Assembly (NCBI GenBank): GCA_024653305.1 | Contig: JANLFW010000007.1 | Span: 1 to 64,000 of the forward strand | DNA: 64,000 nucleotides | Reading direction: 5' to 3' | DNA from: Candidatus Acetothermia bacterium | GTDB lineage: Bacteria; Bipolaricaulota; Bipolaricaulia; Bipolaricaulales; Bipolaricaulaceae | Shown here: positions 1 to 64,000 of the stretch, piece by piece | How the letters are laid out: every line of letters begins with the position of its first letter | Numbering within the stretch: position 1 is the first letter of the stretch | The notes under the pieces: generated by a model | Seen by the model: only the letters and a program-made list of their open reading frames with translations | Databases searched by the model: none | What the model was told of the DNA's origin: nothing | Position numbers and translations under genes: made by a program

Positions 1-527
1 GCCAAGCCGATGCGTCCGGTCGGGCTGGCATAGAACAGGTTGGGCTCCTTGTAGACGATGGTGAAGTTCTTGTCGTCCCGAACCTTGATCTCCTCGATGA
101 TCGCCGAGAACGTTCGGAACGTCACCGGGATCAACGGGTGGTTCTGGACCTCAAGGGTGAACAGGACATCGGCGGTGGTGATGGGGACCCCGTCCGACCA
201 GAAGGCCTCATCGCGGATCGTCCAGTCCACTTCCTGGCGCACGAAGTTCCCCGCCGCGTCGCGGACGATCCGAAGACGGCCGTTGGCCTCGCTGGGGACC
301 TCCGTGGCCAGCCCGGGCAGAAGGTTCCCTTCGGTGTCGAAATAGGTGAGGCCGATGAAGAACAAGGCCATCACGTTCTCTTTCGTGTCGGCTGCACCCT
401 CCCACGGATTGAGCTGGTCCGGTTCCTGGGTTGTCCCAATGACGATGTTGTTCTGGTCTGGCCCACCCCATACAATCGCTCCCACCAGAACAATCAACAG
501 AAATGCCATTCCAACCTTGTGCACCAT
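1..527 (-). CDS. ABC transporter substrate-binding protein, family 5 (N-terminal part)
   Basis: The N-terminal 175 codons of an extracellular solute-binding protein of the oligopeptide/dipeptide type (SBP_bac_5); the rest lies beyond position 1. A hydrophobic signal peptide covers about residues 5-21. The family hallmark WSDGVPITTADVLFTLE follows at about residue 110, after the usual GTTQEPDQLNPW start of the mature domain. The ATG at 527 is preceded by a strong AAGGAGGT site. Such proteins capture peptides or sugars outside the membrane and deliver them to an ABC permease. The substrate cannot be read from this fragment. Confidence 0.88.
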   Translation of the reverse strand, partial: MVHKVGMAFLLIVLVGAIVWGGPDQNNIVIGTTQEPDQLNPWEGAADTKENVMALFFIGLTYFDTEGNLLPGLATEVPSEANGRLRIVRDAAGNFVRQEVDWTIRDEAFWSDGVPITTADVLFTLEVQNHPLIPVTFRTFSAIIEEIKVRDDKNFTIVYKEPNLFYASPTGRIGL

Positions 528-660
528 CGAACACCTCCTTGCATCAAACACGCTGGTTGAGACGCCTCATCCAAATGGAGGTTGCCAGGTGCCTCCCTTC
601 CCACCCCCTTGCGCTCCGAGGACATGGCCCAGCTCGGGGCCGGAGTCAACGCTGGGGGGC

Positions 661-689
661 ATTATACGTGGTTCCCGGCGGGAAGTGAA
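661..689 (-). promoter_or_regulatory. Promoter of the family-5 binding protein; 528-837 holds no gene
   Basis: TTCACT (684-689), 17 bp spacer, TATAAT (661-666) on the minus strand, giving a leader of about 125 nt before the ATG at 527. I see no credible gene in 528-837, only this promoter and the terminator at 782-809. Confidence 0.55.
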
Positions 690-781
690 GAGCTCTGCCT
701 CTAGCCTGTGTGGGAAACCGGGAACCTCCGCCCCGGGGCTTCCTCATCGTCTTCATTCTCAACGCGAGTGGACCTGGGCCG

Positions 782-809
782 AAAAAAGCCCGGCCCATTC
801 GGGCCGGGC
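782..809 (-). terminator. Rho-independent terminator of the ECF operon
   Basis: A perfect 9-bp stem (788-796 with 801-809), a 4-nt loop and then six T residues on the minus strand. It sits 29 nt past the stop of the last gene of the sigma-factor operon. Confidence 0.85.
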
Positions 810-837
810 CCCGTCCGTCAACCGAAGAACCCCTGGC

Positions 838-2388
838 TTAGGGGCCCTCCAGGGCCCCGATCGTGGTCTGCCACCACACGATCCTGACCACGTCCGTATA
901 GGAGATCGGCATCCCGATCCGGAAGTTCAGGCTGGGCACCAACGCCCCGGTGTACCCCTCCGGCACCCCCACCACGAGCGGGTTGGTGGGTGGGCTGACC
1001 ATAAACTCTCGCAGCCGCACGAATCCCGACGAGCGGTCGAGGTTCCCATCGCCGTCCATGTCCAGGCGCAGGTCCATGTAGATGGACGTGGCCCCGGTGA
1101 CCTGGAACGCGTACGTCACTCGGTTCGATACCACCGAGCCCTCGAACACCAGGCGCCACCCCTCGGTGGTGGGCTCAGGGATCAGCCCAAGCGGGGATGG
1201 ACCGGCCTCGGTGGACACCCCCACGAACTGGCCGTCGGTGCGGAGCTCGATCCGGTAAGCGTGCGGGGTGGTCCAAGTGGACGCCCCGTTCACGGTGATC
1301 CGCCAGGTGTCGGTGCCCCACACGTAGATCCCGGGGATCCCGAACATGGGGGGCATCCCGGGGATCCCGGTCCACACCACCGTCACCGGCCGCGTGGTCT
1401 GCCCGGTGGCGCCCATGTTGTCCATCACGTACAGGGTCACGTTGTAGGTGCCGGGCAGGGTGTAGGTCCACGTCACGACTGCCCCCGTCCGGTCCACCAC
1501 CCCGTCCCCGTTCAGGTCCCACTGGTAGGCGATGATGGACCCATCGGGGTCATAGGACCCGGTGCCGTTGAACGTCACCGATGTCCCCGGAAGCGGGGTC
1601 GGAGGCGTGTAGGTGAACTGGGCCACCGGCGGCTGGTTTACCGCGAAGGGGGTCAGGGCCACATCGAGGGTGCGGGTCCGCCCAGCGATGATGAACACCC
1701 GGACCGAGTGGTCCTGGTACCCGGACTTGCGGATGAGGACATCGTGGAACCCGGCAGTGAGGTTGAGGGTCCGCGGCGTCCACCCCCGGAACACCCCATC
1801 CACGTACAGACGGGCCAGGGAAGGCGTGGTGTTCACCACAAGCGTCCCATAGCCGGGGGCCACCCCCGACACGATCTCAAAGCTCGTGAAGTCGAACGCT
1901 CGCTCCGCCGGCTCCGGCACCAGCCCCTGGATCTGCACCTGGAACTGGAGCGGGTCTGGGCTCAGGATCGGGAACGGGATCTCCACCGAGAACCCGCCGA
2001 AGATCCCCGGGATGGGCTGGGTTACAGCCATGATCTGCAGCCACTCCGTGCCTGTGGGCGGATCCACCCTCCATCGGAACGTGCCCGGCCGGGGCAACGT
2101 GTGCCGGCCGGCCGGGAAGTAGTTCTGCTGGTCGTACTGGTTGGGGAAGATCTGCTGCACTCGGCCGTCGGGCAGGATGTCCCAGATGTAGATGTACGCG
2201 GCCTTGTTCACCTCGAAGTTGACCTGAACGTACTCGCCGATCGCATACGCCGGCTTGTCCACCCAAATCCGTACCGTAAGCCCTTCCGGCGTCGGGGGCT
2301 CGATGATGATCCCCTTCGGCTCCACCTGGCCCAAGCCGGTGGCGGCCAGGGCCAGCACCAATGCCACGATCCATGCCATCTTCTTCAT
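838..2388 (-). CDS. Secreted DUF4384-PEGA-PKD protein
   Basis: A 516-aa exported protein. A signal peptide (residues 1-21, ending near GLGQ) is followed by a DUF4384-like domain (about 35-125, with WVDKPAYAIGEYVQVNFEVN and YIWDILPDGRV). Next come a PEGA domain (about 180-245, LVVNTTPSLARLYVDG) and a PKD domain (about 252-340, with SYDPDGSIIAYQWDLNGDG). The C-terminal 170 residues are beta-rich and not recognised. These are surface or periplasmic adhesion/assembly folds with no catalytic residues visible. It is the last gene of the ECF sigma operon, four bases after its neighbour, with SD AGGAGGT before the ATG. Confidence 0.85.
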   Translation of the reverse strand: MKKMAWIVALVLALAATGLGQVEPKGIIIEPPTPEGLTVRIWVDKPAYAIGEYVQVNFEVNKAAYIYIWDILPDGRVQQIFPNQYDQQNYFPAGRHTLPRPGTFRWRVDPPTGTEWLQIMAVTQPIPGIFGGFSVEIPFPILSPDPLQFQVQIQGLVPEPAERAFDFTSFEIVSGVAPGYGTLVVNTTPSLARLYVDGVFRGWTPRTLNLTAGFHDVLIRKSGYQDHSVRVFIIAGRTRTLDVALTPFAVNQPPVAQFTYTPPTPLPGTSVTFNGTGSYDPDGSIIAYQWDLNGDGVVDRTGAVVTWTYTLPGTYNVTLYVMDNMGATGQTTRPVTVVWTGIPGMPPMFGIPGIYVWGTDTWRITVNGASTWTTPHAYRIELRTDGQFVGVSTEAGPSPLGLIPEPTTEGWRLVFEGSVVSNRVTYAFQVTGATSIYMDLRLDMDGDGNLDRSSGFVRLREFMVSPPTNPLVVGVPEGYTGALVPSLNFRIGMPISYTDVVRIVWWQTTIGALEGP

Positions 2389-2391
2389 GCA

Positions 2392-3054
2392 CTACCTCCT
2401 TTCCGGTTGCAACACGCGCTCCATGATCTGCGCCAAGACTGGCGCCCTAACCGCCGCCAAAAGAGCGTCGATTTCCGGGGCCAACGGCGTGCCCGTCCGC
2501 GCGAGCTTCCCGAGCTCGCTTTGGACAAACAAAAGCATCCCATCGTAATCCGTAAAACTCCCCGACACCCCGGTGATGAAGTCCCCGAGGATGCGGGCCA
2601 CCTCCATCCTGAGCGCGGGGCTGTATGCACCGAGGACGACGAAGGTGGCCGCGCCCAGCCGGGCCCGCAACTGGAGCTCGGAGGCGACGTAGTCCCACCG
2701 CTGCGTCTGCATCCCCTTGGCGATCGCTTTGGATGCGGTGACCAGAAGATGATCCATGACCACACCCTGCTGGAGGACCGGGATGAGGATCTGGGTGAGC
2801 TGGATGGCGACCTCTACAGGCACCGTGGCCAACGCTTCGAAGAACGGCTTGGCCACGCGGGGATCAACCGTGCCCTGAGCGAACGCGCCCGGCAGGATGC
2901 CGAGCCACGATGCCTTCACCTCGGGCGGCAGGCTCGACCGCTCTAGCCAGTCCAGCACCTGGGCCGGGGAAACCTGTTCCACGATGAGCGGGACCTGGGC
3001 CTGGGCGATGGCCCACGCCCCTACCACGAGGACCGCCACCACGCGACGGATCAC
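2392..3054 (-). CDS. Exported protein of unknown function in the ECF sigma operon
   Basis: A 220-aa protein I do not recognise. It starts with a signal peptide (VIRRVVAVLVVGAWAIAQAQ) and is then mostly amphipathic helix without cysteines or repeats. The GTG at 3054 was chosen because it overlaps the upstream stop by four bases (GTGA) and places the signal peptide at the N-terminus. The longer frame reaching 3435 runs through the upstream gene and is not real. Translational coupling suggests it acts with the membrane protein before it and the PEGA/PKD protein after it. Confidence 0.75.
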   Translation of the reverse strand: MIRRVVAVLVVGAWAIAQAQVPLIVEQVSPAQVLDWLERSSLPPEVKASWLGILPGAFAQGTVDPRVAKPFFEALATVPVEVAIQLTQILIPVLQQGVVMDHLLVTASKAIAKGMQTQRWDYVASELQLRARLGAATFVVLGAYSPALRMEVARILGDFITGVSGSFTDYDGMLLFVQSELGKLARTGTPLAPEIDALLAAVRAPVLAQIMERVLQPERR

Positions 3055-3572
3055 GAGCCCCCCCCGATGTACCGCACCGAGGCGTACTCGCCGAAGCTGC
3101 GGACGTACTCGTCGGCCAAGGGGTCCTGGCCGATCCACCGCCCGTCCACGACGAACGCGTACTCGTACCGCCCGGGAGGAAGGGCGATGGTCGCGGTCCA
3201 GATACCGTCGCCATCCGGATCGGCCAGGGGCACCGGCTGCCAGGCGGAGAAGTCCCCGACCACGGCCACCATCCGGGCGCCGGGGACGGCCACCGCGAAC
3301 AGGCTGCCCCCGTGGGCAAGAAGGGGGGACGGACCCGGCGCCGATAGGCGCCCGATGACGAACCCGATGGCCAACACGGCCACACCGCACCCGGCAAGGG
3401 CCCACCGCCACCGCGCCCGGGCGAGCCGGGCCCAAAATGGACGCCGATCCGGGCGGGCAGCGAGTTCGGCCATGACCCGGGCCTCCATCCCCGCCAGGCG
3501 GGGCAGCCCCGCTTCCACTTCTTGGGCGATGGCATTCCGAATGCGCTCGTCCAGTTCGTCAAACGGCATCAT
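3051..3572 (-). CDS. Single-pass membrane protein with CBM48-like glycogen-binding domain (possible anti-sigma)
   Basis: A 173-aa protein. The acidic cytoplasmic N-terminus (MMPFDELDERIRNAIAQEVE) is followed by a basic stretch and one transmembrane helix (about 57-78, WALAGCGVAVLAIGFVIGRL). The rest is an AMPK/isoamylase-type glycogen-recognition domain (about 85-172): VVGDFSAWQPVPLADPDGDG, then LPPGRYEYAFVVDG, W and DP. Its start overlaps the ECF sigma gene by 14 bp, the usual position of an anti-sigma factor, but no zinc-binding anti-sigma motif (HxxxCxxC) is present. I infer a carbohydrate-sensing membrane regulator. A plain surface glycan-binding protein is the alternative. Confidence 0.8.
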   Translation of the reverse strand: MMPFDELDERIRNAIAQEVEAGLPRLAGMEARVMAELAARPDRRPFWARLARARWRWALAGCGVAVLAIGFVIGRLSAPGPSPLLAHGGSLFAVAVPGARMVAVVGDFSAWQPVPLADPDGDGIWTATIALPPGRYEYAFVVDGRWIGQDPLADEYVRSFGEYASVRYIGGGS

Positions 3573-4098
3573 GGATCACCCCCCGTTCCGCGAGCTCGGC
3601 CCGTACCAGGGCCCGCGCCCGGTGCAGGCGCGTCTTCACCGTCCCCAGCCGGAGGCCGAGGGTCTCGGCGATCTCCTCCAGAGAAAGCTCGTGCCAGTAC
3701 CGCAGCACGAGCGGGGCCCGGTACGCCTCCGGGAGCCCCCACACCGCCTCCCGAACCGCGGCCTCCATGTCTTCCCGCCACACCATGTGCGCTGGGTCCT
3801 CGGCCCAAATGGCCTTGGGCATGGGATCACGCCGGCGCCGCCGGAGCGCGTTCTTGGCCACGTTGGCGGTGACGGCGAACAGCCAAGTGGAGAACTTGCG
3901 CGAAAGATCGTACCGATCCAGGCGCTGGTAGGCGCGGATGAACGCGTCCTGAACCACGTCCTCGGCGTCGGCCCGGTTGCGGACGATGGCCATGGCCACC
4001 CCGAATGCCGCGTTCTTGTACCGGCTCACGATCTCCCCCCACGCCTCCAGGTCCCCGTTCAGGCTACGTTGGATGAGCACCAGCTCTCCTTCGGACAC
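3559..4098 (-). CDS. RNA polymerase ECF sigma factor
   Basis: A 179-aa group IV sigma-70 factor. Region 2 is clear (AEDVVQDAFIRAYQRLDRYD, then FSTWLFAVTANVAKNALRRR), as is region 4 with its helix-turn-helix (LSLEEIAETLGLRLGTVKTR then LHRARALVRAEL). The GTG at 4098 was chosen because AAGGAGG lies five bases upstream; the longer in-frame start has none. A TATATT box (4117-4122) lies upstream. It opens a four-gene operon ending at the terminator at 782, so it probably controls its own secreted-protein genes through the membrane protein encoded next. Confidence 0.92.
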   Translation of the reverse strand: MSEGELVLIQRSLNGDLEAWGEIVSRYKNAAFGVAMAIVRNRADAEDVVQDAFIRAYQRLDRYDLSRKFSTWLFAVTANVAKNALRRRRRDPMPKAIWAEDPAHMVWREDMEAAVREAVWGLPEAYRAPLVLRYWHELSLEEIAETLGLRLGTVKTRLHRARALVRAELAERGVIHDAV

Positions 4099-4265
4099 CT
4101 GGCCTCCTTCCGCGGGAATATACACCGTGCCGGAAGGGAGGGTTTCGGGCGGGACACGTGTCCGCCGGCCGACGGACGGAACCGCTGAGCGGAGTTCGCT
4201 GTATTCCTCTGGGGTACGCGTGAGTCGGGCTACGCTCGGGCCAGTTGAAGCACAAGGAGGTCGGT

Positions 4266-5243
4266 ATGCGCAGTGTCGGCAAGGTAGCGGTGTTGGTCCT
4301 TCTCGGGCTGGGGCTTTCCGGGTGCGCGTGGCTGTTCACCCCGCTCCAGGCGGTGCTCACGGCGACGCCTACGTCCGGCGTGGCCCCTCTGAGCGTGACC
4401 TTCAGCGCGGCCGGCTCGACCGGAACGATCGTTTCCTTCACCCTGGACTTCGAGACCGACGGGACCGTGGACTACACCGGCACGGACATCACCGTGGCCG
4501 TGGTCCATACCTACGACGCGCCCGGGACGTACACCGCCACCCTCACCGTGCAGGACGCCCGGGGCAGGACGAACGCGGCCACGGTGACGATCACTGTGAC
4601 TGCTTCGCCCACGACGACGGTGAGCCTGGGGGCCATCCCCGCCAGCGGCCCCGCCCCCCTCGACGACGTGGACTTCTGGGTCACCATCAATGCCGCTCCC
4701 GGGAGGAGGATCGTCCACCTCAGACTGGAGTACGGCGACGGATCGCCGGATTTCGAGGCCACCGTGGACCTCGTGGCCTACAACGGCCTGCTCACCGGTC
4801 ATTCCTACACCGATCCGGGGACCTATACCGCCACGCTAACCGCCACGGACGACGAGGCCCAGGCGACCTCGGCGTCGGTGATGATCACCGTGACCAGCCC
4901 GCCGCCGGAGATCACGTCGTTCAGCGTGTACGATGGCGTAAATCCGCCCGTCAAGTTCGACGATGTCGATCCCACACTGGCCATCACCGCTGGTCATACG
5001 GTCGACTTCGACTTCGCTGCCCAGGCGGCCGCGGGGAGGGAGATCGCCAAGTACACGCTTCTATGTCCGGGAAGCGACATCCCCTCCCTGACCGAAGAGG
5101 GACTGACCGGGAACACGCTGACCCGCAACGACTTGATGCGAACCTACGCCACGGCAGGCACGTACACGGCAACGCTGCAGGTGTGGGATGATGTCGGGAA
5201 CTCCGACTTGGCCACCCTGACCATCGAGGTCACGGCCCCGTAG
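4266..5243 (+). CDS. PKD-repeat lipoprotein
   Basis: A 325-aa lipoprotein. The signal peptide ends in the lipobox LSGC (Cys about residue 20), followed by three PKD-like repeats. The first (about 27-105) has GVAPLSVTFSAAGSTG and HTYDAPGTYTATLTV; the second and third repeat the HSYTDPGTYTATLTA and YATAGTYTATLQVWDD signature. The ATG at 4266 follows AAGGAGGTCGGT; an ATG seven codons upstream lacks an SD. It is probably anchored in the envelope and binds glycans or proteins. Its lipid modification would use Lgt, LspA and Lnt, all encoded nearby. A terminator follows. Confidence 0.85.
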   Translation: MRSVGKVAVLVLLGLGLSGCAWLFTPLQAVLTATPTSGVAPLSVTFSAAGSTGTIVSFTLDFETDGTVDYTGTDITVAVVHTYDAPGTYTATLTVQDARGRTNAATVTITVTASPTTTVSLGAIPASGPAPLDDVDFWVTINAAPGRRIVHLRLEYGDGSPDFEATVDLVAYNGLLTGHSYTDPGTYTATLTATDDEAQATSASVMITVTSPPPEITSFSVYDGVNPPVKFDDVDPTLAITAGHTVDFDFAAQAAAGREIAKYTLLCPGSDIPSLTEEGLTGNTLTRNDLMRTYATAGTYTATLQVWDDVGNSDLATLTIEVTAP

Positions 5244-5245
5244 GA

Positions 5246-6718
5246 TCAGCGCTCTATGACCGACCTCCGCGGCCCCGCCCGGCATGGGCGGGGCCGTTTC
5301 TTCGGGATGAACCCGAGGAGGGCGAGGGCCCCGGCGAGAGCGAGGGCCGGACCGTCCCCGACGCGGGCGTAGGGGGTGAGACCTGTGTACAGGGGCACCC
5401 GCAGCGTGAGCACCCCCTGCTCCCAGGGAGGCAACCGCCCGAGGTCCTTCCCCGAAGGTCCCCAGCCCCCGGTGAACCCGGTCTGGCCCGCTTGAACGAA
5501 CGCCCGACCGGTCTCCGCCGCCCGGAGCGCCCCCAGGGCGTAGTGCTCCCACAGGATCCGGGTCCGGCCGAACCAGGCGTCGTTGGTGGGGGTGAGGAGC
5601 ACTTCCGCCCCGCCGCGGGCCAGTTCCCGGCTGATCGCCGGAAATGTGGATTCGAAACAGATCATGACCCCGTAGGAGCCCACCGGGCGCACCCCCTCCC
5701 CGGGGGCCTGGTCGACGGGCAACAACCGGGCGAACAAGGGCCCCAGCCCCAGCCGGCGCCAGATCTCCCGCCCGGGCACGTACTCGCCGAACGGGACCAG
5801 GTGTGTCTTCGCGTACGTGCCCACCACCTCCCCAGCCGGGGAGAGGACGAGGATCGTGTTGTAGATGCGGCCGGACCGGAAATCGCCTGTCCCCACCAGG
5901 AGTGTGGCGTTCAGGCGCCGGGCCGCGTCTTGGAAGAGGGCAAGGTGCTCCGGCTCCTGACGCAGGAACGCAGGGAGCGCGTTCTCCGGGACCACCACCA
6001 GGTCCAGCGGGGGGGCGATCCCAGCGAGGAGCTCCCGGTACCGGGCCACGAGGTCCGGCAGGCGTTCCGGATCCAGCCGGTCCGCCTGGGGGATGTTCGG
6101 CTGGACCAAGGCCACGGTGAGCGCCCCCTGGGGCGGCAGGGCCGGGCTGGCCCAGGCCAGGGCGAGGAGGGCCAGCGGGCCAAGGGCGGTACCCGGGAGC
6201 CAGCGCCGCCGGCGCAGGCCCCGGGCGAGACACCCGGCCGTCCACGCCACCCCGAGGGACAGGAGCCACGGGCCGCCAAGGGCAGAAGCTGAGAGGAACG
6301 GGGTTCCGGACACCGCCGCCGGGAGCGAGCCAAACGTGAACCCCAGCGGTCCGGCAGCTCGGGCCACCTCGAGGAGCGTCCACGCCCCAGCCCACAGGAG
6401 GGGCGAGGCCCGGATCCCCCCCACACCAGCGAACACGACGGCGAACAGCGCCCCGTAGATGGCGAGCGCCCCACACACGAGGAACGCCACCCCACCCACG
6501 AACGGCCGCAGCGAGAGGAGCGAGGAGAACTCCAGGGCGAAGAACAGGACCCCAAAAGTCGCCCCCACCGCGGCCCCCCGCCGCACGCCGGCGCCGTCCA
6601 CCGCCCAGAACAGGGGCACCAACGCGACCCACGCCAGCATCGCCATCCCGGGAAAGAACGCCGCCCACAACAGGCCAGCCGCGAGTGCCCCGGCCAGTAC
6701 GCGAACGAAGAGGACCAC
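5246..6718 (-). CDS. lnt: Apolipoprotein N-acyltransferase
   Basis: A 490-aa inner-membrane enzyme that adds the third acyl chain to lipoproteins. About six N-terminal transmembrane helices (residues 1-190) precede a nitrilase-type domain. Catalytic residues are visible: Glu in VVPENALPAF, Lys in GTYAKTHLVPFGEYVPG and Cys in GVMICFESTFP. The GTG at 6718 was chosen because membrane sequence starts there and TACAAT (6724-6729) lies five bases upstream with no SD, so it looks leaderless. A longer frame upstream has no membrane character and overlaps lgt. Lnt implies an outer membrane. Confidence 0.93.
   Translation of the reverse strand: MVLFVRVLAGALAAGLLWAAFFPGMAMLAWVALVPLFWAVDGAGVRRGAAVGATFGVLFFALEFSSLLSLRPFVGGVAFLVCGALAIYGALFAVVFAGVGGIRASPLLWAGAWTLLEVARAAGPLGFTFGSLPAAVSGTPFLSASALGGPWLLSLGVAWTAGCLARGLRRRRWLPGTALGPLALLALAWASPALPPQGALTVALVQPNIPQADRLDPERLPDLVARYRELLAGIAPPLDLVVVPENALPAFLRQEPEHLALFQDAARRLNATLLVGTGDFRSGRIYNTILVLSPAGEVVGTYAKTHLVPFGEYVPGREIWRRLGLGPLFARLLPVDQAPGEGVRPVGSYGVMICFESTFPAISRELARGGAEVLLTPTNDAWFGRTRILWEHYALGALRAAETGRAFVQAGQTGFTGGWGPSGKDLGRLPPWEQGVLTLRVPLYTGLTPYARVGDGPALALAGALALLGFIPKKRPRPCRAGPRRSVIER
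5270..5302 (+). terminator. Rho-independent terminator after the PKD lipoprotein
   Basis: An 11-bp G+C stem (5270-5280 with 5286-5296), loop GGCAT and then TTTCTT. It lies inside the 3' coding end of the oppositely oriented lnt gene. Confidence 0.85.
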
Positions 6719-6850
6719 AAGCCATTGTACCCGCTCGGACGAGGGCTTGGCTTCGGCGAGGCCTGGCAATGGCTTCGGGAACGTTACTTGAAAAGCACCT
6801 AAAGCGCTCCCTCCGACCAGATCCGGTATAATCCGGGCCAAGGGGGACCG

Positions 6851-7621
6851 ATGCATCCGATCCTCGTGCGGTTGGGCCCAATCGAGATCCGTTACTACGG
6901 GCTGATGTACGTGATCGCCTTCGTCCTCGGCTACTTCATCATCCGTGCCGAGGCCCGGCGGAAAGGGCTGGTCACGTCGTCCGAGGACGTCCTGGACCTC
7001 TTCCTCATCACCATCCCCCTCGGGATCCTGTTCGCGAGGGCCTACTACGTGGCCTTCCAGTGGGAGCGGTACCGGTACGCCCTGTGGGAGATCCCCCAGG
7101 TGTGGCACGGGGGGCTGGCCATCCACGGGGGGCTCCTCGGCGGGGTGCTCGGCCTCCTGATCTTCTCCCGCTGGAAGCGGGTCGCGTTCTGGCGGCTCGC
7201 CGACGCATCGGTCCCCGCACTGGCCCTGGGCCAGGTGCTGGGCCGAATCGGCAACTTCCTGAACGGCGATGCCTTCGGCACCCCCACGGATCTCCCGTGG
7301 GGGGTGGTGTTCCCCCCCACGTCCATGGCTGGCCAGTTCTATCCCGGCCAGCCAGTGCACCCGGCGATGCTGTACGAGGCGGTGGGGGTGCTCCTGATCT
7401 TCGTCCTCCTGTGGCGGCTGCGGCGACGGCCGGCGCAGCCGGGGTTCCTGGCCGCGGTCTACTTCCTCGCCTACGGGGCGTTGCGGTTCGTGTGCGAGTA
7501 CTTCCGCGGGGATGCCCTGATGCTCGGGCCGTGGCGGGCGGCCCAGGTGGCGAGCGTGCTGCTCGTCATCGGCTTCGCCAGCTGGCTCCTCGCCCGCAAG
7601 CTGTGGCGCCCGATCCGGTGA
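6851..7621 (+). CDS. lgt: Prolipoprotein diacylglyceryl transferase
   Basis: A 256-aa polytopic membrane enzyme that transfers diacylglycerol to the lipobox cysteine of prolipoproteins. The family signature GRIGNFLNGDAFG, HGGLAIHGGLLGG and the C-terminal RFVCEYFRGD are all present, and the length is typical. The ATG follows AAGGGGG, and a TATAAT box lies at 6827-6832. It is transcribed divergently from lnt, the enzyme for the last step of the same pathway. Confidence 0.96.
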   Translation: MHPILVRLGPIEIRYYGLMYVIAFVLGYFIIRAEARRKGLVTSSEDVLDLFLITIPLGILFARAYYVAFQWERYRYALWEIPQVWHGGLAIHGGLLGGVLGLLIFSRWKRVAFWRLADASVPALALGQVLGRIGNFLNGDAFGTPTDLPWGVVFPPTSMAGQFYPGQPVHPAMLYEAVGVLLIFVLLWRLRRRPAQPGFLAAVYFLAYGALRFVCEYFRGDALMLGPWRAAQVASVLLVIGFASWLLARKLWRPIR

Positions 7622-7625
7622 CCGC

Positions 7626-7661
7626 AGAAGAGACCGCTCTCTCGGAGAGCGGCTTCTCTTT
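7626..7661 (+). terminator. Rho-independent terminator after lgt
   Basis: An 8-bp stem (7634-7641 with 7645-7652), extended by AGAAG/CTTCT pairing, followed by the T-rich tract CTTCTCTTT. Confidence 0.75.
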
Positions 7662-7691
7662 GCCCCGGGCTCCGGACAGGCCGGGACCAGG

Positions 7692-7697
7692 TACAAT
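7692..7697 (+). promoter_or_regulatory. -10 box of leaderless alaS
   Basis: TACAAT ends six bases before the alaS ATG. No Shine-Dalgarno and no clear -35 are seen. Confidence 0.6.
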
Positions 7698-7703
7698 CCG
7701 AGC

Positions 7704-10296
<2,593 letters not shown>

Positions 10297-10310
<14 letters not shown>

Positions 10311-11436
10311 CCGGCATGCACACGTAGATGAACCCCTCGTCTCCGGGGGCGATCTCCCCGGAGGGCTCAAGGAGCCCGGCCCGTTCCGGGGCCGAAAGCC
10401 ACAGCACCGCCTGCCCTGAGTCCATGCGCCGCACGGCGTCGATCAGGTACTCGGCCTTGAACGCGATCTCGATGCTCTTCGGCGCCGGCTTCACCAGCTC
10501 CACGAACTCGTGCCCCTCCCCCTTGTCCTTGGACGCGCTGGACACCTCGAGGATGGTCCCCTGGGCAGTGGCCTTCAGGGTCACCGCCCCGGACTCCTCG
10601 GCGGAGGTGATCTCCATGCGTCGCAGGGTTTCCAGGAACGGCTCCCGGGGGAGGTGCAGGCCGATCTCGTTGTCCCGGGGGATGACCCGCTCGAAGTCGG
10701 GAAACTGCTCCTGGATGAGGCGGGAGGAGAACAGCACCGGACCGGCCTCGAAGTGAAGTTGGCCGCCCTCGGCGTAGATGGACACGGCGTCGGCGGTCAC
10801 CCCGGACAACACCCGGTGGAGGTCGGTGAGGATGGCCGCGTCCACCAGGAACGCGGCCTCGTGGCCCTCGGGCAGCCCATCCACCGGCACCCGCTTGATC
10901 GCCAGGCGATACCCGTTGGTCGCGGCGAACTTGACCGCCCCGTCCCGCAGCACCAGGTCCACCCCGGTGAGGGCAAGCCGGGTGGTCTCCGAGGCGCGCA
11001 GGGCGGCGAACGCGGTCTGGGCGATGCACTGGAGCAGGGCGGGCAGGCTCAACCGACACAGGGGCGCGGTGGCCGGCCGGGTCACCTCGGGGAACTCGTC
11101 CGCCGGCAGGGTGAGGAGCTCGAAGCTCGCCTGCCCACAGCTGAGCCGGACCCGCCCGTCCGCTTCCTGGAGGTGGACAGGGTCCACCTCGGGCAACCGG
11201 GTCACCAGTTGGCTCAGCACCTGCCCAGGGAGGACCATCACCCCTTCCCCTTGGACCTGGGCCGCAGCCCGGCACTGAATGGCCCGCTCCAGATCGGTGG
11301 CCCCAAGCTCGATGCCGTCGGCAGTAGCATGGAAGCGGATGCCCCCGAGGATGGGCATCGAGGTACGCCCTCCCAGGGCATGACTGACGGTCCTTACCCC
11401 GAAAACGAGGTCCTCTCGCTGGCAGACGATCTCCAT
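10297..11436 (-). CDS. dnaN: DNA polymerase III beta subunit (sliding clamp)
   Basis: A 379-aa sliding clamp that tethers the replicase to DNA. It has the three-domain clamp pattern, including LGGIRFHATADGIELGATDL near the start, GYRLAIKRVP in the middle and the typical C-terminal MPVRLL. AAGGAGGG precedes the ATG, and a TATGAT box (11457-11462) lies in the end of tmk. Its start is overlapped by tmk by 43 bp. It is not next to dnaA or recF here, which is unusual for bacteria. Confidence 0.96.
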
Positions 11437-12062
11437 TTGCCCTCCTTGCCTGAGGGATCATATCCGGGCAGGGGGAGGTGGGCTAGGATCTCCGCGGAAA
11501 CCCGATCCGGGGGCAAGGTGCCGTCGATCACGTACCCCCGGGGGATGGAGCGGATGAGCTCCAGGTACGCCACCCGGACCTGGGTGAAGAACGCGAGGCC
11601 CTCCCCCTCGAACCGGTCCCGCTCCCGGGTGCGCTCGTAGGCCACTTGGGGCGGGAGGTCCAAGAGAAACACGTAGTCCGGCTCCAACCCCCCGGTCGCC
11701 AGCTGATTGAGCCGCTGGATCAGCCCCAGGTCCACCCCTCGCCCCCGCCCCTGATAGGCGCAGGTGGAGAGCGTGTACCTAGAACACAGCACCCACTTCC
11801 CCGCGCCGAGCGCCGGCCGGATCACGTCCTCCACGTGCTCGTGCCGGTCGGCAACCATCAGGAACAGCTCGGTCAGAGGATGCATGCGCTGCACCGGATC
11901 GAGCAGGAGCTCGCGCAGCTTCTGCCCCAAGGGCGTGCCCCCCGGCTCGCGGGTGGTGAGCACGGGGACCCCCCGGGCGGTAAGGGCTTGGGCGAGGAGC
12001 TTGAGCTGGGTGGACTTCCCCGACGCGTCCGGCCCCTCCAGCACGATGAACAAGGGCTTCAC
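11394..12062 (-). CDS. tmk: Thymidylate kinase
   Basis: A 222-aa dTMP kinase. It has the P-loop LEGPDASGKSTQ at the N-terminus, DRHEHVEDVIRPAL with the DRx motif, and SRYTLSTCAYQGRGRG in the substrate/LID area. The GTG at 12062 overlaps the lspA stop (GTGA) and has GGAGG five bases upstream; an ATG four codons earlier is the alternative. The C-terminus runs 43 bp into dnaN and is longer than usual (ending ASERTSFSG), so its last residues are probably non-essential. Confidence 0.93.
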   Translation of the reverse strand: MKPLFIVLEGPDASGKSTQLKLLAQALTARGVPVLTTREPGGTPLGQKLRELLLDPVQRMHPLTELFLMVADRHEHVEDVIRPALGAGKWVLCSRYTLSTCAYQGRGRGVDLGLIQRLNQLATGGLEPDYVFLLDLPPQVAYERTRERDRFEGEGLAFFTQVRVAYLELIRSIPRGYVIDGTLPPDRVSAEILAHLPLPGYDPSGKEGKWRSSASERTSFSG

Positions 12063-12508
12063 CGCCTCCTCCATAGGATCCCCACCGCCAGCACCGCCGC
12101 CCCGAGCACGATTGCCGTGTCCGCCACGTTGAACACCGGCCAATGGGGGAGCTCCAGGAAGTCCAGCACATATCCCCAACGCAGGCGATCGATCACGTTG
12201 CCCACCGCCCCGGCCAACACCAACGCCCCCCCGAACCGGACGGCGCGCCCCCCCCACCGCCCGCTGACCAGGACGCCGAGGAGGGCCGCACTCACCCCGA
12301 GGGACACGGCGATGAACGCGGACTTGTGCTCGGGGAACAGGCCAAACGCCCCGCCCAGGTTGTGGGCCCGGGTCAGCCGGAGGAACGACCCAAGGAGGGG
12401 GCGGGACTGCCCCAGGACGAGGTGCTCCGTCGCCCAGGCCTTCGTCGCCTGATCCGCCGCCAGGACGAGGGCGGCGGTCACCAGCGGCCACGGTCCGGGA
12501 ACATGCAT
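12059..12508 (-). CDS. lspA: Lipoprotein signal peptidase II
   Basis: A 149-aa inner-membrane aspartyl protease that cleaves prolipoprotein signal peptides after Lgt acts. The catalytic Asp pair is in the signatures GAVGNVIDRLRWGYVLDF and FNVADTAIV; NLGGAFG is also present. Four membrane helices fit the family. The ATG at 12508 was chosen because TAGACT (12517-12522) lies eight bases upstream with a possible TTTGCC -35 and no SD, so it looks leaderless. tmk follows with a four-base overlap. Confidence 0.94.
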   Translation of the reverse strand: MHVPGPWPLVTAALVLAADQATKAWATEHLVLGQSRPLLGSFLRLTRAHNLGGAFGLFPEHKSAFIAVSLGVSAALLGVLVSGRWGGRAVRFGGALVLAGAVGNVIDRLRWGYVLDFLELPHWPVFNVADTAIVLGAAVLAVGILWRRR

Positions 12509-12516
12509 GACGTTCC

Positions 12517-12546
12517 AGTCTACCGTGCCTCCCCCACGCGGGCAAA
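12517..12546 (-). promoter_or_regulatory. Promoter of leaderless lspA
   Basis: TTTGCC (12541-12546), 18 bp, TAGACT (12517-12522), then eight bases to the ATG. Confidence 0.5.
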
Positions 12547-12622
12547 GGGACGCCCCACCGCGGAGCCTCCCCCTTCCTTGTCCTGGTCCGCCCCGCGGTT
12601 TACCCTTACCCACGGACGGACG

Positions 12623-13186
12623 ATGCCAAACCTGTACATCGCGCTCTTGCATTTCCCGATGCGGGATCGTGCCGGGAACGTGGTGGCCACCGCCATCACC
12701 TCGATCGACGTCCCGGACATCGCCCGCACCGCGCGGACGTATGGGGTGATGCGGTTCTACGTGGTGACGCCGCTTGAGAGCCAACGCCGGATCGCGGCGC
12801 GGCTGCGGGAGTTCTGGCTCGCGGAGGAGACCGCCAATCGTCGGGAGGCGCTGGAGCCGGTGGCGATCCAGGAGGATCTCGAGGACTGTTACGCGGAGAT
12901 CTCCCGCTTGGAGGGGCAGGCCCCAGCGGTGTGGGGCACGAGCGCCCGGGCCGGGCTTCCCTACCCCCAGCTCAGCTGGGAGGAGGCACGCCGGCTCCTG
13001 CGGGCGCGGCCGACCCTGATCCTGTTCGGCACCGGACACGGGATGGCCGAGGAGTTGCTGGCCGCGTGCGACGCGCTCCTGCCCCCCGTGCGGGCGGGGG
13101 CCGGGTACAATCACCTTTCGGTACGGGCTGCAGCGGCCATCATCCTAGATCGACTGAAAGGAGAGGATCATGACGGGGATGGATGA
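12623..13186 (+). CDS. SPOUT-type RNA methyltransferase (TM1570-like)
   Basis: A 187-aa protein resembling the small SPOUT methyltransferases found beside trmD and rplS in Thermotoga. The knotted SAM-binding C-terminal half has LILFGTGHGMAEELL and YNHLSVRAAAAIILDRL. The N-terminal half has TSIDVPDIARTARTYGVMRF. It probably methylates a tRNA or rRNA base, but the target is not known. The same order (this gene, rplS, lepB) supports the assignment. The ATG follows GGACGGACG, a weak SD. It overlaps rplS by 17 bp. Confidence 0.82.
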   Translation: MPNLYIALLHFPMRDRAGNVVATAITSIDVPDIARTARTYGVMRFYVVTPLESQRRIAARLREFWLAEETANRREALEPVAIQEDLEDCYAEISRLEGQAPAVWGTSARAGLPYPQLSWEEARRLLRARPTLILFGTGHGMAEELLAACDALLPPVRAGAGYNHLSVRAAAAIILDRLKGEDHDGDG

Positions 13187-13508
13187 CCTGATCCACGCGC
13201 TAGAAGCCGAACACAAGCGGGAGATACCGGAATTCCGGCCCGGGGACATCATCCGGTGTTACGAGCGGGTATCGGAGGGGGCCCGGGAGCGGCTCCAGCC
13301 GTTCGAGGGCGTGGTGCTCAAGATCTCCGGTTCCGGGACGCGAACGATGGTGACCGTACGCAAGGTGGCGGCCGGGGTGGGAGTGGAGCGCACCGTGCCC
13401 GTGTACTCCCCGAAGTTGGAGCGGATCGAGGTGGTCAAGCGCCACGGCATCCGCAAGGGCCGGCCGTACTGGCTGCGCCGGGTGGCCCGCATCCACAAGA
13501 TCGGATGA
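13170..13508 (+). CDS. rplS: 50S ribosomal protein L19
   Basis: A 112-aa L19 at the 30S-50S interface. The hallmark stretches are FRPGDIIRCYERVSEGARER, FEGVVLKISGSG, RTVPVYSPKLERIEVVKRH and KGRPYWLR. AAAGGAGAGG precedes the ATG. It overlaps the preceding methyltransferase gene and is coupled to lepB by an ATGA overlap. Confidence 0.97.
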   Translation: MTGMDDLIHALEAEHKREIPEFRPGDIIRCYERVSEGARERLQPFEGVVLKISGSGTRTMVTVRKVAAGVGVERTVPVYSPKLERIEVVKRHGIRKGRPYWLRRVARIHKIG

Positions 13509-14428
13509 GCTGGCGTTGGCCGTGGCAGAGACGGGGCCCGCCTAAGAAGGAGAAGAAGCCCCCGTGGATCGTCCGCCTCCTCCGGCGGCGTGGGGTGCAC
13601 CTCTCCCCCCGCGCGGAGTGGGCCCTGGGGTGGGTCGAAACCATCGTCGAGGTCGGGGTCATCTTCTGGCTCACCATCACCTTCGTCACCGTGCGGATGA
13701 CCGTGCCCACAGGGTCCATGAAGCCGACCATCGAAGAAGGGGACTCGTTCTTCGTGGACATCCTGTCCTACCATTTCCGCGACCCCACCCCGGGGAGCGT
13801 GATCGTGTTCTGGCACCTCGAGGAGTTGCGGATCACCGAAGTCCGGGCGGGGAGCGCGGCGGCCCAGGCCGGCCTCGAGCCCGGGGACTGGATCGTCGCC
13901 CCCGGGTACCCGACGATCGGCGTCGGCGGGGAGCCCGTGCCCTCGATGGTCACCCTGAACCGCCGCATCCAGGCCGCTCAGGGGACGACGCTCGCGTTCA
14001 CCGTGCTCCGGGAGGCCCTCGGGCACAAAACCCTCACCGTGGCCGTGCCCCAGGGGGCAAAGGATCTTGACGATCTTGGGATCAAGGCCCGGGTCCGCAA
14101 CGCCCGCTACGTGAAGCGCCTGATCGCCGTGGGGGGACAGACGGTGTGGATCGCCTCGGACGGCAAGGTGATGGTGGACGGCGTCCCTCTGGCCCGGATC
14201 GCCGACCGCACCTACTGGACCCATGGCCCGGGGATGCGGTACGGGGTGGAGCCGACCTTGGTGCCGCAGGACCACTACTTCGTGCTCGGCGACAACACCA
14301 TGAACTCCTACGACTCCCGGTACTGGGGGTTCGTGCCGGTGGAGGACTTCATCGGGTGCCCGTTCTTCCGGGTGTGGCCGTTCCGGAGGTTCGGCCCGAT
14401 GAACGGGTATTTCTGGTCCGCCCTCTAG
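13505..14428 (+). CDS. lepB: Signal peptidase I with an inserted PDZ-like domain
   Basis: A 307-aa inner-membrane Ser/Lys peptidase that removes signal peptides. One N-terminal membrane helix (about 40-62, ending FWLTITFVTV) leads to box B, VPTGSMKPTI, with the nucleophile Ser. The general-base Lys is in VKRLIAVGGQTVW, and box E is LGDNTMNSYDSRYWGFV. Between boxes B and D, about residues 108-185, lies a PDZ-like unit: EVRAGSAAAQAGLEPGDWIV, then VTLNRRIQAAQGTTLAFTV. Ordinary LepB proteins lack it. The ATG overlaps the rplS stop (ATGA). Confidence 0.93.
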   Translation: MSWRWPWQRRGPPKKEKKPPWIVRLLRRRGVHLSPRAEWALGWVETIVEVGVIFWLTITFVTVRMTVPTGSMKPTIEEGDSFFVDILSYHFRDPTPGSVIVFWHLEELRITEVRAGSAAAQAGLEPGDWIVAPGYPTIGVGGEPVPSMVTLNRRIQAAQGTTLAFTVLREALGHKTLTVAVPQGAKDLDDLGIKARVRNARYVKRLIAVGGQTVWIASDGKVMVDGVPLARIADRTYWTHGPGMRYGVEPTLVPQDHYFVLGDNTMNSYDSRYWGFVPVEDFIGCPFFRVWPFRRFGPMNGYFWSAL

Positions 14429-15009
14429 GGGAGCGCGCGCCGCTTGCGGTACCGCTCTTCCCGCCACGGGTCGCCCACGTCGTGGTAGCCACGCTCCTCC
14501 CAGTACCCACGCCGAAACTCTGTCAGGAACTCCAGTGCCGTGAGGTACTTGGCGCTCTTCCACGCGTACAGGGAGGGGATCACCAGGCGCAGCGGGTGCC
14601 CATGCTCCAGCGGCAGCGCCGCCCCGTTCAAGCGGTAGGCGACGAGGCTTCCTGCGGCGAGGAAGTGGCCGTAGGGGATGTTGGTGGAGTAGCCCTCGCG
14701 GCCGTAGGCCATGACCCAGCGCACGTCGGAGGTGGGCCGGACGAGGTCGGCGAGGACGCGGGTGGACACCCCTTCCCACACGAGGTCCCGCACGCTCCAA
14801 CCGGTCACGCAGTGGAAGTCCTGGGTCACCACCGTGTTGGGAAGCCGCAGGAGCTCCGCCCACGAGAGCTCGACCGGATGGGCCACGCTCCCGTACAGGC
14901 GGAGACGGAACCGGGCAAGGTCGGCAGGCGGCACCGGGCCGATGTCGAACGGGATAGGCCGGTCCACCCATCGCTGCCCAGGAGGCAGACGATCGTCCCC
15001 AGCCGCCAT
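14425..15009 (-). CDS. Molybdopterin-dependent oxidoreductase, YuiH/sulfite-oxidase fold
   Basis: A 194-aa soluble protein of the small sulfite-oxidase-fold family (YuiH-like). It has the molybdenum-ligand cysteine in [12 protein letters not shown] and the typical downstream stretches [31 protein letters not shown] and [20 protein letters not shown]. No Tat or Sec signal is seen, so it is probably cytoplasmic. The substrate is unknown for this group. It ends four bases into lepB, tail to tail, and is divergent from orn. Confidence 0.9.
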
Positions 15010-15113
15010 GGGCCAACCCTACCCGAATGGCGGTCCCCGCGCAACCCGGCAGCGGACCTAAGGGGAACGGAGTATCCTCGCCCCACCCGGGGAGGCCGGG
15101 GGAAAGGACGCGC

Positions 15114-15671
15114 ATGCCGGAACGGCAAGACCCGAGCAATCTGGTGTGGATCGACCTCGAGACCACCGGGCTGGACCCGGAGACGTGTGCCATCCTGGAG
15201 ATCGCCACCATCGTCACGGACAAGGACCTAAACGTGATCGCCCAGGGGCCGAACCTCGTGATCCATCAGCCGGAGCACGTGCTCGCGGGGCTGGACGATT
15301 GGGCCAGGCGGCAACACGAGGCGTCTGGGCTCCTGGCCGAGGTCCGGCGGTCGCGGGTCACCCTGACCGAGGCCGAGGAAGGGACGCTGGCGTCCGTGGC
15401 CGCGCATTGCCCACCCGGGGCGTGTCCCCTCGCCGGGAGCTCAGTGTGCTTCGACCGCCGGTTCCTCATCAAGCACATGCCTCGGCTCAACGCGCACCTC
15501 AATTACCGGCAGGTGGACGTGAGCACGGTGAAGGAGCTCGTCAAGCGGTGGTACCCGGACAAGGCGCTGCCGGAGGGCAAGGCGTCACGGCATCGGGCCC
15601 TGCCCGATATCCTCGATTCCATCGAGGAGCTCCGCTACTACCGGACGGTGGTGTTCCGCCCAAGCGTCTGA
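15114..15671 (+). CDS. orn: Oligoribonuclease
   Basis: A 185-aa DEDDh 3'-5' exonuclease that degrades 2-5-nt RNAs and pGpG. The motifs are Exo[15 protein letters not shown], ExoII with [10 protein letters not shown], and Exo[23 protein letters not shown] with the catalytic His and Asp. The ATG at 15114 gives the usual family start ([10 protein letters not shown]); the upstream in-frame extension has no family character. Confidence 0.95.
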
Positions 15672-15716
15672 GCTCAGGCTTCCGATGCTCGGTGGCCTCT
15701 TCGGTGCGGTTGGGCG

Positions 15717-16493
15717 TCATAGCTCCACGAGCTCGAGGTCGCGGGCGTTGCGGATGGTCCGCCCCGGCCGGAGCACGGCCACCCGGCGCACGGTCCCGCC
15801 GTAGGCCCGGGAGGTGAACAAGGTCAGGCAGCGGTCCTGGAACAGGTGCGTGGGAGCGGACGGCTGGTGGGACCGCACCAGGGCCTTGAGCCCCAGCCGC
15901 CCGACCACTTCTGCGAAGTAGTCGCGGCCGAACGTGGGCCGGCCGAACGGGTCGGGACCAACGGCGTACCCCGGGGCATCCGCCCAGTCCCCCCATGTCA
16001 TCTTCCGCCAGTCCGCCGACCCGAGCTCGATCCGGACGATGTCGTCGATGCGGGCTACATCGGGGAGCGCCCCGTGCACGGCGAGGACCCCACCGGGGTG
16101 GTAGGCAGCGAACGGGAGGAACGAGAGCATCCCCCCCAGGGTTCGTTCTTCCGCCGGCGAGAGAGCTTGCCAGAAGTCGGCGGGGGAAAACGGGGCCACC
16201 GCCCACGCCTCGTGGTTGCCCATGAGGAGGACGATCCGGTCCGGGTGGGCGGCCTTGGCCTCGAGGAGGAGGCGGAGGTTCCCGGCCGAGTCCGGGCCGC
16301 GGTCCACGTAGTCCCCGAGGAACACGAGCACGTGGTCCGGGGCCAGGAACCGGGCGAAGACGCGCTCGGTGGCCTCCCGGTCCCCGTGGGTATCGCCCAC
16401 GAACACGGCGGTCCTGTCGGGGGGGAGGCACACCAGCCGCCCTTCCCGTTGGAACAGTTCCCGGAGTTCGGCGAAGAGCTTCGCTTCCGGCAC
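15717..16493 (-). CDS. Serine/threonine protein phosphatase (PPP family)
   Basis: A 258-aa metallophosphoesterase. All PPP metal motifs are present: VFVGDTHGDREATERV (GDxHG), VFLGDYVDRGPDSAGN (GDxVDRG) and LLMGNHEAW (GNHE). Later histidines lie in LAVHGALPD and VRSHQPSAP. It removes phosphate from protein Ser/Thr or from small phosphoesters. The GTG at 16493 sits seven bases after TAGGGT, in keeping with a leaderless start. It faces orn tail to tail. Confidence 0.88.
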   Translation of the reverse strand: MPEAKLFAELRELFQREGRLVCLPPDRTAVFVGDTHGDREATERVFARFLAPDHVLVFLGDYVDRGPDSAGNLRLLLEAKAAHPDRIVLLMGNHEAWAVAPFSPADFWQALSPAEERTLGGMLSFLPFAAYHPGGVLAVHGALPDVARIDDIVRIELGSADWRKMTWGDWADAPGYAVGPDPFGRPTFGRDYFAEVVGRLGLKALVRSHQPSAPTHLFQDRCLTLFTSRAYGGTVRRVAVLRPGRTIRNARDLELVEL

Positions 16494-16500
16494 AGGACAG

Positions 16501-16529
16501 ACCCTACCCCACCCGATTTCCCACGGCAA
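16501..16529 (-). promoter_or_regulatory. Promoter of the PPP phosphatase gene
   Basis: TTGCCG (16524-16529), 17 bp, TAGGGT (16501-16506), then seven bases to the GTG start. Confidence 0.55.
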
Positions 16530-16588
16530 TACCCGAAGGCGGAGGTTGTGGTGGGATCCCGCTGATCGAGGCCCGCAAGCCATCCTGA

Positions 16589-16618
16589 TTGGGTGGGACC
16601 ATGGCGCTCGGCTAAGAT
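16589..16618 (+). promoter_or_regulatory. Promoter of the FGGY kinase gene
   Basis: TTGGGT (16589-16594), 18 bp, TAAGAT (16613-16618), followed by a leader with the SD GGGGGGAAG. Confidence 0.5.
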
Positions 16619-16638
16619 CGCTTGGCACAGGGGGGAAG

Positions 16639-18201
16639 ATGAAGGAGTACTTGCTCGGGGTTGACGTGGGCACCCAGGCGACCAAGGGCGTGCTGGTACG
16701 GCCGTCCGGTGAGGTGGTGGCCGTAGCCGCGGAGGAGTACGGGGTACTTCACCCCCAGCCGCTGTGGGCCGAGCAGTGGCCAGATGTGTGGTTACAAGCA
16801 GTATGCAATGTGATCCGCAGGCTGCTTGCGACGCCTGGGCTTTCCCCGCGGGCGGTGGCCGGGGTGTGCGTGAGCACCCTGTACGGCGGGAGCGGGATCC
16901 CCCTGGACGCCTACATGGAGCCGGTCCGGCCGTGCATCATCTGGATGGACCGGCGGGCCACGGCTGAGGTCGATTGGGTCCGAGAGCATGTGGATCTGGA
17001 CGCCCTATTCCACGTCACCGGCAACTGGGTGGACAGCTACTTCGGGTACACCAAGCTCCTGTGGATCAAGCGCGTGGACCCCAAGCACTGGGCCCGGATC
17101 TCCCTGTTCCTCCCGCCCAATGCCTACATCAACTGGCGCCTCACCGGCCAGGTGGCGATCGACCACTCCTCGGCGGGGAACTTGGGGGGCCTCTACGACA
17201 TTCGCGCACACCGCTGGTCGGAGGAGATGGCGCAAGCGCTGGGGATCCCCCTCGACCGCTTGCCCCAGCGGATCGTCCCCTCGGGGGAGGTGATCGGCGA
17301 GGTCACCAAGGAAGGGATGAAGGTTGCGGGGCTGGCCCCGGGGACGCCGGTGCTGGCCGGTGGGGTGGACGCCCCCACGGCCACCCTGGCCGCCGGGGCC
17401 CTTCACCGCGGGGACAACGTGGCGATGATGGGCACCTCCACGTGCTGGGGGGTGATCCACGCCGGCGAGGGGTTCGCGCGGGAGCTGGTGTCCATGCCCC
17501 ACGTGGTGGAAGCGACCGAGAAGTTCTACACCTGGGGCGGATCGGCGACCTCCGGGGCCCTGGCCCGTTGGTTCCGGGACCAGTTGGGTCGGGACGAGGT
17601 CGCGCGCGGGACCGAGGTGGGGAAGGACCCCTATCAGCTCCTCGACGACCTGGCCCGGGCCGTTCCTCCCGGTTGCGAGGGGCTTCTGGCGTTGCCCTAC
17701 TTCATGGGCGAGCGGGCGCCTCTGTGGGACCCGAGCGCGCGTGGCGCCTGGGTCGGGCTCACCCTGTCCCACACCAAGGGCCACCTGTTCCGGGCTCTCC
17801 TCGAGGCCACCGCGTTTGCCTTGCGCCACGCCATCGAGGTCGGAGAGGAGATCGGCCTTCCCTTGAGGGGGGAGACCGTGGTGGTGGGTGGGGTCGCGAA
17901 GTCCCCGCTGTGGCTGTCCATCATCGCCGACGTCACCGGCCGCGCCATCCGCACCCCGGCCACCGAGGGGATCGAGGCCCCGTTGGCCGATGCGTTTCTG
18001 GTCGGGCTGGCCACCGGGTTGGTGGACCGCTACGAACGGATCCAGGAGTGGGTGCGGTACAGCGAACCGGTGCTTCCCCACCCCGAGCGGCACGCCGTAT
18101 ACGACCGGTGGTACGCCCTGTACCACCGGCTGTATGAGGCCCTGCGCCCGTTGCTTCCCGAATTCGGCGGGTCCGCGGGGGATCAGGCGAACACCCGGTA
18201 G
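16639..18201 (+). CDS. FGGY-family carbohydrate kinase (xylulokinase-like)
   Basis: A 520-aa sugar kinase. The N-terminal FGGY domain opens with LLGVDVGTQATKGVLV (phosphate-1 loop) and has CIIWMDRRA. The C-terminal domain has GTSTCWGV, LLALPYFMGERAPLWDPSAR and the GGVAKSPLW signature. It should phosphorylate a ketose or polyol; the substrate is not readable. Its 3' end overlaps the fucose-isomerase-like gene by 19 bp, tail to tail. An isomerase plus a ketose kinase is a typical pair, so they may act in one catabolic route. Confidence 0.9.
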   Translation: MKEYLLGVDVGTQATKGVLVRPSGEVVAVAAEEYGVLHPQPLWAEQWPDVWLQAVCNVIRRLLATPGLSPRAVAGVCVSTLYGGSGIPLDAYMEPVRPCIIWMDRRATAEVDWVREHVDLDALFHVTGNWVDSYFGYTKLLWIKRVDPKHWARISLFLPPNAYINWRLTGQVAIDHSSAGNLGGLYDIRAHRWSEEMAQALGIPLDRLPQRIVPSGEVIGEVTKEGMKVAGLAPGTPVLAGGVDAPTATLAAGALHRGDNVAMMGTSTCWGVIHAGEGFARELVSMPHVVEATEKFYTWGGSATSGALARWFRDQLGRDEVARGTEVGKDPYQLLDDLARAVPPGCEGLLALPYFMGERAPLWDPSARGAWVGLTLSHTKGHLFRALLEATAFALRHAIEVGEEIGLPLRGETVVVGGVAKSPLWLSIIADVTGRAIRTPATEGIEAPLADAFLVGLATGLVDRYERIQEWVRYSEPVLPHPERHAVYDRWYALYHRLYEALRPLLPEFGGSAGDQANTR

Positions 18202-19601
18202 GGGATCCCCAGCATCTTGGCCACCCACACGAGTTCGTCGGTCCAGTCGCCGTACACGCCGTGGATGTGGTTGGAGTCGTACTCGGCGAGGAGCTCGTCG
18301 GGGCCCACCGCGAGGCGGGCGAAGGCGTGGGGCCACTCCGCTTGGGTCGCCGCCGCCTTGCGCTCGGCTTCTTCGCGGGGTAGATCGATGAACTCCCCGG
18401 GCAGGATCGCCAGCCAGTATTGACCGTTCCTGCGGGCCAGGCGGGCCAATGTCACCTTCCCCGGGGTGGCGATGTGGCGGACCGACGCCCCCCCGGCCGG
18501 GAAGTAGAACCCCTGGGGATGAAACTCTACCCTGGGGAGGTTGTCGTGCGGGTCGCAGGAGCGGCCGGCAAAGTAGGTGGGGTGGGTCCCGGAGTTGCAC
18601 AGGTCGAAGATCCCGAGCTCCTCGTCGTAGTGGCGGAGGTCGGCGAACAGGACCGGCTCGCCGGTGATGTGCTTCAGGATCTCCATGGTGAGCGCCCCGT
18701 CCATGTCCGCCTCGGTGGCGGCCACGGTGGGCTCCTTGGCCCCGTTCCAATCGTAGGGGTCGTTGAGGAACGCCTCGGCCACGTCCATGGTCACGAAGTG
18801 GTCGGTGAGCTCAGGCTGGCTCTTGATCCCGAGGAAGTCGAGGTTCATCGCCCTGGCCATCTCCCGGACGGCGATGTAGCTCCGGATCTGGAGCTTGAGT
18901 TTCGCCGGGGTGAGCTGTTTTCCGTCGTAGCGGATCTTCCCCACCTTGGCGGAGAGCCACTGGAACGCGTGTTCCACTTCCTCGTCCGGAGCTTCCGCAG
19001 CGCGGCGGACGATCTGCCACTGGTCGATGTGCTCCACGTCCACCCCGAACAAGCTCATCCACTGATCCGGGTTGGCCACTGCAGTGTACATGCCCATGGG
19101 CCGGCCGCCGAACAGGCCGAACGTCTCGCCCTTAAGACGATGGAGCGCGGATCCAGCACGGATGAACGCGAGGACCTTGCGCAGGACCTTGGGGTCGCGG
19201 ATGTCCCCGAATAGACGCCCGTGAAAAGTGCCGATTTGGTCTAAAGCTCCTGCGGCGGCGAGCATCCCCACCATCCCTGGGTAGCGGGGGTTGATGTTGG
19301 AGAAGAGGAGGAATGGCCCGGGGGCGAATCGGCAGGCCACTGCAGCGAGGTGAGGGAAGCTCCACACGGCGAAGTTGAAGACGGTGACTTCACAGCCCTC
19401 GTGGGCCAGGCGCACGGCCTCGTTCCGGGCGAGCTCCGCGGTCCAGATGATCTCCCGGCCAACCACGGGGTCCACTTCACCGCTGGCTTGGAGGGCTTGA
19501 GCCAACCGTTCTTGAAACTGCCGGTTGACCGGTTCGACCTCGTGGTAAACCGATTCCCTCCCATCCGAGAACGTGAGAATCCCTACCCTCCCCTTCTTCA
19601 T
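18183..19601 (-). CDS. L-fucose/L-arabinose isomerase-like protein
   Basis: A 472-aa protein of the fucose-isomerase-like family (COG2407 type). It begins RVGILTFSDGRESVYHE, has the Rossmann-like N-terminal half (VTVFNFAVWSFPHLAAVACR) and, further on, AATEADMDGALTMEILKHIT and FDLCNSGTHPTYFAG, which in this family carry metal/substrate-binding acidic and His residues. The enzymes interconvert aldoses and ketoses. It ends the LacI-controlled sugar cluster and has SD AAGGAGG before the ATG. The true sugar is uncertain. Confidence 0.82.
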   Translation of the reverse strand: MKKGRVGILTFSDGRESVYHEVEPVNRQFQERLAQALQASGEVDPVVGREIIWTAELARNEAVRLAHEGCEVTVFNFAVWSFPHLAAVACRFAPGPFLLFSNINPRYPGMVGMLAAAGALDQIGTFHGRLFGDIRDPKVLRKVLAFIRAGSALHRLKGETFGLFGGRPMGMYTAVANPDQWMSLFGVDVEHIDQWQIVRRAAEAPDEEVEHAFQWLSAKVGKIRYDGKQLTPAKLKLQIRSYIAVREMARAMNLDFLGIKSQPELTDHFVTMDVAEAFLNDPYDWNGAKEPTVAATEADMDGALTMEILKHITGEPVLFADLRHYDEELGIFDLCNSGTHPTYFAGRSCDPHDNLPRVEFHPQGFYFPAGGASVRHIATPGKVTLARLARRNGQYWLAILPGEFIDLPREEAERKAAATQAEWPHAFARLAVGPDELLAEYDSNHIHGVYGDWTDELVWVAKMLGIPYRVFA

Positions 19602-19632
19602 GTTGGCCTCCTTTCGCGGTTTTTCTGTTGCG

Positions 19633-20676
19633 CTACGCGTTTTTTATCAAGCCTTCGCCTGTACTTTCCTCTATGATCACGTGTCCAATGCTCTTCCGTC
19701 GATGGGTATAAGCGACATGGATGTTTCCATCGACGGTTTGAATGATCGCAGGGTAACTATACTCGCCTTCGCCTTGTTCTAGGATCAATGAGTAAGGCCA
19801 AATCTTGCCTTCGTCGTGAGAAAAGGAAAGGCAAAGCGGGCTTCGGGGACCCCATCGGTTAAATCCCACAGGCAACTGGTCCGGCCACCCCGTTTCCACC
19901 GGGATGGGAAATGGCATGAGCCCAGTGGGATTGTGCGCCAAAGCCAGAACCCCGGACCGCAGGCGGACCATATCGAGCCCACTGTTGTTGTTGGAAAGGG
20001 ATGTGGGCGTAGGGGTGGACCACGTCTTCCCTAGGTCCTGGGAGTAGCTTGCGAAAATGTAGCCCTCCTGGCTCCGCATGTAGGCCATGAGCCTCCCGTC
20101 AGCGAGCGGGACCACAGCGGGTTGGATCAGATGAGCCCCTGCTTCCTTTGCAAGATCCCCCACGACCTCCCACGTCCTTCCGTTGTCCTCGGAGCGCAGG
20201 AATGCCGCGCTCCATTCGCGCTCCCACTCCACTGGAAGGAGCCAGACTGCCCCGAGGTGGAGGGGCTTGTTCTTCCCAAGAATCCCTTTCTGTTCCCAAA
20301 AGAGCTCGAGGTCATACCACGTGTGTCCAAAGTCGAAGCTCCGCTTGAGGAAGAGGTGGGTATCGCCGCTGCACCACCGCGGACCGTAGTTGATCCCGAC
20401 GAGAAGCCACACGGCGCCGTCCGGGCCCAGGAAAACTCGGGGATTGGCGACTGCTCGGCCGGGCACGTCCACCCAAACCTCCGGCGGTGACCATGCGGAG
20501 CGCTTGGGGTCAAAGCGCGCTCCGAGCACCACCGAGTCCGGTGCCCCCTCCCTGCTGCCGGCGTAGAACGCGAGGAGGAGCCCCCCGTCCGGCAGCTCAC
20601 AGAGGCTCGGGGCGTGACAGCTGGGATGGGAAGGCGGAGCTTGGATGTAGTGCCGGATCAGGTCGAGGGTCTCCAA
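19633..20676 (-). CDS. BNR/sialidase-like glycosidase
   Basis: A 347-aa six-bladed propeller protein of the sialidase superfamily. Four Asp boxes (SxDxGxxW) are visible: SFDFGHTWYD, SEDNGRTWEV, SQDLGKTWST and SHDEGKIWPY. No secretion signal is present, so it would act in the cytoplasm on imported oligosaccharide, or it is not a true sialidase. TTG at 20676 was chosen because GAGGAGG precedes it just after the permease stop; the longer frame lies inside the permease. G+C and codon use are lower than the chromosome average, as across this cluster. Confidence 0.78.
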   Translation of the reverse strand: METLDLIRHYIQAPPSHPSCHAPSLCELPDGGLLLAFYAGSREGAPDSVVLGARFDPKRSAWSPPEVWVDVPGRAVANPRVFLGPDGAVWLLVGINYGPRWCSGDTHLFLKRSFDFGHTWYDLELFWEQKGILGKNKPLHLGAVWLLPVEWEREWSAAFLRSEDNGRTWEVVGDLAKEAGAHLIQPAVVPLADGRLMAYMRSQEGYIFASYSQDLGKTWSTPTPTSLSNNNSGLDMVRLRSGVLALAHNPTGLMPFPIPVETGWPDQLPVGFNRWGPRSPLCLSFSHDEGKIWPYSLILEQGEGEYSYPAIIQTVDGNIHVAYTHRRKSIGHVIIEESTGEGLIKNA

Positions 20677-20689
20677 TGCCTCCTCCTCG

Positions 20690-21511
20690 TCAGCCTTTGA
20701 TGCCGGAGGACAAAGCGATCCCGCGGATGATGCGTTGTCGAAGGATGAGGAAGACAATCAGAGATGGGAGAGAAGCCATGAACGCTGCGGATGTGATCAG
20801 CCCGTAGTTGATTTCAAACGCTCCCTGGATAAGCCTCAACCCCACAGGGAGCGTGACCTTTTGAGGGCTCCGCAGGCAAATCAAGGACCAGAAGAACTCG
20901 TTCCACGCGTAGTTGAAGATGTACATGCCATAGGCAGCGAAGACCGGGATGGCGTTAGGGATGATAACTCGGATGAGCACCCCCAAGCTTGAGCAACCGT
21001 CGATGCGTGCCGCGTCATCAAGATCGCGTGGGATGTTGAGGAAGAATTGGCGGAGGAGGAACACACCGATGGGGAGGGCGATCATGGGTAGGGCAGCGCC
21101 GTAGATCGTGTTGAGGAGCCGAAAGCGAATCATCATGAAGTACAAGGGTATCACGCTGACTTCCATGGGAAGGAGCATGAACACGAGAATTGTCAAGAAC
21201 GCCGCGTCGCGCCCGCGCCACTGTAGGCGGGCGAAGGAAAAGGCGGCTAGGGTCGAGACGAATAAGGAGCCCGCGGTGACCAAGGACGCGAGGATCAAGC
21301 TGTTCAAAAGCCAGCGCCCGAAAGGCCAGCTTGCGAAAAGTTGGGCGATGTGGGCTGTGGTTAAGCGCGAGGGGACCCATTTCGGTGGGATGGAAAAGAT
21401 GTCGGGGTTGGGTTTAAACGCGGTCTCGGCGACCCACAGGGTGGGGATCACCCATAGGAAAGCCATGGCGTACATCACGAGATAGGGTGCCCAGGCTTTG
21501 AGCTTCGTCAT
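20690..21511 (-). CDS. Carbohydrate ABC transporter permease (MalG type)
   Basis: A 273-aa membrane permease of the CUT1 sugar transporters. It has about six helices and the EAA loop IPRDLDDAARIDGCSSLGVL that contacts the ATPase. The PNPDIFSIPPKWVPS start of the first periplasmic loop is typical of MalG proteins. Its ATG overlaps the upstream permease stop (ATGA). No ATPase gene is in the cluster, so a shared MsmX/UgpC-like ATPase elsewhere is expected. Confidence 0.9.
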   Translation of the reverse strand: MTKLKAWAPYLVMYAMAFLWVIPTLWVAETAFKPNPDIFSIPPKWVPSRLTTAHIAQLFASWPFGRWLLNSLILASLVTAGSLFVSTLAAFSFARLQWRGRDAAFLTILVFMLLPMEVSVIPLYFMMIRFRLLNTIYGAALPMIALPIGVFLLRQFFLNIPRDLDDAARIDGCSSLGVLIRVIIPNAIPVFAAYGMYIFNYAWNEFFWSLICLRSPQKVTLPVGLRLIQGAFEINYGLITSAAFMASLPSLIVFLILRQRIIRGIALSSGIKG

Positions 21512-22428
21512 TGTAGCTCCGATTTGAGGCCCAATAGCTTGACCCCGATGAGGGTGAGGATCAGCGTGAGCGCCAGCAGCACGACTCCGGAAGCCGCAGC
21601 TTTTCCGATCTTGAAATACTCGAAGGCGGTCCAATACAGGTAGAGGGCAAGGACTTCTGTGGACCTGCCCGGTCCTCCCTCCGTCATCATCAACACCTGC
21701 CCGAAGGTACGGAAGGCGGAGATGATCGTCAGGACCAAGGAGAAAAGGAGGGCCGGTTTGAGGAGCGGCAGGATGATGTGCAGGAACTTATGGCGGAATC
21801 TCGCTCCGTCGATGGAGGCTACCTCAAAGAGTTCCTGGGGGATGTCGCCAAGGCCAGCTTGGAATACGACCATGCGATAGCCGCTCAGCCACCAGGCGGT
21901 GGCAAAGGCGATTGCTGGCAGCGCCCAGGCGGGCTCCGTGAGGAATACAGGGGCGGGGACCTTCAGGGCCTTGAACGCGTGCGTCACCAGGCCAAAGTCG
22001 GGATCGAACATCCATTTCCACGTGATGGCCACGGTGGAGACGGTGAGTAGGTAGGGGAAGAACAGCACGGCTTGGACGAAACCTGCCCCCCGGCAGGTCC
22101 GTCCCCAGCTCCAGAGCATCAGGGCAAACAGCAGCCCCAGGCCAAGGATCAAGGGCACGGCCATTGCGGCAAACTTGAACGTGTTGGCGAGGGCGTTCAG
22201 GAAGCGAACGTCGCGAAAGAGGGCAACGTAGTTCTCCAAACCTACGAAACGAGAACCCTTAATGGGATTCCACTCGAACAGGCTGAGGTAAATCCCATAT
22301 CCCACCGGCCAGGCCAGGAAGACCCCCCATAGGGCGGCAAACGGGAGAACATACACGATGCCCTCGATTCCCCGGTGGCGATACAGGAATCGCGTGAGTT
22401 TGCTCTTCACGGTCCAATCCTGCTCCAT
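21508..22428 (-). CDS. Carbohydrate ABC transporter permease (MalF/UgpA type)
   Basis: A 306-aa membrane permease pairing with the next gene product. It has the typical start YVLPFAALWGVFLAWPVGYG, FVGLENYVALF, and the EAA loop IPQELFEVASIDGARFRHKF. Six or seven helices are predicted. It lies after the binding-protein gene, from which it is separated by a strong hairpin that probably lowers permease expression. Confidence 0.9.
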   Translation of the reverse strand: MEQDWTVKSKLTRFLYRHRGIEGIVYVLPFAALWGVFLAWPVGYGIYLSLFEWNPIKGSRFVGLENYVALFRDVRFLNALANTFKFAAMAVPLILGLGLLFALMLWSWGRTCRGAGFVQAVLFFPYLLTVSTVAITWKWMFDPDFGLVTHAFKALKVPAPVFLTEPAWALPAIAFATAWWLSGYRMVVFQAGLGDIPQELFEVASIDGARFRHKFLHIILPLLKPALLFSLVLTIISAFRTFGQVLMMTEGGPGRSTEVLALYLYWTAFEYFKIGKAAASGVVLLALTLILTLIGVKLLGLKSELQ

Positions 22429-22444
22429 CTGGGTGTTAGGAAAC

Positions 22445-22474
22445 CGGGGGTGGAGGCCTTCGCCTCCACCCCCG
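22445..22474 (-). promoter_or_regulatory. Intercistronic stem-loop between binding protein and permease genes
   Basis: A perfect 13-bp inverted repeat (22445-22457 with 22462-22474) with a 4-nt loop. It has no T-run on the minus strand, so it is more likely an mRNA-stabilising or partial-termination element than a full terminator. Confidence 0.7.
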
Positions 22475-22488
22475 ACGTTGCTTCGATG

Positions 22489-23748
22489 CTACCTGCCCTG
22501 CAGGATCTTGTTGCACTCCGCTTCTGCTTGGGCCAAAGCCGCTGCGGGCGCGATCTTCCCGTTCACCGCCAGTTCAATGTAGGTCTCGATGGCCTTTTCT
22601 AGCTCTGAGCCGCGCGGGTGGTTGATCGGGAACTTGACCAGACCCTGCTGGATCATCTCATCCAGTAGATGTCCGGAGCGGGTCCAGTAATCTGAGGAGA
22701 GAAGAGCTGGGTTTTTAAGCGCTGTCCGATTCGCCGCAATGTGGCCACCCGACATGGTCCAGATGTGGGAGTGTTCGACGACGAAGCGGGCGACCTCCAT
22801 CGTGGCTTGGTACACGGCGGGCGAGGTTCCAGCAGGCTGGAGCGGGACAGAGAGCTGGTGGCTTGCTCCCCAGGTGTAGGGCGTTCCGAAGAAGTTGGGG
22901 ACCTTAGCATAGCCCCAGTTGACGCCGCTGTCCCGGGCTGTGGGGTAGAACCAGTTCCCGGCGAACAGCATCCCTAGTCTGCCAGCGGTGAACTGGTTGT
23001 ACCCATTGCCGCCCACGATGTTCCAGCCGAAGTTGTTGAAGATGTCCACGAGGAACTGCAAGGCGAGGAGGCCCGCCGGGTTGTTGAAGGTGGCCTTCGT
23101 GTACCCCTCATCGAAAAGAGCCCCTCCCCCCATCTGATAGAAGAAAATCTCCCAAGCTCGGCGCAGCTTGCGTGGGAGGGAATCCTCGGCTGGATGGAAC
23201 GCGTAGTAACCCGCGGCCTTGATGGCCTCGCACGCGGCCATGAATTCGCCCATCGTTTGGGGTGGCTTGTCCGGATCAAGGCCCGCGGCCACAAAGATGT
23301 CCTTGTTGTACCACAGCCCCCACCCGTGCGTGTCCAGCGGGATGAGGTAGTGATGGCCGGCGAGCTCCCCGGCGTCCCAGGTGGCCTTCGGGAAGTCAGC
23401 GGGGTTAATACCGCCGATCTGGATGAGGTTTCCAACCGGCGAGGCCTCAAGCGGGGTCAGGTAGTCCGCCACTTCCACAAGCCTGTTCACGTGGCAAATC
23501 CCGAGCTGCGGGGGAGTGCCGGCGATGACGGAAAGCCGCAGCTCCGCGTAGTATTGAGCCCAACGCCCCTGAATGAGCTCGACCTGGATGTTCGTGTGGC
23601 TTGCGTTGAACAGGTCGATGATTTCCTCCATAGCCTTGGCGTCTGCCTCGTGGAACAGCGTGTTGAACTCGATCTTAATGACCTCACCGAGAGCCACCAT
23701 CCCCCATACCAGCACTGCACCCATTGCCAACGATACGATCTTGCGCAT
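22489..23748 (-). CDS. Sugar ABC transporter substrate-binding protein (family 1)
   Basis: A 419-aa extracellular binding protein of the MalE/UgpB type. A signal peptide (MRKIVSLAMGAVLVWGMVAL) is followed by the mature domain starting IKIEFNTLFHEADAKAMEEI. Later stretches such as YLIPLDTHGWGLWYNKDIF and FTAGRLGMLFAGNWFYPTA are typical of CUT1 binding proteins. No lipobox cysteine is seen. The ATG at 23748 has AGGGGGTG six bases upstream; a GTG three codons earlier lies in that SD and is rejected. Confidence 0.9.
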   Translation of the reverse strand: MRKIVSLAMGAVLVWGMVALGEVIKIEFNTLFHEADAKAMEEIIDLFNASHTNIQVELIQGRWAQYYAELRLSVIAGTPPQLGICHVNRLVEVADYLTPLEASPVGNLIQIGGINPADFPKATWDAGELAGHHYLIPLDTHGWGLWYNKDIFVAAGLDPDKPPQTMGEFMAACEAIKAAGYYAFHPAEDSLPRKLRRAWEIFFYQMGGGALFDEGYTKATFNNPAGLLALQFLVDIFNNFGWNIVGGNGYNQFTAGRLGMLFAGNWFYPTARDSGVNWGYAKVPNFFGTPYTWGASHQLSVPLQPAGTSPAVYQATMEVARFVVEHSHIWTMSGGHIAANRTALKNPALLSSDYWTRSGHLLDEMIQQGLVKFPINHPRGSELEKAIETYIELAVNGKIAPAAALAQAEAECNKILQGR

Positions 23749-23811
23749 TTCGTTCACCCCCTACGGAAGATGTGCACCCTCACGTCCTCCTACTCGGATG
23801 CTCCCAGGCGA

Positions 23812-24735
23812 TCACCTCCTTGCGCCACCCGTAGTGGTCGCTTCGCTTAGCTGTGTAAGGGCTTGGCGCATTTCAGCTAGCTCCGTCGGACGAAGGGCCC
23901 GCAGCGGCGATAGGGCAGGCCCGACGGCCCAGCCCAGGACCTCCAACCCTTCTTTGATGAACGCAAGCGGCGTGCCGTAATGAACCGCTTGGCATAGCCG
24001 TCTGATCAAGTCTTGACACGCCTTGGCCTGGGCGATGTCCCCTATGCGGACTGCGCGATAAAGTTGGACATAGAGCTCGGGCAGAAGGTTCGCGGGTCCG
24101 GAGACGATCCCGGACGCGCCCATCGGTAGCGCAGGAAGGCACATCGTATCCGTCCCCACAAACACGGCCATCGATTCGGCGAGGGCCAAGTACCCCTCCC
24201 ACGCCTCCCAATCCGATCGGCTCACCTTTGCCCCCATCACGTTCGGAGCTTGTTCGCTGATGCGGATGAGGAGGTCAGCGCTCAATGGGTTCCCGGTGGC
24301 ACACGGGATGTCATAGAGGAGCACGGGGAAATCCCCGAGGGCCTGGGCGACCTTGAGGAAATGGGCCTCAAGTTCACCTTCATCCAGGTGATAGCGGGCT
24401 GGAGCAGAAACCGCTACGGCAGCCGCCCCTGCAGCTTTGGCATGCACCGCGAGTTCCACGGCCACCGACGTGCGATCGTGTCCCGTGTGGACGATGACAG
24501 GAAGCTTCCCTTTCGCCTCCTCTAGAACTGCTTCGGTGAAGCGCCTGCGCTCCTCGGGGCTTAAGAGGGTGCCCTCCCCGGTGGTCCCCAGGATGAAGAG
24601 TCCATTAACACCTGCCTGCGCAAACCGGTCGGCCAGCCTCGCCAGCGCATCCCGCCGCGGGGCCCCTTGGGCTTCATCCCAGGGGGTCACCATGGCAACC
24701 CACACACCGTGCAGTTGCCGTCTGGACAGGCTCAT
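23812..24735 (-). CDS. DapA/NanA-family aldolase (candidate N-acetylneuraminate lyase)
   Basis: A 307-aa class I aldolase of the dihydrodipicolinate synthase/N-acetylneuraminate lyase superfamily. It has GLFILGTTGEGTLLSPEER (pyruvate carboxylate binding GTTGE), the catalytic Tyr in LLYDIP and the Schiff-base Lys in VMGAKVSRSD. Beside a sialidase-like gene and a sugar ABC system it may cleave sialic acid; a keto-deoxy sugar aldolase role is equally possible, and no nanE or nanK is seen. The start overlaps the LacI-type regulator stop by four bases. An AAGGAGGTGATC string lies at its 3' end. Confidence 0.85.
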   Translation of the reverse strand: MSLSRRQLHGVWVAMVTPWDEAQGAPRRDALARLADRFAQAGVNGLFILGTTGEGTLLSPEERRRFTEAVLEEAKGKLPVIVHTGHDRTSVAVELAVHAKAAGAAAVAVSAPARYHLDEGELEAHFLKVAQALGDFPVLLYDIPCATGNPLSADLLIRISEQAPNVMGAKVSRSDWEAWEGYLALAESMAVFVGTDTMCLPALPMGASGIVSGPANLLPELYVQLYRAVRIGDIAQAKACQDLIRRLCQAVHYGTPLAFIKEGLEVLGWAVGPALSPLRALRPTELAEMRQALTQLSEATTTGGARR

Positions 24736-25727
24736 GTCGACCCTCGCACCCGGAGGTCCACTGGGACGCGTACCTCTCGGAATCCTTCTTCACCGGAACC
24801 ATTGAGGCGCGCGAGCAGGCGTTCAAACGCACGGTGCCCGATCTCATAAGGATGCTGGGCGACCACCGTCAGGGGTGGAACAACCATCTCCGCCCATTCC
24901 AAGTCGTCAAAGCTCACGACTGCAACCTTGTCGGGGACTGGGATACGGCGGAGAAAGAGCTCCCGCAGCACCCCCACCGTCATCTGGTTGTTGGTGCTGA
25001 AGATCGCGGTGGGGGGATCGGCGAGCGAAAGAAGCTGCGCCGCTGCCGCGCGGCCCCCCTCAACCCGATAGCCACCCCAGGCCACAAGCTCCTCGGAACA
25101 GGGGATCCCCTCTTGTTTCAGGGCCTGGCGGTAACCGGCGAACCGCTCTTCGGTCGTCGTCGCCCCGGGGATCCCGAGCACGATCCCGATCCGGCGATGG
25201 CCGCGCTCGATGAGGTGACGGGTGGCTTGGTATGCGCCACCGATGTTGTCGGAAAGAACCGCGTCAGCAGGAACACCTGAGGCCTTGCGGTCGATGAACA
25301 CGAACGGCATCCGGCGCTCGGCAAGCTCCTGCACCGCTGGGTTTGCTCCATCGCGGACTGGGGCGATGAGGAGCCCATCCATCCTCCGCCGCAGCAAGAG
25401 CCGCACGTAGGAATCCTCTTTGCTGGGGTCCTCGTCGCTATTGCAGACGATCACGGAGTACCCGGCCGCCACGGCAGCATCCTCCGCACCGCGGACGAGA
25501 GTGGCGAAAAACGGGTTGGTAATATCGGACACGACCACCCCGATCGCATGAGTGACGCGGGTGCGCAACGACTGGGCCACCGCATTGGGCTGGTAGTCGA
25601 GCTCCTCCATCGCCCGACGCACCCGCTCAGCCGTGTCCGGGGCCACCTTGCGGGTCCCGTTGATCACGTGGGACACCGTGGCCACCGATACCCCCGCCCG
25701 CTCTGCCACGTCGCGAATGGTCACCAT
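24732..25727 (-). CDS. LacI-family transcriptional regulator
   Basis: A 331-aa regulator. The N-terminal helix-turn-helix TIRDVAERAGVSVATVSHVI with the hinge helix LDYQPNAVAQSLRT precedes a periplasmic-binding-protein-like effector domain (IGVVVSDITNPFFATLVRG). The ATG at 25727 starts the HTH correctly; the longer frame begins inside the -35 box. Two TAANCGTTTA operators lie between its promoter and its start, so it should repress itself and the aldolase/ABC/sialidase genes behind it. The inducer is probably the transported sugar or a product. Confidence 0.94.
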   Translation of the reverse strand: MVTIRDVAERAGVSVATVSHVINGTRKVAPDTAERVRRAMEELDYQPNAVAQSLRTRVTHAIGVVVSDITNPFFATLVRGAEDAAVAAGYSVIVCNSDEDPSKEDSYVRLLLRRRMDGLLIAPVRDGANPAVQELAERRMPFVFIDRKASGVPADAVLSDNIGGAYQATRHLIERGHRRIGIVLGIPGATTTEERFAGYRQALKQEGIPCSEELVAWGGYRVEGGRAAAAQLLSLADPPTAIFSTNNQMTVGVLRELFLRRIPVPDKVAVVSFDDLEWAEMVVPPLTVVAQHPYEIGHRAFERLLARLNGSGEEGFREVRVPVDLRVRGST

Positions 25728-25736
25728 GGTCCCCGT

Positions 25737-25759
25737 TAACCGTTTACGGTAATCGTTTA
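25737..25759. promoter_or_regulatory. Two tandem LacI-type operators
   Basis: TAACCGTTTA (25737-25746) and TAATCGTTTA (25750-25759) are near-palindromes centred on CG and spaced 13 bp start to start, just downstream of the promoter. Confidence 0.75.
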
Positions 25760-25761
25760 AC

Positions 25762-25790
25762 ATCCTAGCGGGCACACCTCCCTCTGTCAA
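25762..25790 (-). promoter_or_regulatory. Promoter of the lacI-sugar operon
   Basis: A consensus -35 TTGACA (25785-25790), 17 bp, TAGGAT (25762-25767) on the minus strand. The operators begin at about +1. Confidence 0.8.
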
Positions 25791-25816
25791 GGGGGAGCGT
25801 GGCCCCCAGGGATGGA

Positions 25817-26668
25817 TCAGCCGACGAGGCCAGCGCGGTCCAGGGCTTGGGCAAGGCGGTCCATTGCCCCCAAGGGCAACGCCTCCCCCCGGACCTGGGG
25901 GTCAAGTCCAAGCTCAGCGAGGAGCCGGTCCACCTCCGCCGCCGGCAGCCGGCCGAGCAGCGCCCGGCGCAGGGTCTTGCGGCGCGCGGAAAACAGCACG
26001 GCCAGGGTCCACTCCAGCGCCTCCTCCGGCGCCGTGACCCGGGGCGTCGGAAGCCGGCGCAACCGGATCAGGTCCGAGTCCACCTCCGGCGCGGGGAAGA
26101 ACACGGTCCGGGGGACCTTCCGCAGGACCTCCACCTCGTAGTAGGCCCGCAGGTGCACCCCAAGCCGGGTCACCTCTGGCCCTGGTGGGGCGACGAGCTT
26201 CTCCGCGACCTCGCGCTGCACCATGAACACCGCCCGGTCCATCACCTCCCGTTCGCGGACGAGCTTGAGGAGTACCGCGCTCGTGATCCCGTACGGCAGG
26301 TTCCCCACCACGAGGAGCCGCTCCCCGAAGTCCTGCAGGGTTAGCGCCCGGAAGTCGGCGCAGACCACGGTCACGTTGGGGAACGAGGCCACCTGCTCCC
26401 GAAGGAGGGGGATCAGCCGGGGATCCACCTCCACGGCGGCGAGCGTCCGCACCCGCGGGGCGAGGGCCACGGTGAGGGTCCCCACCCCGGCCCCCACCTC
26501 CACCGCGGCCTCATCCCCCTGCGCCTCGGTCAGGTCCACGATCTTCCCCAGGATGTTCTCGTCCACCAGGAAGTGTTGCCCCAGTTCCGATCGAAGCCGG
26601 ATGCCCCGACTGCTCAGGAGATCCCGCACCGCGGTAGGTGAGGTGAGCTTCGGCGTCGTCTCCCCCAT
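25817..26668 (-). CDS. rsmA: 16S rRNA (adenine 1518/1519) dimethyltransferase
   Basis: A 283-aa KsgA-type methyltransferase that dimethylates two adenines in helix 45 of 16S rRNA. It has [12 protein letters not shown], the SAM site [15 protein letters not shown] and the catalytic NLPYGITS motif. The C-terminal [12 protein letters not shown] is typical. The ATG at 26668 sits nine bases after TATGAT (26678-26683) and has no SD, so it is probably leaderless. It is divergent from the aconitase-family operon. Confidence 0.95.
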
Positions 26669-26766
26669 GGTCACTGGATCATACGTCGGTCATCGCGACC
26701 GGGTGCACCCCGGTCTTTGGCAGGGTGCGGGCGCCCGGGTACCATCCTCGGGCCAAGGAGGGGAAC

Positions 26767-27261
26767 GTGATCCAAGGCCGAGCTTGGAAGTACGGGGACA
26801 ACGTGAACACGGATGTGATCTTCCCCGGGCGCTACACCTACGCCCGGATGGAGCCGGGGGAGATGGCCAAACACGCCCTCGAGGACCTCGACCCGAAGTT
26901 CGCCCGCGAGGTCAAGCCGGGAGACGTGATCGTGGCCGGACGCAACTTCGGGTGCGGCTCGTCCCGGGAGCAGGCCGCGACCTGCCTCGCCGCAGCCGGG
27001 GTAGGGGCGGTGGTGGCCAAGAGCTTCGCCCGCATCTTCTTCCGCAACGCCATCAACTCCGGCCTCCTCGCCCTGGAGATCCCGGAAGCGGTGGACGTGA
27101 TCCAGTCCGGGGACAAGGTGGGGATCGATGTGGAGCGGGGGGTGCTCGTTCACGGCGGGAAGGAGTACCGGTTCCCACCGTTGCCGGCGGCGGTTCAAGA
27201 GATCCTGGCCGCGGGGGGCCTTATCCCCTACCTCAAGGCCAAGCTGGTCAAGGAGGCATGA
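26767..27261 (+). CDS. Aconitase/isopropylmalate dehydratase small subunit (copy 1)
   Basis: A 164-aa swivel-domain protein of the LeuD/homoaconitase small-subunit family. It has [27 protein letters not shown] and the signature [20 protein letters not shown] with the substrate-binding SSRE. The IPMI specificity loop reads RYTYARMEP, which does not decide between isopropylmalate, citrate or homocitrate. The GTG at 26767 has AGGAGGGG upstream. It opens a five- or six-gene operon with one large subunit and a second small subunit. Confidence 0.88.
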
Positions 27262-28389
27262 ATGGCCGAGTACCGGATCGCATACCTGCCCGGTGACGGG
27301 ATCGGGCCGGAGGTGCTGGAGGCGGCCCGCATCGTGCTCGACGCGGTCGGGTTCGACGCCGAGTACGTGCCCGGTGACGTGGGCTGGAAGTTCTGGTGCC
27401 AGGAGGGCGATGCCCTGCCCCAGCGGACGATCGACCTCCTGAAGGTGGTCGACGCGGCCCTGTTCGGGGCGATCACCTCCAAGCCGGCCAAGGATGCCGA
27501 GGCCGAGCTCTCCCCGGCCCTGCGGGGCAAGGGCCTGACGTACCGGTCGCCCATCGTGCGGATGCGCCAGCTCTTTGACCTGTACATCTGCTTGCGCCCG
27601 TGCAAGGCCTACCCCGGCAACCCCCTCAACTACAAGGAGGGGATCGACCTTGTGGTGTTTCGGGAGAACACAGAGGATCTGTACGCCGGGGTCGAGTTCC
27701 GCCCGGTGCCGGCGGACCTCGCGCAGGCGCTTGGCAGGCTCGCCAAGTCATTTGCGCCGTTTGCGGACCTGCCGTCCGATCAGTACGCGATCTCCTGCAA
27801 GATCAACACCCGCCGAGGTTCCGAGCGCATCGTCCGGGCCGCGTTCGAGTTCGCCCGGAAGAACGGACGCAAGAAGGTCACCGTGGTCCATAAGGCGAAC
27901 GTGGTCCGGGCCACGGACGGCCTGTTCCTGGAGGTTGCCCGTGAGGTGGCCAAGGACTACCCGGAGATCGCCCTCGACGACGCCAACATCGACTCCCTGT
28001 GCATGTGGCTCCTCAAGAACCCGTTCAACAGCGACGTGCTCGTCGCCCCGAACCTTTATGGCGACATCATCTCCGACCTGTGCGCCCAGATGGTAGGGGG
28101 GCTCGGGTTCGCCTGTTCGGGGAACATCGGGGAGAGGCTCGGCATCTTCGAGCCCACCCACGGCTCGGCCCCCAAGTATGCGGGCCAGTACAAGGTCAAC
28201 CCCACCGCGGCGATCCTCGCGGCGAAGATGATGCTCGCGTGGCTGGGCGAGGAGGAGCGGGCCCAGCGGATCGAGCACGGCGTGGCCCAGGTCATCGCCG
28301 AGGGCAAGGTCCGCACCTACGACATGGGCGGAACGGCGTCCACCCTGGACATGGCGGGCGCCATCGCCGAGGCCGCACGGAGGGCCTAA
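27262..28389 (+). CDS. Isocitrate/isopropylmalate dehydrogenase family enzyme
   Basis: A 375-aa NAD(P)-dependent beta-decarboxylating dehydrogenase. The N-terminal YLPGDGIGPEVLEAARIVL, the substrate/Mg site VFRENTEDLYAGVEF, the Lys in KVTVVHKANVVRATDGLF and NLYGDIISDLCAQMVGG are all clear, as is EPTHGSAPKYAG in the NAD loop. Next to aconitase-type subunits it most probably makes 2-oxoglutarate from isocitrate; homoisocitrate or isopropylmalate are alternatives. It starts directly at the preceding stop and overlaps the large-subunit gene by one base. Confidence 0.88.
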   Translation: MAEYRIAYLPGDGIGPEVLEAARIVLDAVGFDAEYVPGDVGWKFWCQEGDALPQRTIDLLKVVDAALFGAITSKPAKDAEAELSPALRGKGLTYRSPIVRMRQLFDLYICLRPCKAYPGNPLNYKEGIDLVVFRENTEDLYAGVEFRPVPADLAQALGRLAKSFAPFADLPSDQYAISCKINTRRGSERIVRAAFEFARKNGRKKVTVVHKANVVRATDGLFLEVAREVAKDYPEIALDDANIDSLCMWLLKNPFNSDVLVAPNLYGDIISDLCAQMVGGLGFACSGNIGERLGIFEPTHGSAPKYAGQYKVNPTAAILAAKMMLAWLGEEERAQRIEHGVAQVIAEGKVRTYDMGGTASTLDMAGAIAEAARRA

Positions 28390-29636
28390 TGGGGCAGACG
28401 GTGATCGAGAAGATCCTCGCCGCGCACTCCCGGGACGAGGTCGCCCCAGGGAAGATCATCTGGCTCGGAATCGACGTGCGCACCGCCCGCGACTTCGCCG
28501 GGGCGAGCGTGGTCAAGAACTTCCGCAAGGCATTTCCCGGAGCGAAGGCAGACGATCCCAAGAAGACGTTCTTCACCTTCGACTGCAACGCCCCGGCCAA
28601 CACCATCGCCTACGCCCAGAACCAGCAGGTGTGCCGCGTGTTCGCCCGCGAGCAGGGGATCCGCGTGTACGACGTGGACTGGGGCATCGGCTCCCATGTG
28701 CTCCTGGAGGAGGGCCTCGCCCTCCCCGGAACCACGACGGTGGGCACCGACTCCCACCTCAACGTGCTCGGGGCAGTGGGGGCGTTCGGCCAGGGGATGG
28801 GCGACGTGGACATCGCCTATGTCTTCCGCACCGGGCGCACCTGGTTTGAGGTCCCGCCGACGATGAAGGTCGTGCTGCACGGCCGATACGGGTTCCCGAC
28901 TACGGCCAAAGACCTCACCCTGGCCTTGGTGGGGCGCTTGGGGGCGCGGGGGGCGCTGGGGCGGGCGGTGGAGGTGACCGGTTCCGCGGCCGATGCCCTG
29001 GACCTGGCAGGCCGGATCACGCTCGCGTCGATGGCCACGGAGATGGGGGCGATCATCGCCTTCCTCCCGCCATCCGACGAGGTGATGGAGTTCGTGCGGG
29101 CGTTGGGCCGGGACGACGTCGCCTACCCCGTGCCCGATCCGGACGCGGCGTACGAGGAGACGGTGGAGCTGGACGTCACCGGCCTCCGGCCCAAGATCTC
29201 CGCCCCGCCTAACCCGGAGAACGTCCACGACGTGGCCGACCTCGAGGGGGAGCCGGTGCACACAATCGTCGTCGGCTCCTGCACCAACGGGCGCTACGAG
29301 GACATCCGCCTGGTGGCGGAGATCCTGAAGGGGAAGCGGGTCGCCCCGGGGGTGGTGCTCAAGGTGTCTCCCGCCACCCGCCGGGCCTGGGGTCGCCTCC
29401 TCAAGGAGGGTTGGCTGGAGGTCCTGTACGACGCAGGGGCAGTTGTGTCCCACCCCGCGTGCGCCGGCTGCGCCGAGGGCCAGATCGGGATGACCGGGGA
29501 AGGGGAGGTCCAGCTCTCCACCGGCAACCGCAACTTCCCGGGCAAGCAGGGCAAGGGCCCCACCTACCTGTGCTCCCCAGCCACCGCCGCCGCCTCGGCC
29601 CTCACCGGAACGATCACCTCGCCGGAACGGCTGTGA
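28389..29636 (+). CDS. Aconitase/isopropylmalate dehydratase large subunit
   Basis: A 415-aa [4Fe-4S] hydro-lyase large subunit. Cluster ligands are visible as VVGSCTNGRYEDIRLVAEIL (first Cys) and SHPACAGCAEGQIGM (second and third Cys). The active-site stretch is GIGSHVLLEEGLALPGTTTV then GTDSHLNVLGAVGAFGQGMG. It isomerises a tricarboxylic or isopropylmalate-type acid with a LeuD-like partner. Two candidate partners are encoded in the same operon. The ATG overlaps the dehydrogenase stop (TAATG). Confidence 0.88.
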   Translation: MGQTVIEKILAAHSRDEVAPGKIIWLGIDVRTARDFAGASVVKNFRKAFPGAKADDPKKTFFTFDCNAPANTIAYAQNQQVCRVFAREQGIRVYDVDWGIGSHVLLEEGLALPGTTTVGTDSHLNVLGAVGAFGQGMGDVDIAYVFRTGRTWFEVPPTMKVVLHGRYGFPTTAKDLTLALVGRLGARGALGRAVEVTGSAADALDLAGRITLASMATEMGAIIAFLPPSDEVMEFVRALGRDDVAYPVPDPDAAYEETVELDVTGLRPKISAPPNPENVHDVADLEGEPVHTIVVGSCTNGRYEDIRLVAEILKGKRVAPGVVLKVSPATRRAWGRLLKEGWLEVLYDAGAVVSHPACAGCAEGQIGMTGEGEVQLSTGNRNFPGKQGKGPTYLCSPATAAASALTGTITSPERL

Positions 29637-29653
29637 AGGAGGTCCCCCATGGG

Positions 29654-30532
29654 GTGGAAAAGGTAGGACGCATCCTCACCGGACACCGGCCCACCGGGCC
29701 CCGACACCTTGGGCATCTGGTAGGGACCCTCAACACGTGGGCCCGGCTCCAGGACGAGTACGACTGCTTCTTCCTGGTGGCTGACCTGCACGTGCTGATC
29801 ACCGATTACACCCATCCCCAGCGCATTCGGGAGAACATCGCCGCGGTGCTCCTAGACTGGCTCGGGGCCGGGCTGGACCCGGAGCGGAGCACGTTCGTCC
29901 TCCAGTCGGCGGTGCCCGAGCACGCCGAGCTCTCCGTGCTCCTGGCGATGCTGGTCACCGTGGCCCGGGCAGCGCGAAACCCCACGTACAAGGAGCAGGT
30001 GCGGGAGCTCGGGCTCTCGCCGTCGCTTGGGCTTCTGGCGTACCCCGTCCTCCAGGCGGCGGACATCCTCGTGTACAAGGCGGACGCGGTGCCCGTAGGG
30101 CAGGACCAGCTCCCGCATCTTGAGATAACCCGGCAGATCGCGCGGGCGTTCAACCGCCTCTACGGGGCCACGTTCCCCGAGCCCCAGCCGATCCTGAGCG
30201 CGGTGCCCCGCCTGGCGGGCACCGACGGCCGCCCCATGCACACGAGCTACGGGAACACGATCCCACTCTCCGCCGACCCCGGGGAGATCGAGCGCAAGGC
30301 GCTGGCCATGGTCACCGACCCGGCCCGTGTACATCCTTCCGACCGCGGGCACCCCGAGGTGTGCCTGGCCTTCGCCTACCATCAGGCGTTCAACGCGGGG
30401 GCGGTGGCCGCGGTCGAGGAGCGGTGCCGGCGAGGGGAGATCGGGTGTGTGCCTTGCAAGCGCGATCTGGCCCAGGTGCTCGCCGAGGTGCGAACGAAGA
30501 TGGGTTTGGTATCGCGGGAAAGGAGGGACTGA
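29654..30532 (+). CDS. trpS: Tryptophanyl-tRNA synthetase with degenerate KMSKS
   Basis: A 292-aa class Ic synthetase. The HIGH-equivalent is GHRPTGPRHLGHLVGTL, followed by FFLVADLHVLITDY, and AADILVYKADAVPVGQDQLP matches the family's core. The end, IGCVPCKRDLAQVLAEVR, is also typical. The KMSKS loop instead reads RPMHTSYGNTI, losing both lysines. It is slightly short for the family. GTG at 29654 was chosen downstream of AAGGAGG. Its place inside an aconitase-type operon is odd. It may be the only TrpRS or a paralogue with another role. Confidence 0.85.
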   Translation: MEKVGRILTGHRPTGPRHLGHLVGTLNTWARLQDEYDCFFLVADLHVLITDYTHPQRIRENIAAVLLDWLGAGLDPERSTFVLQSAVPEHAELSVLLAMLVTVARAARNPTYKEQVRELGLSPSLGLLAYPVLQAADILVYKADAVPVGQDQLPHLEITRQIARAFNRLYGATFPEPQPILSAVPRLAGTDGRPMHTSYGNTIPLSADPGEIERKALAMVTDPARVHPSDRGHPEVCLAFAYHQAFNAGAVAAVEERCRRGEIGCVPCKRDLAQVLAEVRTKMGLVSRERRD

Positions 30533-31053
30533 TGCGACCCACGGTGGTCACGGGACGGCCATGGCTCATCGCCGATGAGGCGGGGAAACTGATCGACGAC
30601 ATCGACACTGACCAGATCTACCATAACGCCCACCTCGCCATCACCGACCCCAAGGAGATGGCCCGTTATGCGTTCGGAAACCTGAAGGGCTGGGAGGACT
30701 TCCCGAAGAAGGCCCGGCCTGGGGATGTGCTGTTCGTGGGGGAGAACTTCGGGGCCGGCTCGTCGCGGCAGCACGCGGTGGACTGCTTCCTCGCCCTGGG
30801 GATCGCGGCGATCGTGGGTCGGTCGTTCGGGGCCATCTACAGGCGCAACGCCATCAACTCCGGGCTCCCGCTCCTCCTGCTCCCCGACATGCCGGTGGCC
30901 CGGCTGCGGGACCTCCCCCAGGTGACGCTGAACCTGGAGACCGGGGAGATCCAAGGGCCCGATGGGGAAAAGGTTGTCCGCGCCGAGCCCATGCCCCGGG
31001 TGGCGCTGGACATCTACCACGCCGGAAGTCTCCTCAAGCTCGGGGCTCGTTAG
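30532..31053 (+). CDS. Aconitase/isopropylmalate dehydratase small subunit (copy 2)
   Basis: A 173-aa LeuD-family swivel domain distinct from copy 1. It has DDIDTDQIYHNAHLAITDPK, GENFGAGSSRQHAVDCFLAL and [16 protein letters not shown]. The substrate loop reads QIYHNAHL where copy 1 reads VIFPGRYTY, so the two should differ in specificity. The signature is GAGSSRQ rather than GCGSSRE. AAGGAGGGACTG precedes the ATG, which overlaps the trpS stop. It may give the single large subunit a second substrate. Confidence 0.86.
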   Translation: MRPTVVTGRPWLIADEAGKLIDDIDTDQIYHNAHLAITDPKEMARYAFGNLKGWEDFPKKARPGDVLFVGENFGAGSSRQHAVDCFLALGIAAIVGRSFGAIYRRNAINSGLPLLLLPDMPVARLRDLPQVTLNLETGEIQGPDGEKVVRAEPMPRVALDIYHAGSLLKLGAR

Positions 31054-31061
31054 GAGCAGGG

Positions 31062-32069
31062 TTGCGCCTATCCGACCTTGGGCAGTTCCTGCTCATCGAA
31101 CGGTTGAGCCGGATCGTGGCGAGCGCACGGCCGGACGTGGTGGCGGGGATCGGCGACGACGCGGCCGCACTGGACCTGGGCGGGGAGGAACTGGTCCTGG
31201 CCAAGGTGGACAGCCAGGTGGAGGGGGTGCATTTCCGGCGCGACCGCATCCCGCCCCATTCGCTGGGCCGAAGGAGCTTGGCGATCGTCCTCTCCGACAT
31301 CGCCGCCATGGGCGGGCGGCCGACCCATGCCCTGGTCTCCCTGGCGTTGCCGGCCGATCTCGAGGTGACGTGGGTGGAAGACCTGTACCGGGGCCTGCGT
31401 GAGGAAGGGGATCGGTTCGGGGTGGCGATCGTCGGAGGGCACACGGCGCGCTCGCCGGTCGGGGTCGTGATCGACGTATGCCTGCTCGGCCAGGTGAGCC
31501 GCGCGCGCATCCTCACCCGCGCCGGGGCCCGGCCTGGGGACGCGGTGCTGGTCACCGGCTCTCTCGGCGACGCCGCGGCCGGGCTCGCCCTTCTGGACAA
31601 CCCACGCCTCCACCTGCCCGCAGCCGTGCGGGACGGCCTGATCGCCCGCCACCTCACGCCCACGCCGCGGTTGCCCGAGTCCGCGGTGATCGCTGCGTCT
31701 GCTCTCGCCACGGCGATGATCGACCTCTCCGACGGCCTGGCGAGCGACATCAGCCACGTCTGCAATCGGAGCGGGGTGGGCGTCAAGCTGTACGCGGACC
31801 GCCTACCCATCTCCATGGCCGTGGGCCAAGTGTCCGAACGGATCGGCCGGGCACCGTGGGACCTGGCCCTCGGCGGCGGCGAGGACTACGAGCTCTGCTT
31901 CACTGCCCCGGCCGCGGCCGCCCCAGCCTTGGCCGAGCGGGTAACGGCGGAGACGAGCACCCCCGTGACCGTGGTCGGGGAGATCTTGCCCGCCCCGGCC
32001 GGCCGGTGGCTGGTCCTCCTGGATGGGCGGGAGGTCCCGCTCGAAGCCCAGGGCTGGCGCCATTTCTAA
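31062..32069 (+). CDS. thiL: Thiamine-monophosphate kinase
   Basis: A 335-aa enzyme of the PurM-like ATP-binding superfamily making thiamine diphosphate. It has GIGDDAAALDLGG, KVDSQVEGVHF (metal Asp), SDIAAMGGRPTHALVSLALP, MIDLSDGLASDISHVCNRSG and GGGEDYELCFTAP. TTG at 31062 is the start, with AGGAG six bases upstream. It is the last gene of the aconitase-family operon. A 7-bp hairpin (32069-32091) follows the stop without a T-run. Confidence 0.93.
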   Translation: MRLSDLGQFLLIERLSRIVASARPDVVAGIGDDAAALDLGGEELVLAKVDSQVEGVHFRRDRIPPHSLGRRSLAIVLSDIAAMGGRPTHALVSLALPADLEVTWVEDLYRGLREEGDRFGVAIVGGHTARSPVGVVIDVCLLGQVSRARILTRAGARPGDAVLVTGSLGDAAAGLALLDNPRLHLPAAVRDGLIARHLTPTPRLPESAVIAASALATAMIDLSDGLASDISHVCNRSGVGVKLYADRLPISMAVGQVSERIGRAPWDLALGGGEDYELCFTAPAAAAPALAERVTAETSTPVTVVGEILPAPAGRWLVLLDGREVPLEAQGWRHF

Positions 32070-32171
32070 CGCTGGGGTTTGGTTCCAGCGTGAGGGTCGC
32101 CGCGTGCTCAGCGGTGAATCCAGCCAACCCAAGGCAAGCGTACAATGGTTCGGCGGCAAGGAATGGGGGCA

Positions 32172-32510
32172 ATGGCGCGCGTGGTCGGCCGGGAGGAGCT
32201 CAAGGCGAAACTCGACCGGGGGGAGAACTTTGTGCTCATCGAGGTTCTGGGCCCCGAGGATTACGCGCGCGGCCACATCCCCGGGGCGATCAACATCCCT
32301 GTCGAACGCATCGCCCACGAGGCCAGGGCGCGGTTCAAACCCGAACAGGAAATCGTCCTGTACTGCGCGAACCTCGCCTGCACGGCGAGCACCGTGGCCG
32401 CCCGCAAACTCGAGCAGATCGGGTTCCACAACGTGTGGGAGTACGCGGGAGGGAAACAGGACTGGCGGGAGGCCGGCTATCCCATAGCGTACGGGCCTGA
32501 GCCGGGATGA
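32172..32510 (+). CDS. Rhodanese-like sulfurtransferase
   Basis: A 112-aa single rhodanese domain. ENFVLIEVLGPEDYARGHIPGAINIP leads to the active-site loop LYCANLACTAS with the catalytic cysteine, ending GGKQDWREAGYPI. It probably moves sulfane sulfur or binds thiols. ATG 32172 was chosen because AAGGA lies nine bases upstream; earlier in-frame ATGs fall in or next to the TACAAT -10 box at about 32141-32146. Confidence 0.87.
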   Translation: MARVVGREELKAKLDRGENFVLIEVLGPEDYARGHIPGAINIPVERIAHEARARFKPEQEIVLYCANLACTASTVAARKLEQIGFHNVWEYAGGKQDWREAGYPIAYGPEPG

Positions 32511-32517
32511 CCGCCCG

Positions 32518-32814
32518 TTACGTGCGCCGCAGGTCTTCTTCCAAGAGCTCCTTGCACCGCCAGCATTCCTCTTTCGAATAAACCGGGTCCATGCACCGGA
32601 GCTTGGCCTCCTCCCGGATCCTTCGCGCCGCGGCCGCGTTCACAACGACCAGGAGACGCTCGGCCAGCTCCTCCTGGCCCACTGCGTCCAGCGCCTCCGC
32701 CAGGGACTGCCCGAAGGCGTAAGGCAGGGGCACATGCTGCCCGGTGTGCACATCCTCCAGCCACAGGCCGTCTTCGTCCGCGTGCACATGGAGCTCTACC
32801 TGGAGCTTGCCCAT
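32518..32814 (-). CDS. Small protein of unknown function with C-terminal cysteines
   Basis: A 98-aa acidic protein I do not recognise. It starts GKLQVELHVHADEDGLWLED, is mostly helical in the middle (LAEALDAVGQEELAERLLVV), and ends with RCMDP and EECWRCKELL, a CxxC that could bind metal. No signal peptide or membrane segment is present. A good GGGGAGGTG site precedes the ATG, so it is probably real. It lies tail to tail with the rhodanese gene. Confidence 0.6.
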   Translation of the reverse strand: MGKLQVELHVHADEDGLWLEDVHTGQHVPLPYAFGQSLAEALDAVGQEELAERLLVVVNAAAARRIREEAKLRCMDPVYSKEECWRCKELLEEDLRRT

Positions 32815-32875
32815 CGGCCCACCTCCCCATCACACGATAAGCAGGGCCGGCTTGGCCGTCAATCCCTGTGGGGCG

Positions 32876-33168
32876 CTACAGGTTGAGGAAGACGATCCCG
32901 ACCAGGATCGCCACCACCCCAAGGAGGAACCCCCACAGGGGCGTGGTAAACGCGAGCGGCACCACCCGCGACAGTTCCCCCGCTTGAGGGCAATGTAGAA
33001 CGCGAGCATCCCCAGCGCCCGCGCCGGCAGCTTCGGCGCGGCGAGCAGGATCAGCACCGTCGTCGACACCGCCAAACGCACCGCCAGGCCCTGCTCCGGG
33101 GCCAGCCCAGCGGTGGACATGCCCTTCTTCCCGAAGAACGACCCCACCGCCCACAGCTCCGACCGCAT
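32876..33168 (-). pseudogene. Decayed EamA/DMT transporter gene
   Basis: Fragments of one EamA transporter domain are readable. SELWAVGSFFGKKGMSTAGL, RLAVSTTVLILLAAPKL and ARALGMLAFYIALKRG lie in one frame; ELSRVVPLAFTTPLWGFLLG and VVAILVGIVFLNL in another. The frame changes at a C5 run (32977-32981), where one extra base would rejoin them. Even when rejoined it is only about 98 aa, and the helix after PKL and the segment after PLWGFLLG seem missing, so this is a remnant with deletions. It starts at the fhs stop (TGATG). Confidence 0.72.
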
Positions 33169-34853
33169 CACGCGAGCCCTACCACGTTGCCGTCCTCATC
33201 CAGGTCCACCCGCTCCCCGGCCGGATGGGACGGGAGCCCTGGCATGGTCCGGATCTCCCCACACAGGGCGTACAGGAACCCGGCCCCAACCGACGGTCGG
33301 ATGTCCCGCACCGGGAGCACGAACCCTTCCGGCCGCCCCTTAAGCCCCGGATCGTGGGAGAGGGAGAGATGGGTCTTGGCCATGCACACCGGGAACGCAT
33401 CCCAGCCGAGGTCGGTGTAGCGGGCGAGCATCCTTTTCGCCCTCGGGGTGAACTCCACGTCTGCCGCCCCGTACATCCGGGTGGCCACAACCCGGATCTT
33501 GTCGGCGATGGGAAGGTCGAGGTCGTACAGAAACCGGAACTCCACCGGTTCCTCGGCGGCGGCCAGCACCGCCTCGGCGAGCGCCGTCCCGCCCTCCCCC
33601 CCGTGTGCCCACGCCGCACACTCTACGGCGGCCCTGGCTCCCGCGGCCAGGGCCCGCTCCCGCACCACCTGGATCTCCGATGCCCGATCGGAATCGAACC
33701 GGTTGATGGCCACCACGCACGGGACCCCATAGGCGCGCGCGTTCTCGATGTGCTTCTCCAGGTTCGCGCACCCCGCGGCCACCGCCTCCGGGGCCTCCTG
33801 AGCAAGCCGAGGGTCCAGGGGCTTCCCTGGGCGTACGTCGAACCGGCCGGAGTGGGCTTTGAGCGCACGCACGGTGGCCACCAGCACCACCGCGTCCGGG
33901 CGGAGCCCGGACGCCCGGCACTTGATGTTCATGAACTTCTCCATGCCGATGTCCGAGCCAAACCCGGCCTCAGTGACCACGTGGTCGGCAAGCCGCAGGG
34001 CGATCTGGTCGGCGAGCACCGAGGAGTTCCCGTGGGCGATGTTGGCGAACGGCCCGGCGTGGATGAACGCCGGCGTCCCCTCCAGGGTCTGGAGGAGGTT
34101 CGGCTTGATCGCGTCCCGCAAGAGGGCAGCCATCGCCCCAGCTGCCCTGAGGTCCTCGCACGTCACCGGTCGGCCATCCCGGGCAAACGCCACCACCATC
34201 CGTCCGATGCGGGCCCGCATGTCGGCTAGCCCGTCGGTCAGGGCGAGGATGGCCATCAGCTCCGAGGTCGGGGTGATGTCGAACCCGGTTCGGCGCACGT
34301 GGCCGGCGAGGCCCACGATCACGTCCTCCAGGGCCCACCGATCGCACAGGTCCACGACCCGGCGGAGCACGATCTCCTCGGGGTCGATGTCCAGGGCGTT
34401 GCCCCGATAGAGGTGGTTGTCGAGGAACGCGCACGCCAGGTTGTGGGCGATGGACACGGCGTGGAAGTCGCCGGTGAGGTGGAGGTTGAGGTCCTCCATA
34501 GGCAGGATCTGGGAACGGCCGCCGCCGGCGGCGCCGCCCTTGATCCCGAACACCGGCCCGAGCGACGGCTGGCGCAGGCACACCACCGACGTCTTCCCCA
34601 ACCGCCACAAGGCCTGGGCGAGGCCGATCGCGGTCACCGTCTTCCCTTCCCCGAGCGGGGTCGGGGTGATCCCGGTCACCACCACGTACTTCCCGAGCGG
34701 CGCATCCGCCCGCCGGGCGAGGGCGTCGAGCTTGACCTTGGCCTTGTGGTCGCCATAGAGCTCGAGCTCGTCCCGGCTCAAACCCACCATGGCCGCCACA
34801 TCCCAAATCTTCTTGAGCCTTACGCTCCGCGCGATCGCCAAGTCGGAGTTCAC
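33168..34853 (-). CDS. fhs: Formate-tetrahydrofolate ligase
   Basis: A 561-aa ATP-dependent enzyme making 10-formyl-THF from formate, the first methyl-branch step of the Wood-Ljungdahl pathway. It has the P-loop TPLGEGKTVTAIGLAQAL, LRQPSLGPVFGIKGGAAGGG, FHAVSIAHNLACAFLDNH and FANIAHGNSSVLAD. The GTG at 34853 has TTGGAGG upstream and the usual N-terminus (SDLAIARSVRLKKIWDVA). It is divergent from folD-fchA, which carry out the next two steps. The two -10 boxes overlap around 34880-34888. Confidence 0.96.
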   Translation of the reverse strand: MNSDLAIARSVRLKKIWDVAAMVGLSRDELELYGDHKAKVKLDALARRADAPLGKYVVVTGITPTPLGEGKTVTAIGLAQALWRLGKTSVVCLRQPSLGPVFGIKGGAAGGGRSQILPMEDLNLHLTGDFHAVSIAHNLACAFLDNHLYRGNALDIDPEEIVLRRVVDLCDRWALEDVIVGLAGHVRRTGFDITPTSELMAILALTDGLADMRARIGRMVVAFARDGRPVTCEDLRAAGAMAALLRDAIKPNLLQTLEGTPAFIHAGPFANIAHGNSSVLADQIALRLADHVVTEAGFGSDIGMEKFMNIKCRASGLRPDAVVLVATVRALKAHSGRFDVRPGKPLDPRLAQEAPEAVAAGCANLEKHIENARAYGVPCVVAINRFDSDRASEIQVVRERALAAGARAAVECAAWAHGGEGGTALAEAVLAAAEEPVEFRFLYDLDLPIADKIRVVATRMYGAADVEFTPRAKRMLARYTDLGWDAFPVCMAKTHLSLSHDPGLKGRPEGFVLPVRDIRPSVGAGFLYALCGEIRTMPGLPSHPAGERVDLDEDGNVVGLA

Positions 34854-34882
34854 GAGAGCACCTCCAATCCGCCCGAGCAGTG

Positions 34883-34888
34883 TATAGT
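34883..34888 (+). promoter_or_regulatory. -10 box of folD-fchA, overlapping the fhs promoter
   Basis: TATAGT lies ten bases before the folD ATG. On the other strand the same bases hold TATACA/TACACT for fhs, so the two C1 transcription units are likely co-controlled. Confidence 0.5.
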
Positions 34889-34898
34889 CAGGGGGACG

Positions 34899-35825
34899 AT
34901 GAACACAAGGTCGATGGAACACGGGGCGCGGGTCCTGTCCGGGGTATCCGTGGCCGAGGCCATCCGGGCCCGGATCGTCCGCGACATGGCCGGGCTGCGG
35001 GCCCACGGGGTGACGCCCACCCTGGCCGTGGTGCGGAGCGGCAGGGACAAAGCGGCGGCCGCGTACGCGGGCTCCATCCGCCGGACGGCGGGCAAGGTGG
35101 GGATCGCGGTGGTGGAGGTGGAGCTCCCCCCGAATGCCTCGCCGGAGCATGGGCTAGAGGCGATCCGGGAGTGCAGCGCCGCCGCGCACGTGCATGGGGT
35201 GCTCCTCCTCGAGCCCCTGCCGCCTAGCCCGGATCCGCTCTCGTTGGCGTTGGCCGTGCCCCCGGAGAAGGACGTGGACGGGGTCCACCCCGAGAACTTG
35301 GGGGCCCTCCTCGCCGGCGGGGCAGGGAGAGCCACCTACCACGATCTCCAGGCCCGCGACGACGTGTTCCTCCCCGCCACGGCCGAGGCGGCGATGGAGA
35401 TCCTCCTCGCCTACGGGATCGAGGTCTCCGGCCGCGAGGCGGTGGTGGTCGGCGCCGGGCGGGTCGGCCTGCCCCTGGCCGTCCTGCTCCTCCGGGAGGG
35501 CGCAACCCCCGTCACCTTATGCCGGCGCGCTACAGCGGACCTCACCACGACCACACGCCGGGCGGATCTGCTGTGCGTGGCCGCGGGGCGACCACGGCTG
35601 ATCACCGCGGACATGGTCAAGCCAGGGGCTACGGTGATCGACATCGGGATCAACGCCGCCTCGGACGGGGTAACCGGGGACGTGGACTTCGCCGGGGTGC
35701 GGGCGGTGGCCGACGCGGTCACCCCGGTCCCGGGCGGGGTAGGGCCGGTCACGGTGGCCCTGCTGCTCGCCCACACCGTGCGCGCGGCTCGGGCGGCAGC
35801 ACGGGAAAGGAGCACCCGCGAATGA
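34899..35825 (+). CDS. folD: Methylene-THF dehydrogenase (FolD), cyclohydrolase residues altered
   Basis: A 308-aa FolD protein. The N-terminal catalytic domain has EKDVDGVHPENLG with the conserved Asp; the Rossmann domain has VVVGAGRVGLPLAVLLL; the C-terminal VTPVPGGVGPVTVALL is standard. The usual YxxxK motif reads YAGSI here, so the catalytic Lys is Ile, and the VQLPLP strand reads LLEPLP, losing the Gln. Both are needed for cyclohydrolase activity in characterised FolD. I infer a mainly dehydrogenase enzyme with FchA next door doing the hydrolase step. The stop overlaps fchA (ATGA). Confidence 0.9.
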   Translation: MNTRSMEHGARVLSGVSVAEAIRARIVRDMAGLRAHGVTPTLAVVRSGRDKAAAAYAGSIRRTAGKVGIAVVEVELPPNASPEHGLEAIRECSAAAHVHGVLLLEPLPPSPDPLSLALAVPPEKDVDGVHPENLGALLAGGAGRATYHDLQARDDVFLPATAEAAMEILLAYGIEVSGREAVVVGAGRVGLPLAVLLLREGATPVTLCRRATADLTTTTRRADLLCVAAGRPRLITADMVKPGATVIDIGINAASDGVTGDVDFAGVRAVADAVTPVPGGVGPVTVALLLAHTVRAARAAARERSTRE

Positions 35826-36493
35826 CGGAGCGTTCCCTCAGGGCGATACGGGTGGAGGAATTCCTAGTGGCGTTGGGGTCGAGCGATCCCACCCCGGGCG
35901 GGGGGGCGGCGGCGGCCCTGAGCGGGGCGCTGGCCGCGGCCCTGGCCCAGATGGTGATCGGCCTCGCCCACCGTCGGGCCAAGGACCCCGTGGCCTCCAC
36001 CGCGTTGGCCACGCTCCAAGAGCGGGCGAGGGCACTGGTGGCGGGGTTCCTGGACCTGGCCGATGCCGACGTGGCCGCCTACGGCGCCGTGGCTGCCGCG
36101 TTGCGCCTGCCGCGCGGGACCTCAGAAGAACAGGAACGGCGCCGCGCCGCGGTGCAAACCGCCCTCAAGCAAGCGGCCGCTGTGCCCCTGGGCACGGCGG
36201 GAAGGGCCGTGGACGTTCTGTCCCTGGTCGGGGAAGTGGCCGCGGCGTGCCCGAAGAGCGCCCAGAGCGACCTCGCCGCCGCAGCCCGGCTGGCGTGGGC
36301 AGCGTGCTCTGCCGCCCTGGACAACGTGGACGCCAACGCCCTCTACATCGAGGATCACGATCACCTGCGCGGCATCGCCGGAGTCCGTCGGGACCTTGCC
36401 CTGGAAGCAAAGAAAAAGGCGGCTCAGGTGCTTGTTCCCCTGGAGAAGGAATTGGAGCGGTGGCTGGGAGAGAGGGATTCGAACCCCCACTAG
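35822..36493 (+). CDS. fchA: Methenyl-THF cyclohydrolase / cyclodeaminase family (FchA)
   Basis: A 223-aa all-helical protein of the formiminotransferase-cyclodeaminase C-terminal family, which includes the acetogen FchA. The start VEEFLVALGSSDPTPGGGAA is diagnostic; KSAQSDLAAAARLAWAA and ALDNVDANALYI follow. Coupled to folD and facing fhs, it more likely hydrolyses 5,10-methenyl-THF than deaminates formimino-THF, although hutI and hutH are 7-9 kb away. The last 11 codons (WLGERDSNPH, stop) lie inside the tRNA-Gln gene on the other strand. Confidence 0.88.
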   Translation: MTERSLRAIRVEEFLVALGSSDPTPGGGAAAALSGALAAALAQMVIGLAHRRAKDPVASTALATLQERARALVAGFLDLADADVAAYGAVAAALRLPRGTSEEQERRRAAVQTALKQAAAVPLGTAGRAVDVLSLVGEVAAACPKSAQSDLAAAARLAWAACSAALDNVDANALYIEDHDHLRGIAGVRRDLALEAKKKAAQVLVPLEKELERWLGERDSNPH

Positions 36494-36534
36494 CAGGTCC
36501 AGAGCCTGCCGGCCTACCGTTAGCCGATCTCCCA
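36461..36534 (-). tRNA. tRNA-Gln (CUG anticodon)
   Basis: Cloverleaf on the minus strand: acceptor TGGGAGA/TCTCCCA, discriminator G and encoded CCA. The anticodon stem is GCAGG/CCTGC with loop CTCTGGA (anticodon CTG, reading CAG). The T loop is TTCGAAT. Its 3' half overlaps the end of fchA by 33 bp. A promoter lies at 36545-36573. Confidence 0.95.
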
Positions 36535-36544
36535 GGGGCGTTCG

Positions 36545-36573
36545 ATTCTAGCCCTCCCCCGGCATGGGATCAA
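36545..36573 (-). promoter_or_regulatory. Promoter of tRNA-Gln
   Basis: TTGATC (36568-36573), 17 bp, TAGAAT (36545-36550) on the minus strand, about 11 nt from the mature 5' end. Confidence 0.65.
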
Positions 36574-36576
36574 GCT

Positions 36577-36606
36577 TTGCGTTCCCATTTGCACCCTTGG
36601 TACAAT
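36577..36606 (+). promoter_or_regulatory. Promoter of the leaderless MEMO1-family gene
   Basis: TTGCGT (36577-36582), 18 bp, TACAAT (36601-36606), then six bases to the ATG and no SD. Confidence 0.6.
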
Positions 36607-36612
36607 GCGGTG

Positions 36613-37461
36613 ATGGGGTGGCGTTGGGCGTGCGCGGCCGGGACGTTCTATCCTGCCGATCCTCCGCGGCTTACGGCGGAGATCGAGGCCTGCTTCCATG
36701 GCCCGCGGGAGGCGTTGGGCCCGCCGGGGGAGGGCCTCACCGGCCCGGTGGGGCTGATCCTCCCTCACGCCGGGTACCGCTACTCCGGATCGGTGGCCGC
36801 GACCGGGTTCAGCGCCCTGTGGCGGCTTGGCCGGCCGGAAGCGGTGGTCATCCTGGGCACCAACCACACCGGCCTCGGGGGAGCGATCGCCGTCGGAGGG
36901 CCCGGGACGTGGGAGACCCCGCTCGGGACGGTCCCGGTAGAGGAGGAGCTCGCCGGGGCGATCGCCGATGGCACCGGGGCTGACCGGACCGACCTCCCCT
37001 TCCACGACGAGCACTCGGTGGAGGTGCAGCTCCCGTTCCTGCAGCACCTGTTCGGGGCGGTGCCCCTTGTCCCGGTGGTGGTCCAGTACCTGGACCTGGC
37101 TCAGGCCCGCGCTGCCGGGACGGGGCTGGCCCAGGCCCTGGCCGGGCGGCCGGTGGCCCTGATCGCGTCCACCGACTTCACCCACTACGAGCCGGACGAG
37201 GTGGCCCGCAAGAAGGACCGTCGGGCGCTCACCCACATCCTGAACCTGGACCTCGCCGGGTTCCTGGACGAGGTGGCCCGCCAGCGCATCACGATCTGCG
37301 GGGTGGGAGCGATCGCCCTCCTCCTCGCCGCCTGCCGGGAGCTCGGCCTCCTCGGGACCAAGCTCCTCGCCTACCGGACCTCGGGCGAGGTCGCCGGACA
37401 CCTGGACCAGGTGGTGGGGTACGCGGCGGTGCTGTTCCAACGGGTGGACGACGTTGCGTAG
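36613..37461 (+). CDS. MEMO1 family protein (AmmeMemoRadiSam system B)
   Basis: A 282-aa protein of the MEMO1 family. It has AGTFYPADPPRLTAEIEACF at the start, GLILPHAGYRYSGSVAATGF, ILGTNHTGLGG, FHDEHSVEVQLPFLQHLF and IASTDFTHYEP. These carry the conserved His/Asp/Cys-lined pocket related to extradiol dioxygenases. Prokaryotic members often sit with AMMECR1 and radical SAM partners, which are not seen here. Its biochemical role is not settled. The stop overlaps the yicC start by eight bases. Confidence 0.9.
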   Translation: MGWRWACAAGTFYPADPPRLTAEIEACFHGPREALGPPGEGLTGPVGLILPHAGYRYSGSVAATGFSALWRLGRPEAVVILGTNHTGLGGAIAVGGPGTWETPLGTVPVEEELAGAIADGTGADRTDLPFHDEHSVEVQLPFLQHLFGAVPLVPVVVQYLDLAQARAAGTGLAQALAGRPVALIASTDFTHYEPDEVARKKDRRALTHILNLDLAGFLDEVARQRITICGVGAIALLLAACRELGLLGTKLLAYRTSGEVAGHLDQVVGYAAVLFQRVDDVA

Positions 37462-38311
37462 CATGACCGGGTTCGGCCGCGCCCAGGCGACGCAGAACGG
37501 CTACGCTGTCCAGGTGGACCTGCGCAGCCTGAACCATCGTTTCCTCGAGGTGCGGGTGCGGGGCCTCGCGGACCTCCCCCTCCTCGTCCAGCGCTGCGAG
37601 GAGCGCCTGCGGGACCAGTTCGCCCGCGGGGCGCTGGAACTCTATGTGAAGTGGGAACACCAGGGGGAGGCCCGACCCAAACACCTGGAGCTCGCCGCAG
37701 CCCGGCGGTACCTGGCCGACCTCACCCGCCTTGGGGAGGAACTGGGCCTCGCGGACCCGCCGCGTTTGGACCACCTGCTCCAGCTCGGCGCCTTCCAGGA
37801 GCGGCCCCCGCACGAAGAGGAGCTGTGGCCGGCGCTGGCGGCGGCGCTCGACCAGGCCATCCACGCCGTGCACGCCGCCCGGGCCGAGGAAGGGGAGCAC
37901 CTCCGGGCCGCCCTGGCCCGGGAGGCCGGTCTCCTCCACCGCCTGACCGAGGACGCCCAACGCCTGGCCGCGGAAAGCCTGCGCGAGGCCGAGGACCGGC
38001 TGCGCCAGCGGCTCGCGCAGCTCAAGGTGGAGGCCGACCCAACGCGGGTGGCGACCGAGCTCGTCCTGTGGGCGGAGCGGAGCGACGTGCGCGAGGAGCT
38101 CGACCGCCTCCAGGCCCACCTCCGGCGGCTGAGCGAACTTTTGGACCTCGATCGGCCGGTGGGGCGGGAGCTGGAGTTCCTCGCCCAGGAGATCGGACGG
38201 GAGGCGACCACGCTCGCGGCCAAGGCCCGCTCTGCCGGCCTCTCCCAGGTGGCCCTGGAGATGCACCTTGCCGTGGAACGGATCCGGCAGCAGGCGAGGA
38301 ACGTGGAATGA
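37454..38311 (+). CDS. yicC: YicC-family endoribonuclease
   Basis: A 285-aa YicC/YloC-type protein; family members are reported to be endoribonucleases. It starts with the family signature RSMTGFGRA, has VDLRSLNHRFLEVRVRG near the N-terminus, and the C-terminal LGREATTLAAKA-like stretch (EIGREATTLAAKARSAGLSQ). TTG at 37454 matches the usual (M)xRSMTGFG start; ATG at 37463 is possible. It is coupled to gmk, a very common pairing. Confidence 0.9.
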   Translation: MRSMTGFGRAQATQNGYAVQVDLRSLNHRFLEVRVRGLADLPLLVQRCEERLRDQFARGALELYVKWEHQGEARPKHLELAAARRYLADLTRLGEELGLADPPRLDHLLQLGAFQERPPHEEELWPALAAALDQAIHAVHAARAEEGEHLRAALAREAGLLHRLTEDAQRLAAESLREAEDRLRQRLAQLKVEADPTRVATELVLWAERSDVREELDRLQAHLRRLSELLDLDRPVGRELEFLAQEIGREATTLAAKARSAGLSQVALEMHLAVERIRQQARNVE

Positions 38312-38931
38312 ACGACTTTCTTCCTCGCGGATGGGGCGTGCAGGGGGAACGGGGGATCGCGTTCGTGATCACCGGCCCGTCGGGAGCCGGGAAGTCCTCG
38401 GTGATCGCCGAGCTCCTCCGACGCGATCCCAAGCTCGCGTTCTCCGTGTCCGCCACCACTCGCCCCAACCGGGCGGACGAGGTGGACGGCCGCGACTACT
38501 ACTTCGTGTCCGAGGCCGCGTTCGACCGGCTGGTCGCTGAGGGGAAGCTCCTGGAGTGGACCACCTACCAAGGCCACCGCTACGGCACCCCGCGGAGCGA
38601 GGTGGTGGATCGCCTCGCCGCCGGGCAGGACGTGGTGCTCAACGTAGAGGTGCGGGGGGCACTAGCCATCCTCAACGCTGGCCTTCCCCATCCGGTGGTG
38701 CTGGTGTTCATGGTCCCCCCGACCCGGGACGAGCTCATCCGCCGCATCCGGGCCCGGGGCACGGAGTCCCCCGACACCCTCCAGGCCCGCCTGGCCATCG
38801 CCGACGAGGAGGTCAAGCTCATCCCGGCGTTTCACTACCTGGTGGTCAACGACGATCTCGCCGCCGCCGTGGCCCGGGTGGAGGCGATCGTCGCCGCGGA
38901 GCGGGCGCGGATCGTGCCATGGCCCAGGTAG
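38308..38931 (+). CDS. gmk: Guanylate kinase
   Basis: A 207-aa GMP kinase. The P-loop VITGPSGAGKSSVIAELLRR is followed by the GMP-binding SVSATTRPNRADEVDGRDYYF, and GTPRSEV and VLNVEVRGA are in place. The C-terminal FHYLVVNDDLAAAV is typical. The ATG overlaps the yicC stop (ATGA). The usual rpoZ neighbour is absent; acpS overlaps its end by 13 bp instead. Confidence 0.96.
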   Translation: MNDFLPRGWGVQGERGIAFVITGPSGAGKSSVIAELLRRDPKLAFSVSATTRPNRADEVDGRDYYFVSEAAFDRLVAEGKLLEWTTYQGHRYGTPRSEVVDRLAAGQDVVLNVEVRGALAILNAGLPHPVVLVFMVPPTRDELIRRIRARGTESPDTLQARLAIADEEVKLIPAFHYLVVNDDLAAAVARVEAIVAAERARIVPWPR

Positions 38932-39308
38932 GGGTCGACCTGGTGGAGGTGGCGCGGATCCGGGACCTTTTCCTCCGGCGGGGGGAGCGGGCCCTGGAGC
39001 ACCTGTTCACGCCGCGCGAGCTCGCCTACGCCCTGGCCGCCCGCCCCTCCCTTCGCTTCCAGCGCTTGGCGGCTCGGTTCGCGGCCAAGGAGGCATTCCG
39101 CAAGGCCATGGATCATCCCGTCCCGTTCCGAGAGATGGAAGTTGTCAGGGAAAACGGACGGCCCCGCCTGCGTTGGCGGGGCCGCGACTATCCCCTCACG
39201 ATCTCGCACACGGCCGCGCTTGCCGTGGCCGTGGTCTTGGTGGAGGACGCTACCCCCCTTCCTCCGCCGCCTCCGCGGCCAGGCCCTTCAGGCGCTCCCG
39301 CAGGGTGA
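38919..39308 (+). CDS. acpS: Holo-[acyl-carrier-protein] synthase
   Basis: A 129-aa phosphopantetheinyl transferase that activates acyl carrier protein. It has GVDLVEVARI with the Mg-binding Asp, FAAKEAFRKAM (the KEA motif) and PLTISHTAALAVAVVL. The ATG at 38919 overlaps gmk by 13 bp. The last 20 residues are a Pro/Gly-rich tail translated through the 3' end of the opposite rpsA gene (59 bp overlap). The likely rpsA terminator also lies inside this coding sequence. Confidence 0.9.
   Translation: MAQVGVDLVEVARIRDLFLRRGERALEHLFTPRELAYALAARPSLRFQRLAARFAAKEAFRKAMDHPVPFREMEVVRENGRPRLRWRGRDYPLTISHTAALAVAVVLVEDATPLPPPPPRPGPSGAPAG
39151..39183 (-). terminator. Probable rpsA terminator inside acpS
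   Basis: A perfect 9-bp G+C stem (39160-39168 with 39175-39183) and, on the minus strand, GTCCGTTTTCC after it. It lies 67 nt past the rpsA stop within the acpS reading frame. Confidence 0.6.
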
Positions 39309-40935
39309 TCGTCTCCCGCCCCAGCTGACCGGACAGAAACCGGTCCTTCTCCGCCTCGGCAATGTCTTCCGAGAGCTTCTTGATCGATAGCCGCACCTGC
39401 CGCTTGGCCTCGTTGATGCCGATGATCTTGGCCGTGATCTCTTGGCCCAGCCGCAGCACCTCGGACGGGCTGGCGATGCGCTCCTCGGAGATCTCCGACA
39501 CGTGCACCAGCCCCTCCACCGCCGGGGTGATGCGCACAAACGCGCCGAAGTCCTTGATCTGGGTCACCGGGCCGGACACGATGGACCCCACCGAGTATTG
39601 CTCGAGGAACTCCTCCCACGGGTCCTGCTGGAGGGCCCGCAGGGACAGGCTGATCCTCCGCTCCGCCTGGTCCACCTTGAGCACGATCGCCCGCACCGTC
39701 TGCCCGGGCTGGAGGACCTCCTGGGGATGGGCCACCCGCTGCCAGGAGAGCTCGGAGATGTGGATCAGGCCTTCTATCCCCTCCTCCAGCTCCACGAACG
39801 CCCCGAAATCGGTGGTGTTGGTGACCTTGCCCTCCACCAGCGCTCCCCGTGGGTAGCGGTGCTCCACGTCCTCCCATGGGTCGGGGAGGGCCCGCCGCAG
39901 GGAAAGGCTGATCCGTTTGCGCTCCTCGTCCACGGACAGGACCACGACCTCCACCACGTCGCCCTCGGCCACCACCTCCTTGGGGTGCTTGGGGGTGGTC
40001 CAGGAGAGCTCGGAGATGTGCACCAGGCCCTCCACGTCCTCTTCCAGCTCCACAAACGCCCCGAAGTCGGTGACCGACACCACCTTGCCTGTGACCTTCG
40101 CCCCCGCCGGATAGCGGGCGGCGATCCCCTCCCACGGGTCGGGCCGCAATCGCTTGATGGACAAGGAAATGCGCTCCTCCTCCCGATCGGCTTCCAGGAC
40201 CATCACCTGAATCTTCTGCCCGGGCTTGAACTTGTCCGGAGGGGGGACGGGGATGTCCTTCCAGCAGATCTCGGTGCGATGGACAAGGCCATCGTGGCCG
40301 CCCACGTCGACGAACACACCGAATTCGACCACGCTCTTGACCGTGCCCTCCACCACTTTGCCCGGGGTCAGGGAGGCGAACAGCTCGTCCTTCTCCTTCT
40401 CCTCGAGCTGTTTCAGGAACTCCCGGCGGGAGACGACGATGTTTCGGTTCCGCCGAGAGAACTCGATGATCTTGAACTCGAAATCCTTGCCTTTGAGGCG
40501 TTCGAACTTGGTGGACACGCCCTTGCCCAAGTGGGATGCAGGCAGAAACGCACGAATTCCCCCCAAGCTCACCTGATACCCAGCCCCCGCCACCTCCTCG
40601 TAGATGGTGCCCTTGACCGACGCGCCCGCGCGGTACGCCTTCTCCAGCTCCGCGTAGCGCTTGGCGAAGTAGGCCTGGCGCTCGGAGATGTAGACAGTCC
40701 CGTTTTCCTCATCAATGTAGGTGATGAGGACCTCGATCTCCTCCCCTGGCCGCATCGCCTCCCGGCAGGGGGCGATCTCCCGCTTGGGCAACAAGGCCTC
40801 GGATTTGTAGCCAATGTCCACTAAGACCTCGCCCTCGGTCTCCTGCACCACCCGCCCCCGCACCGTATCGCCACGGCTGAAGAGCCGCACGTCGCTCTCA
40901 TCGAGCGCGTCCTCCATCTTGATCCACTCCGCCAT
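39250..40935 (-). CDS. rpsA: 30S ribosomal protein S1
   Basis: A 561-aa RNA-binding protein with six S1 repeats, starting at about residues 25, 110, 195, 280, 365 and 450. The repeats show VVEFGVFVDVGGHDGLVHRT, VTDFGAFVELEEDVEGLVHI and TTDFGAFVELEEGIEGLIHI, each with downstream RISLSLR. S1 brings mRNA to the 30S subunit. ATG 40935 was chosen over the TTG two codons earlier because GAGGTGG lies seven bases before the ATG. The 80-nt leader could serve autoregulation. Confidence 0.95.
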   Translation of the reverse strand: MAEWIKMEDALDESDVRLFSRGDTVRGRVVQETEGEVLVDIGYKSEALLPKREIAPCREAMRPGEEIEVLITYIDEENGTVYISERQAYFAKRYAELEKAYRAGASVKGTIYEEVAGAGYQVSLGGIRAFLPASHLGKGVSTKFERLKGKDFEFKIIEFSRRNRNIVVSRREFLKQLEEKEKDELFASLTPGKVVEGTVKSVVEFGVFVDVGGHDGLVHRTEICWKDIPVPPPDKFKPGQKIQVMVLEADREEERISLSIKRLRPDPWEGIAARYPAGAKVTGKVVSVTDFGAFVELEEDVEGLVHISELSWTTPKHPKEVVAEGDVVEVVVLSVDEERKRISLSLRRALPDPWEDVEHRYPRGALVEGKVTNTTDFGAFVELEEGIEGLIHISELSWQRVAHPQEVLQPGQTVRAIVLKVDQAERRISLSLRALQQDPWEEFLEQYSVGSIVSGPVTQIKDFGAFVRITPAVEGLVHVSEISEERIASPSEVLRLGQEITAKIIGINEAKRQVRLSIKKLSEDIAEAEKDRFLSGQLGRETITLRERLKGLAAEAAEEGG

Positions 40936-41021
40936 TTTCAACCACCTCGTTTAGGTTTCCCCGTTTTCGGGCCCGCGAACCATACGCTCCGATAGCGAAC
41001 CCCGGCTGGGTAAACTATGCG

Positions 41022-41050
41022 ATCATATCCCGGCCCGAGCGGCCGCTCAA
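41022..41050 (-). promoter_or_regulatory. Promoter of rpsA
   Basis: TTGAGC (41045-41050), 17 bp, TATGAT (41022-41027) on the minus strand, giving a leader of about 80 nt. Confidence 0.65.
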
Positions 41051-41051
41051 A

Positions 41052-41678
41052 TCACAGCGCCTGGATATGGGCCATCAACCGGTCGGCGAGGAGGCGATGG
41101 CGTTCCGGCCGGGGCAGGTCAGGGGGAAGATCACCGGCCAACTCGTGGACGGTGATGGGGAGGCCGATGCGGGCCTCGATCCGCGGAAAGCCAAACGGGT
41201 AACGAGGTGGGTACGGCCCCCGGGGGACGATGTTCACCGGGATGAGCGGCCGGCCCAGGAGCTCGGCGAACCGGATGGCGCCCGGCTTGGGCCGCGCCCC
41301 GGGGCGGGTCGTCCCCTCGGGGAACATCCCCAGGAGCCGCGCCCGATGCGCGGAATGCAGGGCCCGACGAAAGTCGTCCCGGCCGAATGCCTCCCGGTCG
41401 ATCACGGTAGCGAACCCCCACACGAACGGGGCGAACAGGGGGTTGCGCAGGAGCCCCCGCCGGGCGATGAACGTGATCCGGCGGAACGGACCACAGGCCA
41501 CGCACAGGATGGCGATGTCCCAATACGAACGGTGGGGGGCGACGAGGATCCCCCGCGCCCGCAGGTTGCGCCGCCCGCGCACCGAAAGGCGGAACAGCCC
41601 GACCACCACCGGCCACGCGATGAGCACCAAAAGCCCATACAGCACATCCCGCACCCGATCAGCGACCCACGTGCGCAC
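41052..41678 (-). CDS. plsC: 1-acylglycerol-3-phosphate acyltransferase
   Basis: A 208-aa membrane acyltransferase that makes phosphatidic acid. After an N-terminal membrane helix (about 12-32) come the HX4D motif PHRSYWDIAIL, the glycerol-phosphate motif FPEGTTRPG and IPVNIVPRG. The GTG at 41678 overlaps cmk by 20 bp. Being followed closely by the rpsA promoter, it is the end of an ispE-cmk-plsC operon. Confidence 0.9.
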   Translation of the reverse strand: MRTWVADRVRDVLYGLLVLIAWPVVVGLFRLSVRGRRNLRARGILVAPHRSYWDIAILCVACGPFRRITFIARRGLLRNPLFAPFVWGFATVIDREAFGRDDFRRALHSAHRARLLGMFPEGTTRPGARPKPGAIRFAELLGRPLIPVNIVPRGPYPPRYPFGFPRIEARIGLPITVHELAGDLPPDLPRPERHRLLADRLMAHIQAL

Positions 41679-42276
41679 GGCGTTCCTCCACGAGCCTTCG
41701 GACCACGGCCAGCACCTGGTCCGGGGACTTGTCGGTGGTGTCGATCACCACGGCGTCCGGGGCCGGGCGGAGGGGGGAGTCGGCCCGGGTGGAATCCCGC
41801 TCATCCCGGCGGCGGATGGCCGCCAGCACGTCCGCGAATTCCCCGCCCTGGTCCCGCATCCGCCGCCGGGCCCGTTCTTCCGGCGTGGCCCAGAGATAGA
41901 CCTTGAGCTCCGCGTCCGGCAGCACCACCGTGCCGATGTCCCGCCCCTCCATGACCACGTCCTGCCCTTCGGCGATGCGGCGCTGGATGGCCACGAGACG
42001 CCGCCGGACGCGGCCGTCCACCGCCACCTGGGACGAAAGGTCGTCCAGCTCCGGACTCCCGAGGAAGTCGGTCACGTCCTCCCCGTCGAGCAGGATCCGC
42101 CCATCCGCGGCCACGGCGATGTCCGTGGCCTCGAGGGACAAGCCGCGGCGGCGGGCGAGGGCCGCCGCCCGGTACATGGCCCCGGTGGGCACGAAGAGAA
42201 ACCCCAGCTCCGCCGCCAGCCGCCGGGCGATCGTGGTCTTCCCGGCCGCCGCCGGCCCGTCGATGGCGATCCTCAT
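41659..42276 (-). CDS. cmk: Cytidylate kinase
   Basis: A 205-aa CMP/dCMP kinase. The N-terminal IAIDGPAAAGKTTIARRLAA (P-loop), TGAMYRAAALA and VMEGRDIGTVVLPDAELKVY are diagnostic. ATG 42276 overlaps the ispE stop (ATGA); the longer frame in the track lies inside ispE. The order cmk-plsC-rpsA is conserved in many bacteria, which supports all three calls. Confidence 0.96.
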   Translation of the reverse strand: MRIAIDGPAAAGKTTIARRLAAELGFLFVPTGAMYRAAALARRRGLSLEATDIAVAADGRILLDGEDVTDFLGSPELDDLSSQVAVDGRVRRRLVAIQRRIAEGQDVVMEGRDIGTVVLPDAELKVYLWATPEERARRRMRDQGGEFADVLAAIRRRDERDSTRADSPLRPAPDAVVIDTTDKSPDQVLAVVRRLVEERRAHVGR

Positions 42277-43109
42277 CGCTGAATGTTGTACCCCCGGGGC
42301 ACCGGAGCCGCAACGAACAGGGTTCCGTCCACCTTGGCCTCCACCTCCTCCCGCGCCGCGTGCGCCTCCTCCCGGGACGGGAACGCGACGAACAGGGCCG
42401 ACCCGGACCCGGTCATGCCCACGCCACGGCTGGAGATCTCTGCCAACGCCGCGCGGAGGCGAACGAGCTCCGGTCTGAGGCGCGTCGCCGCCGGCCACAG
42501 GTCGTTTGGGAACGCGTCAAGCTCCTTCGGCGGCGCGGGGGGGGCAAACGGGAGCCCGAGGGCATCGAACGTCCGGTACACCTCGGCAGTGGGACAGCCG
42601 AACCGGGGGACGACGATGACGAACGCCCCGGGGAGCTCCACCTCCACCGGGGTTACCCGGTCCCCGATCCCCTCCACCCAAGCCGGGCTGGGACCGAGGA
42701 AAAACGGGACATCGGCGCCGATGCGCGCCCCCACTGCCTGGAGCTCCGCCGGGGAGTGCCCGAGACCCAGGAGCTCGTTCAGCCCGGCGAGCACCGCCGC
42801 GGCATCGGCGCTCCCCCCGCCGAGGCCCGCCCCGGTAGGGATCCGCTTGTGCAGGGCGATCCGCACGCCAACGTCCCGGTGGCCGAGGAGGGCCCGGGCC
42901 GCACGGAACGCCAGGTTCCCCTCGGGCGGGCCGATGCCCTTCGGCGCAGAGAGCTCGACGCCCTGGCCACCATGCGCGAGCACAAGTTCGTCCGCCAGGT
43001 CCACCGCCGCCATCAGGGACTGGAGGAGGTGGTAGCCGTCCGCCCGCCGGCCCACCACCCGTAGGACTAGGTTCAGCTTAGCGTAGGCGAGAACTTTCAG
43101 CCTTTCCAT
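42273..43109 (-). CDS. ispE: 4-diphosphocytidyl-2-C-methyl-D-erythritol kinase
   Basis: A 278-aa GHMP kinase of the MEP isoprenoid pathway. It has AYAKLNLVLRVVGRRADGYH with the conserved Lys and Asp, the ATP loop PTGAGLGGGSADAAAVLAGL, DVPFFLGPSPAWVEGIGD and GVGMTGSGSALFVAF. The length fits. No SD is seen before the ATG; hutI ends only three bases upstream. Confidence 0.94.
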   Translation of the reverse strand: MERLKVLAYAKLNLVLRVVGRRADGYHLLQSLMAAVDLADELVLAHGGQGVELSAPKGIGPPEGNLAFRAARALLGHRDVGVRIALHKRIPTGAGLGGGSADAAAVLAGLNELLGLGHSPAELQAVGARIGADVPFFLGPSPAWVEGIGDRVTPVEVELPGAFVIVVPRFGCPTAEVYRTFDALGLPFAPPAPPKELDAFPNDLWPAATRLRPELVRLRAALAEISSRGVGMTGSGSALFVAFPSREEAHAAREEVEAKVDGTLFVAAPVPRGYNIQR

Positions 43110-43112
43110 TTC

Positions 43113-44366
43113 TCAGCTTTCCACTTCCCCCTCTCCCCCCGCGGGAGAGGGTCGGGGTGAGGGGGAGACGAACACCCTCCCCTCCTTCACCACCGCCCAG
43201 GCGAGGTTTTGTCCCATCCAGTACGGGATCTCCGCGAAGCTCTCCACGTCCCAGACCACGAGGTCCCCGTGTTTTCCGACCTCCAGCGATCCAACGCGGT
43301 CGGCCAGGCCCAGCGCGGCTGCGGCGTTGAGGGTGGCCGCGGTCAAGGTCTCCTCCGGGGACATCCCCAGGCGCAGCACGCTCAACGCCATGACCAGGGG
43401 CATGGACGCCACCGGACACGACCCCGGGTTGAAGTCGGTGCCCAGGGCCACCGGGACCCCGGCGGCGAGCAAGTCCCGGGCCGGGGGATAGGGCTCGCCC
43501 AGGACGAACGCGGTGGCCGGAAGGAGCACCGCCACCACCCCGGCCGCGGCCAGGGCTCGGATCCCCGCCGGGGACACGTGGAGCAGGTGGTCGGCCGAGG
43601 CCGCCGCAAGCTCTCCGGCCAGCTCCGCCGCCCCCACGGGCGCCAGCTCGTCCGCGTGGAGCTTCAGCGCGAGCCCCGCCGCCCGGGCGGCGGTGAGGAT
43701 GGCCCTCGCCTCGTCCACCGTGTAGAACCCGCGGTCGCAGAACACATCGCAGAACTGGGCGAGACCCTGTGCGGCCACCCGGGGGATCATGTCCTCCATC
43801 ACCCCCCGGAGGTAGGCCTCCCGCGGCATGTCCGGGGGGAAGGCGTGGGCACCCATGAACGTGGGCACCAGGGTCAGGGGGAGCTCCTCCCCGAGGCGCC
43901 GGACGGCCCGCAGCATCTTGAGCTCGTCCTCGGTGGAAAGGCCGTAGCCGGACTTCACCTCGACCGTGGTGGCGCCCAAGGCGAGCATCCTGAGGAGCCG
44001 CGGCCGGGCGAGCTGGGCGAGCTCGAGCTCACTCGCTTCCCGCACCGCGGCGACCGTGGTCAGGATCCCCTCCCCGGTGTACCGCTCGCCGCGGGCCCGG
44101 ACCAGGAACTCCGGGAGGCGCGACCCGGCGAACACGGCGTGGGTGTGGGGATCCACCAGGCCGGGGGTCACCGTCCTCCCCTCCACACCGAGACGGGGCC
44201 CGTGGAACCGGGGCCACGAGCCGGACCCGACCGCGGCCACCCGGCCCTCTCGGATGAGGACGCAGGCGTCGCGCAACACCGTGAGCTCCCCCATTGCCGG
44301 TCCGGCCCGCGGGCCGGAGCCGGTGGGGGTGGCGAGCTCGCCGATCCCGTACACGAGGAGATCCAT
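43113..44366 (-). CDS. hutI: Imidazolonepropionase
   Basis: A 417-aa metal-dependent amidohydrolase that opens imidazolonepropionate, the third step of histidine degradation. It has GLVDPHTHAVFAG (metal HxH), EVKSGYGLSTEDELKMLR, TFMGAHAFPPD, LKLHADELAP and ALGTDFNPGSCPV. The ATG sits eight bases after TATAAT with no SD, so it looks leaderless. The C-terminal tail SPSPRPSPAGGEGEVES is encoded by an interspersed palindromic repeat and is not part of the fold. hutU and a clear hutG/ftcD are not present here. Confidence 0.95.
   Translation of the reverse strand: MDLLVYGIGELATPTGSGPRAGPAMGELTVLRDACVLIREGRVAAVGSGSWPRFHGPRLGVEGRTVTPGLVDPHTHAVFAGSRLPEFLVRARGERYTGEGILTTVAAVREASELELAQLARPRLLRMLALGATTVEVKSGYGLSTEDELKMLRAVRRLGEELPLTLVPTFMGAHAFPPDMPREAYLRGVMEDMIPRVAAQGLAQFCDVFCDRGFYTVDEARAILTAARAAGLALKLHADELAPVGAAELAGELAAASADHLLHVSPAGIRALAAAGVVAVLLPATAFVLGEPYPPARDLLAAGVPVALGTDFNPGSCPVASMPLVMALSVLRLGMSPEETLTAATLNAAAALGLADRVGSLEVGKHGDLVVWDVESFAEIPYWMGQNLAWAVVKEGRVFVSPSPRPSPAGGEGEVES
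43129..43165. repeat. REP-like palindromic repeat inside the hutI 3' end
   Basis: CCCTCTCCC (43129-43137) pairs with GGGAGAGGG (43143-43151) and is followed by the TCGGGGTGAGGGGG tail. This is the widespread element that reads as SPSPRPSPAGGEGE when translated. A related hairpin lies at 58333-58353. Confidence 0.75.
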
Positions 44367-44374
44367 CCTTAGGG

Positions 44375-44380
44375 ATTATA
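44375..44380 (-). promoter_or_regulatory. -10 box of leaderless hutI
   Basis: TATAAT on the minus strand, eight bases before the hutI ATG; no convincing -35. Confidence 0.6.
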
Positions 44381-44432
44381 CGAACTTCAAGAATCCGATC
44401 GCCGAGGGCTTTCCCACGTTTATCCCCCCGGC

Positions 44433-44438
44433 TATACT
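44433..44438 (+). promoter_or_regulatory. -10 box of leaderless hutH
   Basis: TATACT, nine bases before the hutH GTG. It is divergent from the hutI promoter within an 81-bp gap. Confidence 0.6.
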
Positions 44439-44447
44439 GGAGACGCT

Positions 44448-45944
44448 GTGATCGAGCTCGATGGACACCTGACGCCAGCGGATGCGGAAGCGGTCATCGA
44501 GGGGGAGCAGGTAGCGGTGGCAGGTTCGGCCCTGGCCAAGGTGGACGCCGCTCGCCGCGTCCTTCTCTCCTTGATCGCCCGTGGGAAACCGGTGTACGGG
44601 GTGAACACCGGGTTCGGCGGGCTGAGCACCGTGCGCATCCCGGTGGAGGATCTTGGCCGCCTGCAGGTGAACATCGTCCGCTCCCATGCCGCCGGGGTGG
44701 GCCGACCGCTTCCGGACGAGGCGGTGCGGGGGATGCTCCTGTTCCGGGCCAACTCCTTTCTCCAGGGGGCGTCCGGGGTCCGGCCTGAGATCGTGGCGCT
44801 CTTGGTGGGGATGCTCAACGCGGGGGTGCATCCGGTGGTACCGGAGCAGGGGTCGGTGGGCTCGTCCGGGGACCTGGTGCCCCTGGCCCACCTCGCCCTG
44901 GTGCTCCTCGGGGAGGGCCGGGCCCGGTGGCGGGGCGAGGAGCTCCCGGGGGGAGAGGCGCTGCGTCGGGCCGGGCTGGCCCCGCTTGCTGAGCTCGCCC
45001 CCAAGGAAGGCCTCGCGCTGCTCAACGGCACCGCGTACATGCTGTCCCTCCTGTTTCTGGCCTGGCTCTACGGCTGGCGCGCGCTCAAGGCGAGCCTGGC
45101 CACCGCCGCCCTGACCTTCCAGGCCCTCCGCGGACGAACCGAACCCCTGGACGCCCGGATCCACGCCCTTCGCCCCCACCCGGGCCAGGTCCAGGTGGCG
45201 GCCTGGCTGCGGGAGCTCCTCCAAGGGAGCGCTCTGGTGAACTCGTACCAAGACGACGTCCAAGATCCCTATTCCCTGCGGTGCCTGCCCCAGCTCCTGG
45301 GGCCGGTGGTGGAGGCGCTGTGGGCGGTGGAGGGGAAGCTCCGCGTGGAGATGAACGCGGCCACCGACAACCCCCTCATCTTCCCGGAGGAGGCGGGGGT
45401 GACCCTGTCCGGGGGCAACTTCCACGGGGAGATCCTGGCGTTCGCCGGGGAGTGGCTGGCGGTGGCGCTCACGGAGCTGGGCGCGTCCTGCGAGCGGCGC
45501 CTGGATCTCCTCCTCACCGCCCGTGATCGCGGCCTGCCCCCGTTCCTGTCCCCGGAGCCCGGGCCCAGTTCGGGGTTGATGGTCCTCCAGTACACGGCCG
45601 CTGCCCTGACCGCGGAGAACAAGGTCCTCGCCCACCCGGCGGCGGTGGACTCGATCCCCACCTCCGGGGGCAAGGAGGACCACAACGCGATGGGGGCGAC
45701 CTCGGCCTGGAAGGCCCTGCGCATCGCCGAAAATGTTCTGGCCCAGGTAGCCCTGGAAGGGGTATGCGCCCGGTGGGCGGTGGCCCTGGCCGGGGTGGAC
45801 GGCCTGTCCCCGGCCACGCGGCCCCTGTACACCGCCCTCGCCGAGCTGGTCCCACCGCCGGGGGAGGACCAGTACCTGGGGGACGCCATCCAGGCGGTGT
45901 GCGCCGCCGTCCGGCGAGGGAGGATCGGACCGCATGGGCTATAA
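44448..45944 (+). CDS. hutH: Histidine ammonia-lyase (SSG-type MIO triad)
   Basis: A 498-aa aromatic amino-acid lyase that converts histidine to urocanate. It has YGVNTGFGGLSTVRIP with the catalytic Tyr, and QGSVGSSGDLVPLAHLALVL, where the MIO prosthetic group forms; the triad is Ser-Ser-Gly (residues 139-141) instead of the usual Ala-Ser-Gly. VNSYQDDVQDPYSLRCLPQ, EMNAATDNPLIF and GGNFHGEILAF follow. It is divergent from hutI and overlaps era by 11 bp. Confidence 0.94.
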   Translation: MIELDGHLTPADAEAVIEGEQVAVAGSALAKVDAARRVLLSLIARGKPVYGVNTGFGGLSTVRIPVEDLGRLQVNIVRSHAAGVGRPLPDEAVRGMLLFRANSFLQGASGVRPEIVALLVGMLNAGVHPVVPEQGSVGSSGDLVPLAHLALVLLGEGRARWRGEELPGGEALRRAGLAPLAELAPKEGLALLNGTAYMLSLLFLAWLYGWRALKASLATAALTFQALRGRTEPLDARIHALRPHPGQVQVAAWLRELLQGSALVNSYQDDVQDPYSLRCLPQLLGPVVEALWAVEGKLRVEMNAATDNPLIFPEEAGVTLSGGNFHGEILAFAGEWLAVALTELGASCERRLDLLLTARDRGLPPFLSPEPGPSSGLMVLQYTAAALTAENKVLAHPAAVDSIPTSGGKEDHNAMGATSAWKALRIAENVLAQVALEGVCARWAVALAGVDGLSPATRPLYTALAELVPPPGEDQYLGDAIQAVCAAVRRGRIGPHGL

Positions 45945-46821
45945 GGTGGGCACGGTGGCGGTGGTGGGCAAGGCCAACGTGGGCAAGTCCACGTTCATCA
46001 ACGCCGTCATGGGACGTAAGGTGGTCATCGTGTCCGATTGCCCCCAGACCACCCGCAACCGGATCCGCTGCATCTACACCACCCCCGAGGCCCAGGTGGT
46101 GTTCGTGGATACCCCGGGCCTCCACCAGCCGGTGAACAAGCTCTCCGCCCACCTCCTGCGCGAGGCGTTCCGGGCCCTGGCCGGGGTGGACGAGGTGGCG
46201 TACATGGTGGAGCCCACCGGCGAGGTGGACGCCTACGACGAGACCGTCCTCCCTCGGATCAAGGCCCTCCCCTGTGCCAAGGTTTTGCTCGTGAACAAGA
46301 TGGACCTCGCCCGGGGCAACGCCCTTCCCGAGACCCTCCTCGCCTACGAGAAGCTGGGCATCTTCGATGACCTGGTGCCCATCTCCTCTACCCGGGGCAA
46401 GGGCCTTGATCGGGCCCTGGCCGTGATCGTCCATCACCTCCCGGAGGGGGAGCCGTTGTTCCCCGAGGGCACGGCCACCGACCGACCCCTGGAGTTTACC
46501 GTGGCGGAGCTTATTCGGGAGAAGATCTTCCAGTTGACCTATCAGGAGATCCCGTACTCCACGGCGGTGGTGGTGGAGCGGATCGAGGAGCGGGAGGACC
46601 CTCCCCTGGTGTCCATCTACGCCACCATCTACGTGACCCGGGATTCCCAGAAGGCGATCGTCATCGGGAGCGGGGGAGCGAAGCTCAAGGAGATCGGAAG
46701 GTTGAGCCGCCTGGAACTCGAGGCCCTCCTCGGCCGCAAGGTGTTCCTATCCCTTCACGTCACGGTGCGACCAAAGTGGACCGAGAACGAGGCGGAGATC
46801 GCCCGCCTGACCGGGGAGTGA
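45934..46821 (+). CDS. era: GTPase Era
   Basis: A 295-aa Ras-like GTPase that binds the 3' end of 16S rRNA and assists 30S assembly. G1 is VVGKANVGKSTFINAVMG, G3 is VDTPGLHQP, G4 is NKMDLA, and the C-terminal KH domain has IVIGSGGAKLKEIGRLSRLE. Length and domain order are standard. It overlaps the hutH end by 11 bp and may be translated by coupling. Confidence 0.96.
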   Translation: MGYKVGTVAVVGKANVGKSTFINAVMGRKVVIVSDCPQTTRNRIRCIYTTPEAQVVFVDTPGLHQPVNKLSAHLLREAFRALAGVDEVAYMVEPTGEVDAYDETVLPRIKALPCAKVLLVNKMDLARGNALPETLLAYEKLGIFDDLVPISSTRGKGLDRALAVIVHHLPEGEPLFPEGTATDRPLEFTVAELIREKIFQLTYQEIPYSTAVVVERIEEREDPPLVSIYATIYVTRDSQKAIVIGSGGAKLKEIGRLSRLELEALLGRKVFLSLHVTVRPKWTENEAEIARLTGE

Positions 46822-46826
46822 AGCCC

Positions 46827-46856
46827 TTCAGAACGAAGCGTGGAACGTGCTATACT
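46827..46856 (+). promoter_or_regulatory. Promoter of the leaderless GNAT gene
   Basis: TTCAGA (46827-46832), 18 bp, TATACT (46851-46856), then nine bases to the ATG. Confidence 0.5.
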
Positions 46857-46865
46857 TCCACAACC

Positions 46866-47732
46866 ATGGAGCGGAACGCGGATGTGGTGATCGAGCCGGT
46901 CCACGATGGCCCGGGGTACCGGGCCTGCGAGGGCCTGCAGAAGGAGGTGTGGGGGTTCCCCGACGTGGCGGTGATCCCCGACCATCTCTTGCACATGGTC
47001 GTGGGGGCAGGGGGACTCTTGCTGGGGGCGTTCGACGGGATCGGTCCCGGGCGGGAGATGGTAGGGTTCACGGTGTCCGTGGTCGGCCTGACCGAGGACC
47101 GGCGGCTTCGTCATCATTCGCTGATGGCCGCGGTGCGGCCAGGCTGGCAGGACCGGGGCGTGGGGTACCGCCTCAAGTGCGCCCAACGGGAGCATGTCCT
47201 CGCGCAGGGAATCGATCTCATCACCTGGACGTTCGACCCGTTGGAGTCCCGCAACGCCCACTTCAACCTGAACAAGCTCGGCGGGGTAGCCACCCGGTAC
47301 CTGCCCAACTACTTCGGTGAGCTCCGCGATGCCCGCAACCAGGGCCTGGCCACCGATCGGTTCCTGTGCCAGTGGCACCTCGCCTCGCCCCGGGTCCGTA
47401 CCCACCTCGCTCGGGAGACGCGGCCCGACCTGGCGTTGGGGGAGGTGGAGACCATCAACCGCACCCAGCGCCTCCCGTCGGGGGTTCGGGCCCCGCTCGG
47501 GTTCCGTCCCGACCTCACCGCGCCGAACCTCCTGTTCGAGATCCCGTCCGACCTTCAGGCGCTGCGCAAGGCGGACCTGGACCTGGCCCGCCAGTGGCGC
47601 CGGGAGGCCCGCCAGGCCCTGACGAGCTACCTCGACGAGGGGTACCTCGTCACCGCTCTCTTCCGGGAAGGGGATCGGAGCTTTCTCGTCCTGGAACGGC
47701 GCCCTCTTCCCAACGTGCTGGAGCGGCCATGA
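46866..47732 (+). CDS. Predicted GNAT-superfamily N-acyltransferase (COG3375-like)
   Basis: A 288-aa protein of a GNAT-related family found beside enolase-superfamily racemases. The start EGLQKEVWGFPDVAVIPDHL and the acyl-CoA region VRPGWQDRGVGYRLKCAQRE with R/QxxGxG/A are visible, followed by ITWTFDPLESRNAHFNLNKL. In Geobacillus, as I recall, a comparable succinyltransferase, racemase and desuccinylase convert D- to L-amino acids. The start is leaderless. It overlaps the racemase gene (ATGA). The acyl donor is inferred. Confidence 0.78.
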   Translation: MERNADVVIEPVHDGPGYRACEGLQKEVWGFPDVAVIPDHLLHMVVGAGGLLLGAFDGIGPGREMVGFTVSVVGLTEDRRLRHHSLMAAVRPGWQDRGVGYRLKCAQREHVLAQGIDLITWTFDPLESRNAHFNLNKLGGVATRYLPNYFGELRDARNQGLATDRFLCQWHLASPRVRTHLARETRPDLALGEVETINRTQRLPSGVRAPLGFRPDLTAPNLLFEIPSDLQALRKADLDLARQWRREARQALTSYLDEGYLVTALFREGDRSFLVLERRPLPNVLERP

Positions 47733-48838
47733 TCCGACCGGAGCGCATCTCCCTGCATCTCGTGGAGCTCCCCCTGGTGCAGCCCTTTGTGACGAGCTTT
47801 GGGGAGGAACGGGTGCGGCGGGTCCTTCTTGTGTCCATGACCGCGGACGGGCTCATCGGGTGGGGGGAGTGCGTGGCCGGGGCCGGCCCATGGTACTCCG
47901 CGGAGACAGTGGACACGGCCCGGCACGTGATCGGGGAGTTCGCCCTGCCCCTCATGCGGGGCCGGGCGTTTGATCACCCCCGGGAGCTTGCCGCCGTCCT
48001 CGCCCCGATCCGTGGGCACCCCATGGCCAAGGCCGCCCTGGAGGCGGCGCTGTGGGATCTCCACGCCCAGGCCGCCGGAAAGCCCTTGGCCCAGGTCCTC
48101 GGGGCCGTGCGAACCGAAGTCCCGGCCGGGGTGAGCGTGGGCATCCACCCGAACATCCCGGCCCTGGTGGAGCGGGTCACGGCGTTCGTCGAGCAAGGCT
48201 ACCAGCGGGTGAAGCTCAAGGTGAAGCCGGGGTGGGACGTGGAGCCGGTGGCCGCGGTGCGGGAGCGGTTTCCCGATCTGCCCCTGTCCGTGGACGCCAA
48301 CGCCGCCTACACCTTGGATGACGCGAACCACCTGCGGAAACTGGATCGTTTCGACCTGTTGATGGTGGAGCAGCCGCTCCCTTACGACGACCTGGTGGGG
48401 CACGCGCGGCTTGCCCGGACCCTGTCCACCCCGATCTGCCTCGACGAGTCCCTGAGCTCACCCCATCGAGCATGGGAGGCGCTCGAGATGGGAGCGTGCC
48501 GGATCATCAACGTCAAACAGGGCCGCCTGGGAGGGCTTTCCGCGGCCCTGGCGGTCCATGACCTCGCCCAGGGGCGGGGCGTGCCCTTATGGTGCGGCGG
48601 GATGCTGGAGACCGGGGTCGGCCGGGCCTTAAACGTGGCCCTGGCTGCGCTCCCGGGGTTCACCCTCCCCCACGACATCTCCGCCACCGACCGCTACTAC
48701 CATCAGGACCTCGCCGCCCCCCCGTTCCACTTGGAGCGGGGGTTCATCCGTGTGCCCCAGGGGACGGGGTTGGGAGTGGAGGTGGACCTGGCCCGGCTTC
48801 ATCGGTTCACCGTGGCCAGCTGGGCCTGGCAACTCTAG
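47729..48838 (+). CDS. N-acylamino acid racemase / o-succinylbenzoate synthase family
   Basis: A 369-aa enolase-superfamily enzyme. The acid/base Lys pair is in VKLKVKPGWD (KxK) and NVKQGRLGG, and the metal ligands in LSVDANAAYTL (Asp), MVEQPLP (Glu) and ICLDESLSS (Asp). This pattern is shared by MenC (OSBS) and N-succinylamino acid racemases. With the GNAT gene immediately upstream and no other menaquinone genes nearby, a racemase role is more likely than menaquinone synthesis. No desuccinylase is adjacent; deoC follows. Confidence 0.88.
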   Translation: MIRPERISLHLVELPLVQPFVTSFGEERVRRVLLVSMTADGLIGWGECVAGAGPWYSAETVDTARHVIGEFALPLMRGRAFDHPRELAAVLAPIRGHPMAKAALEAALWDLHAQAAGKPLAQVLGAVRTEVPAGVSVGIHPNIPALVERVTAFVEQGYQRVKLKVKPGWDVEPVAAVRERFPDLPLSVDANAAYTLDDANHLRKLDRFDLLMVEQPLPYDDLVGHARLARTLSTPICLDESLSSPHRAWEALEMGACRIINVKQGRLGGLSAALAVHDLAQGRGVPLWCGGMLETGVGRALNVALAALPGFTLPHDISATDRYYHQDLAAPPFHLERGFIRVPQGTGLGVEVDLARLHRFTVASWAWQL

Positions 48839-48847
48839 GAGGCGCTC

Positions 48848-49519
48848 GTGAGGAAAGCGGAGCTGGCGAGGCTGATCGATCACACCGTGCTTGGGCCGGA
48901 GACGAACCGGGCGGCGGTAGAGCGGGCGTGCGAGGAGGCCATCCGCCACCGGTTCTATGCGGTGTGCGTCACGCCCGGCCATGTGGCCCTGGCCAAGAGC
49001 CTCGTGCGGGACAAGGGGATCTACGTGTGCACCACGATCGGGTTCCCCCACGGCCAGCACAAGCCCGAGGTCAAGGCGCTCGAGGCCAAGGCGGCGGTGG
49101 ACGACGGCGCCGACGAGGTGGACATGGTGATCGATGTGGCCGCGCTCAAGGACGGCGACTACCAGCGGGTGATCGCCGACATCCGCGCGGTGCGGGAGGC
49201 GATCGCCAAGGCCCCGCGGCCGGTGGTGCTCAAGGTCATTTTGGAGTGCTGCTTCCTCTCGAACGACCAGAAGGTGGCCGGGGCCATCCTGGCCAAAGCA
49301 GCGGGGGCGGACTTCGTGAAGACGTCCACCGGGTTCGGCCCTGGTGGGGCCACCGTCGAGGACGTGGCCCTGCTGCGGCGGACGGTGGGGGAGAAGATGG
49401 GGGTCAAAGCTGCCGGCGGGATCCGCGATTACGAAACGGCGGTGCGCATGGTCGAGGCCGGGGCAAACCGGATCGGGGCCTCAAAAAGCGTCCAGATCCT
49501 CGCTGGAGCACCGGATTGA
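48848..49519 (+). CDS. deoC: Deoxyribose-phosphate aldolase
   Basis: A 223-aa class I aldolase splitting 2-deoxyribose 5-phosphate. It has LIDHTVLGPE at the start, AVCVTPGHVALAKSL, CTTIGFPHG, DEVDMVIDVAALK, LKVILECCFL and the Schiff-base Lys in ADFVKTSTGFGPGGAT; VKAAGGIRDYETAV follows. The GTG is preceded by AGGAGG. The length is typical. Confidence 0.96.
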   Translation: MRKAELARLIDHTVLGPETNRAAVERACEEAIRHRFYAVCVTPGHVALAKSLVRDKGIYVCTTIGFPHGQHKPEVKALEAKAAVDDGADEVDMVIDVAALKDGDYQRVIADIRAVREAIAKAPRPVVLKVILECCFLSNDQKVAGAILAKAAGADFVKTSTGFGPGGATVEDVALLRRTVGEKMGVKAAGGIRDYETAVRMVEAGANRIGASKSVQILAGAPD

Positions 49520-49610
49520 CCCCGCGGCCGCTGAACGCAACAGCCGGAGGAGCACGGCCCAAGGTCACCGCAATGGGCGAGTCCGCCGAGAACGAGCCAA
49601 GGTGATCGAG

Positions 49611-50306
49611 GTGGCCCAGCTTGCTCGGGCTGACGGGATCGTCCTTCGCACCCAGGACCACGCGGAGACCGACCGCATCGCGGTCGTCCTCACCCCAAAC
49701 CATGGCCGCCTCGACCTCCTCGCCAAGGGGGCGCGGCGCATGGAGCAAGCGGCGGGGGCGGCCCTAGACGTGCTCAACGTGGTGAAGATCATTTACTACC
49801 GGCGCCGATCCGGGCTCCATCTCCTGAAGGAAGTGGAGCTGGTGCGCACCTTCCCCGGCATCCGCTCCGACCTTGACCGGGCCACCACCGCCTTGTGGGG
49901 GATCGAATGGGCGCTCGCGCTCATCCCCACGGAGGCCCCGGACGAACGGGTGCACCGCCTGACCGTGGAGTTTCTTGCCGCCCTGGACGCAGGGCACCCG
50001 CCGCGGGTGCTGGCCCTGGGCTACGTGCTGCGGCTCCTGGCCGTGGCCGGCCATCGTCCCCACCTCGATGGGTGCCTGTCCTGCGGGGCCCAAGATGGCC
50101 TGACCTGGTCCCCGGAGCGGGGTGGGCTCCTATGCCGCCCGTGCGGGGGCAGCGGCGAGGCCGTCTCACCCCGCGTGTGGCGCACCCTGGGGGCGATCGC
50201 CCGCCTTCCCCTGCCCGCCCTGGCCCGGCTGCGCGTGGAGGAAACGGATTTGGAGAGGGGAGAGGCGCTGGTAAGGGGATTCCGCGAGGCGCAACTGCGC
50301 CGCTAG
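49611..50306 (+). CDS. recO: DNA repair protein RecO
   Basis: A 231-aa recombination mediator. The N-terminal OB fold starts LARADGIVLRTQDHAETDRI and has PNHGRLDLLAKGARR; the zinc site is CLSCG with LLCRPCG. RecO loads RecA with RecR. The start is uncertain: GTG at 49611 has AAGGTG six bases upstream, and GTG at 49602 (three codons longer) is possible. The long upstream frame lies in deoC. Confidence 0.88.
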   Translation: MAQLARADGIVLRTQDHAETDRIAVVLTPNHGRLDLLAKGARRMEQAAGAALDVLNVVKIIYYRRRSGLHLLKEVELVRTFPGIRSDLDRATTALWGIEWALALIPTEAPDERVHRLTVEFLAALDAGHPPRVLALGYVLRLLAVAGHRPHLDGCLSCGAQDGLTWSPERGGLLCRPCGGSGEAVSPRVWRTLGAIARLPLPALARLRVEETDLERGEALVRGFREAQLRR

Positions 50307-50356
50307 CGCCCCCCTTACCTGGGGAAACGCGCCTGGCGCAGGGCGCGTTCCACGGC

Positions 50357-50362
50357 TATATT
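50357..50362 (+). promoter_or_regulatory. -10 box of the leaderless epsilon-like gene
   Basis: TATATT, nine bases before the ATG at 50372, with no SD. Confidence 0.55.
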
Positions 50363-50371
50363 CTCGTATCC

Positions 50372-50623
50372 ATGGAGTGCCGGATCATTGCCTGTGAGCG
50401 CGTGGCCTTCTCTGGGAAGGCCGAGGGTGTGTATGCCCGCAGCCCGGAAGGGTGGTTTGGGGTGCTCCCCGGGCATGCCCCGGCCGCGTTTACGCTCTCG
50501 GACTCCCCGGTGCGGGTGATCACCACCGAAGGAACACGCACGTTTCACGTCAAGGCCGGGACGCTGTACGTCAGCCGGGAGGGCGTGACCGTGCTCGCCG
50601 ACCGAGCGGAGACCCGTGGCTAA
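50372..50623 (+). CDS. Lone ATP-synthase epsilon-subunit N-terminal domain
   Basis: An 83-aa protein matching only the beta-sandwich domain of F-type ATP synthase epsilon (AtpC). It has VAFSGKAEGVYARSPEGWFG, VLPGHAPAAFTL and FHVKAGTLYVSREGVTVLAD. The helical C-terminal hairpin is absent and no other atp gene is in the window. It could be a short epsilon encoded away from the atp operon or a repurposed domain. It overlaps fabF by eight bases. Confidence 0.78.
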   Translation: MECRIIACERVAFSGKAEGVYARSPEGWFGVLPGHAPAAFTLSDSPVRVITTEGTRTFHVKAGTLYVSREGVTVLADRAETRG

Positions 50624-51845
50624 GGTGGTGGTGACCGGGCTCGGGCTCGTCACCCCATTCGGGGTGGGGCGGGACGCGTTCTTCCAAGGCCTCACCGAGG
50701 GCCGGGTTGCCATTCGCCGGATCGATCAAGACCTGGACCTCTCCGGGATCGGGGCCCAGGTGGCCGCCCCGGTGGACGGGTTCGACCCGCTGGCGTTCAT
50801 GTCCCCCCGGCGTGCCCGGCGGATGGGCCGGGTATCGCAGATGGCGGTAGCCGCGGCCCGGCTGGCCCTGGAGGACGGCCGGTTCGTGCCCCCACACACC
50901 GGGCGCGGGGCGGTGGTCATCGGCACCGCCATTGGGGCGTTGGAGGCGCTGGTGGACAACCACCGCACGATGCTGGAGCGGGGGGCGGAGCGGGTGTCGC
51001 CGTTCCTGGTGCCGGTGATGATGCCCAACGCCCCGGCAGCGGAGGTGTCCATCGAGGTCGGGATCCGCGGCCCGAGCTTAGGGGTGGTCACGGCGTGCGC
51101 GTCTGGGGCCCACGCCCTGGGGATCGCGTGGAGATGGATCCGCGAGGGGGCCTTGGACTGGGCCCTGGCCGGGGGGGCAGAGGCGGTGATCCTACCCCTG
51201 GTGTTGGCGGCGTTCGACCGGATGGGAGCCCTTACCCGCTCGCCCGATCCCGCGGTGGCGTCGCGGCCGTTCGACGCCCGGCGGGATGGGTTCGTGCTCG
51301 GGGAGGGGGCGGCGGTCCTGCTCCTCGAGTCGGAGGCCCATGCCCGGAAGCGGGGGGCGGAGCCCCTGGCGGAGATGGCCGGGTTCGGCCAGAGTTCAGA
51401 CGCGTACCACATCACCGCCCCTCCGGAGGACGGGGAGGGGGCGCGGCAGGCGATGGCCGAAGCCGTGGCCTCGGCCGGGCTCTCCCCGGACGAGGTGGAC
51501 TACGTCAACGCCCACGGGACTTCGACGCCGCTCAACGACCGGGCGGAGACGGTGGCGATCAAGGCCCTCCTCGGGGAGCGGGCGTACCAGGTGCCGGTGA
51601 GCTCCACCAAATCCCAGATCGGGCACCTCCTCGGGGCGGCGGGGGCGGTGGAGGCGGCGGCGGCGATCTTCCCGTTCCTCACTGGACTACTTCCGGCCAC
51701 CGTGACCTGGCGGGCCCGCGACCCCGAATGTGATCTCGATTACGTTCCTGGGGCGCCGCGGCCGGCCAACGCAAAGGTGGTCCTGTCCAACTCGTTCGGG
51801 TTCGGCGGCCAGAACGCGTGCCTCGCCTTCCGCGCCCCGAGCTAG
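50616..51845 (+). CDS. fabF: 3-oxoacyl-[acyl-carrier-protein] synthase II
   Basis: A 409-aa condensing enzyme of fatty-acid elongation. The active-site Cys lies in VVTACASGAHALGIAW, and the two His in VNAHGTSTPLND and GHLLGAAGAVEA; the C-terminal NSFGFGGQNACLAF is typical. The GTG start overlaps the epsilon-like gene by eight bases. acpS, about 12 kb away, acts in the same pathway. It ends four bases into pheS, tail to tail. Confidence 0.95.
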   Translation: MAKVVVTGLGLVTPFGVGRDAFFQGLTEGRVAIRRIDQDLDLSGIGAQVAAPVDGFDPLAFMSPRRARRMGRVSQMAVAAARLALEDGRFVPPHTGRGAVVIGTAIGALEALVDNHRTMLERGAERVSPFLVPVMMPNAPAAEVSIEVGIRGPSLGVVTACASGAHALGIAWRWIREGALDWALAGGAEAVILPLVLAAFDRMGALTRSPDPAVASRPFDARRDGFVLGEGAAVLLLESEAHARKRGAEPLAEMAGFGQSSDAYHITAPPEDGEGARQAMAEAVASAGLSPDEVDYVNAHGTSTPLNDRAETVAIKALLGERAYQVPVSSTKSQIGHLLGAAGAVEAAAAIFPFLTGLLPATVTWRARDPECDLDYVPGAPRPANAKVVLSNSFGFGGQNACLAFRAPS

Positions 51846-52843
51846 AATTGCGATAAGAACCGGAGGTCGTTCTGGTAGAAGAGGCGGATGTCGTCCACCC
51901 CGTAGCGGAGCATCGCCATCCGTTCCACCCCCAGGCCGAACGCGAAACCAGTGACCTCCTCCGGGTCGTACCCAACCTCGACGAGCACCGCCGGGTCCAC
52001 CATCCCCGCCCCCATGATCTCCAGCCACTTCCCCGGAGGCTTGCGGATGTGGACCTGGGCCGAGGGCTCGGTGAACGGGAAGAAATCGGCGGAGATGCGC
52101 ATCTCATAGCCGGGGCCGAAGAACGCCCGCACGAACTCCCCGATCACCCACTTCAGGTGGGCCATCGTCAGGCCCTGCTCCACCCACAGGAGCTCCACCT
52201 GGTGGAACACCGGAAAGTGGGTGGCGTCGGGGTTGTCCCGGCGGTAGCAGCGGCCGGGACAGATGATGCGCACCGGTGGTTTCCTCGACTTCATGACCCG
52301 GATCTGCACCGGCGAGGTGTGGGTCCGGAGGAGACGGGCATCGTCGATGTAGAAAGAATCCCAGTCATCTCGGGCCGGATGGTCTGCCGGTATGGCCAGG
52401 GCCTCGAAGTTGTAGTAGTCCGTCTCCACCTCGGGCCCGGTGGCCACATCGAACCCCAGGCGCAGGAAGACCTCCTCGATCTCCCGCCGCACCTGGGTCA
52501 GGGGATGGAGATGGCCAAGGGGACGCCACCGCCCAGGCAGGGTAAAGTCGTACCGTTCCGCAGCCGCTCGCTCGGCAAGCGCCCGGGCCGCAAGCTCCCC
52601 CTTGCGCGCCTCGAGAGCGGCGGTGATCTCGGCCTTGAGCGCGTTGAGGAGCTTGCCGGCCTCGGCCCGCTCCGCCGGGGGAAGGCCGCGCAGGCCGTCG
52701 AACAGCTGGGTGAGCACGCCTTTCCGCCCGAGGAACCGCACCCGCAGCGCCTCCAGCGCCGCGAGGTCCCGCACCTCGACGCTCGCCCGCGCCCACTCCG
52801 CCCGCGCCGCCTCCACCCGCCGCCGCACCTCGCCCAAGGTCAT
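51842..52843 (-). CDS. pheS: Phenylalanyl-tRNA synthetase alpha subunit
   Basis: A 333-aa class II synthetase subunit. A coiled-coil N-terminus (about 1-90) leads to HPLTQVRREIEEVFLRLGF, motif 2 (VRIICPGRCYRRDNPDATHF), FHQVELLWVEQGLT and motif 3 (GFAFGLGVERMAMLRYG). ATG 52843 is ten bases after TATAAT (52854-52859), with no SD; the frame upstream is not coding. pheT is not adjacent, so the two subunits are encoded apart in this genome. Confidence 0.95.
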   Translation of the reverse strand: MTLGEVRRRVEAARAEWARASVEVRDLAALEALRVRFLGRKGVLTQLFDGLRGLPPAERAEAGKLLNALKAEITAALEARKGELAARALAERAAAERYDFTLPGRWRPLGHLHPLTQVRREIEEVFLRLGFDVATGPEVETDYYNFEALAIPADHPARDDWDSFYIDDARLLRTHTSPVQIRVMKSRKPPVRIICPGRCYRRDNPDATHFPVFHQVELLWVEQGLTMAHLKWVIGEFVRAFFGPGYEMRISADFFPFTEPSAQVHIRKPPGKWLEIMGAGMVDPAVLVEVGYDPEEVTGFAFGLGVERMAMLRYGVDDIRLFYQNDLRFLSQF

Positions 52844-52876
52844 GATGATCCGGATTATACGTACGGGATCAGGACT

Positions 52877-52906
52877 TTGACAACACAAACGCCCACAGAC
52901 TAGAAT
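52877..52906 (+). promoter_or_regulatory. Promoter of the Xaa-Pro peptidase gene
   Basis: TTGACA (52877-52882), 18 bp, TAGAAT (52901-52906). It is back to back with the pheS promoter. Confidence 0.75.
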
Positions 52907-52952
52907 GGGCCGGTGCACGAGGTACAGCGGTTACGGTCGTGAAGGAGGTCGG

Positions 52953-54041
52953 ATGGACTACGCACGGCGACGGGCACGTCTCTGGGAGGAGGTACGGGGA
53001 AGAGGGCTCGATGCCTTCCTGGTCATCAATCTGGAGGGCTCGGAGGGCCCAAACCTCCGCTACCTTTCCGGGTTCACCGGCTCGTCTGGCATCCTGATCC
53101 TCGCCAAGGAGTCGGTATTTGCCACCGACTCCCGGTACACGGAGCAGGCACAACACCAGGTCCGTGGGCTCCCGGTGGAGGAGGCGAAGGGGCGCTGGCT
53201 CCCGTGGCTCGTCGAGCGCCTGAGCGCCCTTGACCTCCGGAAGATCGGCATCGGCACCTACGGCACGAGCTTGCACACCTACCGGGAGCTTTGCCGGCTC
53301 GGGGAAGGCATGGAGTTCGTGCCCGCAAACGGGCTCGTGGAGGGGCTGCGCCGGGTGAAGTCCCCGGAGGAGATCGAGCGCATCGCCGCCGCCGCCCGCC
53401 TCACCGATGAGGGCCTGCGATGGACGCTCGGGCAGCTCAAGCCGGGCCTGACCGAGCGGGACGTGGCCCTGGACCTGGAGATCTGGTACCGCCGTCATGG
53501 GGCCGACGACGTCGCGTTCGACCTCATCGTGGCCAGCGGGCCGGCGAGCGCGATGCCCCACCACCGGGCCGGGGAGCGAAGGCTCGAGGGTGGAGACATC
53601 GTCCTCCTGGACATCGGGGTACGCCTGGACGGGTACTGTTCCGACCTCACCCGGGTCGTGGCGTTGGGACACGCCAGCCGGGAGCTGCGCGACCTGTACC
53701 GCCTGGTGCTCGCCGCCAACCGGGCCGGGCTGGAGGCGGTCCAGGCCGGGGTGTCCGGCCAAGACGCGGACCGGGCCGCCCGGGCAGTGATCGAGGCCGG
53801 GGGGTACGGGGACAGGTTCGGCCACGGCCTCGGCCACGGGGTCGGCCTGGAGGTCCACGAGGCGCCGCGTCTGGCTCCAACTTCGGACGACGTCCTCGCA
53901 GCTGGCCATGTGGTCACGGTGGAGCCCGGCGTGTACCTGCCCGGCCGGTTCGGGATCCGCATCGAGGACCTGGTGGCGGTGCACGCCGACGGCTGCGAGA
54001 TCTTGTCCGGCTTCCCTAAGGAGGAACTCCTTGTGGTGTAG
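52953..54041 (+). CDS. Xaa-Pro aminopeptidase (M24 family)
   Basis: A 362-aa metallopeptidase that removes N-terminal residues before proline. An N-terminal creatinase-like domain (LRYLSGFTGSSGILILAKES) precedes the pita-bread domain. Metal ligands are visible: LLDIGVRLDGYCSDLTR (two Asp), GHGLGHGVGLEVHE (His), TVEPGVYLPG and GIRIEDLVAV (two Glu). ATG 52953 follows AAGGAGGTCGG. The following bpsA gene starts 51 bases on and may be cotranscribed. Confidence 0.93.
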   Translation: MDYARRRARLWEEVRGRGLDAFLVINLEGSEGPNLRYLSGFTGSSGILILAKESVFATDSRYTEQAQHQVRGLPVEEAKGRWLPWLVERLSALDLRKIGIGTYGTSLHTYRELCRLGEGMEFVPANGLVEGLRRVKSPEEIERIAAAARLTDEGLRWTLGQLKPGLTERDVALDLEIWYRRHGADDVAFDLIVASGPASAMPHHRAGERRLEGGDIVLLDIGVRLDGYCSDLTRVVALGHASRELRDLYRLVLAANRAGLEAVQAGVSGQDADRAARAVIEAGGYGDRFGHGLGHGVGLEVHEAPRLAPTSDDVLAAGHVVTVEPGVYLPGRFGIRIEDLVAVHADGCEILSGFPKEELLVV

Positions 54042-54092
54042 CGCTTTTCGGCCTCGTTCGGTGTCTTCCAGCCTGAAGAGGGAGATCAGAAC

Positions 54093-55154
54093 GTGGACAT
54101 GACGCTCGCCGAACTGGCCGATCGGGTACGCCGCGAAAGCGGGCTTGCCGTTACCGCTCGTGACCTGGAGCGGATTCTCGCCGCGCTCCAGGCCTCGGAG
54201 GACATCTGGCGGATCGTGGACCTGGCCCCGGTGCCGATGATGGCCACCTGCCAAGGCTTGCACGCCCTGGCCGGGATCGGCTGGGTAACGTGGGCGAATG
54301 GGCGCGTCCGGCTGACCCCGGCCGGGGACCGGGCGTGTCGCAAGCTCGCCATCGCCGCGGCCCAGGAGCTCAAGTGCCCCCGCTGCGGCGGACGGGGGGT
54401 GGAACTAAGCCCCCTTCGGGAGGTGGCGGCCGCGTTCCATCGCATCGCCCGCGGCCGGCCGGAGGCATCCCAAGAATTCGACCAGGGCTACGTGACCGAG
54501 GACAGCACCATCGCCCGGGTCGCGTTCATGTGGGCGAAGGGGGATCTCGCGGGGAAGGACCTCCTGGTGCTCGGGGACGACGACCTTGTATCCATCGCTG
54601 TCGCCCTCACCCGGGCCCCCCGACGGGTGGTGGTGCTGGACATCGACCCGCGGATCGTGAACTTCGTCGCCGAGGCCGCCCGCGCCGAGGGGCTCGCCGT
54701 CGATGCCCGCCAACACGACCTACGGGAACCCTTGCCCGAGGAGCTGCGCGGCCGGTTCGACACGTTCTTCTGCGACCCCACCGAGAGCCTACGTGGGTTC
54801 CTCGCGTTCGCGGGGCGGGGCCTCGCCGCCCTACGGGGGCCGGGGTGCGCCGGGTACCTCGGGCTCACCCGGTACGAGGCGTCCCTCACCAAGTGGCGGG
54901 ACATCCAGCGGGAGCTCCTCGCCGCGGGAGGGGTGTTGACCGACGTCGTGGACGATTTCCATACGTACGTGAACTGGCCGTACATCGACTCGATGCGCGC
55001 CTGGGACCGGCTCCCGGTGAAACGGGTCCCGGGGCGGGACGAGCCCTGGTACCGGTCGGCCTTGATCCGGGTGGAGCTGGTGGAGGCGGCGCGGGTGGAG
55101 AACCCACGCTACACGGGAGACATCTTCAACGATGAGGAGGCGGCAACGACATGA
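54093..55154 (+). CDS. bpsA: Branched-chain polyamine synthase (N4-bis(aminopropyl)spermidine synthase)
   Basis: A 353-aa aminopropyltransferase of the BpsA family known from Thermococcus and Thermus. An N-terminal winged-helix-like part and a CPRCGGRGVEL zinc-type motif precede the Rossmann domain with LLVLGDDDLVSIAVALTR, VVVLDIDPRIVNFVAE and the characteristic FFCDPTESLRGFLAFAGRG. It adds aminopropyl groups to the secondary amine of spermidine. The GTG has AGGGAG eight bases upstream. It starts the polyamine operon and overlaps the next gene (ATGA). Confidence 0.9.
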   Translation: MDMTLAELADRVRRESGLAVTARDLERILAALQASEDIWRIVDLAPVPMMATCQGLHALAGIGWVTWANGRVRLTPAGDRACRKLAIAAAQELKCPRCGGRGVELSPLREVAAAFHRIARGRPEASQEFDQGYVTEDSTIARVAFMWAKGDLAGKDLLVLGDDDLVSIAVALTRAPRRVVVLDIDPRIVNFVAEAARAEGLAVDARQHDLREPLPEELRGRFDTFFCDPTESLRGFLAFAGRGLAALRGPGCAGYLGLTRYEASLTKWRDIQRELLAAGGVLTDVVDDFHTYVNWPYIDSMRAWDRLPVKRVPGRDEPWYRSALIRVELVEAARVENPRYTGDIFNDEEAATT

Positions 55155-55609
55155 TCAGGGAAACCATCAACCACGCGTGTCTTGTGTCCGGGGCGGCCGA
55201 GGGGGCTACTGAGCTGAACGCGTTCGATGGCGCCCTGCTCGCGGCGGGGATCGGGGATCTCAACCTGATCAAGGTGTCGAGCATCATGCCCCCCCACGTG
55301 GTGCTGGAGAAGGCAGTCCCCAAGCTCCCGCCAGGGGCGTTCGTGCTCGTGGTCTACGCCGCCCGCACGTCCAGCACGGCCGGGGAGACGCTGGCCGCGG
55401 CGGTGGCCGCGGGCCGTGCCAAGAACGGGTTCGGGGTGATCATGGAGGCCACCGGGCGATCCCGGGCCGAGGTGGAGGAGGCGGTGCGGATGAAGGTCGC
55501 CGAGGCGTTTCGGGTGCGCAACCTTGAGCTTGAGGAGGTGCACGTGGCCGCGGCCGAGCACCGGGTGGTGCGGTGTGGTGGTGTGGTCGCGGCGTGCCTT
55601 TTCTTCTAA
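55151..55609 (+). CDS. pdaD: Pyruvoyl-dependent arginine decarboxylase
   Basis: A 152-aa proenzyme that makes agmatine from arginine. It self-cleaves at the Ser-Ser in LNLIKVSSIMPPH to form the pyruvoyl group. GIGDLNLIKVSS, PPGAFVLVVYAARTSS and the Glu in GFGVIMEATG are typical of the archaeal/chlamydial type. In this operon it supplies agmatine for aminopropylation and ureohydrolysis. The stop TAA lies in a TAAAAT sequence that might act as a -10 for the structured leader before speD. Confidence 0.93.
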   Translation: MIRETINHACLVSGAAEGATELNAFDGALLAAGIGDLNLIKVSSIMPPHVVLEKAVPKLPPGAFVLVVYAARTSSTAGETLAAAVAAGRAKNGFGVIMEATGRSRAEVEEAVRMKVAEAFRVRNLELEEVHVAAAEHRVVRCGGVVAACLFF

Positions 55610-55611
55610 AA

Positions 55612-55691
55612 TTGGCCCGTGACCCAGGTCACGGCGTCCGGGACATGGCCAAGCCCGTTTGGGAGCACCAAATGGGCTATATGTTTGGCCA
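55612..55691 (+). promoter_or_regulatory. Structured leader before speD (candidate cis-regulatory RNA)
   Basis: A 108-nt gap holds an 8-bp hairpin (55617-55624 with 55627-55634) and a long hairpin. In the latter, TGGCCAA (55646-55652) pairs with 55685-55691 and a 10-bp inner helix (55653-55662 with 55668-55677) has a single G-U pair. TTGGCC at 55612 could pair with GGCCAA at 55647 instead. The speD SD follows. Confidence 0.5.
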
Positions 55692-55717
55692 AATCTACCC
55701 CGGGGAGGAGGTGAAAG

Positions 55718-56065
55718 ATGAAAGAGCTCGGGAGGCAGCTCGTGGTCGAGTTATGGGAGTGCGAACGCAATACCAACGAGCCGGAGGAGATCCGAAAGGC
55801 CCTACGCCGGGCGGCAGATCGGGCCAAGGCCACCTTGGTGGACGTCCAGGTCCACACGTTCAACCCGCACGGGGTGTCCGGAGTGGCGGTGATCGCCGAA
55901 TCCCACATCTCCGTGCACACGTGGCCGGAGCTCGGCTACGTCGCCCTGGACGTGTTCACCTGCGGGGAGAAGGTGCTCCCCAAGGCCGCGGTGGAGGTCT
56001 TTTGCGAGCTCTTCCGCCCCCAGCGGACCAGCCTGCTGGAGATCAAGCGGGGGATCCAGTTATGA
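55718..56065 (+). CDS. speD: S-adenosylmethionine decarboxylase proenzyme
   Basis: A 115-aa class 1B AdoMet decarboxylase that provides the aminopropyl donor. It self-cleaves at the Ser in AVIAESHISVHTWPELGYVA, which also has the catalytic His; FTCGEKVLPKAAVEVF carries the conserved Cys. AGGAGGTGAAAG precedes the ATG. It lies between the arginine decarboxylase and spermidine synthase genes and is coupled to speE (ATGA). Confidence 0.96.
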   Translation: MKELGRQLVVELWECERNTNEPEEIRKALRRAADRAKATLVDVQVHTFNPHGVSGVAVIAESHISVHTWPELGYVALDVFTCGEKVLPKAAVEVFCELFRPQRTSLLEIKRGIQL

Positions 56066-56946
56066 GTGCGGGAAGACGACGCGGGGAAGATTGGTTATGC
56101 GAAGAGCAGACGGCAGGCGCGCGACTGTGCCTGCACGTGGAGCGCTGGCTCGTCCGCCGGAGGTCGCCGTACCAGGCGCTTGAGCTGGCCGTGACCCGTG
56201 ATCACGGCCGGGTGATGGCCCTGGACGGGAAGTTCATGCTCTCCGAGCGCGACGAGCCTTTTTATCACGAGATGCTGGTCCACCCCGCGATGCTCGTTCA
56301 CGAGGCCCCGGAGCGCGTGCTCATCGTGGGAGGCGGCGACGGCGGCGCCCTGCGGGAGGCGCTCCGGCACCGCACGGTGAAGAGGGCCGTGGTGGTGGAA
56401 ATCGATCAAGCGGTGATCGACGCGTCCCGCGAACACCTCCCGAGCGTCCACCACGGGTCGTTCGACGATCCGCGAGCCCGGATCGTGGTCTCCCCGGGCG
56501 AGGCGTTCCTTCCCGAGCACCCGGACACGTACGACGTGATCCTGGTGGACTCCACTGATCCCATCGGTCCGGGGAAGGCCCTGTTTCAAGCGGAGTTCCT
56601 GGCCGCGTGTCGGCGGGCGCTGCGCCCGGGCGGGGTGATCGCCCTCCAGGCGGGGACCCCGTTCTACTGGCCGGAGGAGCTGGAGCATCTGCTCCGCGAG
56701 CTGGGCCGCCTCTTCCCCTACGTGGGGGCGTACCTCGGGTTTGTGCCGCTCTACCCCTCCGGCATGTGGGCGTACGCCATCGCCGGGGACCGAGACTTGC
56801 GGGCGGAGGAGACCGCGGTCCCTGAGAGATACGCGAGCCGCGGGCTCACCACCCGGTACTACACCCCGGACCTCCACCGGGCGGCGTTCGTCCTCCCCAG
56901 GTTCGTGGAGGAGTTGGTCAGGCGCGCCCTGGGGGGCGAGGGATGA
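56062..56946 (+). CDS. speE: Spermidine synthase-type aminopropyltransferase
   Basis: A 294-aa enzyme. The Rossmann fold shows VLIVGGGDGGALREALRHRT (decarboxylated AdoMet site), VVVEIDQAVIDASREH and the polyamine-binding Asp in VILVDSTDPIGPGKALF; YHEMLVHPAMLVHEAPERVL precedes it. With agmatine as the available amine it may make N1-aminopropylagmatine, as in Thermus, instead of using putrescine. Both speD and speB overlap it by ATGA. Confidence 0.94.
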   Translation: MSAGRRRGEDWLCEEQTAGARLCLHVERWLVRRRSPYQALELAVTRDHGRVMALDGKFMLSERDEPFYHEMLVHPAMLVHEAPERVLIVGGGDGGALREALRHRTVKRAVVVEIDQAVIDASREHLPSVHHGSFDDPRARIVVSPGEAFLPEHPDTYDVILVDSTDPIGPGKALFQAEFLAACRRALRPGGVIALQAGTPFYWPEELEHLLRELGRLFPYVGAYLGFVPLYPSGMWAYAIAGDRDLRAEETAVPERYASRGLTTRYYTPDLHRAAFVLPRFVEELVRRALGGEG

Positions 56947-57773
56947 CCGGGCTCCTTCGGTTCCTCGCCGCCGACACCCCGTTTTCCCAGGCCCGGGTGG
57001 CCATCCTCGGGGTGCCCCTCGAACGCACCGTTTCCTTCCGCGGTGGCCCTGCGCAAGCTCCGACCGCGATCCGAGCCGTCTCCGACTCGGTTGAATCCTA
57101 TTCGTCTTTGTTCCGGTGCGATCTGGCCCAGGTAGGGGTCTGCGACCTGGGGGACGTGGACACCCACGGTCCGCTCCTAAAGGTGCTGGAGAACGCGGAG
57201 GCCGAGGTGGGGCGGATCCTCAGAGCCGACAAGGCCCCGGTGGTCCTGGGTGGGGAGCACACGGTAGCCCTGCCGGCGGTGCGGGCGGCGGCCTCTCGAG
57301 GCCCGGTCCAGGTCGTGGCCCTGGACGCCCATTCCGACCTGCGCGACGCGTACCTGGGAGAGCAGATCTGCCACGCCACCGTGCTCCGGCGGGTGAGCGA
57401 GGTCGCAACGCGGCTCGTCATCGTGGGGGCGCGCTCGTTCTTCGGGGGAGAAGCGGACGAACCGTTCTTCGCCCGACCCGACGAGATCGGCGCGCGCCTC
57501 GATCCCAAGCTCCCGGTATGGCTGACCCTAGACCTGGACGCGCTTGACCCCTCCCTGTGCCCGGGGGTGACCAACCCCGAGCCCGGCGGGCTCTCCTACC
57601 ACGAGGTGATCGCGATCTGGCGCGAGCTCTCCCGGTTCCAGGTGGTGGGGATGGACCTCGTGGAGCTGGCCCCCCCGTTCGACCCCTCCGGGGTGTCCGC
57701 GGTCTGCGCGGCCAAGCTGGTCCTGGAAGCGATCTGCGCCTTCTGGAGAACGAAATCCAGCCCTGTCCACTAG
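56943..57773 (+). CDS. speB: Agmatinase / aminopropylagmatine ureohydrolase
   Basis: A 276-aa binuclear Mn ureohydrolase. The metal motifs are PVVLGGEHTVALPAVR, VALDAHSDLRDAYLG with CHATVLRR, and LTLDLDALDPSLCPG; GMDLVELAPPFD is near the end. It removes urea from agmatine or, in the thermophile route, from N1-aminopropylagmatine to give spermidine. It is the last gene of the operon, and its start overlaps speE. Confidence 0.93.
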   Translation: MTGLLRFLAADTPFSQARVAILGVPLERTVSFRGGPAQAPTAIRAVSDSVESYSSLFRCDLAQVGVCDLGDVDTHGPLLKVLENAEAEVGRILRADKAPVVLGGEHTVALPAVRAAASRGPVQVVALDAHSDLRDAYLGEQICHATVLRRVSEVATRLVIVGARSFFGGEADEPFFARPDEIGARLDPKLPVWLTLDLDALDPSLCPGVTNPEPGGLSYHEVIAIWRELSRFQVVGMDLVELAPPFDPSGVSAVCAAKLVLEAICAFWRTKSSPVH

Positions 57774-57784
57774 AGGACCACAAT

Positions 57785-57813
57785 TTGCCTCGTTCCGTCC
57801 GGTCGAATACAGT
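57785..57813 (+). promoter_or_regulatory. Promoter of the small membrane protein gene
   Basis: TTGCCT (57785-57790), 17 bp, TACAGT (57808-57813). Confidence 0.6.
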
Positions 57814-57843
57814 GCGGCAACCTGTGTCAGGGGGGTGGAAGCT

Positions 57844-58056
57844 GTGCGTTGGATCTTGGGATGGATCACGGGAGGGGGGATCGCCGCGTTCTTCTTCGGT
57901 TGGATCATCCAGATGCTGTGGAACCGGATCGTCGTTGGCCACCTGGAGCTCTTGAAGCCCCTCTCCTACCTCCAGGCGGCCGGGCTGTGGTTCCTCATCG
58001 CCCTGCTCTTCGCCTGGGTCGGGGCGCGCGCCTCCTGGCGGAGGTGGCGCCACTGA
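57844..58056 (+). CDS. Small two-helix membrane protein of unknown function
   Basis: A protein of about 70 aa that I do not recognise. It has two hydrophobic helices (WILGWITGGGIAAFFFGWII and AAGLWFLIALLFAWVGA) and a basic C-terminus (ASWRRWRH). The GTG at 57844 has AGGGGGG eight bases upstream; GTG 57835 lies in that site. It has its own promoter and stands alone between the polyamine operon and tRNA-Ala. Confidence 0.65.
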   Translation: MRWILGWITGGGIAAFFFGWIIQMLWNRIVVGHLELLKPLSYLQAAGLWFLIALLFAWVGARASWRRWRH

Positions 58057-58162
58057 TCGGAGACATGCGGCGGGTGCGTTGACGTCTGCCCCAAGAGCGT
58101 GATCCGGTACAGGTTCAGCCGTCGCTGGTCCCCGGCACCTTGCCGCCGGGTCACGTCGCACC

Positions 58163-58192
58163 TTGACGGGAGCCGAACGCCTGGGCTAACAT
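58163..58192 (+). promoter_or_regulatory. Promoter of tRNA-Ala
   Basis: TTGACG (58163-58168), 18 bp, TAACAT (58187-58192). Confidence 0.7.
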
Positions 58193-58233
58193 GGACTGGC
58201 CGAAGGGGTTTCCCTCCTCGCTGCCAAGTCCTT

Positions 58234-58310
58234 GGGGGCGTAGCTCAGCTTGGGAGAGCGCCGGCTTTGCAAGCCGGAGGTCGGCGGTTCGATCCCGCTC
58301 GCCTCCACCA
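58234..58310 (+). tRNA. tRNA-Ala (UGC anticodon)
   Basis: A 77-nt cloverleaf with encoded CCA. Acceptor GGGGGCG/CGCCTCC, D arm GCTC/GAGC, anticodon stem CCGGC/GCCGG with loop TTTGCAA (anticodon TGC), and T arm GGCGG-TTCGATC-CCGCT. Confidence 0.97.
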
Positions 58311-58332
58311 GTCCTTGTTCGCCTGTCTTCAT

Positions 58333-58353
58333 CCTCTCCCGCCAGGGGAGAGG
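58333..58353. repeat. Palindromic hairpin after tRNA-Ala, related to the hutI repeat
   Basis: CCTCTCCC (58333-58340) pairs with GGGAGAGG (58346-58353). It resembles the repeat at 43129-43165 and could also end the tRNA transcript. Confidence 0.5.
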
Positions 58354-58374
58354 AAAGAGGCGAAGCCAGGGGGC

Positions 58375-58601
58375 TTAAGCTAACCCCAGCAGGGCGTCGA
58401 TGCGCGCCCGGTCGAAGCCGACCACGATCTCCCCATCGAGCTCCACCACCGGTACGCCTTGCTGCCCGGACTTGCGGATCATCTCCAGCGCCGCCGCGTA
58501 GTCCGCAGCCACGTCGATATCGGTGTAGGGAATGCCCCGTTCATCCAGGTACCGCTTCACCGCACGACACCAAGGGCACGTCGGGTGCTGTACACGGTCA
58601 C
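58375..58601 (-). pseudogene. Frameshifted glutaredoxin-like gene
   Basis: A small glutaredoxin (NrdH/Grx type) in two frames. The start GTG (58601) overlaps the arsR stop and encodes VTVYST. One base missing in the GGG run at 58583-58585 throws the frame. With one base added it reads on as PTCPWCRAVKRYLDERGIPY with the redox CPWC, then QQGVPVVELDGEIVVGFDRA. As it stands the protein stops at about 14 codons; restart at the internal GTG would lose CPWC. It is a true mutation or an assembly error. Confidence 0.8.
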
Positions 58602-58906
58602 TTGATGGCCCATCGCTTACCCTCCTTCTTGAGCTCCACGAGGATCCCAGCTCGGAGGAGCTGCGCCACGAGCGGCGTCAGGCTGATCCAGTGCATCCGC
58701 CCCTGCCGGGTCCGTCGCACCAGCCCTGTTTCCTCCAACGTCCGCAGGTGGTAGGACAGGGCCGGGGTCGACATCCCCAACGCCCGGGCGATCTCCCCGC
58801 AATGGGGGCCTTCCTCGGCGAGGAGGAGCCCCACGATCGCCAATCGCTCCGGGCTCGACAGGGCGGCGAACGCCTTGGCCAGCTCTGGAACCCCCGGTTT
58901 GTCCAT
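58598..58906 (-). CDS. ArsR-family transcriptional regulator
   Basis: A 102-aa winged-helix regulator. It has LAKAFAALSSPERLAIVGLL, the recognition helix GEIARALGMSTPALSYHLRT and the wing GLVRRTRQGRMHWISL. No metal-binding cysteine box is seen apart from one Cys in GPHCGEI, so it may sense redox or another ligand. ATG 58906 is seven bases after TATACT and is leaderless. It is cotranscribed with the glutaredoxin-like gene and is divergent from osmC. Confidence 0.9.
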   Translation of the reverse strand: MDKPGVPELAKAFAALSSPERLAIVGLLLAEEGPHCGEIARALGMSTPALSYHLRTLEETGLVRRTRQGRMHWISLTPLVAQLLRAGILVELKKEGKRWAIK

Positions 58907-58913
58907 CGCCGCC

Positions 58914-58984
58914 AGTATAGCTGGGCCCACAGTGATTTCAATGGTTGTTTAAACGTTGAACCCCGAACACGGCTGGGGTAACCT
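58914..58984. promoter_or_regulatory. Divergent arsR/osmC promoters with shared palindrome
   Basis: Minus strand: TTGAAA (58936-58941), 16 bp, TATACT (58914-58919). Plus strand: TTGAAC (58956-58961), 17 bp, TAACCT (58979-58984). GTTTAAAC (58947-58954) and the inverted TTGAA arms of the two -35 boxes lie between, a likely ArsR operator. Confidence 0.7.
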
Positions 58985-59000
58985 CGCCCCGGAGGCGATC

Positions 59001-59402
59001 ATGGAGGCCAAGGTCGTTTGGCACGAGAAGATGCGGTTCGTGGCGGTTGGCCCGTCCGGCCACGCCGTGCTCATGGACTCCTCTCCCGAGGTGGGAGGGG
59101 AGGACTCCGCCCCCCGCCCCACCGAGCTCCTCCTCGCCGCTCTGGGCGGATGCACGGCGATGGACGTCGTGTCCATCCTGGGCAAGATGCGCACTCCCCC
59201 CAGGCGCCTGGAGATCCTGATCTCCGCGGAACGGGCCACGGAACATCCCAAAGCCCTGCGCAAAATCCACCTGACGTACCGGGCCGAGGGGGTGCCCGAG
59301 GAGAGCCTGCACCGGGCGGCCCAACTCTCCCAGGAACGGTACTGCTCGGTCGCCCATTCCCTGTCCTCTGAGCTCTCGTTCGCGGTGGAGGCCCTGCCCT
59401 AA
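59001..59402 (+). CDS. OsmC-family peroxidase-like protein
   Basis: A 133-aa OsmC/Ohr fold protein. It has PTELLLAALGGCTAMDVVSI with the first redox Cys and a second Cys in QERYCSVAHSL, the usual pair for thiol-dependent hydroperoxide reduction. GGAGG precedes ATG 59001; an upstream ATG lies in the promoter. With the neighbouring ArsR regulator and glutaredoxin it suggests a small redox-stress module. It ends over the next gene's stop, tail to tail. Confidence 0.88.
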   Translation: MEAKVVWHEKMRFVAVGPSGHAVLMDSSPEVGGEDSAPRPTELLLAALGGCTAMDVVSILGKMRTPPRRLEILISAERATEHPKALRKIHLTYRAEGVPEESLHRAAQLSQERYCSVAHSLSSELSFAVEALP

Positions 59403-60448
59403 AGGAGCTCGAGGAGCCGCTCCAGCTCAACCCCCTCGGCCACCATCCGGTCGAGCAGGGCGAGCTGAGGCTCCCCCACCTGAAGGGTCCGCCCGACCAG
59501 CCGTTCCGCGGTCTCGGCCACGGTCATCGTGTCCTGGGGAGCCACGGCCAGCGTCACCCCCCGTCCCACGGCCTGGGTCACGATCGCCCGCTCCGGGCGC
59601 AGCCCCCCGCTCAGGATGATCGCCCGCACCCGCGGGGAGGCCAGCGCCGCGGCCTGGATGTCGGTACGGTCTCCGCCGGTGACCACTGCCAGTTGCCCGG
59701 GGATGCGCCGGAGGTACCGCAGGGCCGCGTCTCCGCCCATCGCCCCCACCAGGAACCGCTCCACCTCTGCCGCCTGGTTCCCCTCCACCACCACCTCCGC
59801 CCCCAGGGCGTCGATCACTTCCCGAATGCGCACCGTGTGCAGTTGCCGCTCGAACGGGATCACCCCAAGCACCGGCACACCCCGCTCCTCCAGGAACGGA
59901 ACGGCGAACCCCCGGACCTCCTCCAGCTCGGTGTCCGGCGAGACCTCGTTGAGCACCGCCCCCACCAGCCGTACCTCGCTGGCGACGATGCGCACCGCGG
60001 CGAGCACCCGGTCCACCGTGGGCTCCCCCCGGTAGCGGGCGACGAGGAGGACGGAGGCCCCCAGGCGGGCGGCCACGGCCATGTCCGACATCCCCGACAA
60101 AAGCCCCCTGCCCAGCCACTCCCGACCTTCCAGAATCAGCACGTCCGCGTCCACCGTGGCCAGGGCGTCGATGCGCGCCCACGCCTCGGCCGGGGGCCGC
60201 CACACCCGCGGCACCTGCCCCCCGAGTACGGGGACGATGGCCTCCGGCGGCTCGGCCAAGCCCAGGGCTGCCGCCGCCACCTCCGCGTCTTGGTCGAACG
60301 GCCGGCCCTGCCGGTAGGCATTGGCCCAGCCCACCGGCTTGCGGTAGGCCACGGACATCCCCCGGCACCTCATCCGTCGCGCCAAGCCCATCGCCAGCGC
60401 GGTCTTGCCCGCCTTCTCCTCCACCCCTGCGATGTACAGCTTCTTCAT
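59399..60448 (-). CDS. BioD-like P-loop protein with DRTGG domain (PTA N-domain-like)
   Basis: A 349-aa protein. An N-terminal dethiobiotin-synthetase-like P-loop domain (1-215) has YIAGVEEKAGKTALAMGLAR and YRKPVGW. A DRTGG domain follows (about 225-345) with VVTGGDRTDIQAAALASPRV and LSGGLRPERAIV. This pair also forms the N-terminal regulatory part of long phosphotransacetylases. Coupled to the ADP-forming acetyl-CoA synthetase by an ATGA overlap, it probably senses or tunes acetyl-CoA/acetate metabolism. Confidence 0.85.
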   Translation of the reverse strand: MKKLYIAGVEEKAGKTALAMGLARRMRCRGMSVAYRKPVGWANAYRQGRPFDQDAEVAAAALGLAEPPEAIVPVLGGQVPRVWRPPAEAWARIDALATVDADVLILEGREWLGRGLLSGMSDMAVAARLGASVLLVARYRGEPTVDRVLAAVRIVASEVRLVGAVLNEVSPDTELEEVRGFAVPFLEERGVPVLGVIPFERQLHTVRIREVIDALGAEVVVEGNQAAEVERFLVGAMGGDAALRYLRRIPGQLAVVTGGDRTDIQAAALASPRVRAIILSGGLRPERAIVTQAVGRGVTLAVAPQDTMTVAETAERLVGRTLQVGEPQLALLDRMVAEGVELERLLELL

Positions 60449-62541
60449 CCGTCCTCCCCGGATATGGTAAGCCGCAGGTCCACCGCCACCACGCGGTCTG
60501 GATAGCAAATGAGCGGGTTCACGTCCAACTCCACGATCTCTGGGAAGTCCACCGCCAGGTGGCCGATCCGTCCCACCACCTCCACCAGGGCCGGGACGTC
60601 CACCGGCGGCTGGCCCCGGATCCCCTGGAGGAGGGGGAACCCCTTGATCCGCCGCACCAGGTCTTCCGCCTCCGCCCGCGACAACGGGGCCACGCCGAAC
60701 GCCACGTCCTGCATTACCTCCACGTGGATCCCGCCGAGGCCGAACATCACGAGCGGCCCGAACGCGGGGTCCCTGGCCACGCCCACGATCACCTCCCGCC
60801 CGGGGGACAGGAGCTCTTGGACGAGGATCCCGTCGATCGGGGTCCCAGGGAACCGGTTTCGGATCAACTGGAGCATGTGCCAGGCCGTCTCCTCCACCTG
60901 GTCCACGGATACCCCCACCCGCACCGCGCCCACGTCGGACTTGTGGGTGAGTTCCGGAGAGGTCACCTTGAGCACCACCCTCTCTCCAAGCTCCCGAGCC
61001 ACCCGGGCCGCCTCCGTCGGGGAGCGGACGAGCTCCCCCCTGGCCACCGGGATCCCGTACGCGGCAAGAAGGTCCATCGCCTCCACCCCGAGGCGGGGTC
61101 GGCCGTGGGCGGCCGCCGTCTCCAGCAGGCGCCGGGCCCGGGCGCGGTCGGCCTCGGGCGGCTGCGGCTCCTGGGCGCAGTCGGCGCGGATGGCCGCATA
61201 GTGGGCGAGCACGGCCAGGGCCCGCACCGCCCGGGCCGGATCGAAAAACGACGGGATCCCCGCCGCCCGTAGGGTCCCTGCCGCCTCCTCCCCCAGCTCC
61301 CCGGCCATGAAGCTCGCCACCACCGGCTTGGCGAACTGGCGGCTGGCGTCGGCCACGATGGTCGCCAGCTCGGCGAACGAAAGGATGGGGTGGGGGGCGG
61401 ACAGGGCCACCACCATGTCCACGCCGGGATCGCTCAGCACCAGATCCACCGCTTCCCGGTACCGGTCGGCGTGGGCATCGCCGAGGATGTCCACCGGGTT
61501 GTAGATGTTGGCCGCGGCCGGCATGCGCTTGGCGAGCGTGTGCACGGTGCGCTCGGATAGGCGGGCCACCTCGAGGCCCTCCCACTCCACGGCGTCGGTG
61601 GCCATCACCCCGGCCCCCCCGGCGTTGGTGACGATCCCCACCCGGCGCCCCCGCGGCGAGGGCTGTCGGGCCAGCGCGTACGCGTAGTCGAACAGCTCCT
61701 CCACCGTGCGGGCGCGGATGATCCCGCACTTGCGGAACGCGGCCGTATAGGCCTGGTCCGAGCCGGCCATGGTCCCGGTGTGGGAGGACACCGCCCGCGC
61801 CCCGGCCTCGGCCCGGCCGGCCTTCAGCACCACCACCGGTTTGTCCCGCGTCACCTGGCGGGCGATGCGCATGAACTGGGGGCCGTCCTGGACTCCCTCG
61901 AGGTAGGCGATGATGACCCGCGTCTCCGGGTCTTGGGCAAATGCAAGCAAGAAATCGTTCTCGCCCAGCACGGCCTTGTTGCCCAGGGAAACGACGTGGG
62001 AGAACCCAAGCCGCTCCTTCCACGCCCAGTCCAGAACCGACGTGCAGAACGCGCCAGATTGGGACATGAACGCGATCTCCCCCGGGAGGGCCCCGCGGGG
62101 GGCAAACGTCGCGTTCAGCCCGGCCCGGGTGGAGATGAGGCCCAACACGTTAGGGCCGAGCACGTTCATCCCGTACTGGCGAGCGATCCGCACCAGTTCA
62201 CGCTCCCGCTGCGCCCCCTCCACCCCGCACTCCTTGAACCCGGCGGTGACCACCACCGCGCTGGTGATCCCCTTCCTCCCGCACGCGTCGAGGACGTCGA
62301 GCACGGCCTCGGTGGGGACGACGATCACCGCGAGATCCACCGCCTCGGGCAGCGCCTCCACCGACGGGACGCACGGGCGTCCCATCAGCTCTTCGTACTT
62401 GGGGTTCACCGCGTACGCCGGGCCGGAGAAGGAAGAGGAGACGTTGGCGAACAGGGCATGGCCGACCTTCCCAGGGGTGGAGGACGCGCCGATCACCGCC
62501 ACCGACTTGGGAAAGAGCAGATCGTCCAGGTTTTTCATCAT
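60445..62541 (-). CDS. acd: Acetyl-CoA synthetase (ADP-forming), fused alpha-beta
   Basis: A 698-aa NDP-forming acyl-CoA synthetase that makes ATP from acetyl-CoA in acetate-forming anaerobes. The CoA-binding domain starts KSVAVIGASSTPGKVGHALF. The phosphorylated His is likely in AVSSHTGTMAGSDQAY, and the C-terminal ATP-grasp part has PTEAARVARELGERVVLKVT, SDVGAVRVGV and FGLGGIHVEVMQDVAFGVAP. Alpha and beta are joined in one chain. With Fhs, FolD and FchA it fits acetogenic or acetate-producing metabolism. Confidence 0.93.
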   Translation of the reverse strand: MMKNLDDLLFPKSVAVIGASSTPGKVGHALFANVSSSFSGPAYAVNPKYEELMGRPCVPSVEALPEAVDLAVIVVPTEAVLDVLDACGRKGITSAVVVTAGFKECGVEGAQRERELVRIARQYGMNVLGPNVLGLISTRAGLNATFAPRGALPGEIAFMSQSGAFCTSVLDWAWKERLGFSHVVSLGNKAVLGENDFLLAFAQDPETRVIIAYLEGVQDGPQFMRIARQVTRDKPVVVLKAGRAEAGARAVSSHTGTMAGSDQAYTAAFRKCGIIRARTVEELFDYAYALARQPSPRGRRVGIVTNAGGAGVMATDAVEWEGLEVARLSERTVHTLAKRMPAAANIYNPVDILGDAHADRYREAVDLVLSDPGVDMVVALSAPHPILSFAELATIVADASRQFAKPVVASFMAGELGEEAAGTLRAAGIPSFFDPARAVRALAVLAHYAAIRADCAQEPQPPEADRARARRLLETAAAHGRPRLGVEAMDLLAAYGIPVARGELVRSPTEAARVARELGERVVLKVTSPELTHKSDVGAVRVGVSVDQVEETAWHMLQLIRNRFPGTPIDGILVQELLSPGREVIVGVARDPAFGPLVMFGLGGIHVEVMQDVAFGVAPLSRAEAEDLVRRIKGFPLLQGIRGQPPVDVPALVEVVGRIGHLAVDFPEIVELDVNPLICYPDRVVAVDLRLTISGEDG

Positions 62542-62719
62542 GGCGCCTCATGGTAGCCGCCTCCGCGGGTTCTCCACAACCCCTGCACCGTTCCTCGATA
62601 CCTAGGGAGGATGATCCTCCCGGTGGCGAGATCGACGCGAGAGCCCGACCACCAGAACCGCCCAACCGGAGAGGGGGTCGGGGGATACCTCGACCCCTCT
62701 GCGGTTTGGAGGTAGGCTC

Positions 62720-63415
62720 ATGGAGATGAAGACGATCCTGGTGGTGGAGGACGAGCGGGAGATCGTCCGCATGGTCCAGGCCTACCTCATGCGCGAGGGC
62801 TACCGGGTGGAGGTGGCGTTCGACGGCGACGAGGGCTGGGCCCGCTTCAAAACCCTCCAGCCGGACCTGGTGATCCTCGACCTCTTGCTCCCCGGGATGC
62901 ACGGCCTGGAGGTGGCGCGGCGCATCCGCCAGGGGTCGCCAACCCCGATCATCATGCTCACCGCCCGGGCGGAGGAGGCGGACCGGGTGGCCGGCCTGGA
63001 GATGGGAGCCGACGACTACGTGACCAAACCGTTCAGCCTCCGGGAGCTCGCGGCACGGGTGCGAGCGGTGCTGCGGCGCACCGAAGGGGGACCAACCCCG
63101 GAGGTCATCCACGCCGATCCGCTCACCGTGGACCTCGCCGCGCGGGAGGCGCGCCTGAACGGAGAGCTCGTGGACCTCACCCCCACCGAGTTCGACCTCC
63201 TCGCCCACCTCGCCCGGTATCCGGGGCGGGTGTTCACCCGTCGGGAGCTCCTCGAGGCTCTACAAGAACGGTCCTACGCGACGCTGCCCCGCACGGTGGA
63301 CTCCCACGTGAAGAACCTGCGCCGCAAGCTCGAGCCGGACCCGGACAAGCCCACGTTCATCCTCACCGTACACGGGGTGGGCTACAAGTTCCGCCCTGCC
63401 CACGAGGAGGGGTAA
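62720..63415 (+). CDS. OmpR/PhoB-type response regulator
   Basis: A 231-aa two-component regulator. The receiver domain has LVVEDEREIVRMVQAYL (acidic pair), the phospho-Asp in LVILDLLLPGMHGLEV, MLTARAEEADRV and the Lys in YVTKPFSLRELAARV. The winged-helix effector has LTPTEFDLLAHLARYPGRVF and TVDSHVKNLRRKL. GGAGG precedes the ATG. The sensor kinase gene follows one base after its stop. Confidence 0.95.
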   Translation: MEMKTILVVEDEREIVRMVQAYLMREGYRVEVAFDGDEGWARFKTLQPDLVILDLLLPGMHGLEVARRIRQGSPTPIIMLTARAEEADRVAGLEMGADDYVTKPFSLRELAARVRAVLRRTEGGPTPEVIHADPLTVDLAAREARLNGELVDLTPTEFDLLAHLARYPGRVFTRRELLEALQERSYATLPRTVDSHVKNLRRKLEPDPDKPTFILTVHGVGYKFRPAHEEG

Positions 63416-63416
63416 G

Positions 63417-64000
63417 GTGTCCTTCCGCCTGAAGCTGATCGGAGCATTGGTCCTCACCGCCCTCCTCGCGGTAGGGGGGACCTACCTTCTCACTACCCGC
63501 GGGGTGAGCGCGCGCTTCGACGCGTTCCGCGCCCAGAACCGCCAGCTGGCCGCCCAGGACCTGGCATGCCTCCTCGGCGAGTACTGGCGGGCCAACGGGT
63601 CATGGACTGGAGTCGAACGCCTGTTCTCCGCGCAAACGGCGATCTTTTACCGCGGGAAGCTTGTGTACCAACGGAGCGTGCTAAGCCAGTATGTGCTCCT
63701 GGGAGAGGAGTTTCGGGTCATTGCGAGCGCGGGGCGAACGTCCACCGAGCGTGAGGATTGGCGCCGCATGGCTGCCCAAGATGGGATCCCGATCGAGGTG
63801 AGCGGAAAACAGGTCGGGACGTTGGTGCCCCTGGATGTGGCCAGCTTGACCCCGTTGGAGGAGGACTTCCTCGCCTCGGTACGCCGGGCCGCCTTCATCG
63901 GCGGGGTGGTGGCCCTTACGGTGGCTGCCCTCCTTGGGGGGAGCCTGGCAATGCAGCTGTCCGCACCGTTGCGTCGGCTCATCCACGCCACCGAGCGCAT
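63417..64000 (+). CDS. Sensor histidine kinase (N-terminal part)
   Basis: The first 194 codons of a membrane sensor kinase; the gene leaves the window before the kinase core. It has one N-terminal transmembrane helix (LIGALVLTALLAVGGTYLL), a periplasmic domain of about 120 residues with no obvious family, and a second helix (FIGGVVALTVAALLGGSLAM) leading into a HAMP start (APLRRLIHATER). GTG at 63417 lies one base after the regulator's stop. With that regulator it forms a standard pair; the signal is unknown. Confidence 0.85.
   Translation, partial: MSFRLKLIGALVLTALLAVGGTYLLTTRGVSARFDAFRAQNRQLAAQDLACLLGEYWRANGSWTGVERLFSAQTAIFYRGKLVYQRSVLSQYVLLGEEFRVIASAGRTSTEREDWRRMAAQDGIPIEVSGKQVGTLVPLDVASLTPLEEDFLASVRRAAFIGGVVALTVAALLGGSLAMQLSAPLRRLIHATER

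Follow-up and report, generated by a model that had tools for sequence, protein, structure and literature searches.

A FolD lacking its cyclohydrolase lysine and glutamine is encoded with an FchA-type protein in a Bipolaricaulota genome, suggesting a probable division of two activities between two proteins

Have the dehydrogenase and cyclohydrolase activities of FolD been divided between two proteins in this bacterium? The question was raised by a folD–fchA pair in the window (the whole stretch of DNA that was analysed, 64,000 nucleotides in length). An earlier note had read YAGSI in place of the YxxxK motif of FolD and LLEPLP in place of VQLPLP, in a gene that overlaps fchA by ATGA and has a divergent fhs next door. 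The motif readings were confirmed by alignment and by a sister genome, and the gene arrangement by the coordinates and by Pfam and NCBIfam domain matches. The features of the locus are listed below, with Tyr50, Lys54, Gln98 and Asp121 numbered as in E. coli FolD and columns read in alignments of about 270 FolDs.

33168-34853, minus strand: fhs, formate-THF ligase (561 aa; PF01268, 6.7e-244; NF010030 above cut-off)
34899-35825, plus strand: folD, homologue of methylene-THF dehydrogenase that lacks the cyclohydrolase residues (308 aa; PF00763 and PF02882)
35064-35078, plus strand: YAGSI, at the position of YxxxK; Tyr50 kept (Tyr56), Lys54 replaced by Ile60 (FolD alignment)
35205-35219, plus strand: LLEPL of LLEPLP, at the position of VQLPLP; Gln98 replaced by Leu104, next residue Glu (FolD alignment)
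35274-35285, plus strand: VDGV of KDVDGV; Asp121 equivalent kept (FolD alignment)
35451-35480, plus strand: GAGRVGLPLA, dinucleotide-binding loop, one residue shorter than the canonical GRSxxVGxP (alignment)
35822-35825, plus strand: ATGA, shared by the folD stop and the fchA start (sequence)
35822-36493, plus strand: fchA, FTCD_C-family protein, predicted methenyl-THF cyclohydrolase, possibly a cyclodeaminase (223 aa; PF04961, 1.6e-45)
36461-36534, minus strand: tRNA-Gln(ctg) (ARAGORN and Rfam)

The fhs gene is divergent from folD, with 45 bp between fhs and the folD start, and the same arrangement of fhs and folD-fchA was found in G024, a genome of another genus. The tRNA-Gln gene lies antisense to the final 33 bases of fchA; the fchA ORF of the sister genome G001 ends in identical residues (WLGERDSNPH). 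In G016 (L338 7963-8856), a homocysteine S-methyltransferase gene sits between folD and fchA. An Anaerolineae locus (L033) carries, as consecutive genes, MTHFR, an Fe-S protein, fchA, folD, fhs and a CODH-family gene, a row that consists mostly of methyl-branch genes. The Wood-Ljungdahl pathway is encoded by part of the Bipolaricaulota (PMC9992828).

Both residues that mark a bifunctional FolD, Lys54 of YxxxK and Gln98 of VQLPLP, are replaced in the window FolD, and the alignment showed no substitute lysine or glutamine at these positions in the FolDs of the window, G001 or G024. Chance and sequencing or assembly error were ruled out as the source of these changes, since G001, at 93% identity, has the same gene pair with YAGSI and PIEPLP in its FolD. 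The protein scores above the family cut-offs for PF00763 (79.1 bits) and PF02882 (168.8 bits), and the PDB folds nearest to its AlphaFold model (pLDDT 91.4) are those of FolD and MTHFD1, with TM scores up to 0.93. The NCBIfam models that match it name it bifunctional. A roughly 14-residue insert (GGAGRATYHDLQARDD) follows KDVDG, and related FolDs with Glu98 show changes similar to this insert and to the short dinucleotide loop. This loop has one residue fewer than usual, and the Arg-Ser normally found in GRS is altered, so that the sequence does not tell the cofactor and its preference may differ. A causal role of the shortened loop in the loss of Lys54 was rejected, since relatives with this loop keep Lys54.

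Changes of this kind might be expected from a FolD in decay, with both activities gone and another enzyme in its place. The altered active site and the shortened loop would be in keeping with this, as would the long branch that leads to the window and G001 pair in the FolD tree. Nevertheless, we consider decay extremely unlikely. The genome, which is 95% complete, yielded no FolD besides this one, canonical or otherwise. Its frame is intact, with a dN/dS of about 0.40 between the window and G001 on 45 changes (about 0.55 for fchA, on few changes), and its model is a confident FolD. Furthermore, the protein retains Tyr50, Asp121 and the PVPGGVGPVT loop, and the shortened dinucleotide loop also occurs in relatives that keep Lys54.

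The likely effect of the two replacements can be gauged from known mutants. E. coli FolD K54N has undetectable cyclohydrolase and about 19% dehydrogenase activity, and Q98H has about 1% cyclohydrolase and about 8% dehydrogenase activity (PMC5688156); the equivalent lysine and glutamine have also been named as catalytic in the enzymes of human and Leishmania (PMC3368264). Since both positions are replaced here and mutants at both are known in E. coli, the best reading of the window sequence is a FolD that acts as a dehydrogenase only.

The comparison of FolD motifs in genomes with and without fchA, which the earlier note had proposed, was carried out in several sets. A readable FolD was present in 80 of the 100 genomes of the window's phylum. 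Deviant FolDs only were found in 37 genomes, canonical FolDs only in 41, and both in two. FTCD_C was present in 36 of the 37 deviant-only genomes and in 31 of the 41 canonical-only ones. Most of the deviant FolDs in the phylum have Glu98 with Lys54 kept; Lys54 is missing in the window's genome (G000), G001, G024, G012, G082, G037, G039 and G083, all of which have FTCD_C. Two loci, L180 (G072) and L181 (G075), encode a Glu98 FolD in genomes in which no FTCD_C was found; at 80% and 75% completeness, they may be exceptions or assembly gaps, and G072 carries a canonical FolD besides. A third type of FolD, with Lys54 replaced by Gln, Gln98 kept and KDVEG for KDVDG, was seen in L155, L161 and L186 (G039, G037 and G083) and in L215 (G141), all in genomes with FTCD_C. 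The FolD of G012 (L026) has Glu in place of Lys54, His in place of Gln98, and KDVEG; its fchA lies about 12.5 kb from folD on the same contig.

In the class of Desulforamulus and G100, in Bacillota, FolD sets were read in 85 of 113 genomes. A deviant FolD was present in 64 of these, each of which had FTCD_C. Only canonical FolDs were read in 21 genomes, in which FTCD_C was absent from 13 and present in eight; in four of these eight (G155, G156, G157 and G180), a second, unread FolD adjoins FTCD_C by coordinates. The association between deviance and FTCD_C in this class has a Fisher value of 2.8e-10, which is inflated by shared ancestry. Direct adjacency to fchA was seen for 48 of 159 distinct FolDs, every one of them deviant. 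Two further sets, unlike those of the phylum and the class, were chosen in part for fchA or for resemblance to deviant FolDs: 80 named loci, in which six of the seven deviant FolDs adjoin fchA (the exception is L038) and no fchA was seen beside a canonical FolD in the flanks examined; and a Clostridia sample, in which all FolDs beside fchA have another residue, mostly Phe, in place of Gln98 and, where the position of Lys54 is readable, Ala or Ile in its place.

These distributions bear on whether FolD might retain a useful cyclohydrolase through other residues, its linkage to fchA being incidental. Many deviant FolDs change only Gln98 to Glu and keep Lys54, and some are unlinked to fchA, as such an explanation would predict. 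On the other hand, the activity of the E. coli K54N enzyme is undetectable, no alternative lysine or glutamine is present in the window, G001 or G024, and the Desulforamulus class contains no deviant FolD without FTCD_C, so that we regard a retained activity as very unlikely. That FolD has lost its cyclohydrolase function, as the earlier note had proposed, is thus well supported by the E. coli mutants at both positions and by the restriction of deviant FolDs in the Bacillota class to genomes with FTCD_C. The accompanying guess that the change might be lineage-wide was only partly right: most relatives in the window's family have canonical YxxxK and VQLPLP motifs, which rejects a trait shared throughout any rank from genus to phylum, whereas the deviant subfamily itself spans the window's phylum, Bacillota and one Anaerolineae-labelled genome.

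A tree of the 159 FolDs, from which the two trait columns were left out, was used to follow the order of the changes; the tree is unrooted and some of its rows are long. The window FolD groups with those of G001, G024 and G016 (SH-aLRT 98 for the four), and these are nested in a set of 28 FolDs of the phylum (100), most of which have Glu98 and Lys54. The FolD of L038, on a contig named Bipolaricaulota, also groups with the FolDs of the window's phylum, which makes Bipolaricaulota the probable phylum of the window's genome. Parsimony required four changes at Gln98 and eight at Lys54, which fits an early replacement of Gln98, usually by Glu, followed by loss of Lys54 in several branches. The deviant state itself changes only twice on the tree (gain and loss are not strictly separable on an unrooted tree), which suggests that deviance is essentially one ancient split. 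Consequently, the association of FolD state with fchA does not stand for a large number of separate events, and its Fisher values are overstated. With only two changes and two independent pairs, there was no support for FolD state and fchA adjacency having changed together many times independently. The Glu/His FolD of G012 is a separate case, on a branch that is otherwise canonical.

The assignment of FchA is less straightforward. The window protein matches PF04961 (FTCD_C) with 155.5 bits, above the gathering cut-off, keeps all 14 columns that are at least 90% conserved in this family, and has the methenyl-THF cyclohydrolase 7vg4 as its best PDB match by phmmer. Its score against the NCBIfam FchA equivalog NF045657 is below the cut-off (114.8 versus 275 bits). 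In the FTCD_C tree, it belongs to the clade formed by its own family, apart from the folD-linked FchAs of Bacillota, and the other members of that clade come mostly from genomes with a canonical FolD and urocanase. No other FTCD_C protein is encoded in the window's genome. A cyclohydrolase is likely and a cyclodeaminase possible, and it is plausible that the protein has both functions.

A cyclodeaminase role is possible because the genome also encodes a glutamate formiminotransferase (TIGR02024; G000:C8:53366-53893, L336 9355-10263), located in a mur/fts cluster, and a full-length urocanase on C3, two enzymes that a cyclodeaminase of histidine degradation would call for. If FTCD_C were a formimino-THF cyclodeaminase only, it would make methenyl-THF from formimino-THF during histidine breakdown, and the dehydrogenase-only FolD would reduce this to methylene-THF; 10-formyl-THF would come from Fhs, and there would be no dedicated cyclohydrolase. 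Such an arrangement draws support from the vertical orthology of FTCD_C with the proteins of sister genera that have a canonical FolD and mostly urocanase (25 of the 31 canonical-FolD phylum genomes with FTCD_C). The cyclohydrolase step can also run spontaneously in E. coli, and cells can get by on spontaneous methenyl-THF hydrolysis (PMC5688156).

FTCD_C has, however, been kept without urocanase in 18 of 36 deviant-FolD genomes versus six of 31 canonical ones (p 0.011, relatedness ignored), and G024 has the fhs/folD-fchA unit with no urocanase found (86% complete). No hut neighbours were seen around the urocanase of the window's genome, and FTCD_C is neither linked to hut genes nor fused to FTCD_N (fchA is on C7, FTCD_N on C8 and urocanase on C3). 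Glutamate formiminotransferase can stand in for 5-formyl-THF cycloligase. That cycloligase was not found in the window's genome, nor in 98 of the 100 phylum genomes, and glutamate formiminotransferase is near-universal among the 100. Given the mur/fts setting and the missing cycloligase, the formiminotransferase may have another job, and in this phylum it may replace the cycloligase. Taken together, we judge a cyclodeaminase without cyclohydrolase function to be unlikely.

A combined role is a more credible, if still tentative, alternative, which we hold to be possible. FTCD_C would then be both a formimino-THF cyclodeaminase and the cell's only methenyl-THF cyclohydrolase, a role inherited in the family that would have made the FolD cyclohydrolase dispensable. 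On more than one occasion, the canonical FolD would have been degraded, as in G012, or replaced by a dehydrogenase-only FolD, as in the window, G001 and G024.

Overall, it is probable that the two activities of FolD are divided between two proteins, with the window FolD as dehydrogenase and FchA as cyclohydrolase. Gene order, residues, fold and distribution in relatives were observed directly, whereas we infer both activities, the cofactor and co-translation. FolD would interconvert 5,10-methylene-THF and 5,10-methenyl-THF with NAD(P)(H), the co-translated FchA would interconvert methenyl-THF and 10-formyl-THF, and Fhs would link 10-formyl-THF to formate. Once FchA was present, the cyclohydrolase site of FolD would be free of selection, and the loss of Gln98 and then Lys54 fits a site that was no longer selected. 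Against this stands the frequent presence of FTCD_C in the phylum alongside canonical FolDs as well. Of the split proposed in the earlier note, the FolD half thus rests on good support, while the cyclohydrolase assignment of FchA is the best reading of its sequence, in a genome that also has formiminotransferase and urocanase.

Since the matching NCBIfam models name the window FolD bifunctional, models of one-carbon flow in Bipolaricaulota and in Wood-Ljungdahl organisms may misplace the cyclohydrolase gene. Two residues readable from sequence would flag dehydrogenase-only FolDs, and the apparent order in which they were lost offers a testable path by which a bifunctional active site comes apart. 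Because the residual activity of E. coli FolD K54N is insensitive to carolacton (PMC5688156), FolDs without Lys54 should be insensitive as well. No published survey of Lys54 and Gln98 against fchA was found in the literature searched; the survey of these residues may be new, as may the order in which they were lost.

The window FolD resembles E. coli FolD and human MTHFD1 in its fold, domains and active-site Tyr and Asp, but differs from these bifunctional enzymes in the replacement of the catalytic Lys54 and Gln98. Methylobacterium uses the dehydrogenase MtdA with a separate cyclohydrolase, FchA. The window likewise appears to have two separate enzymes, and 7vg4 is the match noted above; its dehydrogenase, however, is a FolD. 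The Desulfotomaculum-type pairs (L069, L040 and L061, and those of the class of G100) share with the window the adjacent folD-fchA, the replaced Gln98, and the loss of Lys54 in several branches, but most of their FolDs keep Lys54 with Glu98, and their FchAs form a clade of their own.

In Clostridium perfringens, FolD is reportedly a dehydrogenase only and FchA the cyclohydrolase, so the probable split in the window, which recurs in other anaerobes, is not new in kind. By its sequence, the window has the same set, a predicted dehydrogenase FolD, a separate predicted FchA cyclohydrolase and Fhs. The work of Aluri et al. 2016 (Microbiology 162:145) is cited by both PMC7219735 and PMC11559097. A separate cyclohydrolase, FchA, exists in some microorganisms (PMC7219735), and acetogen gene clusters with FchA have been described (PMC3584212). 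As in the sampled Clostridia, whose fchA-linked FolDs lack Lys54 and Gln98, the window's genome combines a residue-deficient FolD with FTCD_C. By descent, however, the two pairs do not group together: the window FolD lies in another branch of its tree and has Ile/Leu where the Clostridia have Ala/Phe, and the window FchA falls outside the Clostridia clade of the FTCD_C tree. The window is a further case of the already known FolD/FchA split, in a different lineage.
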